A stretch of DNA of 64,000 bases, taken from positions 1 through 64,000 of the forward strand of contig CALMGM010000003.1 of assembly GCA_937863685.1 (NCBI GenBank), in the 5' to 3' direction. The notes under the pieces were generated by a model, which saw nothing but the letters and a program-made list of their open reading frames with translations, ran no database searches and had not been told where the DNA came from. A program made the position numbers and the translations under genes. Positions 1-64,000 of the stretch are shown piece after piece. Each line of letters starts with the position of its first letter. Within the stretch, counting starts at the first letter, position 1. The stretch comes from an uncultured bacterium (lineage in GTDB: Bacteria; Edwardsbacteria; AC1; EtOH8).

Positions 1-53
1 GCGAGGGCGGCCGAACCGTGGGCGCCGGCACCGTCACCGAGATAGTGGAATAA
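1..53 (+). CDS. tuf: Elongation factor Tu, C-terminal end (partial)
   Basis: Only the last 16 codons are in the window. They read EGGRTVGAGTVTEIVE and then TAA, the usual C-terminus of bacterial EF-Tu, the GTPase that delivers aminoacyl-tRNA to the ribosome. The position directly before rpmG, tRNA-Trp, secE and nusG is the common bacterial order and supports the call. Confidence 0.93.
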   Translation, partial: EGGRTVGAGTVTEIVE

Positions 54-115
54 ATGTCGGAAAGACCGAAGAACAGGCAATCAGTTAATCGGAAATTAAA
101 AATCGGATAAATAAA

Positions 116-265
116 ATGCGAGAGATAATCACTTTGGCTTGCGTGGACTGCAAACGCAGGAATTACAACAACACCAAGAACAAGCGCAAGCATCCCGACC
201 GGGTGGAATACAAGAAGTACTGCCGGTTCTGCAAAAAACACACCGCCCACAAGGAAACCAGATAA
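116..265 (+). CDS. rpmG: 50S ribosomal protein L33
   Basis: A 49-residue protein starting [12 protein letters not shown]. It has two CxxC pairs (CVDC near residues 9-12 and CRFC near 37-40), the zinc-ribbon form of L33, and a basic middle with [10 protein letters not shown]33 is a small protein of the large ribosomal subunit near the E site. The gene lies between tuf and tRNA-Trp, as in many bacteria. Keeping the zinc ligands means this is the zinc-dependent paralogue type; no zinc-free copy is seen here. Confidence 0.95.
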
Positions 266-276
266 TCCACGGGCGA

Positions 277-352
277 AGGCCAGTAGCTCCAATGGTAGAG
301 CGCCGGTCTCCAAAACCGGATGCTGGGGGTTCAAGTCCCTCCTGGCCTGCCA
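277..352 (+). tRNA. tRNA-Trp (anticodon CCA)
   Basis: The 76 bases fold as a cloverleaf: acceptor arm AGGCCAG pairs with CTGGCCT, the anticodon stem CCGGT/ACCGG encloses loop CTCCAAA with CCA at 310-312, and the T arm contains GTTCAAG. The 3' CCA is encoded at 350-352. It sits in the common tuf-rpmG-trnW-secE-nusG arrangement. Confidence 0.95.
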
Positions 353-407
353 TACCGGTTGACGGATAAACCAAAGAGATCGGAACAAACGAAGGGAATA
401 CCAGATT

Positions 408-599
408 ATGTTCAATAAATTATGGCAGTTCGTCAGGGATGTCCGGGTAGAGTTCACCAAGGTCAGCTGGCCCAGCCGGGACGAGCTGGTGCAATCTACC
501 ATTGTAGTGGGGGTGGTATCGCTGGTGGTGGCCGCCTTCATCGGGGTCATCGACCGGCTGCTGTCGGTTGGAGTGACCTTCTTTCTGGGCCGCTTTTAA
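408..599 (+). CDS. secE: Preprotein translocase subunit SecE
   Basis: A 63-residue single-spanning SecE of the short bacterial type. The cytoplasmic amphipathic part contains the SecE signature VEFTKVSWPSRDEL (about residues 14-27). One membrane segment follows, roughly residues 31-60. SecE clamps SecY in the SecYEG protein-conducting channel. The stop codon overlaps the nusG start (TAATG at 597-601), so the two are translationally coupled. Confidence 0.93.
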   Translation: MFNKLWQFVRDVRVEFTKVSWPSRDELVQSTIVVGVVSLVVAAFIGVIDRLLSVGVTFFLGRF

Positions 600-1129
600 T
601 GACCATGCGCTGGTACGTCATACATACCTACGCCGGACATGAGAACCGGGTCAAACTGGCTCTGGAATCGACCGCTCTGCGCTACGGCCTGCAGGACAAG
701 ATCGGTCGGGTGCTGATACCCACCGAGGACGTTACCGAGATAAAAAAGGGCCGCCGCAAGACCAGCGCCAAACAGCTGTTTCCCAGCTACCTGATGGTGG
801 AGATGGACATGACCGACGAGGTCTGGAATGTGGTCTCCACCACGCCCGGCGTCACCAGTTTCCTAGGCACCAGGCGGAAACCCCAGCCCATGAGGGATTC
901 CGAGGCCCAGCGCCTGATATCCCGGATGGAGGGGGAGAAACGCCAGGGGCCGGTGGTGATACCATACCAGAAGGGCGAGACCATCAAGATCATCGATGGC
1001 CCCTTCGCCAATTTCACCGGGGTCATCGAGGAGATCGACAATGAGCACGGCAAGGTAAGGGTGATGGTGACCATCTTCGGACGGACCACCCCGGTGGAGC
1101 TAGATTTCATGCAGATAAACAGTCTGTGA
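599..1129 (+). CDS. nusG: Transcription termination/antitermination protein NusG
   Basis: A 176-residue NusG. The N-terminal NGN domain begins with [16 protein letters not shown] and contains [11 protein letters not shown] and the TPGVTSFLG segment. The C-terminal KOW domain carries [16 protein letters not shown]. NusG binds the RNA polymerase clamp and links it to Rho or ribosomal S10. The start at 599 overlaps the secE stop; an in-frame ATG at 605 (MRWYV) is an equally plausible start. The longer frame opening at 422 inside secE is only an upstream extension. Confidence 0.95.
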
Positions 1130-1160
1130 CAGAAAAAATAAACCAACCAAGAGAGAAGAT

Positions 1161-1586
1161 ATGGCAAAGATCGTTACCGCAATGGTGAAACTTCAGGTCC
1201 CGGCCGGACAGGCCAACCCGGCGCCCCCGGTGGGCCCGGCGCTGGGCCAGCACGGCGTCAATATCCCGGAATTCTGCAAGCAGTTTAACGCCAAGACCTC
1301 CGGGCAGGAAGGGCTGATCATCCCCTGCGTGATCACGGTATACAAGGACCGCAGTTTCTCCTTCATCACCAAGACCCCGCCGGCCGCCATCCTGCTGAAA
1401 AAGGCCGCCGGGCTGGCCAAGGGCTCTGGCATCCCCAACCGCAACAAGGTGGGCAAGGTCACCGAGGCCCAGGTCAAGGAGATCGCCACCAAGAAGATGG
1501 CCGACCTCAACGCCGCCAGCGTGGAAGCCGCCATGATGATGGTCAAGGGCACCGCCCGCAGCATGGGCATCGACATAGGCAATTAA
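1161..1586 (+). CDS. rplK: 50S ribosomal protein L11
   Basis: A 141-residue L11, full family length. It has the N-terminal [21 protein letters not shown] signature and the C-terminal rRNA-binding domain ending [13 protein letters not shown]11 binds the GTPase-associated centre of 23S rRNA and works with L10/L12 and translation factors. A GAGAGAAG Shine-Dalgarno lies just upstream. It is followed by an unusually long 107-bp spacer before rplA. Confidence 0.96.
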
Positions 1587-1693
1587 TAAACCGACTGAAT
1601 ATAAGTTAAAACACCAATCCCGCTGGGAGGAGTCAGGACACGAATGGGGCAGGGCCCTTGACCTGGCTTCGCTATTAACCAGGAAGGAGGAAG
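1587..1693 (+). promoter_or_regulatory. Structured rplK-rplA spacer, possible L1 control site
   Basis: This spacer is long for a ribosomal operon. AGTCAGG (about 1630-1636) can pair with CCTGGCT (about 1661-1667), with one G-U pair, and the enclosed segment contains a smaller GGGC/GCCC helix. It ends in a strong AGGAAGGAGG ribosome-binding site for rplA. L1 autoregulates its operon in other bacteria by binding an mRNA mimic of its rRNA site, so a control role is possible. No L1-site consensus could be verified by eye. Confidence 0.3.
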
Positions 1694-2395
1694 ATGAAGA
1701 GAGGGAAAAAGTACAACAACTCGATCAAGAAATTCGAAGTGGCCAAGGATTACACTCTGGCCGAAGCGGTGGAGATGGTCAAGCAGGCCGCCTTTGCCAA
1801 ATTCGACGAGACCATGGAGCTGTCGATGAAGACCGGGCTGGATCCCAAAAAGTCCGATCAGAACCTGAGGGGTACGGTACTGCTGCCTCACGGCACCGGT
1901 AAAAAGGTCCGGGTGCTGGTGTTCGCCAAGGGTGAAAAAGAGATCGAGGCCAGGGACGCCGGGGCCGATCATTTCGGGTCCGAAGAACTGATCAAGAAGA
2001 TATCCGAGGGTTGGACCGACTTCGATGTGGCCATCGCCACCCCGGACATGATGAGCCAGGTGGGCAAGCTGGGCAAGATCCTGGGGGTCCGCGGGCTGAT
2101 GCCCAATCCCAAGACCGGAACGGTGACCTTTGATGTGGCCAAGGCGGTCAAGGATTCCAAGGCCGGCAAGATAGAATACCGGCTGGACAAGCAGGGCAAC
2201 CTGCACCTGCCGGTAGGCAAGAAATCCTTTGAGGCCGACAAACTGGTGTCCAATGCCCGGGCGGTGATCAACGAAGTGGTAAGGGCCAAACCATCATCGG
2301 CCAAGGGGACCTACATCAAGAGTCTGTCGATATCGGCCACCATGAGCCCCGGGGTAAAAATAGCTCTGACCGAGCTGGCCAACCCAGGAAAGTGA
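1694..2395 (+). CDS. rplA: 50S ribosomal protein L1
   Basis: A 233-residue L1 of normal length. It begins [15 protein letters not shown] and contains the L1 segment [18 protein letters not shown] and the tail [14 protein letters not shown]1 forms the mobile stalk that helps release E-site tRNA, and in many bacteria also represses its own operon. It follows rplK and precedes rplJ by only 10 bases. Confidence 0.96.
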
Positions 2396-2405
2396 GGACG
2401 AAACG

Positions 2406-2927
2406 ATGATAAAGCAAGAAAAGGAAAAGATTGTACGGGACCTGACCGAGAAGATGAAGACCGCCAAGGGCATCTATCTTACGGATTTTACCGGATTGGA
2501 CGTGATTCGGGCCACTGAACTGCGCAAGAAGCTGAGGGAGGCCTCGGTGGAGTATCAGGTGGTCAAGAACACCCTGGCACAGTTGGCGGCCAAGAATGCC
2601 GGCATGGAGATGCTACTGGATTATCTGACCGGTCCCACCGGCCTGGCCTTCGGTATCAAGGATCCCATCATTCCGGCCAAGATACTGGTCGAGTTCGGCA
2701 AGGACGACAACAAACCTTCGGTGAAGGTGGGCATCGTCGAGGGCAAGGTGGTGGACGTCAAGCAGGTCAAGCAGCTGGCCCTGCTGCCCAGCCGCGAGGT
2801 GTTGCTGTCGCAGGTGCTGTCGGCCATGCAGGCCCCGATATCCGGGCTGGTGGGGGCCCTGGGCGGGATCATCCAGAAATTCGTGGGCACGGTGGATGCC
2901 ATAGCCAAGCAGAGGGAAACCAAATAA
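2406..2927 (+). CDS. rplJ: 50S ribosomal protein L10
   Basis: A 173-residue L10. The N-terminal globular domain contains IYLTDFTGLDVIRATELRK, and the C-terminal helix binds L7/L12 dimers. L10 is the base of the ribosomal stalk. The 10-base spacer after rplA leaves no room for the long L10 leader found upstream of rplJ in many bacteria, so any L10-L12 autoregulation here must use another site. Confidence 0.95.
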   Translation: MIKQEKEKIVRDLTEKMKTAKGIYLTDFTGLDVIRATELRKKLREASVEYQVVKNTLAQLAAKNAGMEMLLDYLTGPTGLAFGIKDPIIPAKILVEFGKDDNKPSVKVGIVEGKVVDVKQVKQLALLPSREVLLSQVLSAMQAPISGLVGALGGIIQKFVGTVDAIAKQRETK

Positions 2928-2986
2928 CAGTTTAAAAAGATAAACGAAAATAAAAAACAATCAGGAATAAAAAGGAGCAATTCAAA

Positions 2987-3364
2987 ATGTCGGACAAGAA
3001 ACAAACCATTATGGAAGCCATCGAATCCATGACCGTGCTGGAACTGTCAGAACTGGTCAAAGCTTTGGAAGAGAAATTCGACGTCAAGGCAGCCGCTCCC
3101 ATGGCCGCCATGGCCGCCATGCCCGGCGGCGCCGCCGCTCCGGCCGAGGAGAAGACCAGCTTTGACGTGATCCTGGTCTCCGGCGGCGACAAAAAGATCC
3201 AGGTGATCAAGGAAGTCCGGGGCATCACCAGCCTAGGCCTGAAGGAGGCCAAGGACCTGGTGGAGGGCGCTCCCAAGCCGGTCAAAGAAGGCGTGAACAA
3301 GGATGAGGCCCAGAAGATCAAAGCCACTCTGGAGGGAGCCGGGGCCACCGTAGAGCTGAAGTAA
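2987..3364 (+). CDS. rplL: 50S ribosomal protein L7/L12
   Basis: A 125-residue L7/L12. It has an N-terminal dimerisation helix ([19 protein letters not shown]), an Ala/Met/Pro-rich hinge around residues 36-55, and a C-terminal factor-binding domain with [20 protein letters not shown] and the tail GATVELK. It recruits translation GTPases. An AAAAGGAG ribosome-binding site precedes it, which suits a protein needed in several copies per ribosome. Confidence 0.96.
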
Positions 3365-3400
3365 GACCAGATATTTTCCGATCGACATATAAACGGGCGA

Positions 3401-3498
3401 CCGGGGACAGTGGTTGTCCCCGGCCTTCTGTTCCCAATGCGTTTGATGGGGCCGTTCCCGGATGTGGTGCCGGGGGATTAAGCGGTTTCATCAAACGC
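3401..3498 (+). promoter_or_regulatory. rplL-rpoB intergenic hairpins, likely attenuator or processing site
   Basis: The 237-bp spacer holds two RNA hairpins. The first has a perfect 9-bp stem (CCGGGGACA at 3401-3409 with TGTCCCCGG at 3415-3423) and lacks a proper U tract. The second has a 10-bp closing stem (GCGTTTGATG at 3439-3448 with CATCAAACGC at 3489-3498), an inner CCCGG/CCGGG helix, and is followed by TGCTTTT. In E. coli the same spacer holds an attenuator and an RNase III site that lower rpoBC expression relative to rplJL; a similar role is inferred. Confidence 0.5.
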
Positions 3499-3601
3499 TG
3501 CTTTTAGAGGCCATCCCCCGTCAATTATTTTTAAGCGCCGGAGGAATTTTCCGCCGGTCAGCCCGACAATCAGTCCGTTAAGCCGAATAAGGAGCACCAC
3601 C

Positions 3602-7366
<3,765 letters not shown>

Positions 7367-7369
7367 GCC

Positions 7370-11464
<4,095 letters not shown>

Positions 11465-11472
11465 GATACTGC

Positions 11473-11510
11473 AAAGAAGGCCGGCTTCATGCCGGCCTTC
11501 TTTATTCTTT
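11473..11510 (+). terminator. Intrinsic terminator after rpoC
   Basis: A perfect 13-bp stem (AAAGAAGGCCGGC with GCCGGCCTTCTTT) encloses the loop TTCAT and is followed by a T-rich run. It lies 9 bases after the rpoC stop and ends the long operon. Confidence 0.92.
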
Positions 11511-11610
11511 ATATAACTTTTTGAACTGCCTAGGCGCGAAGATCGCCAAGGATTTTGTGAGATAAAATTATGCGATCACTGTGACGAGTATCCACCAAGA
11601 ATACACCAAA

Positions 11611-11638
11611 TTGCCAATATTTTAAAACAGAGTACAAT
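11611..11638 (+). promoter_or_regulatory. Predicted sigma-70-type promoter of rlmI
   Basis: TTGCCA (11611-11616) is separated by 16 bases from TACAAT (11633-11638). The ATG of rlmI begins only 6 bases after the -10 box, and no Shine-Dalgarno lies between. Transcription would therefore begin at or next to the start codon, giving a leaderless mRNA. Confidence 0.5.
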
Positions 11639-11644
11639 TCGATC

Positions 11645-12817
11645 ATGAAAACAATATTACTCAGAAAAAATCAGGAACGGCGGATCAAGGCCGGGCATCC
11701 CTGGGTGTTCTCCAACGAGATCTGGAAACTGCCGGAGAGGCTGTATCCCGGCGAGGACGTCCAGGTGTCGGACTCCCGGGGCCATTTGATCGGCAGCGGC
11801 TTCTACAACCCCCATTCGCTGATCTCGGTCCGGATCTACTCCCGGGAGCGGCGGGAATTCGACCGGGAGCTCATCAATGAACGGCTGAAGCAGGCCGGTG
11901 ACCTGCGGCAGAGATTCTATCCCGGGTCCAAATTCTACCGGCTGTGCTACGGCGAGTCTGACGGGCTGCCGGGGCTGATAATCGACCGCTACGACCGGCA
12001 GCTGGTGCTGGAGATCATGTCGCTGGGGACCGACTGCCGCAGGGAGTTCGTGGTGGAATCGCTCAAAGAAATGTTCGATCCGGAATGCATCTACGAGCGG
12101 AGCGACAGCTATTCCCGCAAGCTGGAGGGCCTGACCCCGGCCATCGGCGAGCTGCACGGCCGGCTGAGGCCGGAGGTCACCATCGAGGAGAACGGCCTGA
12201 AATTCTCGGCCGACCTGATGCACGGCCAGAAGACCGGCTGGTTCTTCGACCAGCGGGACAACCGGGCGGCCCTGCATTCCTACGTCAAGGGCCGGACGGT
12301 GTTGGACTGCTTCTGCCACACCGGGGGTTTTGCCGTCAACGCTGCCGCCGGCGGGGCTTCCGAGGTCACCGGGATGGACATTTCGGAATCGGCCATCGAA
12401 ATGGCTTCAAAGAACGCAACCCTCAACGGCCTGCAGAAAACCTGCCGCTTCCGCAAGGCCGATGTGATGCAGGAATTGAAGATCATGTCCGAATCCGACG
12501 TCAAGTATGACCTGGTGATCCTGGATCCTCCGGCTTTCGCCAAGAACAAGAAATCAGTGGAGCCGGCCCTGAAGGGCTACAAGGAGATAAACCTCAGGGC
12601 CATGAAGCTTCTGCCGCGGGGCGGGATCCTGGTTTCCTGCTCCTGTTCCTATCACATCGAGGAGGAACAGTTCCGGGTGATGCTGGTGGACGCCGCCCGG
12701 GACGCCGGCCGGACCATCAAGCTTCTGGAGTTCCGGCACCAGGCCAAGGATCATCCGGTGCTGCTGGCCAGCAAGGAGACACAGTATCTCAAGTGCGCCT
12801 TCATGGCCATAGAATGA
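11645..12817 (+). CDS. rlmI: 23S rRNA m5C methyltransferase, RlmI-like
   Basis: A 390-residue class I SAM-dependent RNA methyltransferase of the RlmI/YccW family, which methylates C1962 of 23S rRNA in E. coli. The N-terminus is a PUA domain (KNQERRIKAGHPWVFSNEI and GSGFYNPHSLISVRIYSR). The SAM loop VLDCFCHTGGFAVNAAAGG is at about residues 219-237. Motif IV is DPPAFAK near residue 294, and the Cys-rich SCSCSYH lies near 331. It is a single-gene unit with its own promoter. The exact target base is inferred from the family. Confidence 0.88.
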   Translation: MKTILLRKNQERRIKAGHPWVFSNEIWKLPERLYPGEDVQVSDSRGHLIGSGFYNPHSLISVRIYSRERREFDRELINERLKQAGDLRQRFYPGSKFYRLCYGESDGLPGLIIDRYDRQLVLEIMSLGTDCRREFVVESLKEMFDPECIYERSDSYSRKLEGLTPAIGELHGRLRPEVTIEENGLKFSADLMHGQKTGWFFDQRDNRAALHSYVKGRTVLDCFCHTGGFAVNAAAGGASEVTGMDISESAIEMASKNATLNGLQKTCRFRKADVMQELKIMSESDVKYDLVILDPPAFAKNKKSVEPALKGYKEINLRAMKLLPRGGILVSCSCSYHIEEEQFRVMLVDAARDAGRTIKLLEFRHQAKDHPVLLASKETQYLKCAFMAIE

Positions 12818-12831
12818 ACACCACCCCTTTA

Positions 12832-12857
12832 ATCCCCTCCTTGATCAAGGAGGGGAT
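12832..12857. repeat. Palindromic repeat, CCCTCC...GGAGGG family
   Basis: A perfect 26-base palindrome centred on TTGATCAA, with CCCCTCC and GGAGGGG arms. Related GC-rich palindromes with the same arm composition occur at 22863, 40614, 49839 and 54838. It could act as a bidirectional hairpin after rlmI, though it has no U tract. Confidence 0.7.
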
Positions 12858-12997
12858 AGGTGAGGTCAAAAGCTTAAAGCGATCAGCAATACAAAAATGG
12901 CATTAAACTCATCTTATCTTTAATAATAGGAAACGAAGTTATTCTCACTCGAATAAAATCCCGCTGGCATTCACCCGGAGGATACCGCGAGGTCCTG

Positions 12998-14368
12998 GTG
13001 ATGGCTCTGCCGCTGATCATGAGCACCGCCTCGTGGTCGGTCCAGCATTTTGTGGACCGAATGTTCCTGACCTGGTATTCCCCGGAGGCCATCGCGGCGG
13101 CCATGCCGGCCGGCATGCTGAACTTCGCCCTGATGTGCATCTTCCTGGGCACCGCCGGGTATGTCAGCACTTTCGTGGCCCAATATTACGGGGCCAAACA
13201 GGAAAAACAGATCGGTCCCATGATCTGGCAGGGGATCTACATCGCCACCATCGGAGGTTTGCTTACCCTGCTGCTGATACCCTGGGCCGGCGACATCTTC
13301 CGGTGGGTGGGGCACGAGCCGCTGGTGCAGAAGAACGAGGCGGTATATTTCGCCATCCTTTGCGCCGGGGCCCTGCCGGCCCTGGCGGCCTCGGCCCTGT
13401 CAGGCTTCTATTCCGGCCTGGGGAAGACCGTGCCGGTGATGTGGATCAACATTGCCGCCACCGCCATCAACATCATTTTCGATTACCTGATGATCTTCGG
13501 CCACGGCGGATTCCCCGAGATGGGCATGGCCGGGGCGGCCTGGGCCACGGTGTTTTCGGCGGTGTTCTCGGTGGCGGCCTATGCAGTGCTGATCTTCCGG
13601 CCCAAGTATAACCGGATCTACAACACTCTGGGCGGATGGAGGTTCGACAAAACCCGGTTCGTATCCCTGCTGAAATTCGGGTTTCCCAACGGCATCCAGT
13701 TCTTCGTGGACATGGCCGGTTTCACCTTCTTCATCCTTTTAGTGGGCCGGCTGGGCAGCGACAATCTGGCGGCCTCCAATATCGCCTTCAACGTAAACAC
13801 CCTGGCCTTCATGCCCATGATCGGGTTCGGGATCGCCACCTCGGTGCTGGTGGGGCAATACCTGGGCGGGGAAGACCCCAAAACCGCCAGCCGCAGCGTC
13901 TACTCGGCCTTTCACCTGACCTTCATCTACATGACGGCGGTGGCCCTGCTGTATTTCTTCTGGCCCAACCTGTTCCTGATGCCGTTCGCCGCAAAATCAG
14001 ACCCCGCCCGCTTTGAATCTATCAGCCGGATTACTGTGATCCTGCTGCGGTTCGTGGCCATCTATTCGCTGTTCGACGGGTTCAACATCATCTTCTCCTC
14101 GGCCATCAAGGGGGCCGGCGACACCAAGTACGTGATGTACATGGTGCTGGCACTTTCCCTGGGATTGTTGTCGGTTCCCAGCTATCTGGCCATAGTGGTG
14201 ATGAAGGCCGGGATCTACCTTTCCTGGACCATAGCTTCGGTCTATGTGGTGGCTCTGGGGCTGGCCTTTTATTTCAGATTTCTGGGCGGCAAGTGGAAGG
14301 GCATGCGGGTGATCGAGCCGGCGGCCCCGGCGCTGGTAATGCATCCGGAGACGCCGGCGGTGGAGTGA
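12998..14368 (+). CDS. MATE family multidrug/cation antiporter
   Basis: A polytopic membrane protein of the MATE family (Na+ or H+ driven exporters). It has about 12 hydrophobic helices and MATE-like segments such as TASWSVQHFVDRMFLTWYSPE and GIATSVLVGQYLGGEDP. The marked start (GTG at 12998, then ATG) gives 456 residues but lacks the usual short cytoplasmic N-terminus. The frame stays open upstream to 12878 and encodes a family-like stretch, HSPGGYREVL, directly before the marked start, yet it contains no ATG, GTG or TTG. The true start is therefore uncertain: a rare start codon or an upstream frameshift. Confidence 0.85.
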   Translation: MMALPLIMSTASWSVQHFVDRMFLTWYSPEAIAAAMPAGMLNFALMCIFLGTAGYVSTFVAQYYGAKQEKQIGPMIWQGIYIATIGGLLTLLLIPWAGDIFRWVGHEPLVQKNEAVYFAILCAGALPALAASALSGFYSGLGKTVPVMWINIAATAINIIFDYLMIFGHGGFPEMGMAGAAWATVFSAVFSVAAYAVLIFRPKYNRIYNTLGGWRFDKTRFVSLLKFGFPNGIQFFVDMAGFTFFILLVGRLGSDNLAASNIAFNVNTLAFMPMIGFGIATSVLVGQYLGGEDPKTASRSVYSAFHLTFIYMTAVALLYFFWPNLFLMPFAAKSDPARFESISRITVILLRFVAIYSLFDGFNIIFSSAIKGAGDTKYVMYMVLALSLGLLSVPSYLAIVVMKAGIYLSWTIASVYVVALGLAFYFRFLGGKWKGMRVIEPAAPALVMHPETPAVE

Positions 14369-14414
14369 TACGCATATCTGTAATATTTGGAAATCTAATA
14401 CCGCTGATCGTTAT

Positions 14415-14449
14415 AAAGAGGCTGCAGTAAGCAGCCTCTTTATTATAAT
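14415..14449 (+). terminator. Intrinsic terminator after the MATE gene
   Basis: An 11-bp stem (AAAGAGGCTGC with GCAGCCTCTTT) encloses AGTAA, followed by TATTATAATT. It separates the MATE gene from the etf operon, whose -35 box begins immediately after. Confidence 0.85.
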
Positions 14450-14477
14450 TGACACCCCAAAATATTTATGATAAAAT
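14449..14477 (+). promoter_or_regulatory. Predicted promoter of the etf-oad operon
   Basis: A consensus TTGACA (14449-14454) is followed after exactly 17 bases by TAAAAT (14472-14477). The etfB start codon lies 52 bases after the -10 box. The same TTGACW-N17-TAAAAT layout occurs before argF and the SRP RNA, which raises confidence in all three. Confidence 0.7.
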
Positions 14478-14529
14478 TAACATCTGCCCTAGAAATAATA
14501 ATTTATAACTCGCTGGATAATAAAAGATT

Positions 14530-15315
14530 ATGAACATCGTCGTATGCATCAAACAGGTGCCGGACACCACCGATGTCCGGATAGATCCTGCCACCAACAC
14601 CCTGATCCGCGAAGGGGTGCCCTCCATCATCAATCCCTTCGACATGTATGCCATCGAAGAGGCCCTGAGGCTGAGGGAGAAATTGGGCGGCAAGGTCACC
14701 GTCATCTCCATGGGGCCGCCCCAGGTGACGGAGGCCCTGAAAGAAGCCATCTCCATGGGGGTGGATGACGCCATCCTGCTCTCCGACCGGGCCTTTGCCG
14801 GGGCCGACACCTGGGCCACCTCGTACACCCTGTCCATGGGGATCAGGAAAATGGGCGGGGCCGATGTCATCCTGTGCGGCAAGCAGGCCATTGACGGCGA
14901 TACCGCCCAGGTGGGCCCGGGGGTGGCCGAATTTCTGGATATCCCGCAGGTGACCTACGTCAAGAAGATCGAGCAGATCGACGATAAGAAGGCCAAGGTG
15001 TGGCGGATGACCGAGGAGGGCTACGAGGTGGTGGACACCTCCCTGCCGGCCATGTTCACCGTGGTCAAGGAGATCAACGAGCCGCGGCTGCCGTCCCTGA
15101 AGGGCAAGATGAAGGCCAAGTCCTTCCAGCCCACCATCTGGAAGGCCGCCGATATCGCGGCCGACGAGAAGAACATCGGGCTGAACGGCTCGCCCACCAA
15201 CGTGGTCAAGATATTCACTCCTCCGGTGCGCTCCGGCGGGATCATCCTGCAGGGCGACATAAACGAAGCGGTGGCCACCGTGGTGGAAGGGTTGAAAGAG
15301 CGACAGATAATTTAA
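14530..15315 (+). CDS. etfB: Electron transfer flavoprotein subunit beta
   Basis: A 261-residue EtfB. It begins MNIVVCIKQVPDTTDVRID and carries the beta-subunit signature near residues 116-138 (ILCGKQAIDGDTAQVGPGVAEF). With EtfA it forms the FAD-containing ETF heterodimer that passes electrons between dehydrogenases and carriers. It is first in an operon with etfA and the oad genes. No acyl-CoA or lactate dehydrogenase lies nearby, so its redox partner is unknown. Whether it bifurcates electrons cannot be decided from the beta subunit alone. Confidence 0.93.
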   Translation: MNIVVCIKQVPDTTDVRIDPATNTLIREGVPSIINPFDMYAIEEALRLREKLGGKVTVISMGPPQVTEALKEAISMGVDDAILLSDRAFAGADTWATSYTLSMGIRKMGGADVILCGKQAIDGDTAQVGPGVAEFLDIPQVTYVKKIEQIDDKKAKVWRMTEEGYEVVDTSLPAMFTVVKEINEPRLPSLKGKMKAKSFQPTIWKAADIAADEKNIGLNGSPTNVVKIFTPPVRSGGIILQGDINEAVATVVEGLKERQII

Positions 15316-15386
15316 CAAGAATATAGAATATTGAAGCTAGAATTCAATATTCAAAATTCCATCTTCAGTATTCAATCAGGAGAATC
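15316..15386. repeat. AT-rich repeat between etfB and etfA
   Basis: The 70-bp spacer consists of repeated ATATTGAA / TTCAATATT words, largely self-complementary. Near-identical sequence recurs at 21699-21735 and, inverted, at 21983-22020. The last bases (CAGGAG) supply the etfA ribosome-binding site. Confidence 0.6.
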
Positions 15387-16586
15387 ATGAGCGATATAGA
15401 GATCATCCAAGATAAATGCGTGGGCTGCGGGGCCTGCCTGTCTTCCTGCCCCTACGGGGCCATTACCCTGCAGGACAATCTGGCGGTCATCGACGACGAC
15501 AAGTGCACCCTGTGCGGGGCCTGCGTCTCCTCCTGCGGTTTCGACGCTATTTTGATCCGCAAGGATCAGGTGGAGAAGGCCGATATCTCCGACTTCAAGG
15601 GGGTGTGGGTGTTCGCCGAGCAGAAGAACGGGCAGGTGCAGAGCATCTCCTACGAATTGATGGGCGAGGGCCGCAAGCTGGCCGACGCTTTGGGGGTGGA
15701 ACTGGCGGCGGTGATCATGGGCCATAAGATCGGCGATGCCTGTCAGGATCTGATTTGGCGCGGAGCCGATAAGGTCTATGCGGTGGATGATCCGGCCCTG
15801 GAGCATTTTTGCGACGAACCCTATGCCAGGATCATGGCCGACCTGATCAAGGAATACAAACCTGAGATCGTGCTGGGCGGGGCATCCACCATCGGACGAG
15901 CCCTGATCCCTAGGGTGGCCATCAAGGCCCGCACCGGACTGACCGCCGACTGTACCTCGCTGGCCATTGATGAGGAAAAAAGGATCTTGCTGCAGACCCG
16001 CCCGGCCTTTGGCGGGAACATCATGGCCACCATCATCTGCCCCAACCACCGGCCCCAGATGGCCACGGTGCGGCACAAGGTGATGAAGGAGGCCGAATGC
16101 GATAAAACCCGCCAAGGCCAGATCATCAAAAAATCATTTGACAAAGCCACGTTGGCCTCACGCACCTCGGTGGCCCAGGTCGTCGAAGAGGCCACCAACA
16201 TGATAAAACTGACCGAGGCCGACATCATCGTCTCCGGCGGCCGGGGTATGAAGGCCCCCGAGAACTTCACGCTGGTGGAGAATTTGGCCAGGGCGGTGGG
16301 CGGCGCGGTGGGCGCCTCCCGGGCGGCGGTGGATGCCGGCTGGTTACCCTATTCCCACCAGGTGGGGCAGACCGGCAAGACGGTGGCCCCCAAGCTGTAC
16401 ATCGCCTGCGGCATCAGCGGGGCCATCCAGCATCTGGTGGGCATGCAGTCCTCGGACTGCATCATCGCCATCAACAAGGACCCCGAGGCCCCCATCTTCA
16501 AGGTGGCCAGTTATGGGATAGTGGGCGACGTCTTCGAGGTGCTTCCGGCCCTGACCAAGAAACTGCAGGAAACCTGCGGGAAATAA
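15387..16586 (+). CDS. etfA: Electron transfer flavoprotein subunit alpha with N-terminal ferredoxin domain
   Basis: A 399-residue EtfA with an extra N-terminal 2x[4Fe-4S] ferredoxin domain: [12 protein letters not shown] at residues 11-22 and [11 protein letters not shown] near 41-51. A standard EtfA follows, with an FAD domain near residues 285-385 ([43 protein letters not shown]). Ferredoxin-fused EtfA is known from anaerobic caffeyl-CoA reductase (CarE) and lactate dehydrogenase (LctC) complexes, so a ferredoxin-linked role in an anaerobe is likely. The partner dehydrogenase is not in the window. Confidence 0.93.
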
Positions 16587-16599
16587 TAGAAAGGGAAAG

Positions 16600-16944
16600 A
16601 TGTCTTCAGATTTTGTGGGACTGGGCGGGGCCCTGATCGTCTGCCTGATAGCCCAGAGCATAGTGTTCATAGCCCTGGCCATCATGGCCGGGGTGATATC
16701 CTTGGTGGGATTGCTGGCCGGTGATAAGAACGGCACTCCGGAGGCATCATCATTGCCACTTATCAACACAGCGACTGTGCCATCGAGCGATGATGAGGGC
16801 CTGGAAATCGCCGCGGTGGTGATGGGCGCCTTGACGGCGGAACTGAACCGGGGCGACGGAACGGTCAATCTCCCAGCCGGGAAGAACAGTTCCTGGCGGC
16901 TGGTCTCGCTTCAGGAAGCGGCCAGCAGGGGGGGCAGGAAATGA
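16600..16944 (+). CDS. OadG-like gamma subunit of a Na+-translocating decarboxylase
   Basis: A 114-residue protein with one N-terminal membrane segment (about residues 8-42, LGGALIVCLIAQSIVFIALA) and a soluble tail containing EIAAVVMGALTAEL, the layout of OadG/MmdD-type gamma subunits. These anchor the carboxyltransferase to the membrane beta subunit. Its stop overlaps the start of the next gene by 4 bases (ATGA). The carboxyltransferase (alpha) and biotin carrier genes are not next to it. Confidence 0.75.
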   Translation: MSSDFVGLGGALIVCLIAQSIVFIALAIMAGVISLVGLLAGDKNGTPEASSLPLINTATVPSSDDEGLEIAAVVMGALTAELNRGDGTVNLPAGKNSSWRLVSLQEAASRGGRK

Positions 16945-18065
16945 ATACTATCCTGCATCATCTCTCAATGCTGGTACAGATGTCCGGGATGGCCAATCTT
17001 TCCCTGGGCAATGTGATCATGATCCTGGTCTCCCTGACCCTGGTATATCTGGCGATATTCAAGGGCTTTGAGCCGCTGCTGCTGCTGCCCATAGGTTTCG
17101 GGGCCTTTCTGGCCAACTTGCCGCTGTCGAACGTGGTGGGGCCGGACGGCCTGCTGACCCTGATCTACAACGCGGGAGTTTCCACCGAGGTCCTGCCTAC
17201 CATGATGTTCATGGTGATCGGGGCCCTGACTGATTTCGGCCCGCTGCTGGCCAATCCTTCCACCTTTTTGATGGGGGCCGCCGCCCAGTTCGGGGTCTTC
17301 GCCGCCTTGCTGATAGCAACCGCCCTGGGCTTTAACCTGGCGGAGGCCGGGGCCATCGGCATCATCGGGGGGGCCGACGGGCCGACCGCCATCTTCACCG
17401 CCAGCAAGCTGGCCCCGCACCTGCTGGGGCCGATCGCAGTGGCGGCCTACACCTATATGTCGCTGGTGCCGCTGATCCAGCCGCCCATCATGCGGCTGAT
17501 GACCACCAAGAAGGAGCGGGCCACCGTGATGAAACAGCTGCGTCCGGTCAGCAAGAGGGAGCGGATAATATTTCCAGTCGCCATATCCATCATCACCGCT
17601 TTGCTGCTGCCCCAGGCCATCGCCCTGATCGGGACCATGATGCTGGGGAACATCATCCGGGAGAGCGGCGTCACCGAAAGGCTTTCCAAGACACTGCAGA
17701 ACGAGATGTGCAACATCGTCACCATACTGCTGGCGGCATCGGTAGGGGCCACCATGGAGGCCGGCAATTTTCTGAGCCTATCCACCCTGAAGATAGTGGC
17801 CCTGGGACTGGTGGCTTTCGGATTCAGCACTTTCGGCGGGATGCTGCTGGGCAAGGTCTTTTATATTGTCAGCGGGGGCAAGGTCAATCCGCTGATCGGT
17901 TCGGCCGGGGTCTCGGCGGTTCCAATGGCGGCGCGGGTCTCACAGGTGGAAGGGCAGCGCGAGAACAAACACAATTTTCTGCTGATGCACGCCATGGGCC
18001 CCAATGTGGCCGGGGTGCTGGGCACAGCCATGGCCGCCGGAGTGCTGATCTCCCTGCTGAAGTAA
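16941..18065 (+). CDS. Na+-translocating decarboxylase beta subunit (OadB/GcdB/MmdB family)
   Basis: A 374-residue polytopic protein matching the OadB/GcdB/MmdB family, which couples decarboxylation of a carboxybiotin carrier to Na+ export. The family hallmark GIIGGADGPTAIFTASKLAP lies near residues 138-157; its Asp corresponds to the essential Asp of Klebsiella OadB. A second conserved stretch is MEAGNFLSLSTLKIVALGL. The substrate (glutaconyl-, methylmalonyl-CoA or oxaloacetate) cannot be told from this subunit. Co-transcription with ETF genes hints at a CoA-ester fermentation. Confidence 0.93.
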   Translation: MNTILHHLSMLVQMSGMANLSLGNVIMILVSLTLVYLAIFKGFEPLLLLPIGFGAFLANLPLSNVVGPDGLLTLIYNAGVSTEVLPTMMFMVIGALTDFGPLLANPSTFLMGAAAQFGVFAALLIATALGFNLAEAGAIGIIGGADGPTAIFTASKLAPHLLGPIAVAAYTYMSLVPLIQPPIMRLMTTKKERATVMKQLRPVSKRERIIFPVAISIITALLLPQAIALIGTMMLGNIIRESGVTERLSKTLQNEMCNIVTILLAASVGATMEAGNFLSLSTLKIVALGLVAFGFSTFGGMLLGKVFYIVSGGKVNPLIGSAGVSAVPMAARVSQVEGQRENKHNFLLMHAMGPNVAGVLGTAMAAGVLISLLK

Positions 18066-18214
18066 AAACGTCTTTGCGGAACCAGCCACTGAAACACGGA
18101 AATTATGGAAGCACTGAATAGTCTCTTTATTGTTTTAAATTTTAAACACTCTTTGTTTCCGCGGCAAGTATCTTATAATAATTCTAATCATAAAATAAAA
18201 AGAAGGGCGCAATA

Positions 18215-19408
18215 ATGTCTCACGGAAAAGTCAAGTTCAACACTCTGGCGGTGCACGGGGCCGGCATGCCGGACCTGACCAAGATCAAGCCGGTATCCAT
18301 CCCCATCTATCAGTCATCTGAGTTTGTCTTTGATTCGGCCGAACACGGCGCAGCGGTGATGTCAGGCCAGGAGCCGGGCTTCGTCTACACCCGGCTGGGC
18401 AATCCCACCAGCCAGGATTTCGAAAAACGAATGTCCCTGCTGGAGGGAACCGACGAAGGAATATCCTTCGCCTCGGGGCTGGCGGCCATCGCCGCGGTGA
18501 TTCTTACTTACTGCCGCCCCGGAGACAACATCATCTCCTCGGCTCCCATCTACGGCGGAACCTTCGGTTTATTCAAGGACCTGCTGCCCAAGATGAACAT
18601 CGAGATCATCTACCTGCCGGCCAAGGATATCCACGAGCTGCTATCCGCCAAGGTCAATGCCAAGACCAAAATGATATATATCGAAACCCCGGCCAATCCC
18701 ACTCTGGACGTGGTGGACATCGCCGAGACGGTCAAGGCCGCCAAACAGCATAATCTGAAAGTGGTCATCGACAACACCTTTGCCACGCCCTGCCTGCAGC
18801 GGCCGATGGAGATGGGGGTGGACATCGTCCTGCACTCGGCCACCAAATATATCTGCGGCCATGGCGATACCATGGGCGGAGTGGTGGTGGCCTCCAAGGC
18901 CGAGATCGACCAGATCCGGCCCATGGCCTTCAAGAACCTGGGCGGCTCTATTGCTCCGTTTACCGCCTGGTTGATGTCACGTGGCCTGCAGACCCTGCCT
19001 TTGCGGGTGGAGCGCCATTCCCAGAATGCCATGATCGTTTCCCGATTTCTGGAGAAGCATCCCAAGGTGTTGCGCACCTGTTATCCGGGCCTGGAATCCT
19101 GTCCGGCCCATCAGGTCGCCAAAAAGCAGATGAGCGGCGGCTACGGCGGGGTGTTGGCCATCGATCTGAAGGGCGGGCGCGAGGCCGGCCGCAAATTCCA
19201 GAACAACCTCAGGCTGTGCAAGCTGGCGGTCAGCCTGGGCAGCGTGGACACCCTGGTGACCCACCCGGCCTCCACCACCCATCTGGCCTATTCCGAGGAG
19301 GACCTGGCGGCGGTGGGCATGACCGCCGGCTTCGTCAGGATAGCGGTGGGCATCGAGGATCCGGAGGACGTGATGGCCGACCTGGACCAGGCATTGTCAC
19401 AGATTTAA
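18215..19408 (+). CDS. Cys/Met metabolism PLP-dependent enzyme (gamma-synthase / gamma-lyase type)
   Basis: A 397-residue member of the cystathionine gamma-synthase / methionine gamma-lyase family. It contains YTRLGNPTSQDFEKRM, the PLP-phosphate region SGLAAI, and the Schiff-base lysine near residue 211 in HSATKYICGHGD. The segment YGGTFGLF has Gly where classical methionine gamma-lyase has its active-site Cys, so that assignment is not secure; O-acetylhomoserine sulfhydrylase or cystathionine lyase are alternatives. The 149-bp region before it has a TATAAT box at 18174 but a poor -35. Confidence 0.85.
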   Translation: MSHGKVKFNTLAVHGAGMPDLTKIKPVSIPIYQSSEFVFDSAEHGAAVMSGQEPGFVYTRLGNPTSQDFEKRMSLLEGTDEGISFASGLAAIAAVILTYCRPGDNIISSAPIYGGTFGLFKDLLPKMNIEIIYLPAKDIHELLSAKVNAKTKMIYIETPANPTLDVVDIAETVKAAKQHNLKVVIDNTFATPCLQRPMEMGVDIVLHSATKYICGHGDTMGGVVVASKAEIDQIRPMAFKNLGGSIAPFTAWLMSRGLQTLPLRVERHSQNAMIVSRFLEKHPKVLRTCYPGLESCPAHQVAKKQMSGGYGGVLAIDLKGGREAGRKFQNNLRLCKLAVSLGSVDTLVTHPASTTHLAYSEEDLAAVGMTAGFVRIAVGIEDPEDVMADLDQALSQI

Positions 19409-19452
19409 AATCGCAAAATGTAAATTGTAAATTTTCAATTGCTAATGGCATT

Positions 19453-19529
19453 GCGCCTGTAGCTCAGCTGGATAGAGCGTCGGACTTCGAATCCGCAGGC
19501 CGCCCGTTCGAATCGGGCCAGGCGCACCA
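19453..19529 (+). tRNA. tRNA-Arg (anticodon TCG)
   Basis: The 77-base cloverleaf has acceptor arm GCGCCTG/CAGGCGC, D arm GCTCAGCTGGATAGAGC, anticodon loop CTTCGAA with TCG at 19487-19489, and T arm GCCCGTTCGAATCGGGC. CCA is encoded at 19527-19529. An AT-rich AAATTG-type repeat lies directly upstream (about 19408-19446). Confidence 0.95.
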
Positions 19530-19620
19530 TGATGCACTCGGACAAAATCATCCGGCACCGCCTACTTCCTTACGCCGGCTGGTCGCACAAAAGATCCCAA
19601 AACATTAAGGGTTAAAAGGT

Positions 19621-20175
19621 ATGGGACAGACTACAGCCAGAAGCCTGCTGTGTATTAAAACTTTTCTGAAAGAAAAATATCCCGAAATTGATCACTCGAA
19701 AGTTTTAAAGCGGCTAAGTGCCGCGGATCAGGAAAGCTTTAAAGCCCTGGCCGAAGATCATTGGGTTCCTTATGATTTGTATTTCAATCTGCTGGCCGCC
19801 GGAGCCGCCGAAGCTTCCTGTGAGGTGCATCAGTTCTGCCAGGAATTCGGCGCTTTTCAGGTCAAGCACGACACGGAATTCATCTACAAAATGGCAATAA
19901 AGTTCGGCGGGCCGGGGCTGATGGTGATGGAGGCCAACCAGATCTGGAAAAGATACCATGATACCGGGCGGTTTTACGTCTTCGACATATTGGCCAAGAG
20001 CGCCAAGGCCAGGATTGAGAATATCGAGGGCGGCGGCCCGATGTTATGTTCGGTGATCTTGGGCTTCATCAAAGCCGGGCTGGAGCTGTCAGGGGCAAAA
20101 GATTTCAGCGTGGAGCATAACCGGTGCCGGAACAGGGGTGATGCCTTATGCGAATATATCACCCGGTGGTCCTGA
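19621..20175 (+). CDS. V4R/DUF2378-like sensor-type protein
   Basis: A 184-residue soluble protein. The C-terminal CRNRGDALCEYITRWS resembles the end of V4R and haem-NO-binding-like (DUF2378) domains, where a conserved CxxxGDxxCEF-type motif occurs. The first half is helical (KVLKRLSAADQESFKALAEDHWVPYDLYF). Such domains bind small molecules or haem in regulatory proteins, but no output domain is present. It stands alone between tRNA-Arg and argF. Function is not known; the family call is moderate. Confidence 0.5.
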   Translation: MGQTTARSLLCIKTFLKEKYPEIDHSKVLKRLSAADQESFKALAEDHWVPYDLYFNLLAAGAAEASCEVHQFCQEFGAFQVKHDTEFIYKMAIKFGGPGLMVMEANQIWKRYHDTGRFYVFDILAKSAKARIENIEGGGPMLCSVILGFIKAGLELSGAKDFSVEHNRCRNRGDALCEYITRWS

Positions 20176-20255
20176 ACACCTCAGACGCCAGAAAAAAGCC
20201 AGCCCGGGCCAGATCAAAGCCAAATAGCCGGTCAAACGCTGCATTTCGTTTTCTC

Positions 20256-20284
20256 TTGACTAAAATCTTATAATAAGGTAAAAT
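20256..20284 (+). promoter_or_regulatory. Predicted promoter of the argF leader
   Basis: TTGACT (20256-20261), a 17-base spacer, then TAAAAT (20279-20284). It would start transcription near 20291, about 168 bases before the argF ATG, producing a long leader that contains the hairpin at 20361-20388. Confidence 0.65.
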
Positions 20285-20360
20285 TAGTACTTAAATAACG
20301 ATAACAACATATTTTATAACACATTGTATTGTATGGATATATAAATTGTTGAGGATATTG

Positions 20361-20396
20361 GCTCGCAAGCGATTAAAAACTTGCGGGCTATTTTTG
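20361..20396 (+). terminator. Terminator-like hairpin in the argF leader
   Basis: GCTCGCAAG (20361-20369) pairs with CTTGCGGGC (20380-20388), 9 bp with one G-U pair, followed by TATTTTTG. It lies between the predicted promoter and argF. It could be an attenuator of argF, or the terminator of a separate RNA of about 100 bases starting near 20291. Confidence 0.6.
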
Positions 20397-20458
20397 AAAT
20401 AACAATCAATAGTCTAAGGGTAAAACCTTTGCTCACAAACCATTAAACGGAGGAACAG

Positions 20459-21406
20459 ATGAAGAAGGACCTTCTCTCGGTAGCTGACTTGAATAAAAAG
20501 GAGATGGACGATCTTTTTGCGCTGGCGATAAAAATCAAGAAACAGACCAAGGCCGGCAAGTCACCCAAGCTGTTGGCCGACAAAACCATGGCCATGATCT
20601 TCGAAAAACCGTCCCTGCGCACCAGGGTCACTTTCGAGACCGGGATGACCCAGCTGGGCGGACATGGGATCTTCTTGGAGATGCAATTAGGCAAGCGGGA
20701 GTCGACCCCGGACATTGCCCGCAACATCAACCGCTGGGTGGACCTGATAATGGCCCGGACCTTCGCCCACAAGAGCATCGTGGAGATAGCCGAGAACACC
20801 GATATCCCGGTGATCAACGCCCTGTCGGACTTGGAGCATCCCTGCCAGATCTTCGCCGATTTTCTGACCATACTGGAGCACAAGAGGAAATTCAAGGGCC
20901 TGAAGCTGGTCTACATCGGCGACGGCAACAACGTCTGCAATTCGCTGCTGCTGGCCGCCGCCACCCTGGGCGTCAACATGACGGTGGGCTGCCCCCAGGG
21001 CTATGAGCCGGACCGGGGCATCTGGGAGAAGGCCCAGGAGTTGGCTGCCAAGACCAAGACCACCCTGCAGATAGTGCGCGACCCGCGGGAGGCCGCCCGC
21101 CAGGCCGATATCATCTACACCGACGTCTGGGCCTCAATGGGCCAGGAGTCGGAGAAGGACCTCAAGGCCAGGATATTCGCCCCCTACCAGATCAACAAGC
21201 ACATCATCGACGCCGCCAAGAAGGACTGCATCGTTCTGCACTGTCTGCCGGCCCACCGGGAGGAGGAGATCACCAGCGAGGTGCTGGACGGTCCGCACTC
21301 CCAGGTGCTGGACCAAGCCGAGAACCGGCTGCATATCCAGAAGGCGATAATGGTCACTCTGGTAAAGAACAATGCCCGGAGGCCCAAGGCCAAAAAGAAG
21401 AAATAA
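20459..21406 (+). CDS. argF: Ornithine carbamoyltransferase
   Basis: A 315-residue enzyme that makes citrulline from ornithine and carbamoyl phosphate in arginine synthesis. It has the carbamoyl-phosphate loop FEKPSLRTRVTFE near residue 50, HPCQIFAD near 127, and the ornithine/catalytic HCLPAHREEE near 261. Length is normal apart from a lysine-rich tail (RRPKAKKKK). AACGGAGGAAC supplies the ribosome-binding site. No other arg gene is adjacent; expression may be controlled by the hairpin in its leader. Confidence 0.95.
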   Translation: MKKDLLSVADLNKKEMDDLFALAIKIKKQTKAGKSPKLLADKTMAMIFEKPSLRTRVTFETGMTQLGGHGIFLEMQLGKRESTPDIARNINRWVDLIMARTFAHKSIVEIAENTDIPVINALSDLEHPCQIFADFLTILEHKRKFKGLKLVYIGDGNNVCNSLLLAAATLGVNMTVGCPQGYEPDRGIWEKAQELAAKTKTTLQIVRDPREAARQADIIYTDVWASMGQESEKDLKARIFAPYQINKHIIDAAKKDCIVLHCLPAHREEEITSEVLDGPHSQVLDQAENRLHIQKAIMVTLVKNNARRPKAKKKK

Positions 21407-21412
21407 AAAATA

Positions 21413-21440
21413 GTGCCACCCCGAACGCTCGCGGTGGCAC
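21413..21440. repeat. Inverted repeat after argF
   Basis: GTGCCACC (21413-21420) pairs with GGTGGCAC (21433-21440) around a 12-base loop. It lies just after the argF stop but is followed by TAATAACAAC rather than a T run, so it is a weak terminator at best on the + strand. Confidence 0.5.
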
Positions 21441-21469
21441 TAATAACAACTATCCAAAAGGAGACGATC

Positions 21470-21688
21470 ATGGGCGTTTTAGGAGGAATAGGGATCCTGT
21501 TCTACGGCCTGTTCATGCTGCTGGTGCTGGGGTTGGGGATCGTGTGGTTCTACTTCAGCCTTCGGTTTTTCAAGCAGGCCACCGAATACTACCAGTCGGA
21601 GCTTGATGATCGCGCCAGAAAGCATGACCAGATGAGCGAGCTGCTGGCCAAGTTCGACCAGCTGGTGGATGTGCTTAAGGTAAAATAG
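21470..21688 (+). CDS. Small membrane protein with cytoplasmic coiled tail
   Basis: A 72-residue protein starting MGVLGGIGILFYGLF, preceded by AAAAGGAGA. Residues 3-30 form one membrane segment. The rest is charged and helical (YYQSELDDRARKHDQMSELLAKF), ending LVDVLKVK. I do not recognise a family. The good ribosome-binding site and the clean start make it a likely real gene. The start at 21413 that lengthens it would run through the inverted repeat and is less likely. Confidence 0.65.
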   Translation: MGVLGGIGILFYGLFMLLVLGLGIVWFYFSLRFFKQATEYYQSELDDRARKHDQMSELLAKFDQLVDVLKVK

Positions 21689-22045
21689 CCACCATAAGGA
21701 ATTTAGAATATTGAAGATAGAATTGGTGAATGGTTGTCAATCAATGCGATGGTGCTTTTATTACTCTGGCAATTAAATAGATCAATAATCCTTATCCGTT
21801 TTTCGAACATCCTTGTTGTCATGCCCGTGAAAACGGGCATCCAAGCCTGGATTCCCTCTTTCGAGGGAATGACACATTGCGCTGTTTATTCGCCGAAGTA
21901 ATAATAACTAACGAAACAATCTGCTGTACATATGGATCGCTTCGCCTGAAAACCACAAAGCCGTCTTGCGATGACGGTTTCCTGAATATTCTATATTCAA
22001 GATTCCATATTCAATATTCATCTTTTATCATTGCAAGCAGGTGAT
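21689..22045. repeat. Gene-free region of dispersed repeats before dapF
   Basis: No gene is seen in these 357 bases. They contain an AT-rich ATATTGAAGATAGAATT unit (21699-21735), its inverted relative (21983-22020), and between them a TGTCATGCCCG...CGAGGGAATGACA palindromic repeat (21817-21875) of the TGTCATTCCCGC family found throughout the window. Confidence 0.7.
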
Positions 22046-22846
22046 ATGAAATTTTACAAGATGTCCGGCAGCGGCAACGATTTCGTCCTGCTGGACAACC
22101 GTGAGGGGAAATTGCCCTCCGACCTCTCTCCGCTGGTCCAAAGATTATGCCACCGCCGCAACGGGGTGGGGGCCGACGGGGTGCTGATCATCGAAAAATC
22201 GGCCCAGGCCGATTTTCGGATGCGCTATCTCAACGCCGACGGCGGCGAGGTGGCCTTCTGCGGCAACGGCGGTCGCTGCATCGCCTGGTTTGCTCGTTCC
22301 ATCGGGGCGGCGGGCCAGGCGATGTCATTCCAGGCCGGGGACGGCCAGCATCGGGCCGAGGTTGTTGCCGACCGGGTGAAACTGCAGATGCGGGAACCGC
22401 GCGATTTCGACCTGCGGTTCCTGCTGGACCTGGATGACCGGGGATATTCGGCCTCCTTTGCCGACACCGGGGTGCCGCACGTGGTGATCCCTGTGGCCGA
22501 GCTGGACGATTTCCCGGTGGCGGAGGTGGGCCGCAAGATCAGGCATCACGACAGATTCCAGCCGGAGGGGACCAATGCCAACTTTATCGAGATCGCCGAC
22601 CGGCACCACCTGAAGATCCGGACCTACGAGCGGGGGGTGGAGGACGAGACCCTGGCCTGCGGCACCGGAGCCACTGCGGCGGCGGTGGTGGCGGCCCGGC
22701 TGGGCATGGCCGAGTCCCCGGTGGAGTGCCTGACCCGGGGCGGGGAGACCCTGACCATCCATTTCCAGCTGGAGGGGGAGGCGGTCAGCCAGGTCTTTCT
22801 GGAGGGGGCGGTGAAGCTGGTGTTTCAGGGGGAGTGGGCGGATTGA
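22046..22846 (+). CDS. dapF: Diaminopimelate epimerase
   Basis: A 266-residue epimerase that converts LL- to meso-diaminopimelate for lysine and peptidoglycan. The two catalytic cysteines are in FCGNGGRC (about residue 72) and LACGTGATA (about residue 205). The start MKFYKMSGSGNDF is preceded by GCAGGTG. The first Cys-containing motif has GGRC where many DapF proteins have ARC or LRC. It belongs with lysC, asd, dapB and dapL elsewhere in the window. Confidence 0.94.
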   Translation: MKFYKMSGSGNDFVLLDNREGKLPSDLSPLVQRLCHRRNGVGADGVLIIEKSAQADFRMRYLNADGGEVAFCGNGGRCIAWFARSIGAAGQAMSFQAGDGQHRAEVVADRVKLQMREPRDFDLRFLLDLDDRGYSASFADTGVPHVVIPVAELDDFPVAEVGRKIRHHDRFQPEGTNANFIEIADRHHLKIRTYERGVEDETLACGTGATAAAVVAARLGMAESPVECLTRGGETLTIHFQLEGEAVSQVFLEGAVKLVFQGEWAD

Positions 22847-22862
22847 TTCAACTCAACCCCAA

Positions 22863-22887
22863 CCCCTTCTCTTGACAAGAGAAGGGG
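22863..22887. repeat. Palindromic repeat, CCCCTTCTC...GAGAAGGGG
   Basis: Eleven-base arms CCCCTTCTCTT and AAGAGAAGGGG around GAC. It belongs to the C-rich/G-rich palindrome group seen also at 12832, 40614, 49839 and 54838. Confidence 0.7.
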
Positions 22888-22957
22888 ATAAAGGGAATGA
22901 GTTTGTCCCCCGTTCAACTTGCCGGGCGTGGTGTTTGGCTCAGGGTGACAAAAGCGC

Positions 22958-23048
22958 GTCATTGCGAGAATACAATAAAGCGGGTCGACGAAGCAATCTT
23001 AGTGATGGATTGCTTCATCAGTTCAATACCAAGCCGGCTCGCAATGAC
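22958..23048. repeat. Palindromic repeat, GTCATTGCGAG...CTCGCAATGAC
   Basis: Exact 11-base terminal inverted repeats enclose an inner hairpin AAGCAATC/GATTGCTT (22991-23015). This type of intergenic element is common in many bacterial genomes. A diverged copy lies at 56631-56748. Confidence 0.75.
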
Positions 23049-23069
23049 TGTTAAGACAACCGGATTTGA

Positions 23070-24669
<1,600 letters not shown>

Positions 24670-24755
24670 GCGCATTTAAAAGGGCAGAGATTTTATTTGC
24701 CATATACAGTTAAGATAAAATGGGTAACATGTCATCTGCATGGAAGGATTAAAAG

Positions 24756-25958
24756 ATGCAAAAGTTAACAGAAGAAAATGATATTCTTGAAGAGATGGAA
24801 GAAGAGGATGTTGAAGAAATCGAGAGCTCTGAACTTGATATTGTAAAAAAATATGATGAGGGGCAGGCGAGGATAGTAATTCAACGCAATGATTTTCTTA
24901 TCCCAAATATTCTACAAATGGTTAAAGACAGGGATATTCTAAACTTAGCCCCAACATACCAAAGAAGGAAGAGATGGAGTAATACTAAACGTTCTCACCT
25001 CATTGAATCGCTACTTATTAATATTCCCATCCCCCCGGTCTTTTTATACGAACGTGATTTAGCTAAGTATGAAGTAATGGACGGGCAGCAAAGGATGGAT
25101 GCAATACGCGGTTTTTTTAAAAATGAATTTGCACTTACAAACCTAAAAAAATGGCCGGAGCTTAATGGACGCGTGTACTCTGATTTGCCCTCCAGAATTC
25201 AAGCAGGGCTTAACCGCCGAGGTCTATCAGCTGTTATAATCCTTACGGAGAGCGGTCAATCAGAGGAAGTTGCAATGGAAATACGTCAATATGTGTTTGA
25301 ACGATTAAATACTGGTGGTGAAAAACTTAATCCACAGGAAATTAGAAACTGCATATATTCTAGCCCCTTTAATGATATGCTAGTTGAACTTGCACGTACT
25401 AATTTGTTCACAACCGCATGGAATATACCACCCAAGGAACCGGGTGAGCCGAATAAAATTAGCAAGAAACTTGAAACTAATAGACTATATTCTGTTATGG
25501 CCGATTGCGAAATTGTTCTTCGTTTCTTTGCATTGGGAGAAATGAAATACTTTAAGGGTGGCATGAAAAGGGCCCTTGACGATTGTATGAAGAGAGAAAA
25601 AACACTTACTAAAAAGGAATGTTTGGCACAGAAGATCAAGTACATACATTGTCTTTCAATTGCAACTAAAACATTTGGGCCAGTACTCTTCAGATTGCCA
25701 AGTAAAAATGATGAATTAACTGGCAGACATTCTGTCCCGCTATCTGATGCAATTCTTTTAGGTATACGTTCGCTTAGTGCAAAAGATGCAAACAAGCTAC
25801 CACGTTATTCTACGAAAATAGTCGCAAAAATAAATAAAATGTTAACAACTGAAGAGACTTATAAAACATTAGTTGGACGTGCGAATACAAAATCATCTAT
25901 AGTGGAACGAATTAATCTGGTTTCTGATGTATTCAAGTCCGTGGTAAAAGGTAATTAG
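24756..25958 (+). CDS. DUF262 (GmrS/ParB-like) domain protein
   Basis: A 400-residue protein with the DUF262 signature: LAPTYQRRKRWSNTKRSHLIESLLINIPIPPVFLYE followed by EVMDGQQRMDAI, where DGQQR lies at about residues 109-113. DUF262 is the ParB/Srx-like NTP-hydrolysing domain found in GmrSD type IV restriction and other defence proteins. Here no C-terminal HNH (DUF1524) nuclease is visible. The gene is AT-rich and followed after 3 bases by a HEPN gene, so the partner may supply the nuclease. Confidence 0.87.
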   Translation: MQKLTEENDILEEMEEEDVEEIESSELDIVKKYDEGQARIVIQRNDFLIPNILQMVKDRDILNLAPTYQRRKRWSNTKRSHLIESLLINIPIPPVFLYERDLAKYEVMDGQQRMDAIRGFFKNEFALTNLKKWPELNGRVYSDLPSRIQAGLNRRGLSAVIILTESGQSEEVAMEIRQYVFERLNTGGEKLNPQEIRNCIYSSPFNDMLVELARTNLFTTAWNIPPKEPGEPNKISKKLETNRLYSVMADCEIVLRFFALGEMKYFKGGMKRALDDCMKREKTLTKKECLAQKIKYIHCLSIATKTFGPVLFRLPSKNDELTGRHSVPLSDAILLGIRSLSAKDANKLPRYSTKIVAKINKMLTTEETYKTLVGRANTKSSIVERINLVSDVFKSVVKGN

Positions 25959-25961
25959 CAG

Positions 25962-26735
25962 ATGTTAACAATAGCACAGGAATTTTCAAGACGGACAGAA
26001 AGTGTTATTGCACTTCTCGATATAGTCGCAGCGGCAATTGTAGTTGCAAAGGCTGATCACAAGAAGATAAAGACACGTGCTCCTTTTGTAGTGTTATCAA
26101 AAAAACTTAAGAACGCAGTGTTGGCGAATGCTGATTTTCAGTTTACGGCACTTGATGGTCCATACTTGACTTTGTGTGCTGAATACGAAATGACTATACG
26201 TAATTTGATTGAAAAATTTGTGCTTGATGCTGTCCAGAAATGCCCCGAGTATCACCATCTCCCGAGAGAGATGCGTGAGTGGTATCCAGATGGTTGTTCT
26301 AAGGTAATCTTGGATATAAAACAGGATAAGTTTTCACATTTAACAAAAGAACAATTAGTTCGAAGCCTTGCAAGCTCTTTAAAAAATAGAGAATATAATT
26401 TGCTAGGCGAAGTTTTTTCCTATAATCAAATAAACTTTTGGCCTGAAATAGTTGAGGATACACTATCAAAGCGTCTTGGTCTGCTGAAAATCTGGCAAAA
26501 ACTTTCCCGCGATACCACTCTTCAGGGAATTATTGGAACAACCGTGCTTGCAACTGTTGAACGCCAGCTTAAGGAAAAGCTGGGAAAAATAATGCAAAAA
26601 CGAAACGATATCATTCATAGAGGGCGCAACTACTGTACGTCATCTGATTCTGAGGTGAGGGAGGCAGCAAAAATTCTCAAAGGAATTGTTGATGCCCTTG
26701 CTAAGCTTATGGAACAGTATTTAGATAGCCTTTAG
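25962..26735 (+). CDS. HEPN-domain RNase (RiboL-PSP / MAE_28990-like)
   Basis: A 257-residue helical protein resembling the HEPN families named RiboL-PSP-HEPN and MAE_28990/MAE_18760. The C-terminal KRNDIIHRG contains the R-x4-H catalytic motif of HEPN RNases (R214-H219). The middle has TLCAEYEMTIRNLIEKFV and NQINFWPEIVEDTLSKR. HEPN RNases act in toxin-antitoxin and abortive-infection systems. It forms a tight pair with the upstream DUF262 gene, and both are much more AT-rich than the flanking guaB. Confidence 0.82.
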   Translation: MLTIAQEFSRRTESVIALLDIVAAAIVVAKADHKKIKTRAPFVVLSKKLKNAVLANADFQFTALDGPYLTLCAEYEMTIRNLIEKFVLDAVQKCPEYHHLPREMREWYPDGCSKVILDIKQDKFSHLTKEQLVRSLASSLKNREYNLLGEVFSYNQINFWPEIVEDTLSKRLGLLKIWQKLSRDTTLQGIIGTTVLATVERQLKEKLGKIMQKRNDIIHRGRNYCTSSDSEVREAAKILKGIVDALAKLMEQYLDSL

Positions 26736-26754
26736 CCGCATATTTAGTGGACGC

Positions 26755-26790
26755 AACCCAATTATCTGCGGGGCGGGCGGCAGGATGGGT
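26755..26790 (+). pseudogene. Fragment of a dapB gene start
   Basis: About 36 bases are nearly identical to the beginning of dapB: ATTATCTGCGGGGCGGGCGG then CAGGATGGG, which encodes IICGAGGRMG. There is no continuing gene. It lies at the right end of the DUF262-HEPN block, directly before the second guaB-end copy. It resembles the 31682-31752 copy slightly more than the intact dapB (CAGGATGGG rather than CCGGATGGG). Confidence 0.75.
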
Positions 26791-26814
26791 AGGCTATTTG
26801 CTTGAATAAAAATT

Positions 26815-26982
26815 GCCATGTGCATGACTTGGTGATCACCAAGGTGGCACCGAACTACGAGGTGGAGCGGGGGTAGGCCCCATGCTTGCCTGCATGTTTG
26901 TTTAAGGAGGAATGATAAAGGCCGGGCGAGGGTTTACAGTTTGAGTTGCAATTATAAAGGCAAGCGATATTTAAGTGTTTAA
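26815..26982 (+). pseudogene. Remnant of the guaB 3' end (right copy of the 168-bp repeat)
   Basis: The sequence encodes [19 protein letters not shown] and a stop (26874-26876), the last residues of IMPDH with V-to-L and E-to-V changes, followed by the same downstream DNA as after guaB. It cannot be expressed as IMPDH. It marks the right border of the inserted block and would be the recipient's original guaB terminus in an insertion model. Confidence 0.85.
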
Positions 26983-27098
26983 AATGATAAGGGTGTGCTT
27001 CATCAAAGCTGGTTATCATATAAAGACAACTAGTTGTGCATCTTGTTGTAATGTTTATGTATATAAATCACTAATATAGAGTTTGAAGAGAAAATAAT

Positions 27099-27899
27099 AT
27101 GGAAGTCGTAATTTCTAAATTAAATGATATCCTAACAGAGATAAATAAACTAAAACCTGAAAATGGGTTTAGGAAATTTGTTGGCATAATAAATCGTGCG
27201 CAAGCTATAGCTCCACATGCTTTTCCATTCAATTCAAAACATGGTGGTACTCTTAGCAGTATTTTAAAGCGGTTTGATACGGTTTTTAAAAAATTGAGTG
27301 AAACCGATATACACGATTTGGCAAATGCCATACAAATAATGATTGATGAACTTGAAATAGAACAATATCAAGGGACTAATAGCGGAATGAAAAACAGAAA
27401 AACCAAATTATCAGACGATGTAGATAATAAAAAGGATAAAAACTATAATTCAAAAATATTTGTAGTACATGGCCATAATGAATTGATGAAACAGGAAACA
27501 GCAAGGATTCTTGAAAAATTAAAACTCCAACCAATAATTCTTCATGAGCAAGTGAATTCTGGTGATACCGTAATTGAAAAATTTGTGAAGCATGCAGATG
27601 TTGGATTTGCCGTTGTGCTTCTTTCTGCAGATGATTATGGTTACACAAAGGGCGAAAGCAATGCAAAAGCAAAATTAAGGGCAAGGCAAAATGTAATACT
27701 TGAGTTGGGTTACTTTATGGGAAAACTCGGAAGAGACAAAGTTGTTGCAATATTTGAGCAAGGAACAAATTTTGAAAAACCATCTGATATTAACGGTGTG
27801 GTATACATTTCATACACTCCTAACGAAAAAGGATGGCAATTGGAGTTGGCAAAAGAGATAAAAGCTGCCGGTTACCAAATTGATGTAAATATGCTGTGA
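27099..27899 (+). CDS. TIR-like nucleotide-binding domain protein (CAP12/Pycsar-type TIR)
   Basis: A 266-residue protein. The C-terminal half (about residues 118-262) matches the predicted nucleotide-binding TIR-like family: KIFVVHGHNELMKQE, LHEQVNSGDTVIEKF, VVLLSADDYGY and ARQNVILELGYFMGKLGR, ending in VVYISYTPNEKGWQ. In the related CBASS Cap12 and Pycsar effectors this domain degrades NAD+. The N-terminal 115 residues are helical and not recognised. No cyclase gene is adjacent, so it may be a stand-alone defence effector. It is AT-rich, like the DUF262-HEPN pair. Confidence 0.85.
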   Translation: MEVVISKLNDILTEINKLKPENGFRKFVGIINRAQAIAPHAFPFNSKHGGTLSSILKRFDTVFKKLSETDIHDLANAIQIMIDELEIEQYQGTNSGMKNRKTKLSDDVDNKKDKNYNSKIFVVHGHNELMKQETARILEKLKLQPIILHEQVNSGDTVIEKFVKHADVGFAVVLLSADDYGYTKGESNAKAKLRARQNVILELGYFMGKLGRDKVVAIFEQGTNFEKPSDINGVVYISYTPNEKGWQLELAKEIKAAGYQIDVNML

Positions 27900-28063
27900 T
27901 ACATTGAAATATGGCAAGTCAGATATTGCTATTTTCAACCAAACCATTAACTATATTTTCCGGTATGTGGAACCCAGTCCGTTGAATACCCCATTCATTG
28001 TGGGGTGGCCGTTATTTAACGGTCTAACCCCGAGCAAGTAATATTATTGGAGCAGGAAATTTA

Positions 28064-28978
28064 ATGAAAAAATTTATCCTTTCAATCACCGGCTTAGCAC
28101 TGCTGGTCTTCGGCTGCAGCAAGGAAACCCCCACCAGCGCCGAGGACCCCTCCTTTACCGAGAGCTACCATTCGGACTACGAGATCATTCCGGTGGAATA
28201 CGACTTCACCGTCTTCACCCCGCCGGTTCAGATAGACGACACCAGCGGCGCGGCCACCCCCAGCGGGATCTTCAAGGCCCGGGCCCAGGCCATCCTGGAC
28301 AATCTGGACACCACCAAATACGAGCACTACTCCGGCCGGGTGATGGACGAGGCCTCCGGCACCTACATCTACGATTGCTCCGGCATGGTGGGCGATTTTG
28401 TCATCCGGCAGGTGCTGTACGACCATTACCAGGACCTGGCGCTGTTCGCCAACGCCTTTCACACCTTCGATCCCCGCCCCCGGGCCTGGGGGTTCTATGA
28501 CTATTTCCGTGACATCCTGGGCAACGATGCCGGCGGCCAGGCCAACCCGGTGGGCCAGAACAAATACTGGAAGGTGTTCCTGGCGGCGGATTCCATCAAA
28601 AAGGGCGACATCATCGTGGTGAAATACGATGAGGATTGGCGGCAGCAGTACCAGGACAAAGAGAACAAGGACGCCAGCACCGGCCATGTTATGATCGCCT
28701 GGAGCCAGCCGATCATCATCGGCAGCGAAGCCACCATCAGGATACTGGACTGCGCCAGCAGCGGCCATTACCGCGACACCCGGGACAGCGCCGGCACCGC
28801 CAGCCTGGACGGCAGCGGGATAGGGGTGGGCTGGATGCGATACGGCCTTTCGACCAATGGCCGGAATCGCCCGTATAAATACCACTGGAAGCTGGATGGT
28901 CATTGGTACGGCCTATGGACCGGAAGCTACGATTATTACAACCGCCTGGAGGGGATCCTGATCGCCCGGCCCATCTGA
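28064..28978 (+). CDS. Lipoprotein with NlpC/P60-like fold features
   Basis: A 304-residue predicted lipoprotein; the signal peptide ends in the lipobox LLVFGC (Cys at about residue 18). The mature part has YDCSGMVGDFV with Cys at about 105 and STGHVMIAWS with His at about 208. The spacing and context resemble the Cys-His pair of NlpC/P60 or CHAP peptidoglycan amidases. DSIKKGDIIVVKY before the His is also typical of that fold. The family was not confirmed. Codon use is host-like. An inverted repeat CCCCATTCATTGTGGGG lies about 65 bases upstream. Confidence 0.6.
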   Translation: MKKFILSITGLALLVFGCSKETPTSAEDPSFTESYHSDYEIIPVEYDFTVFTPPVQIDDTSGAATPSGIFKARAQAILDNLDTTKYEHYSGRVMDEASGTYIYDCSGMVGDFVIRQVLYDHYQDLALFANAFHTFDPRPRAWGFYDYFRDILGNDAGGQANPVGQNKYWKVFLAADSIKKGDIIVVKYDEDWRQQYQDKENKDASTGHVMIAWSQPIIIGSEATIRILDCASSGHYRDTRDSAGTASLDGSGIGVGWMRYGLSTNGRNRPYKYHWKLDGHWYGLWTGSYDYYNRLEGILIARPI

Positions 28979-29012
28979 TGCGGAAATATCCGGCATTTGA
29001 AAAAGAAACGAT

Positions 29013-29669
29013 ATGAATAAAAGGATCTTCGCCCCGGGCTGCGGCCTGATGCTGTACAAGCCGGAACTGGCCGACCGCCTGCATTCCCTGCTGAATGACA
29101 ATCTGGGCCAAATGGACCGGCTGGATATCTGCTGCCACCATGACCCCCAGTTCACCGAAGATACCGAGGTGATAAACATCTGTCCCGGCTGCGACAAGCG
29201 GTTCCGGAACGATTACCAGCATTCGTCTACCATCTCGCTGTGGGAGATACTGGCCCAAAGCGATTTCTTCGCCTTTCCGGATCATGCGGGCCGCCGGATG
29301 TCCATCCTCGACGCCTGTCCCACTCGGGACCAGGAGCGGGTGCATAACGCCGTCCGGGCTTTGCTGCAAAAAATGAACATAACGGTCATTGAACCGGCCC
29401 GCACCCGGACCAAAAGCACCTGCTGCGGCGACAGTTTTTACGGGGTCATCCCGGTGGAACAGGTCAAGGAGCAGATGACCCAGCGGGCCTGGGAGATGCC
29501 GGCCCAGGAGGTGGCCGTCTATTGCATCTCCTGCATAAAATCCATGCATATCGGCGGCAAGAGGCCGCAGTACCTGATAGACCTGCTGTTCAGCGAGGAG
29601 ACGGTGCCCCAGACCCATGAGCCCGACGCCTGGCACAAGGAGCTGGACGATTACATAGCCCGGCACTGA
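29013..29669 (+). CDS. Cys-rich CCG-domain protein (HdrB/GlpC-like)
   Basis: A 218-residue protein with several cysteine clusters: APGCG, ICCHHD, ICPGCDKRF, LDACPTRD, STCCGDSFYG and YCISCIKSM. The pattern (CPGC plus a later CCG) matches CCG domains of heterodisulfide reductase subunit B and GlpC-like proteins, which bind Fe-S clusters or disulfides in anaerobic electron transfer. No partner subunit is encoded next to it. It is followed after 2 bases by a lipoprotein gene. Confidence 0.75.
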   Translation: MNKRIFAPGCGLMLYKPELADRLHSLLNDNLGQMDRLDICCHHDPQFTEDTEVINICPGCDKRFRNDYQHSSTISLWEILAQSDFFAFPDHAGRRMSILDACPTRDQERVHNAVRALLQKMNITVIEPARTRTKSTCCGDSFYGVIPVEQVKEQMTQRAWEMPAQEVAVYCISCIKSMHIGGKRPQYLIDLLFSEETVPQTHEPDAWHKELDDYIARH

Positions 29670-29671
29670 AT

Positions 29672-30421
29672 ATGTGGCAGATGATAAAATCCCTGTTTTG
29701 CCTGGTTTTGCTGGCAGGCTGCCGGGCCTCAAGCGAATCGCCAATTCTCAACAAGACCAAAGGCAGTGATGGCAACAAAATGAAGAACATCCCGGTAATC
29801 CTTCCGGCAGGTTTGGAAAAAAGGAGAGTCGAATTCGAGCAGGCTTTGGCGGCGGCCCGGAAAAGGATCGGTGACTTTGCGGAGAAAAATGGCTGGGCAC
29901 CTTTGGCAACCGAAAGTTTTGCCGATAGCTTTGTGGTCTTTGCCGACAAAGGGGCGTTCGATGAAGCGATATTGAAAAGCGCCGGATTGGACATCGGCAC
30001 CAAACTGCCCAAAACCTATTCGGCGGCTTTGGAAAACAGGGTTCTGATGGCTGTGACTCCGGAGATATTCATTAAAAATTTTCCCGAGGGCATGGAGGAA
30101 AATTATTATGAGAAGCTGTTGACTCATGAAATAGCCCACCGGCTCCATATCAGGATACTGAACGGCAATGAGGAGGCCATGGGCCCGGTCTGGTTTTTCG
30201 AGGGGTTTGCCATATATGCGGCCGACCAGTTGAAGTTGAGGGACTACCGGATGAGTCCCGGGGAAATATGGAGAACCATAGGGGATACGGAGCGGGGGGA
30301 TTACAGAAAATACGGTTATATATTCAGGCATTTTGCACAAAAAGCGCCCCTGGATACCCTGATCCATAGAGCGGGTGATGATGATTTCGCATCATGGTTG
30401 CAAACCTTGGGGAAAGAATAA
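29672..30421 (+). CDS. Lipoprotein with HExxH metallopeptidase motif
   Basis: A 249-residue predicted lipoprotein; the lipobox is LLAGC near residue 16. LLTHEIAHRLHI near residues 149-160 is an HExxH zinc-peptidase motif, and WFFEGFAIYAADQL about 25 residues later supplies the third ligand Glu of the gluzincin (M1-like) type. It is short for an M1 enzyme and lacks the exopeptidase domain, so an extracytoplasmic endopeptidase is more likely. The substrate is unknown. An alternative start is the ATG at 29681. Confidence 0.7.
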   Translation: MWQMIKSLFCLVLLAGCRASSESPILNKTKGSDGNKMKNIPVILPAGLEKRRVEFEQALAAARKRIGDFAEKNGWAPLATESFADSFVVFADKGAFDEAILKSAGLDIGTKLPKTYSAALENRVLMAVTPEIFIKNFPEGMEENYYEKLLTHEIAHRLHIRILNGNEEAMGPVWFFEGFAIYAADQLKLRDYRMSPGEIWRTIGDTERGDYRKYGYIFRHFAQKAPLDTLIHRAGDDDFASWLQTLGKE

Positions 30422-30530
30422 AAAAATGCGGTTTTTGTCGGTCAAACGCCGATAATATTTTGATGTCTGGCATTATGTTCAACCTTATCTCATGCGGGGC
30501 GGCTTTAAAAACCATTAAAATTAGATCACT

Positions 30531-31703
30531 ATGAGCCATTCGAATATAAAATCTCTGGTAACCGCTGTTTTGGTGGCTGCCGCTATCGGCACGGGCTTTT
30601 CCCAGCCCTATCCCGATTTTGGCCCGGAAAAGCCGGTCATTATCATCGGCCTGACCTTCGACGCCATGGAGCCGTTCATCTCCCCGGACGGGAATACCCT
30701 GTTCTTCAACTCCCTTAATTCCGGCGGCAACACCAACCTGTATCATGCGACCAGGGTGAATGACACGGTTTTCACATATGACGGACTGGTGGGAGGCATC
30801 TATGATCCCTCGCCCGATCACCTGGATGCGGTGGCCTCGCTGGATTCGGCCGGGAATTTCTTCTGGGTGTCGCTGAGAGGCTATCCCGCCGTCTTCGAGA
30901 ACCTCCACCGGGGGCGGTATTCTACCGGAGCGGTCACCGATACCACCCGGGTCTACGGGGATTTCAACATCGACACCCTGGGCTGGCTGATCATGGACGG
31001 CACCATCAACTATCAGGGCGACAGGCTGTACTACAACAATGCCTATTTCAACCTGGCCGAGCCCACCGGCATTCCGGAACAGGCCAGGCTGGGGGCGGCC
31101 CAAAGGATTGACGACAGCACCTTCAACAAACTTCCGGATACCGAGGAGATCTTCGCCGCCGTCAACGATGCCGGATATTTGGTCTATGCTCCGCAGATAA
31201 CCGGGGACGGGCTGGAACTCTATTTCACCCGGCTGCTGAAGAACACCATCAACACCGAGATCTGCCTGGCCCTACGCGCGGCCGCCGACCAGGCTTTCGG
31301 CCCTCCGGTGGTGCTCCATTCCAACCCCGGCTATGTGCCCGAGGCCCCGACCCTGACGCTGGATAAGCAGGTGTTGTACTACCACCAGAAGGACAGCGCC
31401 GGCATCTTCAGGATATTCCTCCGCTACCGGAGTGGGGCGGCCGGGGTCGTCGCCGACGAACCCTCTCCGGGTCCAGCGGATAATTTCAGAATATACCCCA
31501 ATCCGGCCCGAAACCTCATCCACATAGCCTCAACCAACCAGTTTGCCAAATACCGGGCGGAACTTTATACCATTCTGGGCCAGCGCTGCCTGGGGCCGAC
31601 CGGTCTGCCGCAACTCGACCTGTCGGGGCTGCCCGGCGGCATATATTTTCTGAGGATCCGGGAAGGCGGCCGGTACCGTTCGTTCAAATTCGTCAAGGAA
31701 TGA
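30531..31703 (+). CDS. Secreted PD40/beta-propeller-like protein with C-terminal sorting tail
   Basis: A 390-residue exported protein with an N-terminal signal peptide (about residues 1-25, ending GFSQ). Repeats such as EPFISPDGNTLFFNSLNSGG and GDGLELYFTR resemble WD40-like PD40 blades. Residues from about 310 form a type IX secretion-like C-terminal domain: FRIYPNPARNLIHI, ending SGLPGGIYFLRI...RSFKFVKE. This tail directs export through the T9SS in FCB bacteria. Its last 22 bases and the adjoining dapB start were duplicated at 32311. Confidence 0.75.
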   Translation: MSHSNIKSLVTAVLVAAAIGTGFSQPYPDFGPEKPVIIIGLTFDAMEPFISPDGNTLFFNSLNSGGNTNLYHATRVNDTVFTYDGLVGGIYDPSPDHLDAVASLDSAGNFFWVSLRGYPAVFENLHRGRYSTGAVTDTTRVYGDFNIDTLGWLIMDGTINYQGDRLYYNNAYFNLAEPTGIPEQARLGAAQRIDDSTFNKLPDTEEIFAAVNDAGYLVYAPQITGDGLELYFTRLLKNTINTEICLALRAAADQAFGPPVVLHSNPGYVPEAPTLTLDKQVLYYHQKDSAGIFRIFLRYRSGAAGVVADEPSPGPADNFRIYPNPARNLIHIASTNQFAKYRAELYTILGQRCLGPTGLPQLDLSGLPGGIYFLRIREGGRYRSFKFVKE

Positions 31704-31752
31704 AAATATGTTAAACCTGATAATCTGCGGGGCGGGCGGCAGGATGGGCCAG
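31682..31752 (+). pseudogene. Left copy of a 71-bp repeat: gene junction with truncated dapB start
   Basis: This segment spans the end of the T9SS-tailed gene and a dapB start at 31708 encoding MLNLIICGAGGRMGQ, after which homology stops and a TGA follows at 31801. It aligns without gaps to 32311-32381 (60 of 71 positions identical by eye), which contains the intact dapB start. The two copies bracket the small gene at 31800. Confidence 0.85.
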
Positions 31753-31799
31753 AGTAACTGTAAACATATCAGTATAACTTTATTAAGAGAGATACGCCG

Positions 31800-32294
31800 A
31801 TGAAGTTCAAAACAGCATTTGTTTTCTTTGTGGGTGCGCTTTTTCTGATTACCGCGGGAATATCCGCCCAAACAGCGGTACCGAAGAAAATCGAGATCAG
31901 CGGTGGTTTTATCAAAACTTATAGAATGGATGATGTAAAAATTAAGAACGTCAAAGAATTAGACCAAATCCTAAGCCAGGTTACTGATATCGAAATGACC
32001 CAATCTTTTCAAGACGGCAAGACATGGAACAGCTGCGGGCAGTTATTTGGAATAGTCGGGGGGGCGCTTATCGGCTACCCATTGGGCCAGGCGATGGCGG
32101 GGAAGGAACTCAACAAACCTGTTCTGTTCACAGGGATAGGCATTACTACGGTAGGTCTCGTTTTTGTGATGAATGCCGAAAAAGATATTTTGGCCGCGAT
32201 AGAAAGGTACAACACAGTGATCGATGAAAAATATCCGATCGGATTTGGGGCCGACCCATTCAATAAATCGGTTTATCTTACCCTTTCCTGGTAA
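31800..32294 (+). CDS. Exported protein of unknown function
   Basis: A 164-residue protein with a signal peptide (MKFKTAFVFFVGALFLITAG, cleavage after about residue 23). The mature part contains a short helical region (VKELDQILSQVTDIEMTQSF) and two hydrophobic segments: LFGIVGGALIGYPLGQAMAG, glycine-zipper-like, and VLFTGIGITTVGLVFV. No family recognised. It sits between two copies of the dapB start, so it is probably a recent arrival. Its ATG overlaps the end of the truncated dapB frame. Confidence 0.65.
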   Translation: MKFKTAFVFFVGALFLITAGISAQTAVPKKIEISGGFIKTYRMDDVKIKNVKELDQILSQVTDIEMTQSFQDGKTWNSCGQLFGIVGGALIGYPLGQAMAGKELNKPVLFTGIGITTVGLVFVMNAEKDILAAIERYNTVIDEKYPIGFGADPFNKSVYLTLSW

Positions 32295-32336
32295 TATAAT
32301 GGTCAGCAAGGTTCAAATTGTTCAAGGGATGAAACC

Positions 32337-33107
32337 ATGATAAACATTATCATCTGCGGGGCGGGCGGCCGGATGGGCCAAGCCGTGATCGAGGCCTGCC
32401 GGGAAAGCAAGGATTTCACCATTGTCGGCCTGGTAGAAAGCCAGGGACACTCGATGATAGGCCAGAAATTCGGGGACACTCTGCCAGAACTGTCGGCAGA
32501 CCTCGACAAAATATTGGACAAAGGCGATGCGGTGATAGACTTCACCTCGCCCGAGGCCTCGCTGAAGAACGCCCGGATCGCGGCCCGGCATAAAAAGCCT
32601 GCGGTCATCGGCGCCACCGGGATCAATCCCGATCAGTTGAAGGAACTGCAGGAGCTCTCCAAAAAGATCCCCCTGCTGGTATCCTCCAACATGTCCATCG
32701 GGGTCAACCTGCTTTACGATATCATCTCCCGGGCGGCCAAGGCCATCCCCGGCAACTTCGATGTGGAGATCATCGAAACCCATCACAAAAACAAAAAGGA
32801 CGCCCCCAGCGGCACCGCCAAAAAACTGCTGTCGGAGATAATCGAAGTGCGGGGCGGCCGGCCGGTCTACCAGCGGGAGAGCTCCAGCAAACCCAGGGGC
32901 GAGGGCGAGATCGGGGTGGTGTCCATCCGGGCCGGGGATATCGTGGGCGAGCACACGGTGGTCTTTGCCGGGCCGGGCGAGCGGATGGAATTCACCCATC
33001 GGGCCCACGGCCGGAGGGTGTTCGCCGAGGGGGCGCTGGCGGCCGCCAGATTTCTGGCCCGGGCCCAGCCGGGGATGTACGATATGAAGAACGTGCTTGA
33101 AAAATAA
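32337..33107 (+). CDS. dapB: 4-hydroxy-tetrahydrodipicolinate reductase
   Basis: A 256-residue DapB, the NAD(P)H-dependent second step of the diaminopimelate branch. The nucleotide-binding loop is ICGAGGRMGQ (residues 5-14). The active-site segment is ETHHKNKKDAPSGTAKKL near residues 146-163. GTRG-like substrate contacts include GATGINPDQL. Two truncated copies of its 5' end lie upstream at 26755 and 31708. It is followed by a TPR lipoprotein and dapL. Confidence 0.95.
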   Translation: MINIIICGAGGRMGQAVIEACRESKDFTIVGLVESQGHSMIGQKFGDTLPELSADLDKILDKGDAVIDFTSPEASLKNARIAARHKKPAVIGATGINPDQLKELQELSKKIPLLVSSNMSIGVNLLYDIISRAAKAIPGNFDVEIIETHHKNKKDAPSGTAKKLLSEIIEVRGGRPVYQRESSSKPRGEGEIGVVSIRAGDIVGEHTVVFAGPGERMEFTHRAHGRRVFAEGALAAARFLARAQPGMYDMKNVLEK

Positions 33108-33137
33108 AATATCATAAACCAAAAACAAAACATCAAA

Positions 33138-33884
33138 ATGAAAAACATCTTATCGATCCTGATCTTGTCCCTGGTCGCCATCGGCTGCGTCGGCGGGACA
33201 CCCGAGGAGCATTTCGGAAAAGGGGTCCAGGCCTTTCAATCCGGCGATACCTTGAACTCCATCAAGGAATTCTCTTATGCCATAAGGGGAAATCCGGGCT
33301 TCGCTGATGCTTATTATAACCTGGGGATCATCTATTCCAATCCCAAGTACCGCGGAGAGGCCATAAGATGTTTTGATTCGGCCATAAAATATAATCCCCA
33401 ATATGAAGCGGCTTATATCTCATTAGGCCAGGCCTATTTGAACAGCGACTCCTTGAGCCGGGCCGTTTCCGCTTTCAAGCTGGGCCTGGCCAATTGTTCC
33501 AATCCGGCCGTATTTTATTCCAATTTAGGATATTGCTACCTGGCCAGAACCCTGCCGGATTCCGCGATCAAATATTATAACCTGGCCATAGGCTTGGATC
33601 CGGGGAATGCCGATAATTATTATAATATGGCCTACGGCATGACAAGGGCAAAGGACCTGAATGAATCACTGAAGAACCTGCGACTGGCCATAAAATACAA
33701 TCCCCGGAAGATCGAAGCCTATTATCTGCTGGGTTCCAGGTTAGCTGCCAAGAACGGGCGGACAAAAAAAGAGACCGAGGAAGCCATAGCGGCCCTGGAA
33801 CTGTTCCTGAGAAACGGGGAGGGGAGCATGATCCAGACCGACATAGCCAAAAAGAAGCTCAGTTTGCTGAAGGGAAAGGAATGA
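33138..33884 (+). CDS. TPR-repeat lipoprotein
   Basis: A 248-residue lipoprotein with lipobox VAIGC (Cys at about 15) and five or so tetratricopeptide repeats from about residue 30 (AYYNLGIIYSNPKYRGEAI, AYISLGQAYLNSDSLSRAV, FYSNLGYCYLARTLPDSAI). TPRs mediate protein contacts; in lipoproteins they often assist cell-envelope assembly. Its stop overlaps the dapL start (ATGA), so the two are co-translated, but the functional link is unclear. Confidence 0.8.
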   Translation: MKNILSILILSLVAIGCVGGTPEEHFGKGVQAFQSGDTLNSIKEFSYAIRGNPGFADAYYNLGIIYSNPKYRGEAIRCFDSAIKYNPQYEAAYISLGQAYLNSDSLSRAVSAFKLGLANCSNPAVFYSNLGYCYLARTLPDSAIKYYNLAIGLDPGNADNYYNMAYGMTRAKDLNESLKNLRLAIKYNPRKIEAYYLLGSRLAAKNGRTKKETEEAIAALELFLRNGEGSMIQTDIAKKKLSLLKGKE

Positions 33885-35035
33885 AGATCGTCTCCGCCGA
33901 CCGGCTGCAAAAACTGCCGCCCTATCTGTTCGCCCAGCTCAACGCCAAGAAGAAGGAACTGAAGGATAAGGGAGCCGACATCATCGATCTGGGGGTGGGC
34001 GATCCCGACCTGCCAACCCCAAAACACATCGTGGATGCCCTGTGCGCTCAGGCCGGAAATATAGAGAACCACTGCTATCCCACCTATGACGGAATGCCTG
34101 CCTTCCGATCAGCAGTGGCTGGCTGGTACCAGAAAAGATTTTCGGTTTCCCTCGATCATAATAATGAAACAGTGGCCTTGATGGGCGCCAAGGATGGCCT
34201 GGCCCACATCTGCTGGGCCCTTTTCGGGCCGGGCGACAGGGTGCTGTGCCCCGATCCGGGCTATCCGGTCTATGCCGCCCAGACCATGTTCGCCGGGGCC
34301 GAGATCGTAAAATACCCGGTCCGGCCGGAGAACAAATACCTGCCGGTCATTTCAGAACTTCCGACCAAGGGGATCAAGGCCATATTCCTGTGCTATCCCA
34401 GCAATCCCACCTCGGCGGTGGCGGACCTGGGTTTTTACCGGGAGCTGGTCGAGTGGGCCATCAAAAACGGGATCATCATCCTCAACGACGGGATCTATTC
34501 CGAGATCGCCTTCGACGGATATAAACCGCCCAGCATCATGCAGGTGGAGGGGGCCAGGGAATGCGCCATCGAGTTCCACTCGCTCTCCAAGACCTACAAC
34601 ATGACCGGCTGGCGGATAGGGATGGCGGTGGGAAATAGCCAGATACTGTCCGCCCTTCTCAAGATCAAGACCAACACCGACTCCGGGGTGTTTCAGGCGG
34701 TGCAGTATGCCGGGATAGCCGCCCTGGAGGGCTCGCAGGAATGCGTCAAGGAGAACTGCCGGATCTACCAGGAGCGCCGGGATATTTTGGCCGCCGGGCT
34801 GAAAAAAATGGGGCTGGAATTCGATCTGCCCCGGGCCACCTTCTACCTGTGGCTGAAGACCTCGGGCAAAACGGGGTCGATAGACTTCGCCGATCTATTG
34901 CTGGAGAAGGCCGGGGTAATGGTGGTTCCCGGTATCGGTTTCGGGGCCAACGGCGAGGGGTATGTCCGGATGGCGCTGACCATACCCAGCCAGCGGATGA
35001 AGGAAGCGGTGGAGAGGATAGGGAAGATACTTTAA
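33881..35035 (+). CDS. dapL: LL-diaminopimelate aminotransferase
   Basis: A 384-residue fold-type I PLP aminotransferase. The N-terminus RLQKLPPYLFAQLNAKKKEL and GVGDPDLPTPKHIVDAL match the LL-DAP aminotransferase family, which makes LL-diaminopimelate directly from tetrahydrodipicolinate without acylated intermediates. The PLP lysine is in HSLSKTYNMTGWRIG (about residue 237). Proximity to dapB supports DapL over a general aspartate aminotransferase. Specificity still rests on family resemblance and context. Confidence 0.85.
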   Translation: MKIVSADRLQKLPPYLFAQLNAKKKELKDKGADIIDLGVGDPDLPTPKHIVDALCAQAGNIENHCYPTYDGMPAFRSAVAGWYQKRFSVSLDHNNETVALMGAKDGLAHICWALFGPGDRVLCPDPGYPVYAAQTMFAGAEIVKYPVRPENKYLPVISELPTKGIKAIFLCYPSNPTSAVADLGFYRELVEWAIKNGIIILNDGIYSEIAFDGYKPPSIMQVEGARECAIEFHSLSKTYNMTGWRIGMAVGNSQILSALLKIKTNTDSGVFQAVQYAGIAALEGSQECVKENCRIYQERRDILAAGLKKMGLEFDLPRATFYLWLKTSGKTGSIDFADLLLEKAGVMVVPGIGFGANGEGYVRMALTIPSQRMKEAVERIGKIL

Positions 35036-35085
35036 AACATTATTTCAAATTGCATATTGTAAAATTTAAAATTGCAAAATGAAAA
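35036..35085. repeat. AT-rich repeat, left flank of the four-helix-bundle gene
   Basis: Made of TTATTTCAAATTGCA and AAAATTGCAAAATG words. It is an imperfect inverted copy of 35446-35492 on the other side of the gene. Similar words occur at 19408, 45926, 50743 (inside asd) and 52374. Confidence 0.6.
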
Positions 35086-35445
35086 ATGAGTCTGCAGAAG
35101 AATGAAATATCGGAACGGTTGCTTTATTTTGCCGCCAATGTCATCAAACTGATGAGCCCTTTGGCAAAAAGTGTTGCAGGATTTCATATTTCGAAACAAT
35201 TGATGCGGTCCGCGACTTCAGCCGGGGCAAATTATGAGGAATGTTGCGGGGCAGAAAGCAAGAATGATTTCATTCATAAAATGCAGATCGTTCTGAAAGA
35301 ATTAAAAGAATCATTGTATTGGCTAAGGCTTATTCGCAAGGCTCAATTAGTACCAGACGTTCAAACAGACGACTTATTCAAAGAAGCAACCGAGTTGGTT
35401 AAAATAATTGCGAAGTCAGTGGTAACTGCCAAGCGGGGCAAATAA
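35086..35445 (+). CDS. Four-helix-bundle protein (23S rRNA intervening-sequence type)
   Basis: A 119-residue protein of the four-helix-bundle family first found in 23S rRNA intervening sequences. Characteristic segments are FHISKQLMRSATSAGANYEECCGAES and FIHKMQIVLKELKESLYWLRL. The function of this family is unknown; such genes occur sporadically and in isolation. Here the gene is bracketed by imperfect inverted AT-rich repeats and splits dapL from the V/A-ATPase operon, which suggests it moves as a small unit. Confidence 0.85.
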   Translation: MSLQKNEISERLLYFAANVIKLMSPLAKSVAGFHISKQLMRSATSAGANYEECCGAESKNDFIHKMQIVLKELKESLYWLRLIRKAQLVPDVQTDDLFKEATELVKIIAKSVVTAKRGK

Positions 35446-35492
35446 TAAATATGAAATTTACAATTTAATATTTGCATTTTGAAATAATAAAT
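35446..35492. repeat. AT-rich repeat, right flank of the four-helix-bundle gene
   Basis: Contains AATATTTGCATTTTGAAATAA, which reverse-complements to TTATTTCAAAATGCAAATATT and matches the left flank (35039 on) with a few changes and small indels. Confidence 0.6.
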
Positions 35493-35527
35493 TGACCAGT
35501 CATGCTTCCAAGAAAAAGGAGATATAA

Positions 35528-36148
35528 ATGACCAGAACCCTGGGCGATATCACCAAGGAGCTCAAGGACGGGATCATCGAACCGGCCAAGGGCCAGGCAG
35601 ACAAGATACTGGCCGATGCCAAGATTAAGGCCGAGGCCATCGAAACCGAGGCCCGCAGGCAGGCCGATGAAATGGTATCCCAAGCCAAAAGCGAGTCCGA
35701 ACGGATCAAGAAACAGATGGAAGCCGACCTGGATACCGCCGCCCGGAATTTCCTGCTCAAAGTTCAGGAGGAGCTGGAGGCCTCGGTGGTCGCTCCGGTG
35801 CTGTCCGAGGAGCTTCGCCAAGCGGTTTCTGCCCCCGGTTTCCTTCCCAAAATGATAGAACAGGTACTGTCGGCCTTTGCCAAGATTGCCGGAGAAGAAG
35901 CCCGGATAGAGCTGCTGTTGCCGGAGAAACAGAAGAAGGAACTGGAAGCCTGGTGCCTCGATAAATGCAGCCGGAAAATGTTGGGCCACGTGGATGTCCA
36001 TTTCACCGACCAGATCAGCTTCGGCTTCAAGCTGGGCCTTCAGGGGAGCGGCAACCAATTCAATTTCAGCGACGGGCTTACTGAAGCATTGGCCGATTTC
36101 TGCTCCCCCCGTTTTCGCAAGCATTTCTTTGCCTCCAAGGAGAAATAG
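35528..36148 (+). CDS. V/A-type ATPase subunit E
   Basis: A 206-residue subunit E. The N-terminal half is a long coiled coil rich in Ala, Lys and Glu (KILADAKIKAEAIETEARRQ, ADEMVSQAKSESERIKKQME). The C-terminal part is globular and binds the A3B3 head. It forms the peripheral stalk. It is the first gene of the operon E-DUF2764-A-B-D-I-K. No separate G subunit gene is seen. AAGGAGATATAA precedes the ATG. Confidence 0.85.
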   Translation: MTRTLGDITKELKDGIIEPAKGQADKILADAKIKAEAIETEARRQADEMVSQAKSESERIKKQMEADLDTAARNFLLKVQEELEASVVAPVLSEELRQAVSAPGFLPKMIEQVLSAFAKIAGEEARIELLLPEKQKKELEAWCLDKCSRKMLGHVDVHFTDQISFGFKLGLQGSGNQFNFSDGLTEALADFCSPRFRKHFFASKEK

Positions 36149-36153
36149 ATCCT

Positions 36154-36882
36154 GTGGGCAATTATTATTATCTGATGTCCCTGCTGCCGCCCCTGCCGGC
36201 GGCCCTGGGCCAGCCATTGGGAGCCGATGTGTCCTGGCTGGCGGCCCAGGCCCGTCAGAATATAGCTCCGGCCGACCGGGAAGCTTTGGAGGCTCATCTG
36301 CTGTACGCCGATGTGGCCAATTTCATCAACCGGGAGTCGGGCCGGGAAAATTTCCTGCCCGGGGGAAGATTGACCCCGGAGGATATAGACACCCAGGAGG
36401 ACCTGCCGGAGCTGATCCGCGATTTCCTGAAAGAGCAGGGCCAGGGAACCAACCGGCCCTATGCCTATGATCGGCTGTGGGAGATGTATCATGCCTTGGT
36501 CCTGCAGACGGCGGAAAGATCAGGTAACAGGTTTTTGAACGGATATCTGCCTTGGGAGATACAGCTGCGTAATGCGTTGACTGCTTGGCGGGCGTCACAG
36601 GCAGGCTTGAACTCGGACGGATATCTGGTGGCCCCGAATAATACTTTTTATAATTTTGATCAGCTTCTGGCCGGTCTCAAGGAATGCGCCGGCCCGCTGG
36701 AGGCTGAGAGATTTTTGGACCGGGAGCGCTTGACGTTCATTTCGGGATGCCTGGATCACGACGGGTTCTCGCTGGACGCCCTGCTGGGATACCTGTCGCA
36801 GGCCTATATATATTCCCGGTGGCAGGATCAGGATAAACCGTTCGACCTGGATAAAATAACATTTGCCGGAGAAGTTAAGTGA
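36154..36882 (+). CDS. DUF2764 family V/A-ATPase-associated subunit
   Basis: A 242-residue protein starting at GTG (MGNYYYLMSLLPPLP). The YYYLMSLLPPL start and the position between E and A are typical of DUF2764, which in Bacteroidetes, Chlamydiae and spirochaetes replaces the usual subunit C gene. It is mostly helical, consistent with a C/d-like socket that links rotor and ring. Its stop overlaps the GTG start of subunit A by four bases (GTGA). Confidence 0.8.
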   Translation: MGNYYYLMSLLPPLPAALGQPLGADVSWLAAQARQNIAPADREALEAHLLYADVANFINRESGRENFLPGGRLTPEDIDTQEDLPELIRDFLKEQGQGTNRPYAYDRLWEMYHALVLQTAERSGNRFLNGYLPWEIQLRNALTAWRASQAGLNSDGYLVAPNNTFYNFDQLLAGLKECAGPLEAERFLDRERLTFISGCLDHDGFSLDALLGYLSQAYIYSRWQDQDKPFDLDKITFAGEVK

Positions 36883-38645
36883 CGGATAAGACCATAGGAA
36901 GAGTGGTATCGGTGAACGGGCCGCTGGTGGTGGCCGAGATCGATCCCGACCGGGAGGTGATGCAGAACGAGGTGGCCTATGTCCACTGCCAGGGACAGGC
37001 CCTTAAATCTGAGGTCATCCGGATCCGGGGCCGTCAGGTGGACATGCAGGTCTTCGAGAGCACCGCAGGATTGCTGATCGGCGATGCGGTTGATTTCTCC
37101 GGGCAGGTGCTGTCGGCGGTGCTGGGGCCGGGCATGCTGGGCAACATTTACGACGGGCTGCAGAATCCGCTGTCCCTGCTGGAGAACAACCAGGGCTTCT
37201 TTTTAAAACGGGGACAGTATCTGGCTCCCCTGGACGAAAAGAAACTTTGGAATTTTACCTCCTCGGCGCAAAAAGGCGGAAAAGTAAAACCGGGCGAGTA
37301 TCTGGGTCATGTGACCGAAGGCTTATTTAAGCATCCCATCATGGTGCCGTTGAAACTTTCAGGCAATTGGGAGATAACGGAGATAGTTTCTTCAGGCAAA
37401 TACAATGTTACCCATACCCTGGCCCGCATCAAGAATCAGGAGGGACACGAAGTCGCCGTTTGCATGAAGCAGGACTGGCCGGTGAAACAGCCGATGCGGG
37501 CCTACCGGGAGCGGCTGCTGCCGGAAAAGCAGCTGTTGACCCAGTGCCGGCTGATAGACATCTTCTTCCCGCTGGCCGAGGGCGGCACAGCCTGCATCCC
37601 CGGGCCGTTCGGGGCCGGCAAGACCGTGCTGCAGCAGATCATCTCCCGCTACGCCGAGGCCGACATCGTCATCATCGTGGCCTGCGGCGAGAGGGCCGGC
37701 GAGGTGGTGGAGACCATCCGGGAATTCCCCCAGCTGGAGGACCCCCAGACCGGGCGGTCTCTGATGGACCGCACCGTCATCATCTGCAACACCTCCTCCA
37801 TGCCGGTGGCGGCCCGGGAGGCCTCCATCTACACCGGGCTGACACTGGGAGAGTACTACCGACAGCTGGGTTTAAAAGTCCTGCTGCTGGCCGACAGCAC
37901 CTCGCGCTGGGCCCAGGCCCTGCGGGAGTCATCGGCCCGTTTGGAGGAGATCCCGGGCGAGGAGGCCTTTCCGGCCTATCTGGAGAGCCGGATCGCCGCG
38001 GTCTACGAACGGGCCGGGGTGGTCAAGCTGCACAACCAAAGCACCGGATCGCTGACCATGATCGGCAGCGTCTCGCCGGCCGGTGGCAACTTCGAGGAGC
38101 CGGTGACCCAGAACACCCTGAAAGTGGTGGGGGCCTTCCACGGGCTGTCGCGCAGCCGCTCCGACCAGCGGAGATATCCGGCCATAGACCCGCTGATCTC
38201 CTGGAGTTTGTACCTTAACCAGATGGATGAATTTCTGAACCGGCGGCATCCGCAATGGACCGAAAAGGTGAAACAAACCCATCGCCTGATGTCCGACGGC
38301 AACGCGGTCCGGCAGATGATGCTGGTGGTGGGCGAGGAGGGCATCTCGCTGGACGACCTGGTCACCTTCCTCAAGTCCGAGATCGTGGACGCCACCTGCC
38401 TGCAGCAGGACTCCTTCGATGCGGTGGACAAGGCCACCCCGCACCAACGGCAGATAGACGATTTCCTGCTGCTGATGGAGATGGTGGATTACAGTTTCGA
38501 ATTTGCCAACAAAGAAGAGGCCAAGGCCGTGATGACCCGCCTGCAGAATTTATTCTTCCAGATGAAGTACAGCCCCTACCAGGGTGAAAAATATACCGAA
38601 TACCGCCGGGAGATAAAAATAATGCTGGGCAGGGAGGCAAGATGA
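36879..38645 (+). CDS. V/A-type ATPase subunit A (catalytic)
   Basis: A 588-residue catalytic subunit with GTG start. The Walker A loop is [11 protein letters not shown] near residues 241-251. Also present are [41 protein letters not shown] and [12 protein letters not shown]. The A-type non-homologous insert is at about residues 110-190. It hydrolyses or makes ATP at the A-B interface. It overlaps subunit B by four bases (ATGA). Confidence 0.95.
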
Positions 38646-39946
38646 TACAGGAATACAATCTGATCTCCCGGATCCAGGGGGACATCATCACCGTCCATGC
38701 CGCCGGCATCCGCAACGGCGAACTGGCCACGGTCAAGGGGCAGGGCCGCTCCTCGCTGGCCCAGGTGATCCGGCTGCAGGGCGACCAGGTGTTCCTGCAG
38801 GTGTTCGCCGGGACCCGGGGCATCTCCACCGGCGACCAGGTGCGGTTCCTAAAGCATCCCATGCAGGTGGCCTTCGGCGAGGCCCTGCTGGGCAGGATCT
38901 TCAACGGATCGGGCCAGCCGATAGACGGCGGGCCGGGCCTGACCTCCCTGCCCCGGATCGATATCGCCGGGCCGTCGGTCAATCCCATCAGGCGGATCAT
39001 CCCCCGGGGGTTCATCGAGACCCGGGTGCCGATGGTGGATGTCTTCAATCCCCTGGTGGAAAGCCAGAAGCTGCCCATCTTCGCCGCGGCCGGCGAGCCC
39101 TACAACGAACTGCTGGCCCGGATAGGGATGCGGGCCAACGCCGACGTGGTCATATTGGGCGGCATCGGCCTGAAGTACGACGAATATTTAAAGTTCAAGA
39201 ATTCCTTCGAGCAGGCCGGGGTGCTGTCCCGGACCATCATGTTCATCCACACCGCCTCCGACCCGGTGGTGGAGCGTCTTTTAGTGCCGGATCTGGCCCT
39301 GGCGGCGGCCGAGCAGTTCGGGGTCCAGGGGAAAAGGGTGCTGGTGCTGCTGTCCGACATGACCGCCTTTGCCGACGCCCTCAAGGAGATCGCCATCTCC
39401 ATGGACCAGGTGCCCTCCAACCTGGGCTATCCCGGCTCGCTGTACAGCGACCTGGCGGCCCGCTACGAGAAGGCGGTGGATTTCGAGGGGGCCGGCTCCA
39501 TCACCATCCTGGCGGTGACCACCATGCCGGGCGACGACGTCACCCACCCGGTGCCGGACAACACCGGCTACATCACCGAAGGCCAGTTCTACCTGCGCAA
39601 GGGGGTGGTGGAGCCGTTCGGATCGCTGTCCCGCTTGAAACAGCTGGTGATCGGCAAGGTGACCCGGGAGGACCACGGCCATATCATGAACAGCATGATC
39701 CGGCTCTACGCCAAGAGCCGGGAGGTGGAGCAGAAGCTGGCCATGGGCTTCGATAAGACCCCGGAGGACCAGCGCTACCTGGATTACTCCCAAAAATTCT
39801 ATAAGCGTTTTCTGGACCTGAAGGTGGACATCGGGCTGGAACAGGCCCTGGACCTGGGCTGGCAGACCCTGGCCGAGTGTTTTTCGCCGGACGAGGTGGG
39901 CATCAAGCAGGAGATGATAGATAAATACTGGCCCAAGAAAAATTGA
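38642..39946 (+). CDS. V/A-type ATPase subunit B
   Basis: A 434-residue non-catalytic subunit. It lacks a functional Walker A but has [77 protein letters not shown] and the tail [19 protein letters not shown]. It alternates with A in the head. Confidence 0.95.
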
Positions 39947-39949
39947 TCT

Positions 39950-40552
39950 ATGCCGGAGAACATCAAATTAAATAAGGTCTCCCTTCGGGAGCAAAAGCAG
40001 AAGCTGGGCATGTACCAACGGTTCCTGCCGGCACTGGAGGCCCGGAAGCAGCTTTTTCTGCTGCAGCAGGCACAGGTCAGAAGGGCCATCCGGGAGAAGT
40101 CGCTTCAGCTGGAGGCTTCGCTGAAAGCGGCCGAAACCTTTTCGCCGCTGTTCCGGGAGATGGAGGGCCTGCTGAAGCCGTTCCTGGTGATCGAGAAAAT
40201 TGTCAGATCCACCAAAAACTTCGCCGGGCTTAAGGTGCCGCAGTTGGATGAAGTGGTATTCCGCCAGCCAGCCTACGGGTTCTTCGATACCCCTTATTCC
40301 TTCGAGACGGTGCGTGACCGCACCCGGGAGATCATCCTGTTAAGGACCGAGCTGGATGTTCTGGAACAGCAGGAGGCCCTGCTGTCCGAGGGACTGCGCA
40401 AGACCAGCCAACGGATCAATCTCTACGAACAGCGGCTGATGCCGGACTGCCGGGAGGCCATCCGGCACATCAACGTCTATCTGCAGGACCAGCGGGCGGT
40501 GGCGGTGGGGGTGGCCAAGGCGGCCAAGCGGCTCAGTGCCGCGGCGTTCTGA
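39950..40552 (+). CDS. V/A-type ATPase subunit D
   Basis: A 200-residue central-stalk subunit. It begins with a helix, MPENIKLNKVSLREQKQKLG, followed by coiled-coil segments (ARKQLFLLQQAQVRRAIREK) and a second long helix ending AVAVGVAKAAKRL. D rotates inside the A3B3 head. No separate F subunit is seen. The start follows B by three bases. Confidence 0.85.
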   Translation: MPENIKLNKVSLREQKQKLGMYQRFLPALEARKQLFLLQQAQVRRAIREKSLQLEASLKAAETFSPLFREMEGLLKPFLVIEKIVRSTKNFAGLKVPQLDEVVFRQPAYGFFDTPYSFETVRDRTREIILLRTELDVLEQQEALLSEGLRKTSQRINLYEQRLMPDCREAIRHINVYLQDQRAVAVGVAKAAKRLSAAAF

Positions 40553-40563
40553 AACATTTTTAT

Positions 40564-40661
40564 TGTCATTCCCGCCTACGCGGGAATGACATATTACGAC
40601 CGCCCCCTTTAACCCCCTCCCGTGAGGAGGGGAAGCAAGCGTCCCTTCCCCTGCGGGGAAG
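40564..40661. repeat. Palindromic repeats splitting the ATPase operon
   Basis: The 238-bp gap between subunits D and I contains a TGTCATTCCCGC / GCGGGAATGACA palindrome (40564-40591), then CCCCTCC/GGAGGGG (40614-40632), then CTTCCCC/GGGGAAG (40645-40661). These are copies of the dispersed repeats and separate the soluble-subunit genes from the membrane-subunit genes. Confidence 0.75.
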
Positions 40662-40790
40662 AGCCTGCACTGAGAAAGGCAAATAATATCGCAAACGAAG
40701 TGGGCAGGGGTTAGGTCGGTGCCCAGCCGTCCGCGGTTTATTTCACAGAGACTTCTACAGATCAAATAAATCCTTTTGGAGCGCCTTAAA

Positions 40791-42590
40791 TTGTCAATCG
40801 CCCCCATGACACGCATCTACCTGGTGGGCCCTTCCCGGGACCGGGAGAGGGCCATGGCCCTGTTGCAAAGCGCCGGGGTGGTGCATATCGACCTGCCCAA
40901 GGAAAAGGTCTCCAGGATCGCCGACCTGCCGGAGCTTAAAAAAATTGATGCGGTCCTGAAAGCGCTGGACAAATATCCCGGCGGTGAAGGTCTCTCCGAG
41001 AGCCGGGTCCCTGACCAAGAATTGATCACCCACATAGAATCCCTGCTGCACCGGCTGGGCGAGACCACGGCCCGGCTGGCCCATCTGGAGGATCTTATAT
41101 CCGACCTGGAGCCGTGGGGCGATTTCGATCCGGCCCATGCCGAAGAACTCCGCAAACACAATCTGTATGTCAACCGCTACCGGGCGGTTCATAAGAACCT
41201 GGAGGCGGTAAAAATTCCCGACCAGGCTTATCTCCAGATAGTTTCGCAGAAAAGATATCCACTGTTCTTTATCATTTCGCACCATCCCGATATGGAAATA
41301 CCCCAGGCCGTCTTGTTAAGCTGGCCGGAGATGGGACTGGAGCAGGCCCGCCGGGAGCATCGAAATTTATTGCAGCAACAGGCCGAGACCGAAAAGGCTT
41401 TGACCGAATTGGCCGGTCGAAGGGAAGCCCTCAAAAAGCAGTACCTCGAGGCGCTCAACCGGGCCACCCTGGAGCACGGGATCGCGGCCCTGCACTCCCA
41501 GGAATATCTGTTCGGGCTGGAGGGCTGGGTGCCGGCTGAAAATGAATCGCTGCTTCGCGAAGCTGTCGGGAATTCCGGCCTCCCATTAAAGATCGAGATG
41601 AGAAAGCCCTCGCCGGACGAACAGCCGCCGCTGCTGTTGAAGAACAACTGGTTCATTAAACGGATCGAGCCCCTGCTCAAACTCTACGGCCTTCCCCAAT
41701 ACCGGGACATAGACCCCTCGTATTTCTTCGCGCCGTTCATGATACTGTTCTTCGGCATCTGTTTAAGTGACGCCGGTTACGGGCTGGTATTCCTGCTGGC
41801 GGCGCATTTGATGGAAAAGAAGCTGGGGCCCAAGAACCCCGCTTTAGTGCTGCCTCTCAAATTGTGCAAGGCCTTCGCCGTTTCCACCATCATAGTGGGG
41901 CTGATCACCGGCTCGGTGTTCGGCTACGAGTTCGCCAGCCGGCAGTGGATACTGCTGGATGTCTCGGTGGGGGTTGGCGACCCCATGCTGTTCTTCTACC
42001 TGGCCCTGGGGATGGGGGTGCTGCATCTTTCCTTCTCGTATCTCTTGGGAATGCTCCAGGCCAACAACTTTCAGGGCGTGCTGCAAAAACTGGCGACCCT
42101 ATTGGTCCTGTGGGGCGGGGTGACATTGGTCAGCCGCAACATCTGGTTCGCCGATGCCTCATACAGCCGGATCATCTACTACGCCGGATCGGGGTTCATC
42201 GTCCTGGGACTGCTGCTGACCCTGCTGTTCTCTTCCGACCACAAGAACTGGCTGGCCCGCATCGGCCTTGGCCTGTGGAGCATCTACGGGCTGACCGGGC
42301 TGATCGGCGATCTGTTGTCCTACGCCCGGCTGTTCGGGCTGGGCATCGCCACCTCGGCCATCGCCTCGGTGATGAACCAGCTGGCCGGGATGGTCTACGG
42401 CTCGGCCGGTCCGGTGCTGGGCATCCCGCTGGCGGTGCTGATACTGATCGCCGGCCATACCTTCAACCTGGCATTGTCCATACTGGGAAGCACGGTCCAT
42501 TCCGCCCGGCTCCATTTTGTGGAGGCTTTTAAGAATTTCTTCCAGGGCGGGGGCATAGAATACAAACCCTTCAAAACCGAAAGAGGATAG
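40791..42590 (+). CDS. V/A-type ATPase subunit I (a-like)
   Basis: A 599-residue membrane stator subunit. I chose the TTG at 40791, giving MSIAPMTRIYLVG, because a GGAG lies 9 bases upstream and the family begins near this motif; an earlier TTG at 40776 and a later ATG at 40806 are possible. The first half is cytoplasmic and coiled (residues 1-310). The second half holds about seven membrane helices with LSYARLFGLGIATSAIASVMNQLA, which carries the Arg that faces the K ring. It forms the ion half-channels. Confidence 0.9.
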   Translation: MSIAPMTRIYLVGPSRDRERAMALLQSAGVVHIDLPKEKVSRIADLPELKKIDAVLKALDKYPGGEGLSESRVPDQELITHIESLLHRLGETTARLAHLEDLISDLEPWGDFDPAHAEELRKHNLYVNRYRAVHKNLEAVKIPDQAYLQIVSQKRYPLFFIISHHPDMEIPQAVLLSWPEMGLEQARREHRNLLQQQAETEKALTELAGRREALKKQYLEALNRATLEHGIAALHSQEYLFGLEGWVPAENESLLREAVGNSGLPLKIEMRKPSPDEQPPLLLKNNWFIKRIEPLLKLYGLPQYRDIDPSYFFAPFMILFFGICLSDAGYGLVFLLAAHLMEKKLGPKNPALVLPLKLCKAFAVSTIIVGLITGSVFGYEFASRQWILLDVSVGVGDPMLFFYLALGMGVLHLSFSYLLGMLQANNFQGVLQKLATLLVLWGGVTLVSRNIWFADASYSRIIYYAGSGFIVLGLLLTLLFSSDHKNWLARIGLGLWSIYGLTGLIGDLLSYARLFGLGIATSAIASVMNQLAGMVYGSAGPVLGIPLAVLILIAGHTFNLALSILGSTVHSARLHFVEAFKNFFQGGGIEYKPFKTERG

Positions 42591-42592
42591 AC

Positions 42593-43096
42593 ATGAAAAA
42601 GAAACTTACGATCCCGGCAATGTTCCTGCTGACGCTGATCGCCGCCGCACCGGCCCTGGCCCAGGAGGCACCGGCCACCTTCAGCTGGGCTCCTTTGCTG
42701 GCCAAGATGGCCATGGGCCTAAGCCTGTCCCTGGCCTTGACCGGCTCGGCCATAGGTCTGGTGATCTCCTTCCAGGCCCTGCTGGCCGGGGGCGAGGAGA
42801 ATTTTTACAAGAACATTGCGGTGGCCCTGATGCCCTCCACCCAGGGGATCTACGGGATGGTGATATTCTTCACCAACCTTAATGGCTTCGCCACCGATCC
42901 CTACACCGTGGCCGGCAAGGCCGCCATCGCCAGCGTGATATTGATGATCAGCGCCTGGTACCAGGGGATAGTCTGCGCCGCGGGGATAAAGAGCATACAG
43001 GAGGGGAAGAATACGCTGGGCAACGCGCTGGTGGCCGGGGCCATGCCGGAGACATATGCGGTGTTCGCTCTGGTGATGACGTTTATTTTGAAGTAA
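42593..43096 (+). CDS. V/A-type ATPase subunit K (proteolipid)
   Basis: A 167-residue ring subunit with an N-terminal signal-like helix (to about ALAQ at 24) and two hairpins. The second hairpin holds the ion-carrying Glu (PETYAV, E153); the first has MPSTQGIYG instead, so there is one carboxylate per subunit. T83, Q84 and Q124 correspond in context to Na+ ligands of Enterococcus hirae NtpK (Thr64, Gln65, Gln110, with Glu139), which suggests a Na+-coupled enzyme. The last gene of the operon. Confidence 0.92.
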   Translation: MKKKLTIPAMFLLTLIAAAPALAQEAPATFSWAPLLAKMAMGLSLSLALTGSAIGLVISFQALLAGGEENFYKNIAVALMPSTQGIYGMVIFFTNLNGFATDPYTVAGKAAIASVILMISAWYQGIVCAAGIKSIQEGKNTLGNALVAGAMPETYAVFALVMTFILK

Positions 43097-43188
43097 ATAA
43101 CTAACGCTTCTGTTTTTTGCTTTACGACTATATGACGCAACGTGAGTAGTTTTGATCAATATTAAGAAATTTATAAGGTATAAATATA

Positions 43189-44327
43189 ATGAAAAAAGAA
43201 TTGTATAAAAAGCAAAACGGCAAATGTTTTTTCTGTGGTACTGAATTGCAGATTGATAATATGGTAACAGACCACTTATACCCGAGGTCACTTGGTGGTA
43301 CCTCTACCGTTGAAAATATCGTACTCAGTTGCCCGAAATGTAATATACAACGTGGCGATAAAATGCCTTTTAGAGAAATAGAATTTAATTTCTTCATTTC
43401 GCAGCTATTAGAAAAAAGATCGGATTATAGGAATATTGTACAAGAAGCACTTATTTCAAGCAAAATGAGATATAGGGCAGATATTTTAGTGGAACAGAAG
43501 GTTGGTTCCGTATGGAAAAAAGTATTGATTGAATTAAAGTCAAATCCGACTTTTACTGCGAAACGCTTTGAAGATATTTTAAATCAATTATTGACTTATA
43601 AATCGGAATTAGATAAAGATACCAAAATCGTTTTAGCATTTCCGGGCATTTTGCCAAAAAGTGATTATGAAGCATATAGAAAATATGATATTGAAATATG
43701 GGATAGAGAAGTAATAAGCTCAAAATTTAAAGATGAGATTAAGAAGATTGATAATAAATTATTTAATAAATATTATTCGTTTCATTCTTCAAAATCAACA
43801 AGCGAAAATAACTTATTAAGCGAATTAAAATCAATTCCAGCGGGTAAAGATGACTGGTCAAAATATCAAAAGCACATTGAGAAAATATTAGATTATTTGT
43901 TTGGCGAAACGCTATCTGCTCCAATTGTGGAATTACCAGATAAGTATGGGGTAAACCGCAGAGACTTTATTTTAAGAAATTATAGTGAGAATGGATATTG
44001 GAGTTATTTGCGGGATAGGTATAAAGCGGATTTTATTGTTATTGATGCAAAAAACTACACTGGTAAGATTAAAAAAACCAAGTTCTGCAAATAACGAATT
44101 ACCTTAAGGAGCATGGCACAGGTTTATTTGCATTGATTATTTCACGTAATGGCGTGGAAGATAAATCTTCGTATTTAACTCGTAGAGAAAAGTGGATTTT
44201 AGAGAAAAAGCTTGTTATTATTCTCAATGATGATGATATGGAGAAGATGATATTAGCTAAAGCATCTTCAAATCTTCCAGAAGAGATTATTAAACAGAGA
44301 ATAGAAGAATTTCGATTAGAGTTATAA
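43189..44327 (+). pseudogene. HNH / PD-(D/E)XK multi-nuclease protein, interrupted by a frameshift
   Basis: The first frame (43189-44094, 301 residues) opens with an HNH domain: CFFCGTEL, TDHLYPRSLGG, NIVLSCPKCN. A PD-(D/E)XK-like core follows (RADILVEQK, KKVLIELKS, QLLTYKS, KIVLAFPG; about residues 97-155). A second such core begins at KADFIVIDAKNYTGKI near residue 280. The frame ends just after the A7 tract at 44071-44077. The -1 frame continues smoothly (QVLQITNYLKEHGTGLFALI, then 44133-44327 with REKWILEKKLVIILNDDD), so one base was lost or ribosomes slip. It is strongly AT-rich and likely a defence or mobile nuclease. Confidence 0.72.
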
Positions 44328-44470
44328 TAAAACTCATTAACAACAATAAATTATTAAAGCTATATTATTAAGCTACAATATAGTAATTCGGCGCTTTGTA
44401 CAGTTGCAAGCATTATGAAACATGGTTATCGTTATATAACATAATTAATTAAATTGTATAGAAGAGATAT

Positions 44471-45091
44471 ATGGCTACTCATAAAGTAAAAGAGTTTGAG
44501 GCGCATCTCGGCAAACTGTTTGCAGACAGAACGCATTGGTTAAGAATGTCTGTTTCAAAAGCTAAGCCAGGCAAACCGCCGGTTTTTCATAAAAGGAAAG
44601 TTGAAAAAAGTATTGAGTTACTACAAATGTTAGCTGTTGAGATACTTAAAAACAGTGTAGCTTTAAAAGAATTAAACAATAAAAAAGAACACCCTAAAAA
44701 GCAATGGCATACTGCTAATAAAGGTTGGGGACGGGACGCAAAGAAACAATCTTTCGATTTATGGTTTGAGCGATATATAAATTATCCAAACTATATCTAT
44801 GTCTTTTGGGCTGGCAAAAAATGTAAATATGTTGGACGCACAGTAAATGGTAATGGGCGGCCGCAAAGCCATTTTGCAAAATATTGGTTTTCGGGCGTTA
44901 CAAGAATAGATATTTATTCCACATCTAAAAGAAGTGACGTCCCAAAACTTGAATGTTTGGCTATACATAAATTTAATCCGTCAGAAAACAGAAATAATGC
45001 TTCTTTGCCACGTTGGGCAAAAACATGCCCGATTTGTGATACAACGAATTTTATAAGAAAAGAAATTAAATATATATTTAATCTAAAATAA
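44471..45091 (+). CDS. GIY-YIG nuclease-like protein
   Basis: A 206-residue AT-rich gene. Residues about 106-175 have GIY-YIG features: NYIYVFWAGKKCKYVGRT, then RPQSHFAKYWF and PKLECLAIHKFNPSENRNNA, with the Tyr, Arg, Glu and Asn positions of that fold. The N-terminal 100 residues are basic and helical. A possible zinc pair, CPIC, lies near the C-terminus. It may be a homing-type or restriction nuclease acting with the preceding HNH gene. No DNA-binding NUMOD motif was recognised. Confidence 0.65.
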   Translation: MATHKVKEFEAHLGKLFADRTHWLRMSVSKAKPGKPPVFHKRKVEKSIELLQMLAVEILKNSVALKELNNKKEHPKKQWHTANKGWGRDAKKQSFDLWFERYINYPNYIYVFWAGKKCKYVGRTVNGNGRPQSHFAKYWFSGVTRIDIYSTSKRSDVPKLECLAIHKFNPSENRNNASLPRWAKTCPICDTTNFIRKEIKYIFNLK

Positions 45092-45113
45092 TCATGTTAA
45101 TCCTGTCAAATAT

Positions 45114-45131
45114 ATGCCGATAATCGTCCAA
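45114..45131 (+). pseudogene. Aspartokinase gene-start fragment, copy A
   Basis: ATGCCGATAATCGTCCAA, the first 18 bases of the lysC-start variant also seen at 46517 and 48013; the intact lysC differs at two positions (CCA, ATA). Homology stops one base before the start codon of the next gene. A chance match of this length beginning exactly at ATG is unlikely. Confidence 0.7.
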
Positions 45132-45132
45132 G

Positions 45133-45924
45133 ATGAATACTCCATACCGATACCAAAATATCCCCCGATCGCGGATAGCCACATTCGATACTTTTGCCAT
45201 CGGCCTGTCTAAACACCACGTAACCGCCCTGCTGGAGTTCGACGTCACCGACAGCCGGAAAAAACTCAAAGAACTCCGCAAAGGCGGAACCAATATATCC
45301 TTCAATGCCTGGCTGGTCAAGGCCATTGCCACGGCATTGAAAAAACACCCGGAGGCCGCGGCTTTTCTGGTCAGCAAAAAGAAGCTGATCATCTTCGATG
45401 ACATCAACATCTCCATGCTGGTCGAGAAGACCCTCGACGGGGCCCGGGTCCCCATCCCCATGGTCATCGAACAGGCCGACAAGAAGAGCGCCCTGGAAAT
45501 AACCCAGGAGATCGAGAACGCCAAGAGCCAGGAACTGTCGGGCCGGGACATAGTCCTGCAAAAGCGGACCTCCGCCTACCAGAACCTGTATTATCACCTG
45601 CCGGGATTTTTGCGCCGGGCCGTTTGGCTGATGATCCTGAAAAATCCCAGGTTCGCCTACCAAAAGATGGGCAACGCCGTGGTGACCTCGGTGGGTATGA
45701 TGGGCCGGATAAACGGCTGGTTCATTCCCAGGTCCATACACCCGGTCTCCTTCGGGGTGGGCTCGGTGTTAAAGAAGCCCAGGGCGGTGGAAAACGAGGT
45801 AAAGATCAGGGATATTTTGAACATGACCGTCCTGATCGACCACGATGTGATAGACGGCGCCCCGATGGTGAGATTTTTGAACGATCTGACCAAGGCCATT
45901 GAGAGCGGGGAAGAAATAGTCTGA
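45133..45924 (+). CDS. 2-oxo acid dehydrogenase acyltransferase (E2)-like catalytic domain protein
   Basis: A 263-residue protein made only of the E2/chloramphenicol-acetyltransferase-like catalytic domain. Evidence is FNAWLVKAIATALKKHPE, VPIPMVIEQADKKSALEI, and DHDVIDGAPMVRF near residues 236-248, matching the HxxxDG active site of dihydrolipoyl acyltransferases. It lacks lipoyl and E1/E3-binding domains and has no E1 or E3 neighbours, so it probably acylates something other than lipoamide. Base composition is host-like, unlike the preceding nucleases. Confidence 0.8.
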   Translation: MNTPYRYQNIPRSRIATFDTFAIGLSKHHVTALLEFDVTDSRKKLKELRKGGTNISFNAWLVKAIATALKKHPEAAAFLVSKKKLIIFDDINISMLVEKTLDGARVPIPMVIEQADKKSALEITQEIENAKSQELSGRDIVLQKRTSAYQNLYYHLPGFLRRAVWLMILKNPRFAYQKMGNAVVTSVGMMGRINGWFIPRSIHPVSFGVGSVLKKPRAVENEVKIRDILNMTVLIDHDVIDGAPMVRFLNDLTKAIESGEEIV

Positions 45925-45995
45925 AAATATTTTAAATTGCAAACATCAAAATGAAAATTGAAATATTCAGTTTGCATTAATCACGGAGTCGGTTC

Positions 45996-46346
45996 ATGAA
46001 CGATAAAAATATTCCTTTCCAGACCATTGATTGGGATTCCATTTCCCGGACCGAGCACCAGGGCGAGAGCGGCGTGGCCTACTGGCGCACCGTTCAGTTC
46101 GAGGGCCTGCGGGTGCGGATAGTGGAGTATTCAAAGGGCTACCTGGCAGACCATTGGTGCCAGAAGGGGCATATTGTCCATTGTCTGGAAGGCGAGTTCG
46201 TCAGCGAGATGGAGAGCGGCGAAAAGGTCGTCATGAAAAAGGGCATGACCTACGTGGTCTCCGACGGGCTGAGCTCGCACCGCTCGGTGACCGAGAGCGG
46301 CGCGACGCTGATGATCATCGACGGGGATTTTTTGGAAAAAGTATAG
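45996..46346 (+). CDS. Cupin-fold protein (DHCW-motif type)
   Basis: A 116-residue single-domain cupin. The segment LADHWCQKGHIVHCLEGEF with later MKKGMTYVVSDGLSSHRS follows the two cupin motifs. It resembles the small DHCW-motif cupin-fold proteins of unknown function. The histidines could bind a metal. It lies between copies A and B of the lysC start. Confidence 0.75.
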   Translation: MNDKNIPFQTIDWDSISRTEHQGESGVAYWRTVQFEGLRVRIVEYSKGYLADHWCQKGHIVHCLEGEFVSEMESGEKVVMKKGMTYVVSDGLSSHRSVTESGATLMIIDGDFLEKV

Positions 46347-46380
46347 AAGCAATTGTTATATATAGCGCAATGATATTGTG

Positions 46381-46444
46381 TGTCATTCCCGCAAAAGCGG
46401 GAATCCAGAAAAACACTGGATTCCGGGTCAAGCCCGGAATGACA
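46381..46444. repeat. Palindromic repeat, TGTCATTCCCGC family
   Basis: TGTCATTCCCGCAAAAGCGGGAAT, then an inner CCAGAAAAACACTGG hairpin, then ATTCCGGGTCAAGCCCGGAATGACA. A two- or three-hairpin version of the dispersed repeat. Confidence 0.75.
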
Positions 46445-46516
46445 AGTATGTGCCGGCATATGTCGTTGGGTATAATACGTAATCAATGTAGATAAACTAA
46501 TAACCATTTTATAAAT

Positions 46517-46648
46517 ATGCCGATAATCGTCCAAAAATACGGAGGCAGTTCGGTCTCCAACGTCCGGCGCATCAAGGCGGTGGCCGCCCGGATCGTCCGG
46601 GCCAAGCGCCGGGACGATAAAGTGCGTATAACCGGCCATTGGTGGTAA
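46517..46648 (+). pseudogene. Aspartokinase gene-start fragment, copy B
   Basis: About 106 bases match the 5' end of lysC (offset 2027, roughly 11 differences, most of them synonymous). It encodes [20 protein letters not shown] and continues to AKRRDDK before diverging; the frame stops at 46646-46648 after 43 residues. The synonymous pattern means this copy comes from a lysC that was under selection, not from a recent local duplication. It cannot be a working kinase. Confidence 0.88.
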
Positions 46649-46709
46649 TGTTCATGTTATAATGGCGCAAACCCAGCAGTTATGGTCCATTGTATAAAGG
46701 GAGTGATCC

Positions 46710-47222
46710 ATGAAAAGGTTTCTCATTGCCGCCCTATTTCTATTCTTCTGTTTTGCCTCCTGTTCGAAAAAGACAACAAATGTCGAACCTGACGAAGCAA
46801 AAGCAAGATTCACATTTATTAATAGCCTATCCCAGTTAAATGTGAATATGCTTAAAATTACCTTCAACGATGGCAGCTCAACAAGGTCCGTCAATGGGTC
46901 GCAGTTTTATATAGACTCGACCTTCTTGCAATATCACACAAATTGGTATACAACTCCGCTTTCCGGGACATTATCATTGAGTTATATTTTAACAGATACA
47001 ACCGGGGATACAATTAGCCAAGGTTCTGCTGCAATCCCTCTTAAATCCGATTGGGCTTGGCAATTCGATATTTGCCCGGATCATCACAACCCATATTATT
47101 ATTCTTTTGGTGTCGTCGGGTTTAAAGCATTTTCAATAAATCCTGCATACTGCGACAGCACAACCGACTCTATTTTTGTTCTCTGGGGCGGCAATTCAAT
47201 AAAGAACCCGGTCGTGTATTAG
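46710..47222 (+). CDS. Lipoprotein of unknown function
   Basis: A 170-residue predicted lipoprotein with signal MKRFLIAALFLFFCF and lipobox FASC. The mature part is beta-rich (FTFINSLSQLNVNMLKITF, GTLSLSYILTDTTGDTISQG) and Ser/Thr-rich, suggesting an immunoglobulin-like fold. It is moderately AT-rich. No family recognised. It lies in the block between copies B and C of the lysC start. Confidence 0.65.
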   Translation: MKRFLIAALFLFFCFASCSKKTTNVEPDEAKARFTFINSLSQLNVNMLKITFNDGSSTRSVNGSQFYIDSTFLQYHTNWYTTPLSGTLSLSYILTDTTGDTISQGSAAIPLKSDWAWQFDICPDHHNPYYYSFGVVGFKAFSINPAYCDSTTDSIFVLWGGNSIKNPVVY

Positions 47223-47235
47223 GAACTTTTAAACG

Positions 47236-47340
47236 GCCCCTAACAAACGGATATGCCCCCAGTTCAAGGAAGGACCCGCAAGCGCGATACCATTTAACGG
47301 CCCTGTTCGTAAACCGGCCAACGTTGTGTAGCCTCTCTGC
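47236..47340. other. attC-like palindromic spacer (uncertain)
   Basis: Directly after the lipoprotein gene, GCCCCTAACAAACGG opens a palindromic region closing with CAACGTTGTGTAGCC; CTAACAAACG and the complement of the end match at about 8 of 10 positions. GCCCCTAAC recurs as its exact inverse, GTTAGGGGC, at 47975-47983 after the next gene. The layout recalls an integron attC site, but the GTTRRRY core is not convincing and no integrase is present. Confidence 0.25.
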
Positions 47341-47378
47341 AAAAGAAATATCATTAACTCCCGATAAGGGTTTATACC

Positions 47379-47945
47379 ATGGATCAACCAAACAAACCCC
47401 CGGAGAACAGTGATCGGGAAAAAACCATCTCCAAGCGGGACGTGGTCAACATTTGGCTGGACTCCTTGGATGAATTGTTTTCCGATTTCGATCCCAGATC
47501 GTATCTTAAACGCACCGTATCGGACGATTTCATCGCCCAGGTCAGGAAAGTGGTTGCCGACCAGCAAGGGAAAGAAATGATCCTGCGGTTACAGCTGCCG
47601 GCGGGAACAAGGAATGAACAGGATGAAGACATAATCGCCACGCGCCTGCAGCTGTATTTTAAGGAAAAATCCGGCCAACTTTTAAAGGAAAGGCAGAACG
47701 GGATCCGGAATGCCGTCATTCTGACCATATCGGGTATTGCCTTGATGATCTTTTCAAGTTACATCATATTTTTGAATTCGGAAAGATATTACCTTCAGCT
47801 GCTCCTGGTGTTATTTGAGCCCGGCGGGTGGTTCTGCCTTTGGACGGGGCTTGATCGTTTGATCGATTATTCGGGAAGACGAAGAAAAGAACTGGATTTT
47901 TATTCCAGGATGGCCACGGCCCAAATTCAATTCAGCACGATCTAG
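47379..47945 (+). CDS. Membrane protein of unknown function
   Basis: A 188-residue protein. Residues 1-105 are soluble and charged (SKRDVVNIWLDSLDELFSDF, YLKRTVSDDFIAQVRKVVAD). Two membrane helices follow, at about 108-130 (AVILTISGIALMIFSSYIIF) and 136-158 (QLLLVLFEPGGWFCLWTGL), and a short cytoplasmic tail. No family recognised. The TTTTGCCC/GGGCAAAA hairpin after it probably terminates its transcript. Confidence 0.65.
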   Translation: MDQPNKPPENSDREKTISKRDVVNIWLDSLDELFSDFDPRSYLKRTVSDDFIAQVRKVVADQQGKEMILRLQLPAGTRNEQDEDIIATRLQLYFKEKSGQLLKERQNGIRNAVILTISGIALMIFSSYIIFLNSERYYLQLLLVLFEPGGWFCLWTGLDRLIDYSGRRRKELDFYSRMATAQIQFSTI

Positions 47946-47961
47946 CGCCTGGAAAGAAATA

Positions 47962-47993
47962 TTTTGCCCGGAACGTTAGGGGCAAAATAAATT
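47962..47993 (+). terminator. Terminator-like hairpin
   Basis: TTTTGCCC and GGGCAAAA form an 8-bp stem around GGAACGTTAG, followed by TAAATTGTT. The loop and right arm include GTTAGGGGC, the inverse of the motif at 47236. Confidence 0.5.
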
Positions 47994-48012
47994 GTTAAAT
48001 CATGTCAATCCT

Positions 48013-48063
48013 ATGCCGATAATCGTCCAAAATACGGCGGGGTTTCGGAATAAACCTTTATAA
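48013..48063 (+). pseudogene. Aspartokinase gene-start fragment, copy C
   Basis: ATGCCGATAATCGTCCAAAA then TACGGCGG, matching copy B for about 36 bases but lacking one A of the A-run, so the frame shifts (MPIIVQNTAGFRNKPL, stop at 48061). It shares CCGATAATCGTC with copies A and B against CCAATAATAGTC in the intact lysC. Confidence 0.8.
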
Positions 48064-48074
48064 AATATATCTCA

Positions 48075-48536
48075 ATGGTTAAATGTAAATCAATAAATGG
48101 GAATTACGTCGAAATACCGAAGGAGAAAATCACTTTTCGCCCCTCGGTATATGCAATAATAAGGCATGATGATAAATTTCTGATGCTAAGCAACAAGAGC
48201 AACGGCCAATTGTTTTTTCCGGGCGGCGGCATTGAGATCGATGAGACGATAGAAGAAGCGTTAATGCGTGAAGTTAAAGAGGAAGCCGGTATTGAAATTG
48301 AGATCGTGAAACTTATTCATTTTAAGGAACAATTCTTTTATTATGATCCGGCGGATGAAGCGTATCACATGTTTAATTATTTTTATATATGCAACCCCAA
48401 AACCCTTTCATTGTTAAAGGATGATGAGGTGAAAGATGAAGAGGCTGAAAAGCCAAGATGGGTTGATATAGAAGAAATAAAAAATAACGCTGCTAATCTT
48501 GAAGCGGCTGAAGAAATATTTAAAATTATTTTCTGA
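48075..48536 (+). CDS. NUDIX hydrolase
   Basis: A 153-residue NUDIX protein. The Nudix box [26 protein letters not shown] lies near residues 50-75 and has all catalytic Glu residues (REVKEEAG). Such enzymes hydrolyse nucleoside diphosphates linked to another group; the substrate is not evident. It is AT-rich compared with lysC and ends 7 bases before the lysC ATG. It fills the block between copy C and the intact lysC start. Confidence 0.88.
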
Positions 48537-48543
48537 ATATAAG

Positions 48544-49749
48544 ATGCCAATAATAGTCCAAAAATACGGAGGCAGTTCGGTCTCCAACGTCCAGCGTATC
48601 AAAGCGGTGGCCGCCCGGATCGTTCGCGCCAAGCGCCGGGGCAACAAGGTGGTGGTGGTCGTCTCGGCCATGGCCGACACCACCGACGACCTGAGCGCCC
48701 TGGCCCGCCAGATATCCAGCGACCCGCCCCGCCGCGAGATGGACATGCTGCTGACCACCGGCGAGCGGATCTCCATGGCACTGCTGGCCATGGCCATCCA
48801 CACATTGGGCGAAAAGGCGGTCTCCTTCACCGGGTCGCAGGTGGGCATCATCACCGACTCCAGCCACACCCGGGCAAAAATACTGGAAATAAAGCCGGAA
48901 CGCTTGAAAGATTCCCTTAAAAATGATAGCATAGTGATCGTGGCCGGATTCCAGGGGGTCAGCCTGGCCCGGGAGATCACCACGTTGGGGCGGGGCGGCT
49001 CGGACACCACCGCGGTGGCCCTGGCAGTGGCCCTGGAGGCCGACGCCTGCGAGATCTACAGCGACTTCTCCGGAATCTTCAGCGCCGATCCCCGGCTGGT
49101 CAAAAGCGCCCGGCCGTTAACAGGGATATCCTTCGACGAGATGCTGGAGCTTTCCAGCTGCGGGGCCCAGGTGCTTCATTTGCGGGCGGTGGAGCTGGCC
49201 GCCAAGTACAGCCTGCCGCTGGTCTGCCGCAGCAGTTTCGACAACAAACCGGGAACGATAGTAGGGAAAGGTTCTAAGATGGAACGGGTGGTCGTCAAAG
49301 CCATTGCCCACGATAAATTTCTGGCCATGCTGGCCATGAAGGCGGTGCCCCGCAAAAGCGTGCTGCTGAGCCAGGTGGTCACCCAGCTGGCCGGGGCCGG
49401 GATATACATCAGGTCCTATTTCCACGGCGGGGGCGACGGCGGAAAGACCGACCTTAACTTTATCGTCAACCAGGCGGACCTGAAGGCGGCCCAAGGGATC
49501 ATGGAAAAGAACCTCAAGAAGATGAAGGGAGCCGGTCTGTACGTCAACCAGGACATCGGAGCGGTGTCCCTGATCGGCAGCGGGGTGGGCAGCCAGCCGG
49601 CGGTGATGGCCAAAATGCTGGCCCAGCTGGGAAAGATCAAGATCCACATCGAGGGCATGACCACCAGCGAGACCAAGCTAAGCTGCTTCGTGGCCCGCAA
49701 GGACATCGAAAAGGCGGTGCTGGCCCTGCACAAGAGTTTTATCGGATAA
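48544..49749 (+). CDS. lysC: Aspartate kinase
   Basis: A 401-residue monofunctional aspartokinase, the entry to lysine, threonine and methionine synthesis. It has [11 protein letters not shown] at residues 5-15, the substrate region [28 protein letters not shown], and C-terminal ACT repeats from about 265 ([32 protein letters not shown]), which usually bind lysine or threonine as feedback inhibitors. ATG at 48544 matches three truncated upstream copies; no Shine-Dalgarno is visible. The frame extends back into the NUDIX gene only by chance. Confidence 0.94.
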
Positions 49750-49779
49750 ATTTTTAGGACACGTATAAACACGGATCAT

Positions 49780-49926
49780 TGTCATTCCTGTCCCTGTCAT
49801 TCCAGCCCCGCATCAAGTGCGGGATAAACCCCACCCTTCCCTCCCCTCGAGGGGAGGGAAACCGACAGGCAGGGAGAGGTCGGTAATCCAGGTTTTTTGT
49901 GGATTCCCGCCTGCGCGGGAATGACA
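49780..49926. repeat. Composite palindromic repeat between lysC and the next gene
   Basis: A TGTCATTCCTG...GCGGGAATGACA element containing an inner CCCTCCCCTCGAGGGGAGGG palindrome (49839-49858), so one repeat family is nested in another. No gene is seen between 49750 and 49979. Confidence 0.75.
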
Positions 49927-49979
49927 CCAGGTGGTATTTATGGTTAATTTTATATCCAATTTAAAATTGGAGGACCATC

Positions 49980-50216
49980 ATGATCTGTCCCATCAGGTTC
50001 ATCAGGAAACCGGAGGAATCGGAGTGCATCAAGGATAAATGCAGTTTCTGGGTGGACGGCTTACTTCTGCCGGAAAGCAGCCAGGAGCCCAAGAGATTCA
50101 CCGCTCTGCTGGGGGTGAACAAGGCAAATGACGGCCCGGCCGAAGAGGAGGTCATGGGCAAGTGCTCCATTCTGGTGATGGCCGAGGTGGCCCTAAAATC
50201 CAAACCCCTGGAATGA
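49980..50216 (+). CDS. Small conserved-looking Cys-containing protein
   Basis: A 78-residue protein with AATTGGAGG upstream of ATG. Cysteines occur at MICPI, SECIKDKCSFWV and GKCSILVM, suggesting a metal or disulfide site. The Trp and the spacing CIKDKCSFWVDG resemble short Cys-x5-Cys-type segments of small redox proteins. Family not recognised. It ends 10 bases before asd and is probably co-transcribed with it. Confidence 0.6.
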   Translation: MICPIRFIRKPEESECIKDKCSFWVDGLLLPESSQEPKRFTALLGVNKANDGPAEEEVMGKCSILVMAEVALKSKPLE

Positions 50217-50226
50217 CGGAGCCCGT

Positions 50227-51246
50227 ATGATCGTTGGTTTAGTGGGCGCCACCGGATTGGTGGGCCAGACCATACTCAAGGTTCTGGAGGAAAGAAGATT
50301 TCCCCTGGCCGGGCTCAAATTGTGGGCCTCCAGCCGGTCGGCCGGGCGCCGGATAAGATTCAAAGGGAAAAATTATCCGGTGGCATCGGTAGAGCGGGCC
50401 GACTTTTCCGGCTGCGGCATCGTGTTCTTCGCCGGCACCGAAGGCGAGAAGGGCGCCAGCCGGCGGTATGCCCAAAAGGCCATAGCGGCCGGAGCGGTGG
50501 TGATAGACAACGGCGCCGATTTCAGGATGCATCCCGGCGTGCCGCTGATCGTGCCGGAGGCCAATCCCGGGGATGTCAAAAAACACCGGGGCTTGATAGC
50601 CAACCCCAACTGCTCCACCATCCAAATGGTGGTGGCATTGGTTTCCATACATAAAAAATACAAGATCAAAAGGATAGTGGTGTCCACCTACCAGGCGGTG
50701 TCGGGAGCGGGGAGGGCGGGAGTGGATGCCCTGCAAAAGGAAATGCAAATTGCAAATTGCAAAATTAAAAATTCGGTATTTCCCCGTAAAATAGCTTACA
50801 ATGTGATTCCCCAGATATCCGACTTTTCGGAATTGGGCTACAGCGGCGAGGAGTGGAAGATGGTCCGCGAAACCCAGAAGATACTGCACGACAAAAATAT
50901 TGCGGTCAACGCCACCACGGTCCGGGTCCCGGTGATGACCGGACATTCGGAATCGGTATATTTCGAGACCGGGAAGAACTGTTCATTAAAACAGATCGAA
51001 GCTCTATTATCCAAGGCGCCGGGCGTGGTGTATGACGGGAAGGAATTCTTCACCCCGGCCGAGCTCAAGGATTCGGATATGACCTACGTCAGCCGTCTGC
51101 GCCCCGACCCGGTCAAGAAGAATGCCTTTGTGATGTGGGTGGTGGCCGATAATCTGCGCAAAGGCGCGGCCACCAACGCGGTCCAGATCGCCGAGTTGCT
51201 TTTGAACCGCCAAATCGCAAAGAGCGCCAAGAAAAATTTAATTTAA
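50227..51246 (+). CDS. asd: Aspartate-semialdehyde dehydrogenase
   Basis: A 339-residue enzyme that reduces aspartyl phosphate to aspartate semialdehyde. It has the NADP loop VGATGLVGQTIL near residue 5, the catalytic Cys in ANPNCSTIQ (C129), TYQAVSGAGRAGVDAL, and the substrate His region MTGHSESVY. In the variable linker near residues 171-182 an AT-rich repeat is inserted in frame, encoding EMQIANCKIKNS before VFPRKIAYNVIPQI. The enzyme looks otherwise complete, so the insert is tolerated. Confidence 0.94.
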   Translation: MIVGLVGATGLVGQTILKVLEERRFPLAGLKLWASSRSAGRRIRFKGKNYPVASVERADFSGCGIVFFAGTEGEKGASRRYAQKAIAAGAVVIDNGADFRMHPGVPLIVPEANPGDVKKHRGLIANPNCSTIQMVVALVSIHKKYKIKRIVVSTYQAVSGAGRAGVDALQKEMQIANCKIKNSVFPRKIAYNVIPQISDFSELGYSGEEWKMVRETQKILHDKNIAVNATTVRVPVMTGHSESVYFETGKNCSLKQIEALLSKAPGVVYDGKEFFTPAELKDSDMTYVSRLRPDPVKKNAFVMWVVADNLRKGAATNAVQIAELLLNRQIAKSAKKNLI

Positions 51247-51331
51247 ACTTCGCCTACTTGGTGACCGTTGTATTAAGAATTAATTAAAAAGAACGCGTCT
51301 CAGTAGTCTTCCTAAACAGTAAAGGCTGCCG

Positions 51332-51472
51332 TGTCATTCCCGCGCAGGCGGGAATCCATAAAAAAGATAGCTGGATTCTTGCTTTTTACGTACTTTGCAA
51401 CCTTTCGACTCGACTCAGTGCATGCTTTGTGTGAGGGATGAAACCCTGGATTCCCGACTACTCGGGAACGAC
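51332..51472. repeat. Palindromic repeat, TGTCATTCCCGC family
   Basis: Begins TGTCATTCCCGCGCAGGCGGGAATCC and ends TTCCCGACTACTCGGGAACGAC. It fills most of the 285-bp gap between asd and the YIP1 gene; nothing else is seen there. Confidence 0.7.
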
Positions 51473-51531
51473 GTATAATTTCCTATCGAAGGTATGTCCT
51501 TTGTGTTTAAAACATATAGAGGAGGGAAAAA

Positions 51532-52215
51532 ATGAAATGGCTGAATGACATTCTGGGCACCTACTACCAGCCCGACAAGGTCTTCGAGGGGATGAAGGAC
51601 CAGCCCCGCTGGCTGATCCCCCTGATCGTCAGCGTGGTCTTCACCCTGATAGTGACGGCCATCATCCTGCCCACCATAGTTATGCCGGAGCAGATAGCCA
51701 AGATCGGAAGCAACCCGGACATCCCGGCGGAGCAGGTGGAGGCCATCCAGGCCAAGATGAGCGGGCCGATACCCCTGATAGCCGGACTGGCCAGCAACAT
51801 GATCCTGATGCCGGCCGGTCTGCTGCTGGTGGGCCTGATCTTCTGGTGGATCTTCTCCATGCTGGGCCACAAGGCCAAATTCATCGAAATGTTCACCGTG
51901 GCGGTCTTCGGCTCGCTGATAAACATCCCCGGAGCCATCCTTAAGGTCCCGCTGATGTTCGTCAAGGAGACCGCCAAGGTCAGCACCTCACTGGGGCTGA
52001 TGCTGCCGGCCGAGATGGAGGAAGGCTTTCTGGTGCGGCTGCTGAACCATATCGACTTTTTCACCATCTGGTCGCTGGTGGTGATGGCCATCGGCTTCTC
52101 GGTCTTTTCCGGGGCGCCCCGCAAGAAGAGCTACTGGACGGTGTTCGCCTGCTGGGCGGCCTTCATCCTGATCCTGTCGGCGGTGGGCGGGTTGTTCAAA
52201 GTGGGGGTTCAGTGA
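51532..52215 (+). CDS. YIP1 family membrane protein
   Basis: A 227-residue protein with about five membrane helices and the Yip1 layout: an N-terminal amphipathic stretch with YYQPDKVFEGMKDQPRWLIPL, then hydrophobic segments (LIVSVVFTLIVTAIILPTIV, LIAGLASNMILMPAGLLLVG). Bacterial YIP1 proteins are of unknown function. GAGGAGGG precedes the ATG. It ends just before the SRP RNA promoter. Confidence 0.85.
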   Translation: MKWLNDILGTYYQPDKVFEGMKDQPRWLIPLIVSVVFTLIVTAIILPTIVMPEQIAKIGSNPDIPAEQVEAIQAKMSGPIPLIAGLASNMILMPAGLLLVGLIFWWIFSMLGHKAKFIEMFTVAVFGSLINIPGAILKVPLMFVKETAKVSTSLGLMLPAEMEEGFLVRLLNHIDFFTIWSLVVMAIGFSVFSGAPRKKSYWTVFACWAAFILILSAVGGLFKVGVQ

Positions 52216-52231
52216 CGGACAGGGCCAATCG

Positions 52232-52260
52232 TTGACAAATCACCGCCGCTCTGATAAAAT
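52232..52260 (+). promoter_or_regulatory. Predicted promoter of the SRP RNA gene
   Basis: TTGACA (52232-52237), 17 bases, TAAAAT (52255-52260). The predicted RNA 5' end at 52268 is 8 bases after the -10 box, a normal start distance. This fixes TAAAAT as a working -10 in this organism. Confidence 0.8.
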
Positions 52261-52267
52261 TGAATAT

Positions 52268-52366
<99 letters not shown>

Positions 52367-52372
52367 TTCTTA

Positions 52373-52720
52373 TTTATTTCAAAATGCAAAAATATAATTA
52401 CCGGCGTCATCCTGGGTTTCCATCATAGATGCCACTCGAAGGGTCAATGTCATCCTGAAATGACTGGAGCGCTTTTCTTTTGAAGGATCTCTGAGATTCT
52501 TCAAGGGTATGGCGGGATGCCGAAATCAGAATGACGAAAAATCGCGATAATAACCATTGCTAGTTTTCAAATGGCTTCGTTGTCATGCCCATGAAACTTG
52601 TCCTCGACACAGATCGGGGAATGGGCATCCAGGCCTGGATTCCCGCCTACGCGAGAATGACAAATGGAGCAATTCGCTCGATACAGTAAAAATAAAATAA
52701 TTAAAAAGATTGTCTAAAAA
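52373..52720. repeat. Gene-free repeat region before dnaX
   Basis: The 348 bases hold an AT-rich TTATTTCAAAATGCAAAAATAT unit (about 52374), a GTCATCCTG...CAGAATGACG element (52406-52536) with inner GAAGGATCT/AGATTCTTC, and a TGTCATGCCC...GAGAATGACA element (52581-52662). No gene or clear promoter for dnaX is visible. Confidence 0.7.
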
Positions 52721-54367
52721 ATGTCTTACCTTGTTTTAGCCCGCAAATGGCGGCCCCAGAACTTCGAGGAGATCGTGGGCCAGGAGCACGTCACCACCAC
52801 CCTGCGCAATGCCATCCGCACCAAGCGCACCGCCCACGCCTACATCTTTGCCGGGGCCCGGGGGGTGGGCAAGACCACCACCGCCCGGATCCTGGCCAAG
52901 GCCCTCAATTGCGCCGAGGGGCCCACCGAGACGCCCTGCAACCAGTGCACCTCCTGCCTGGAGATCACCGGCTCGCGCAGCATGGACGTGCTGGAGATCG
53001 ACGGCGCCTCCAACCGGGGCATCGACCAGATAAGGGACCTGCGGGAGAACGTCAAATACACCCCCACCCAGGGCAAATACAAGATCTACATCATCGACGA
53101 GGTCCACATGCTGACCAAGGAGGCCTTCAACGCCCTGCTGAAGACCCTGGAGGAGCCGCCGGCCCATGTGGTGTTCGTCTTCGCCACCACCGAGGTCCAC
53201 AAGGTGCCCATCACCATCCTGTCCCGCTGCCAGCGTTTCGATTTCCGGCGCATCCAGCTGAACGAGATCGTGGCCCATCTCAAAAAGATGCTGTCCGGCG
53301 AAGCGGTCAAGGCCGATGACGAGTGCCTGTATATCGTGGCCAAGAAGGCCGAGGGGTCCATGCGCGATTCCATCAGCCTGCTGGACCAGCTGATCGCCTT
53401 CAGCGGCAACGATATCAAGGCCGAGGACGCCCGGCAGGTGCTGGGTCTGGTGGACGAGGAGATGTATTTCAAGACCCTGGAGCTGGTGAGGGCCCATGAC
53501 AAGCCGGGCATCCTGTCGCTGGTCGACCAGGTGGCCGACGGCGGCTACGACCTCCAGGAGTTCATCCTGGGATGGCTGGCCCACCTGCGCAAGCTACTGC
53601 TGATAGCGGCCGGTTCCGGCAAGACCGCGGCCGGGGAGATGACCCCCGAGGAGCAGGAGAAATACACCAAACAGGCCAAAGGCCTGGACGACCGGGATAT
53701 ATTGCGGATGGTCAACGTCCTGATAGACGCCGAGACCACCATGAAACGCAGTTCCCAGGCCCGCCTGATCCTGGAGATGGCCGCCTTAAGGCTGTGCAAT
53801 CTTGATTCCACCGTTCGGCTGGAGGAAGTGATAAAACTGCTGGACCAGGGCGGGGACGACCCGGAGAATGGGGAGCAGCCGGCCCCGGCCTTCAAGCCGG
53901 CCAAACCGGCCAAGCTGGAGGTCAGCCCGGTAAAGGAAGAACCGGCTGAATATGCTGTTCCAGAGCAACCGGTGAGCCGGGATTTTGAATTCCTTTGGCA
54001 GCAGCTGATAACAGCGGTTCAGGAGCGGCATATGACCGCCGGCACCTGCCTGGCCTCGGCCCGTCCGGTGGGGGTCAGCGACGGCAGTCTTATTTTAAGC
54101 TTCGGCCCGCAGGCCAACTTCCACAAAAAATCGCTGGAGGACAAGAGCTATCAGGAGCTGATCCAGGAGGAGACATTTAAATTATGGGGCCAGAAGCTCA
54201 AGGTGATCTGCCAGACTGAAAAGGCCCCGGCCTCCCAGACGCCGCAGGTCAAAGAGGCCCCCCAGCGCCTGAGCCGGCAGGATGAGATAGACCGCCGAAA
54301 ATCCGAAGTGATGCAGTCGCCCCAGCTGAAAAGCTTCATGGATGCGGTGGATGGCGAGGTGGTGTAG
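52721..54367 (+). CDS. dnaX: DNA polymerase III subunits gamma/tau
   Basis: A 548-residue clamp-loader ATPase. Walker A is GARGVGKTTTARIL near residue 45. The four zinc cysteines are in LNCAEGPTETPCNQCTSC. Walker B is IIDEVHMLTKEAFNALLKTLEEPP, and the sensor is LSRCQRFDFRRI. The C-terminal 140 residues are Pro/Lys-rich followed by a tau-like domain. It begins MSYLVLARKWRPQNFEEIVGQ. It loads the sliding clamp. No obvious frameshift site for a short gamma form was noticed. Confidence 0.95.
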   Translation: MSYLVLARKWRPQNFEEIVGQEHVTTTLRNAIRTKRTAHAYIFAGARGVGKTTTARILAKALNCAEGPTETPCNQCTSCLEITGSRSMDVLEIDGASNRGIDQIRDLRENVKYTPTQGKYKIYIIDEVHMLTKEAFNALLKTLEEPPAHVVFVFATTEVHKVPITILSRCQRFDFRRIQLNEIVAHLKKMLSGEAVKADDECLYIVAKKAEGSMRDSISLLDQLIAFSGNDIKAEDARQVLGLVDEEMYFKTLELVRAHDKPGILSLVDQVADGGYDLQEFILGWLAHLRKLLLIAAGSGKTAAGEMTPEEQEKYTKQAKGLDDRDILRMVNVLIDAETTMKRSSQARLILEMAALRLCNLDSTVRLEEVIKLLDQGGDDPENGEQPAPAFKPAKPAKLEVSPVKEEPAEYAVPEQPVSRDFEFLWQQLITAVQERHMTAGTCLASARPVGVSDGSLILSFGPQANFHKKSLEDKSYQELIQEETFKLWGQKLKVICQTEKAPASQTPQVKEAPQRLSRQDEIDRRKSEVMQSPQLKSFMDAVDGEVV

Positions 54368-54390
54368 GGTTTAAAAAGTAAGGCCTGGGG

Positions 54391-54476
54391 TGTCATACCT
54401 GCACTTCATTGCTTTCAGTATAAACTCCGGCAGGTATCCAGGGGCTTGCTGGATTCCCATTTACATGGGAATGACA
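54391..54476. repeat. Palindromic repeat between dnaX and ybaB
   Basis: TGTCATACCTGC...GGATTCCCATTTACATGGGAATGACA, a diverged member of the TGTCATTCCCGC family with two inner hairpins. Confidence 0.65.
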
Positions 54477-54507
54477 ATATTGTCTTGAAATTATAAAAGG
54501 AGGCACG

Positions 54508-54822
54508 ATGGCCAAGGGAATGGGGGATATTTTAAAGCAGGCCCAGATGATGCAATCCAAGATGGAAACCATCCAGAAGGAACTGGCCAACAAAAGGGTG
54601 GAGGCCTCGGTGGGCGGGGGCATGGTCAAGGTGACGGCCGACGGCCAGCAGAATATCCTGGACATCAAGATCTCCCCGGAGATCATCAAGCCCGAAGAGG
54701 CCGACATGCTGCAGGACCTGGTCCTGAGCGGGGTGCAGGAGGCCACAAAAATGTCCCGCGACCTGGCGGCCAAGGAGATGTCGGCCCTGACCGGCGGCAT
54801 GAGCCTCCCGGGGATGTTTTAA
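54508..54822 (+). CDS. YbaB/EbfC family nucleoid-associated protein
   Basis: A 104-residue YbaB/EbfC protein. It has KQAQMMQSKMETIQKELANKRVEASVGGGMVKVTADGQQ and a C-terminal helix rich in Met and Gly. The dimer binds DNA as tweezers. The dnaX-ybaB-recR order is strongly conserved in bacteria. AAAAGGAGG precedes the ATG. Confidence 0.94.
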   Translation: MAKGMGDILKQAQMMQSKMETIQKELANKRVEASVGGGMVKVTADGQQNILDIKISPEIIKPEEADMLQDLVLSGVQEATKMSRDLAAKEMSALTGGMSLPGMF

Positions 54823-54837
54823 ACCTCTCCCTTTCAT

Positions 54838-54857
54838 CCCTCCCCTCGAGGGGAGGG
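54838..54857. repeat. Palindrome CCCTCCCCTCGAGGGGAGGG
   Basis: A perfect 20-base palindrome between ybaB and recR, identical to the core at 49839-49858. Confidence 0.8.
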
Positions 54858-54880
54858 ACACGGGTGGGGAAGAAAGGATT

Positions 54881-55480
54881 ATGCATTACGGATCGGAAAT
54901 ACTGGCCCGCACCATAGACGAGTTGATGAAGCTTCCCGGCATCGGGCGGAAGACCGCCCAGCGCCTGGCCTTCTATCTGCTGAAGTCCAGCCAGGAGGAC
55001 GCGGTGGCCCTGGCCAATGCCATCGTGGAACTGAAAGAGAAGGTGCACTTCTGCGCCCAGTGCTACAACGCCTCGGAGCAGGAGCTGTGCTCCGTCTGCC
55101 GGGACGCCAAGCGGGAGCCGGCCCTGATCTGCGTGGTGGAGGAGACCAACGACCTGCTGGCCATCGAGAGGACCTCGGAATTCCGGGGGCTGTACCACGT
55201 CCTGCAGGGGCACCTGTCGCCGCTGGACGGCATCGGGCCGGACGACCTGCGGATACGGGAGCTGATGCAGCGGCTGGAGAGGACCGAGGTCAGGGAGATG
55301 ATCATCGCCACCAATCCCAATGCCGAGGGCGAGGCAACCGCGCTGTATCTGATGAAGCTGGTCAAGCCGCTGGGGATCAAGGTGACCCGGATCGCCCGGG
55401 GGCTGCCGGTGGGCAGCGACCTGGAGTTCTCCGACGAGGTCACTTTAAGCCGGGCCCTGCAGGGAAGACAGGAGATGTGA
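54881..55480 (+). CDS. recR: Recombination protein RecR
   Basis: A 199-residue RecR. It has a helix-hairpin-helix (LPGIGRKTAQRLAFYLL), a C4 zinc finger (CAQCYNASEQELCSVC), and a Toprim domain with ICVVEETNDLLAIERT and EMIIATNPNAEGEATALYL. It loads RecA in the RecFOR gap-repair route. A hairpin follows the stop. Confidence 0.96.
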   Translation: MHYGSEILARTIDELMKLPGIGRKTAQRLAFYLLKSSQEDAVALANAIVELKEKVHFCAQCYNASEQELCSVCRDAKREPALICVVEETNDLLAIERTSEFRGLYHVLQGHLSPLDGIGPDDLRIRELMQRLERTEVREMIIATNPNAEGEATALYLMKLVKPLGIKVTRIARGLPVGSDLEFSDEVTLSRALQGRQEM

Positions 55481-55485
55481 GAGGA

Positions 55486-55520
55486 TTATTAAGCGACCAC
55501 CAGGTCGCTTAATAAATTAA
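55486..55520. terminator. Bidirectional terminator-like hairpin after recR
   Basis: A 13-bp stem (TTATTAAGCGACC with GGTCGCTTAATAA) closes the loop ACCA. A/T runs on both sides allow termination in both directions. Confidence 0.7.
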
Positions 55521-55541
55521 TATCAACAAAATGGTTATAAA

Positions 55542-56495
55542 ATGAAGATCAAAAATGGCTGGATTATAATAATTTTATTTATATTCCAAACCAATAGCTT
55601 TGCCGAAGGTGTATCTTTTAATATTCAGTTAGATAAAGACACATATTACCCGAAGGAACCAATTTATGTTAAATGGTCTGTAGTTAATGATGGGGATGAG
55701 GTTCTGCGGTTTTTGGAACTGGGCCCTACTTATGGCAATATGGAATATATGCTATTCGTTGAAAACGGTTCGATTATTGAGCAAAGTGGGCAGGTGCTTA
55801 CTGATTACGGATGCCTGGAAATGTGGCATGGCGCTATACCCGTCGGGGATTCCTTAACAAACGATTATAATGCCGAGGATCAAAATTTAATATATAAGTA
55901 TAAAAATCTTAAAGAGGGCAAATATTCTTTTAAGGCGGTTATACAAAAGAATGCTCTTATAGGACAGCCGCAAATAATTTCAAATGTTGTTAATTTTGTC
56001 ATTGTAAAACCAGAAGATCCTCAAGGGAGTGGATACGATGATTATATTAATATTATGACCAGCGGTTTAAAATCCAAAGAACTAGCATGCGCTTTTGAGA
56101 GTTTTATCGCCAAATATTCAAAGAGTGTTTATACCCAGGAAATTATTTTGAGACTAATTGCTAAGTACCGTACAACATTAAATGATAAAGCTAATTCGGA
56201 AAAATGGGAAGAGATATTATTTGATCAATATTCTGACAGTCCTTGGACGGCAAGTTATTTGGCTGAATTATTATCCTATTATGAAAACAATGCTGATTCC
56301 AAAGAGCGTAAACGATTGAATACGATAATAAATAAGGTTATTGATAAATATCCTGCGTCTAAGACTGGCGTTCTGGCAAAAGCTGCAATGGAGCGTAAAA
56401 AAAGAACCGGCAAATTCACCGGCTTCGGAGCTTGGCCATGGGTGCCGGTACCGCTAAATGAAAGAATTAAAGGGGTTAAATACCGAGAAAAATAA
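55542..56495 (+). CDS. Secreted protein of unknown function
   Basis: A 317-residue protein with a signal peptide (IIIILFIFQTNSFAEG, cleavage near residue 22). Residues 25-150 are beta-rich and Ig-like (FNIQLDKDTYYPKEPIYVKW). Residues 170-290 are helical and TPR-like (ELACAFESFIAKYSKSVYTQEI, WTASYLAELLSYYENNADS). It is much more AT-rich than recR and the GT9 genes on either side, so horizontal origin is likely. No family recognised. Confidence 0.65.
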   Translation: MKIKNGWIIIILFIFQTNSFAEGVSFNIQLDKDTYYPKEPIYVKWSVVNDGDEVLRFLELGPTYGNMEYMLFVENGSIIEQSGQVLTDYGCLEMWHGAIPVGDSLTNDYNAEDQNLIYKYKNLKEGKYSFKAVIQKNALIGQPQIISNVVNFVIVKPEDPQGSGYDDYINIMTSGLKSKELACAFESFIAKYSKSVYTQEIILRLIAKYRTTLNDKANSEKWEEILFDQYSDSPWTASYLAELLSYYENNADSKERKRLNTIINKVIDKYPASKTGVLAKAAMERKKRTGKFTGFGAWPWVPVPLNERIKGVKYREK

Positions 56496-56555
56496 TAAAA
56501 TAGATAGTTGAGTGATAGCGCAGTTTCAAAACAAAACCCAATCAGTCATTTAAAG

Positions 56556-56580
56556 CGGCCCCGGTGGGCCGTTTTTTTAT
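56556..56580 (+). terminator. Intrinsic terminator
   Basis: CGGCCC pairs with GGGCCG around CGGT and is followed by seven T's. It ends the transcript of the preceding secreted-protein gene. Confidence 0.85.
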
Positions 56581-56630
56581 TTTAGCATTGATACTTCATT
56601 CTCAGACAGAATATTTAACAACTAAGGAGT

Positions 56631-56748
56631 GGTCATCGCGAGATGCCCTTATATTTTGCATGCGAAGCGATCCCCTCCGGACTTGTAAATGGAAAGCCGG
56701 TGGGGGATTGCTTCGTTGGCATTGCATTAAGCCGGTCCCGCCATGACC
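56631..56748. repeat. Palindromic repeat, GTCATTGCGAG family (diverged)
   Basis: GGTCATCGCGAG...GCGAAGCGATCCCC and GGGGGATTGCTTCG...CCATGACC form nested arms. It is a relative of the element at 22958-23048 and occupies most of the gene-free 56581-56815 stretch. Confidence 0.7.
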
Positions 56749-56815
56749 AAAGGAATAAAAAAAGACCTGGTACATAAAGAATGAATCTTTGAAGTTCATA
56801 ACATGCATATTTCTG

Positions 56816-56843
56816 TTGCAATTTCCCTTTATTTTGTTATAAT
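56816..56843 (+). promoter_or_regulatory. Predicted promoter of the first GT9 gene
   Basis: TTGCAA (56816-56821), 16 bases, TATAAT (56838-56843). The GT9 start codon lies 54 bases after the -10 box. Confidence 0.6.
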
Positions 56844-56897
56844 AAAACACTAAGGTCCAGAATTGTAATATATTAACCCACTTATAGGTTACGAAAA

Positions 56898-58022
56898 TTG
56901 AATCCTACCATCGACTGCAAGGATTTTAACGGCTACAAGCCCTGCCGGCCGGGCTGGCTGTGCCAGACCTGCCAGGAGCAGAAGCCCCGCGGCAAAAAGA
57001 TACTGATCATCAACCTGGACGCCCTGGGCGCGGTGCTGATGACCACCGCCCTGCTGCCGGCCATCAAGCGCCAGGACCCCCGGAGCACCGTCCACTGGGT
57101 GACCCTGCCGATGGCCATTCCCCTGCTGCAGAACAACCCCTACATCGACAAGATCTGGCCCTACGACTTCGAGACCGTCAGCATCCTGCAGGCCATCGAA
57201 TATGACAAGATCTATTCCATCGACAAGGCCTACCGCTCGGACGCCCTGGCCATGCTGGTCCGGGCCGAGGAGAAACTGGGCTTCGCCCTGGATCAGAACG
57301 GGGCCATCACCCATTTCAACCCCGAGGCCGAATACGCCTACCGGCTGGGCATCGACGACGACCTGAAGTTCAAGAAGAACCAGGTGACCGGGATACAATT
57401 CCTGGCCCAGGCCATGGCGCTAGATTACCAGGGCGAGGACTACGTGCTGGAGCTGACCCCGGAGGAGAAGGCCTGGGCCGCGGCCTACCGCCGGAACAAC
57501 GGGATCGAGAAGAACGAAGTGGTCATCGGCTTCAACACCGGGTGCTCCGACCTGTTTCCCAACAAGAAGATGACCATCGAACAGCACCTGGAGCTGATCG
57601 GCCGGATCCAGAACGAACTGCCCAATGCCCGGATAATGCTGCTGGGGGGGAAGGCCGAGAGCCAGCGCAACAAGGAGATCAAGGACCGGGCCGGGGCCTT
57701 CATCATCAACAGCCCCACCGACGAGGGCATACGCCGGGGCATGGTCTACGTCGATGCCTGCGATCTTATCATCACCGGAGACACCTCGGCCATGCACATG
57801 GCCATCGCCCTGAAGAAGTATGTGGTGGTGTGGTTCGGGCTGTCCTGCGCCAGCGAGATCGAGCTGTTCGGGCGGGGAGAGCGGATCGTTCCCGACCTGG
57901 ACTGCAGCCCCTGCTGGAAGAAATCATGCGACAGCCTGGAGTGCATCAAAAAGCTGGATACGGAGGCCATATTCAAGTCGGCCAAGAAGGGATACAACTA
58001 CCTAAAACAGTCCAAGATTTAA
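56898..58022 (+). CDS. Glycosyltransferase family 9 (heptosyltransferase-like), Cys-rich N-terminus
   Basis: A 374-residue GT9 enzyme starting at TTG. The N-terminus has an unusual Cys cluster (DCKDFNGYKPCRPGWLCQTC) before the GT9 start KKILIINLDALGAVLMTTALLPAIK. The ADP-sugar site includes DLIITGDTSAMHMAIALKKYVVVWFG. Another cluster, LDCSPCWKKSCDSLECIKKLD, is near the C-terminus, so the two may bind a metal together. GT9 enzymes build lipopolysaccharide core. No clear Shine-Dalgarno precedes TTG. Confidence 0.85.
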   Translation: MNPTIDCKDFNGYKPCRPGWLCQTCQEQKPRGKKILIINLDALGAVLMTTALLPAIKRQDPRSTVHWVTLPMAIPLLQNNPYIDKIWPYDFETVSILQAIEYDKIYSIDKAYRSDALAMLVRAEEKLGFALDQNGAITHFNPEAEYAYRLGIDDDLKFKKNQVTGIQFLAQAMALDYQGEDYVLELTPEEKAWAAAYRRNNGIEKNEVVIGFNTGCSDLFPNKKMTIEQHLELIGRIQNELPNARIMLLGGKAESQRNKEIKDRAGAFIINSPTDEGIRRGMVYVDACDLIITGDTSAMHMAIALKKYVVVWFGLSCASEIELFGRGERIVPDLDCSPCWKKSCDSLECIKKLDTEAIFKSAKKGYNYLKQSKI

Positions 58023-58041
58023 GATCTAAACATTATCACTC

Positions 58042-58138
58042 CGTCATCCTAAACCTGGCTTATATTTTCCTGGTGAAGGATCTGTTTCCAAAGAGGATTC
58101 TTCAGGGGCAAGGCAGATCGGTAGAATTCAGAATGACG
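58042..58138. repeat. GTCATCCTGA-type repeat overlapping a gene start
   Basis: CGTCATCCTAAACCTGG...GTGAAGGATCTGTTTCC...GATTCTTCAGGGG...CAGAATGACG, with terminal CGTCAT/ATGACG. It is a relative of 52406-52536. Its right end supplies the ATG of the second GT9 gene. Confidence 0.7.
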
Positions 58139-59218
58139 AAAGTAATTTATAATATCACTGATTTGTCTGATAAAACATATAAAAACATACTGCTGGTAAG
58201 GACCGATAGGATCGGAGATGTTATTCTGTCGCTGCCCGCCGCCGCTCTTTTAAAGGATCTGTATCCCGGCTGCCGGATCACCTTTCTGGCCCGGGAATAC
58301 ACCGCCCCGCTGATCGCATTATCAAAGCAGGTCGATGCAGTGATCAATGATGATCCAGCCTTAAGCGCCCGGGCGCTGGCCAAAATCATAAAGACGCATG
58401 ATTTCGACCTGGCCGTATTGCTGCATCCCACCGGACGGCTGGCCTGGGCCCTGTGGCTGGCCGGGATACCGGCCAGGATCGGCACGGCCTACCGGTCTTA
58501 CAGCCTGCTGTTCAACCGCCGGGTGAAACAGCACCGCAAGTTCAGCCTGAAGCACGAGCTGGAGCACAATCTGGACCTGGTGAGATCCGGGCTGGGCCTG
58601 CCTTCTGGCGAGGGCAAGGAATATCAGCCGGAGATATCCATCCCGCCGGAGTTGAAAGAACAGACCGCCAGGAAACTGTCCGGCATCATTGACACCAATC
58701 AGCCGTTCATGGTCATCCATCCCGGCAGCGGGGGGTCGGCCAGGGATTGGCCGATCCAAAAATTTGCCGAGCTTATTGATAAAATTATAATTTCAAATCT
58801 CAAATCTCAAATTTCAAATATAGTCGTCACCCTGGGGCCGGGGGAAGAACATTTAAAAGAAAAGCTCCGAGCTCATCTAAAAACCCAACCGGCCTGGGTG
58901 TCCGGCCTCAGCCTGCCGGAGCTGGCGGCCTTCCTGTCGCAGGCAAAATTGATGGTATCCAACAGCACCGGGCCGCTGCACATAGCCACGGCAGTTAAGA
59001 CCAAAGTGATAGGTCTTTACTGCCCCATGATCCCCTGCCATCCCAAACGCTGGGGGCCTTATGGGCCGGGTCATATGACCATTGTGCCCAATGTCAGCTT
59101 ATGCCGTCAATGCATCGGCCCAAAATGTCCTGAATACGATTGTATGGCCAAGATCATGGTGGATGAGGTCTATTCGAAAACAAACCAGGCATTAACCGAA
59201 AACAATAATAGAGAATAA
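58133..59218 (+). CDS. Glycosyltransferase family 9 (heptosyltransferase-like)
   Basis: A 361-residue GT9 enzyme. The first in-frame ATG after the repeat gives MTKVIYNITDLSDKTYKNILLVRTDRIGDVILSLP, the family start being ILLVRTDRIGDVILSLP. The sugar-nucleotide site is VSNSTGPLHIATAVKTKVIGLYCP. The start codon is the end of a dispersed repeat and has no Shine-Dalgarno; a TTG at 58159 is an alternative. Residues about 219-231 (IIISNLKSQISNI) are an AT-rich repeat inserted in frame. It follows another GT9 gene and probably acts in the same glycan. Confidence 0.85.
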   Translation: MTKVIYNITDLSDKTYKNILLVRTDRIGDVILSLPAAALLKDLYPGCRITFLAREYTAPLIALSKQVDAVINDDPALSARALAKIIKTHDFDLAVLLHPTGRLAWALWLAGIPARIGTAYRSYSLLFNRRVKQHRKFSLKHELEHNLDLVRSGLGLPSGEGKEYQPEISIPPELKEQTARKLSGIIDTNQPFMVIHPGSGGSARDWPIQKFAELIDKIIISNLKSQISNIVVTLGPGEEHLKEKLRAHLKTQPAWVSGLSLPELAAFLSQAKLMVSNSTGPLHIATAVKTKVIGLYCPMIPCHPKRWGPYGPGHMTIVPNVSLCRQCIGPKCPEYDCMAKIMVDEVYSKTNQALTENNNRE

Positions 59219-59227
59219 ACGTAAATT

Positions 59228-60028
59228 ATGAGATCATCAAAAGGCATTTGCACGTTGTTTTGTTTGATAACGGTCCTGGGATTGTCAAATATCGCCCGGG
59301 CAGGGACCCCGGCGGATACCCTGAGATCCACCATCTCCGGGAAAAAACTGAAGCGCGGCGAGAAGATGACCTATTCCATCGAATGGAAGGGAGCGGGCAT
59401 AACCTTCATCAAGGCCGGCACCTCGTTCATGCGGGTGGACAGCGAGCTGACCTGGGCCCGGGACCGGAGGGCCTATCACATCGTCAACGAGACCTGGTCC
59501 AACCCCACTTTCTCCTTCTTCTACAAGGTCCATGACCGGATCGAATCCTTCGTTGATCACGAAAAGCTGTATTCCCTGCGTTACCAGAAAATGCTCAACG
59601 AGGGCGGTTATCACCATCAGGAATCGGTGGAATTCGACCAGGAGAAGGGAAAGGCCGTTTACAGCACCGGCCAGGAGGTCGATCTGTTCCCGGAGGCCAA
59701 GGATATCCTGATCTCCCTCTACTGGGCCCGGCTGTTCCCGCTGGAGGTGGGCAAGTCCATCTACATAGACAACCATACCGACAAGAAGAACTATCCCCTG
59801 GAGGTCAAGGTCTACAAAAAGGAGAAGATCAAGACCATCTTCGGCAAGGTGGAGTGCCTGTTGGTGGAACCGGTCTTAAGGACCCCGGGGCTGTTCGATA
59901 ACAAGGGCCGGCTGCTGGTGTGGCTGACCAACGACGAGCGGAGGATCCCGGTGCTAATGAAGAGCAAGATCCTGATCGGCTCCATCAACGCGGTGCTCAA
60001 GGAATACAGCCCCGGCATCAAGGAATAA
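59228..60028 (+). CDS. DUF3108 family exported protein
   Basis: A 266-residue protein with a signal peptide (LITVLGLSNIARAG, to about residue 26) and a DUF3108-type beta-rich body: GEKMTYSIEWKGAGITFIKAGT, HDRIESFVDHEKLYSLRYQK, PLEVGKSIYIDNHTDKKNYPL and WLTNDERRIPVLMKSKILIGSI. DUF3108 proteins are periplasmic and of unknown role. It follows the GT9 gene by 9 bases. Confidence 0.85.
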   Translation: MRSSKGICTLFCLITVLGLSNIARAGTPADTLRSTISGKKLKRGEKMTYSIEWKGAGITFIKAGTSFMRVDSELTWARDRRAYHIVNETWSNPTFSFFYKVHDRIESFVDHEKLYSLRYQKMLNEGGYHHQESVEFDQEKGKAVYSTGQEVDLFPEAKDILISLYWARLFPLEVGKSIYIDNHTDKKNYPLEVKVYKKEKIKTIFGKVECLLVEPVLRTPGLFDNKGRLLVWLTNDERRIPVLMKSKILIGSINAVLKEYSPGIKE

Positions 60029-60048
60029 ATAAAAGATATAGGAACAAT

Positions 60049-61008
60049 ATGGGAAGATACCCCGAGGCCGACCTGACCAAGGTCAAACGCCACTCGATAG
60101 CCAAAAGGAAGAGCCGGGTGGGAAGCGCCAACCTGGCTTCGGTGCCAGATCCCCGAAAGCCGCTGGAGGATTTTCTGCGTGGCCTGCCCGATATCCTCAA
60201 GGCCCGCGATCTGCGGGCGGTGGCGGCGGCGGTGATAAATGCCCGCAGGAAGAAGCGCCCGGTGATCCTGATGATGGGAGCCCATCCCATCAAGTGCGGG
60301 TTGAGCCCGATCATAGTCGACCTTTTAAAAAGCGGGATCGTTACCGGAATCGCCACCAACGGCGCCGGAGCCATTCACGATCTCGAGATGGCCTGTTGGG
60401 GGCGGACCTCGGAGGATGTTCAGGCCGGATTGGATGACGGATCATTCGGCATGGCCCGGGAGACGGCCGACCTGATCAACGGAGCGGTGATCCAGGGCGA
60501 TGCCCAGGACCTGGGCTTCGGCGAAACCCTGGGGCTGATGCTGAACGAGGGTAAATTCCCTTATATTAACAATAGCCTGCTGGCAGCCAGCTATCGATTG
60601 AAAATCCCTTTGACGGTCCATGTGGCGGTGGGCACCGACATCATCCACCAGCATCCCTCGGCCGACGGGGCAGCCATCGGCAGCGCCAGCCACCGGGATT
60701 TCCGGATACTGGCGGAAGAGGTCTCCAAAATATCGGGAGGAGTGGTCATCAATCTGGGATCGTCGGTTATATTGCCGGAGGTGTTTTTGAAGGCCCTGAC
60801 CGTGGCCCGCAATTTGGGATATTCGGTTAAAAATTTCACCACCGCCAATTTCGACATGATCCAACACTACCGGCCCAACCTCAACGTGGTGGGGCGGCCG
60901 GTGGCTTCGGGTGGAAAGGGATATTCCATCACCGGACACCATGAGATAATGCTGCCCTTGCTGGCGGCCCTGATAAAGAGCAAACTTATCTGCGGAAAGG
61001 TAAAATGA
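60049..61008 (+). CDS. Conserved protein of unknown function (possible nucleotide-binding fold)
   Basis: A 319-residue soluble protein starting MGRYPEADLTKVK. It has Gly-rich and acidic stretches: VILMMGAHPIKCGLSPIIVDLL, IVTGIATNGAGAIHDLEMA, GRTSEDVQAGLDDGSFGMA and VAVGTDIIHQHPSADG. These suggest a Rossmann-like or deoxyhypusine-synthase-like fold, but I cannot name a family. Its stop overlaps the manC start by four bases (ATGA), so it may serve the same sugar pathway. Confidence 0.7.
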   Translation: MGRYPEADLTKVKRHSIAKRKSRVGSANLASVPDPRKPLEDFLRGLPDILKARDLRAVAAAVINARRKKRPVILMMGAHPIKCGLSPIIVDLLKSGIVTGIATNGAGAIHDLEMACWGRTSEDVQAGLDDGSFGMARETADLINGAVIQGDAQDLGFGETLGLMLNEGKFPYINNSLLAASYRLKIPLTVHVAVGTDIIHQHPSADGAAIGSASHRDFRILAEEVSKISGGVVINLGSSVILPEVFLKALTVARNLGYSVKNFTTANFDMIQHYRPNLNVVGRPVASGGKGYSITGHHEIMLPLLAALIKSKLICGKVK

Positions 61009-62075
61009 GCAACATCTATGCGGTGATCCTGGCCGGGGGCAAGGGCGAACGTTTCTGGCCCAAAAGCCGTGAGAACAGGCCGAAACAGCTGCTGGCCCTC
61101 ACCGGCCAGAACAGCATGCTGCAGGAGACCCTGGACCGGGTGGAGCCGCTGTCCAGCCGGGAACGCCAATGGGTGGTGACCAGCGCCGACCTGATCGATC
61201 CCATCAAACAAAGCGGAATAAAAGATGTCAGGCTGATCGGCGAGCCGTTCGGCCGCAACACCGCTCCGGCCATCGCCGTGGCGGCGGCGGAGATAGCCAG
61301 GGAGGATCCCTCCGGGGTGATGATGGTGCTGCCATCGGATCACCATATCGGGGACCTTGAGATGTTTCGCCAAGTGCTGTTGCAGGGGGTGGAGCTGGCC
61401 GAAAAAGAATATCTGGTCACCATCGGGCTAAAACCCAACCGGCCCGAGACCGGCTACGGATACATCGAGCGGGGAGAGGTCCTGCCGGATTGCCGCATCC
61501 CCTGCTTCATGGTCAAAAGCTTCAGAGAGAAACCGGATATGGATACTGCCAACCGATTCTTCCGCAGCGGGTATTTCTACTGGAACGGCGGGATCTTCAT
61601 CTGGAAGGCGGCCGCCATCCTGCAGAGCTTCAAACAGCACATGCCCAAACTCCACGGACAGCTGATGGAGTGGCAGGCCCAGGGCGGGTTGGCGGCCGGT
61701 CCGGAAAAATTCTCCGAATTCTACCAGACGGTGGAGAAGATTTCCATCGACTACGGGATCATGGAGAAGGCCGACAGAGTGGCGGTGATCAAAGGGGAGT
61801 TCGGCTGGGACGACCTGGGATCGTGGGAGGCCCTGGAGAGGTTCCATCCCAAGGATGATCGGGGCAACATCAAGCTGGGCCAAGTGGAGCTGCTGGAATG
61901 CGGCAACAATATCGCCATGTGCGACGAAGGCCTGGTGGCGGCGATGGGGGTCAACGACCTGATCATAGTCAAATCGGGCAATGCGGTGATGGTCTGCCAC
62001 CGGTCAAAAGCGCAGGATGTAAGAAAATTGCTGGAACAGGTCAGGACCAACCGGGATATCAAGGAATATCTATAA
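61005..62075 (+). CDS. manC: Mannose-1-phosphate guanylyltransferase
   Basis: A 356-residue nucleotidyltransferase that makes GDP-mannose. It has the N-terminal VILAGGKGERFWPKSRENRPKQLL signature, EPFGRNTAPAIAVAAA, VLPSDHHI, GLKPNRPETGYGYIE and WNGGIFIWKA. It lacks the isomerase domain of bifunctional enzymes. GDP-mannose feeds surface glycans, consistent with the neighbouring GT9 genes. Confidence 0.92.
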   Translation: MSNIYAVILAGGKGERFWPKSRENRPKQLLALTGQNSMLQETLDRVEPLSSRERQWVVTSADLIDPIKQSGIKDVRLIGEPFGRNTAPAIAVAAAEIAREDPSGVMMVLPSDHHIGDLEMFRQVLLQGVELAEKEYLVTIGLKPNRPETGYGYIERGEVLPDCRIPCFMVKSFREKPDMDTANRFFRSGYFYWNGGIFIWKAAAILQSFKQHMPKLHGQLMEWQAQGGLAAGPEKFSEFYQTVEKISIDYGIMEKADRVAVIKGEFGWDDLGSWEALERFHPKDDRGNIKLGQVELLECGNNIAMCDEGLVAAMGVNDLIIVKSGNAVMVCHRSKAQDVRKLLEQVRTNRDIKEYL

Positions 62076-62103
62076 ACAATTTTCAGGGGCGAAGGAGGCC
62101 TGA

Positions 62104-62553
62104 ATGAAAATCAAAAAACTATCAGTTATCCTGCTGCTAGCGATCTTGGCGGGATGTTTCGGGAAAAAACAGGCGGTGCAGGAACCGGTAAAGGAGCCGA
62201 TCGCCCAGGAACAGGCCAAACAGCCGTTCACCGAAATCCCTCCGGCCGAGCCTGCCGCCACCCCGGAGCCCCAGGGTTCCCAGTACACAGGCAGCAAGGG
62301 TCCGGTCCAAAGCGTCTGGGGATGGAGGGTCCAGATATTTGCCTCGGCCACCCTGGAGAACGCCCGCAAGATGGCGGAGGAGGCCCGGTGGAAGTTCGGG
62401 GATCAGCAAGTATTCATCTCCGAGGCCGAGCCCTATTACAAGGTCCAGGTGGGTAACAATCTTACCCGCCAGGACGCCGACGTCCTCAAAAGACGGGCCA
62501 AGGCCTTGGGATATAAAGGGGTCTTTGTGATAGAGGTCAACCTGGCCGAGTGA
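62104..62553 (+). CDS. SPOR-domain lipoprotein
   Basis: A 149-residue lipoprotein with lipobox LAILAGC, a Pro/Glu/Gln-rich linker (residues 25-65), and a C-terminal SPOR domain from about residue 72 (WGWRVQIFASATLENARKMA, YYKVQVGNNLTRQDADVLKRRA). SPOR domains bind denuded septal peptidoglycan. The gene overlaps the next by four bases (GTGA). Confidence 0.87.
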   Translation: MKIKKLSVILLLAILAGCFGKKQAVQEPVKEPIAQEQAKQPFTEIPPAEPAATPEPQGSQYTGSKGPVQSVWGWRVQIFASATLENARKMAEEARWKFGDQQVFISEAEPYYKVQVGNNLTRQDADVLKRRAKALGYKGVFVIEVNLAE

Positions 62554-64000
62554 GACGGATCCCAAAAATACTGCTGTTAGTTCTGGCGGTATTGCTTTTT
62601 TCAATGCCGCTGTGGGGGGCCGATCACCGCATCAGCAAGGCGGTGGACGCTCTGGGCAACGATGTCTCCGGCGACTGCCAGGCGGTGACCATCGGGAAGC
62701 CGGCAGGCCATCCCCTGGTGGTGCAAATCACCGATACCCGGGGCCGGGCGATCTCCGGGGCCAGGGTGGTCTTCGAGCCGGTGGGAGAGGGCACCGCCTC
62801 TCTGGAACCCGACACGGCGGTCTCCGACGTCAAGGGCAATGCCATATCCCGGATCATTCCCCATAAGCAGCTGGAGACCATCTACGTTCAGGCGCACCTG
62901 GCCGCCGACTCCAAGAAGGCGGTCACCTTTTCCTTCAACTCCTACCAGAATCACTGGTGGCTGATATCATTGCTGGGGGCCATCGGCGGCCTGGTGCTAT
63001 TTCTGTTCGGCATCAGATTCTGCTCCCGGGGCCTGCAGAAGGCCGCCGGCACCAAACTGAAGCAGATGCTATGGAGCCTGACCGATAACCGCTTTAAGGG
63101 CCTGGGGGTGGGGATCCTGGTGACGGCCATCGTCCAATCATCCACCGCCACCACCGTGATGTTGGTGTCCCTGACCAACGCCGGACTGATATCCTTAAGC
63201 CAGGTGCTGGGGGTGATCCTGGGGGCCGATATCGGGACCACCATCACCGTCCAGTTGATCGCCTTCAAACTGTCCGACTACTGTCTGGCCCTGGTGGTGG
63301 CCGGATTCTTGGCCATGATGCTGGCCGGGAAACGTCCCTGGCGTTATTATCCCCAGATAGTGTTCGGCTTCGGTCTTATTTTCTACGGCATGAAACTGAC
63401 CGCCGATTCGCTGCTGCCCCTTAAATCCATGCCTTGGTTTTTGGGCCTGTTCGCCGGGATGGGTTCCCTCCCGCTGCTGGGGGTGTTGATCGGGGTTATG
63501 TTCACCCTGCTGGTGAGGTCCTCGGCCGTCACCATCGGGATAATGCTGACCCTGGCCTTTCAGGACCTGATAGCCCTGCCGGCCGCCATGCCCATAATCA
63601 TCGGGGCCAACATCGGCACCTGCGGAGCGGCCCTGATGGCGGCCTGGGGCGGCAATCAGGAATCGATCAAGGTGGCCTGGGGGCACACCATTTTCAAGGT
63701 CCTGGCTGGATTCGCGGCCCTGATCTTTATCGCTCCTTTTATAGCCTTGGTCCAGAGGTTCGGGGGCGACACCGCCAGGCAGATAGCCAATGCCCACACC
63801 ATTTTCAACGTCCTGGCCTCGCTGCTCTTCCTGCCCTGGCTTAAACCGTTCGGGAAGTTTCTCAACCAGATGATCCCGATGGTCTCTCCCGGGCAAAAAA
63901 TATTCGCCCCGAAATACCTTGACGATCGGGCCCTGGAGACGCCTTCGCTGGCCATCGGGCAGGTGGCCCAGGAAATATTAAGGATGGCCGACCTGGTCAG
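62550..64000 (+). CDS. Na/Pi-cotransporter II family protein with extracytoplasmic Ig-like domain (partial)
   Basis: It starts at GTG overlapping the SPOR gene stop and runs off the window. A signal-type helix (ILLLVLAVLLFSMPLWG) is followed by an Ig/Big-1-like domain of about 100 residues (PLVVQITDTRGRAISGARVVFEP). A PF02690-type transporter follows from about residue 133: VTAIVQSSTATTVMLVSLTNAG, GADIGTTITVQLIAF and IIGANIGTCGAALMAAWGG, the repeated QSS and GANIGT motifs of Na+/phosphate transporters. The end resembles the start of a PhoU-like tail. Confidence 0.88.
   Translation, partial: MRRIPKILLLVLAVLLFSMPLWGADHRISKAVDALGNDVSGDCQAVTIGKPAGHPLVVQITDTRGRAISGARVVFEPVGEGTASLEPDTAVSDVKGNAISRIIPHKQLETIYVQAHLAADSKKAVTFSFNSYQNHWWLISLLGAIGGLVLFLFGIRFCSRGLQKAAGTKLKQMLWSLTDNRFKGLGVGILVTAIVQSSTATTVMLVSLTNAGLISLSQVLGVILGADIGTTITVQLIAFKLSDYCLALVVAGFLAMMLAGKRPWRYYPQIVFGFGLIFYGMKLTADSLLPLKSMPWFLGLFAGMGSLPLLGVLIGVMFTLLVRSSAVTIGIMLTLAFQDLIALPAAMPIIIGANIGTCGAALMAAWGGNQESIKVAWGHTIFKVLAGFAALIFIAPFIALVQRFGGDTARQIANAHTIFNVLASLLFLPWLKPFGKFLNQMIPMVSPGQKIFAPKYLDDRALETPSLAIGQVAQEILRMADLV

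Follow-up and report, generated by a model that had tools for sequence, protein, structure and literature searches.

Truncated copies of core-gene starts and tails mark a repeatedly used insertion slot between guaB and dapB in Candidatus Edwardsbacteria

Introduction

How did a gene for a small exported protein come to lie between two copies of the same gene junction, only one of which leads into a complete dapB? We addressed this question in the window, i.e., the whole 64,000-nucleotide stretch of DNA analyzed here, which belongs to a Candidatus Edwardsbacteria genome (G000; 2.72 Mb, 14 contigs, 97.9% complete). The comparison set comprised ten genomes of the phylum, all drafts from one family and four of them in the genus. 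The scan for truncated copies of core genes (hereafter, scars) covered 864 kb of G000 and 360 kb of G002. Loci were then checked individually by hand, because the enrichment of gene starts and tails versus middles on greedily called open reading frames was too noisy, owing to paralogues and to antisense frames that displaced dapB.

Results

The repeated junction ahead of dapB

The features at the focal insertion are as follows.

30531..31703, + strand: gene for an exported protein with a T9SS tail (Por_Secre_tail), putative cargo of an earlier insertion; absent here in nine relatives
31682..31752, + strand: left repeat copy; last T9SS codons, a 4-nt gap and the first 15 dapB codons
31708..31803, + strand: 31-aa mini-ORF of 15 dapB codons plus junction; its stop codon and the start of the 164-aa gene form an ATGA overlap
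31800..32294, + strand: gene for a 164-aa exported protein (cargo), specific to G000 within the phylum
32311..32381, + strand: right repeat copy; T9SS-tail-like FKLFKG and stop, leader, start of the functional dapB
32337..33107, + strand: functional dapB (dihydrodipicolinate reductase); Pfam DapB_N 2.5e-33, DapB_C 6.2e-44

The initial annotation was exact in reporting that the two copies agree at 60 of 71 positions without gaps, and it described their content correctly (FKFVKE versus FKLFKG, a stop, 15 dapB codons). Specifically, the left copy reads ..SFKFVKE, stop, and then MLNLIICGAGGRMGQ (15 codons), and the right copy reads ..RFKLFKG, stop, and then the complete dapB; as that annotation also held, a full gene follows the right copy only, where both the DapB_N and DapB_C matches are found. 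Chance similarity was rejected on two grounds. First, the local alignment score of the repeat is 50, against a mean of 9.2 and a maximum of 15 for shuffled sequences. Second, when the whole window was searched, the next ungapped 71-mers resembling the left copy scored 39 and 38, and the runners-up include two (at 26723 and 30449) that are themselves further dapB-start scars, in register. Beyond the 71-nt block, a comparison over 130 bases shows both flanks dropping together to background matches.

The T9SS gene, whose tail matches Por_Secre_tail at 6.2e-8 (Pfam) and TIGR04183 at 4.6e-10, has a single homologue (48%) among the nine other genomes, on a different contig of G007. The 164-aa protein has a hydrophobic, signal-peptide-like N-terminus, no Pfam, PADLOC or credible NCBIfam match, and only two weak matches in 386 genomes. 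Both genes are missing from this locus in the nine relatives, and hence the insertion is lineage-specific. Further, the 164-aa gene is absent from all nine other genomes of the phylum, in agreement with the recent insertion that had been proposed, as opposed to an arrangement kept in distant species. The features of a transposon or insertion sequence were not found, the focal insert being one open reading frame without a family match.

The guaB-dapB slot

Upstream of the focal insertion, the interval between guaB and dapB contains the following additional features.

23091..24563, + strand: guaB, left core gene of the slot and conserved dapB neighbor across the family
24502..24669, + strand: guaB tail and downstream region, original copy; 87.5% over 168 nt versus 26815-26980
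24756..25958, + strand: GmrSD_N/DUF262 defense-type cargo gene; Pfam 8.5e-24, PADLOC NsnA 4.1e-68
25962..26735, + strand: RiboL-PSP HEPN cargo gene; Pfam 4e-13
26755..26789, + strand: dapB-start scar behind the GmrSD and HEPN genes; matches dapB at 93% over 29 nt (E 1e-5)
26815..26980, + strand: guaB-tail scar, starting 25 nt past the dapB-start scar at 26755
27099..27899, + strand: CAP12-type TIR defense cargo gene; Pfam 3.1e-36, PDC-S35 2.4e-70
30475..30502, + strand: dapB-start scar (28 nt) before the T9SS gene
30475..30534, + strand: 19-aa mini-ORF extending that scar; ATGA overlap with the T9SS gene

The interval thus holds three truncated dapB starts (26755, 30475 and 31708) and a copy of the guaB tail (26815) amid accessory genes, and this makes it a repeatedly used slot, not the site of a single insertion, a point that the initial annotation had missed. 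From guaB onward, the order is GmrSD-HEPN, dapB scar, guaB-tail scar, TIR, g28064-CCG-g29672, dapB scar, T9SS gene, dapB scar, 164-aa gene and dapB. The cluster at 24756-27899 is of defense type (NsnA-like GmrSD/DUF262, HEPN and CAP12-TIR) and is split by the dapB-start and guaB-tail scars. Other genes amid the scars of the window include a 2-oxoacid dehydrogenase-type acyltransferase and a NUDIX gene.

Across the wider family, guaB and dapB are close neighbors whose interval is empty or nearly so, and by this comparison of gene orders the ancestral arrangement is guaB-dapB. Within the genus, each species fills the interval differently. G002 has g28064-CCG-g29672 and lacks both the T9SS and the 164-aa gene; G003 has a 280-aa gene, a dapB scar and g28064-CCG; and G001 has a restriction enzyme and methyltransferase, a dapB scar, g28064-CCG, a dapB scar, CPBP, a dapB scar and Fic (the enzyme names in G001 were read off the sequences, not taken from a family search). 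G001 and G003 therefore carry dapB scars of their own beside other cargo. G000 retains the g28064, CCG and g29672 of G002 plus the added cargo, with no accompanying deletion. Each scar is truncated inside the core gene and then gives way to unrelated sequence, such that the junction is homologous on one side only.

The atpK-lysC slot and other loci

A second slot in the window lies between atpK and lysC.

45114..45132, + strand: lysC-start scar 1 (19 nt); junction common to G003
46517..46613, + strand: lysC-start scar 2 (97 nt), closest to the lysC of G002
48013..48048, + strand: lysC-start scar 3, after a 188-aa gene; same gene and scar in G001
48544..49749, + strand: functional lysC

The initial annotation had assigned the focal repeat and lysC to one type of event, and lysC-start scars are indeed found ahead of the real lysC. 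This part of its interpretation stands. For a T9SS-tailed neighbor in the donor, no support was found: none of the nine relatives checked has a T9SS gene abutting dapB, and a donor genome with exactly the 164-aa gene, T9SS tail and dapB in combination was not found. A direct repeat that arose from a circle, or from a staggered break at this T9SS-dapB junction, would have the same appearance. All four congeners have lysC-start scars in the atpK-lysC interval, and G001, G002 and G003 also have atpK-tail scars, around other cargo such as restriction-modification genes. The 188-aa membrane-protein gene (47379-47945) is followed by a scar (48013) with the same 1-nt deletion in G000 and G001, and so the gene and its scar travel together, whether by descent or by transfer.

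Most gene boundaries in the scanned sequence are scar-free, and the scars, although multi-locus, are concentrated in a few slots. The 360 kb of G002 added a uvrB-start scar and an acyl-CoA-dehydrogenase-tail scar, and the 864 kb of G000 added a glyS start-plus-promoter scar and a gatD-tail scar. At glyS (contig C5, 614333-617215), the promoter and first codons are duplicated around a 772-aa exported-protein gene as a direct repeat of 205 nt; in G001 and G002, the site is empty and the upstream gene directly adjoins glyS, making the insertion a pure addition. At C5 676907-677860, the tail of gatD (Glu-tRNA(Gln) amidotransferase subunit D) is copied downstream of a 212-aa gene. Repeat lengths vary widely (71 nt at dapB, 168 nt at guaB and 205 nt at glyS), with no fixed target duplication.

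Two further kinds of repeat were observed in the window. A 35-nt inverted repeat with 80% complementarity (35039-35488) encloses a four-helix-bundle gene (S23/intervening-protein-like; 35086-35445), which follows the aminotransferase gene in G000, G002, G006 and G009, and not in G003. Dispersed imperfect repeats of the form GGATTCCCGC...GGGAATGACA occur in both orientations, often near gene ends, at the following positions.

21832-21907: dispersed repeat
40559-40594: dispersed repeat
46380-46422: dispersed repeat
49885-49927: dispersed repeat
52620-52695: dispersed repeat

Alleles and composite junctions

Several scars are closer to the genes of other species than to their own. The lysC scar at 46517 differs from the G002 lysC at 1 of 97 positions and from its own lysC at 7 of 97, with 0 private changes in the scar and 4 in the gene. 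Similarly, the dapB scar at 31708 shows 2 differences in 45 positions to the G001 dapB, compared with 6 to its own gene, and its translation is still MLNLIICGAGGRMGQ. The glyS scar is 80% identical to its own gene, with the scar and the gene showing 85.5% and 88.5% identity to G001, respectively. Allele-level mixing between species accounts most simply for this mismatch. In G001, the scars lie only 0-3 nt from its own genes, and thus same-species donors or self-duplication are possible there. When dapB, lysC and guaB were compared with those of congeners in sliding windows, no clear mosaic switch emerged, in a genus whose members are nearly equidistant.

Composite junctions, in which the start of the right core gene (B) is joined to the tail of the left one (A), occur at two slots, dapB/guaB in G000 and lysC/atpK in G001. 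Such a junction is what would remain if slot versions A-X-B and A-Y-B were joined head to tail with their ends trimmed, and simple target-site duplication would not produce it. The lysC/atpK joint, the sole one with both parents known, shares approximately 3 nt (CGC), by inspection.

Coupling of dapB scars to inserted genes

An ATGA stop/start overlap was present in four of the five testable dapB scars, namely those before the T9SS gene, the 164-aa gene, CPBP and Fic; in the fifth (before g28064), the mini-ORF stops 36 nt short. Junction randomization gave a probability of 0.04-0.11 per event, and hence P=7e-5 for at least four of five, for a pattern that was noticed after the fact and a statistic that is post hoc. 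None of the eight lysC and uvrB scars tested has the overlap, and over all 13 start scars P=0.008. Because the truncated dapB start forms a mini-ORF ending on the ATGA of the cargo, the scar is probably a translational leader, i.e., a mini-cistron coupled to the inserted gene. The T9SS tail in both copies carries, by inspection, a Shine-Dalgarno-like AAGGA/AAGGG just ahead of the dapB ATG, and this motif may be the reason that 22 bases of the T9SS tail were kept on the right. Our literature search found no paper on gene-start scars as leaders for acquired genes.

Discussion

Origin of the scars

We favor, with somewhat more confidence than doubt, the reading that the slot between the core genes guaB and dapB grew by additive recombination of alternative versions of itself, without a recombinase. 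The incoming DNA would come from a related strain or species, carry the slot in a different version and pair with the chromosome via a short stretch of shared core gene, here the T9SS/dapB junction. A point against this reading is that the focal copies, at 85% identity and with a longest identical run of 18 nt, are today a poor substrate for RecA pairing. Its other end would be joined illegitimately, either as a trimmed, end-joined molecule entering by a single crossover or through homology-facilitated illegitimate recombination (HFIR). Both contents would then be kept, as A-X-B(start)/Y-B or as A-X-B(start)/A(tail)-Y-B, with the truncated start or tail as the scar. Longer repeats would be lost by recombination, leaving scars of 20-200 nt, and the dapB scar would be retained since its start codon forms the mini-ORF coupled through ATGA to the cargo. 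The organism presumably takes up DNA from relatives: comEC is present in all ten genomes of the family and, being widespread, lends natural transformation weak support. Ku is absent from all ten, and Ku-dependent end joining was therefore rejected.

The alternative that survives best, which we nevertheless regard as unlikely, is self-duplication, in which foreign DNA became trapped at a staggered break in the gene junction, fill-in then doubled that junction in the manner of a long target-site duplication, and divergence of the copies followed. At the focal site and at glyS, a plain direct repeat surrounds a single insert, as this model predicts, and the near identity of the G001 scars to their own genes is also in its favor. 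However, self-duplication yields no start/tail junctions, and the family lacks the Ku protein. Further, it does not account for the lysC scar at 46517, which matches G002 and is free of private changes, unlike its own lysC, or for the three-way distances at glyS, which make the scar an independent lineage.

We give still less credence to integrase-free cassettes, each comprising cargo and the start of the downstream core gene, that use core-gene junctions as homology-based attachment sites, leave as circles via the repeats and re-enter the same junction elsewhere by host recombination, with the duplicated start serving as an ATGA leader.

An unrecognized integrase-dependent element, or an integron-like cassette system with gene starts as attachment sites, appears very improbable. 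The arrays are cassette-like, an open reading frame followed by a short repeat with all genes co-directional, but the repeat differs at each locus, on which basis a sequence-specific attachment site was rejected, and the breakpoints vary (dapB nt 28-45; lysC nt 19-97). In an integron array, cassettes would have a common recombination site, whereas the repeats here are locus-specific gene starts and tails. Further, the Pfam scan of the guaB-dapB cargo found no integrase, and an integron integrase scored above the TIGR02249 cut-off only in G003, with G000, G001 and G002 below it. The G003 gene is a full integron integrase (contig C70, 26420-27361; 462 bits).

Ancient tandem duplications of dapB and lysC, almost wholly deleted since, would explain why the scars are remnants of gene ends, but we find this scarcely plausible, given that unrelated cargo lies within every pair and varies by species, and that the search turned up no dapB or lysC remnants of intermediate length. 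An assembly or binning artifact merging strain variants is hardly credible even for metagenome-type drafts, since four separate genomes, among them assemblies of 9 and 14 contigs, have the pattern at shared loci around inserts that differ, and one lysC junction is common to two genomes.

Relation to known systems

The favored additive route resembles HFIR, which has been reported in Acinetobacter, S. pneumoniae and P. stutzeri (PMC3240628), in that foreign genes are captured through a homologous anchor on one side and an illegitimate junction on the other, with no mobile element involved. However, HFIR generally deletes recipient DNA, whereas the scars here are additive and duplicate gene starts and tails. 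A second parallel comes from E. coli, where linearized DNA from a conjugated plasmid was partly degraded, recircularized and integrated by one crossover, resulting in partial target duplications of 109-950 bp in 56 of 60 clones (PMC3240628). There, as here, part of the homologous locus is duplicated around the insert, but the present scars arose in nature, are stacked serially and at gene starts measure mostly 20-110 nt, with a maximum of ~205 nt.

Serial HFIR-like insertion that leaves remnants of displaced genes has built the Type VI effector-immunity arrays of Vibrio cholerae (PMC5361080); in those arrays the effector is displaced, whereas here no housekeeping gene is disrupted, and duplication is confined to the first or last codons. 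Finally, many hotspots of horizontal gene transfer lack a mobile element and have recombining core-gene flanks (PMC5635113), and they share with our slots the variable cargo between fixed core genes and the lack of a recognized mobile element. In the model for such hotspots, clean double homologous recombination replaces the content, in contrast to the addition with scars described herein.

The scars make it possible to read, from the genomes of wild, uncultured bacteria, how genes (often defense genes) are serially added beside essential genes without mobile elements. They polarize events, reveal donor alleles and allow the additive route to be tested against clean replacement. As the ATGA-coupled dapB leader suggests, insertion points of this kind may survive because the inserted gene is immediately translated without damage to the essential gene.
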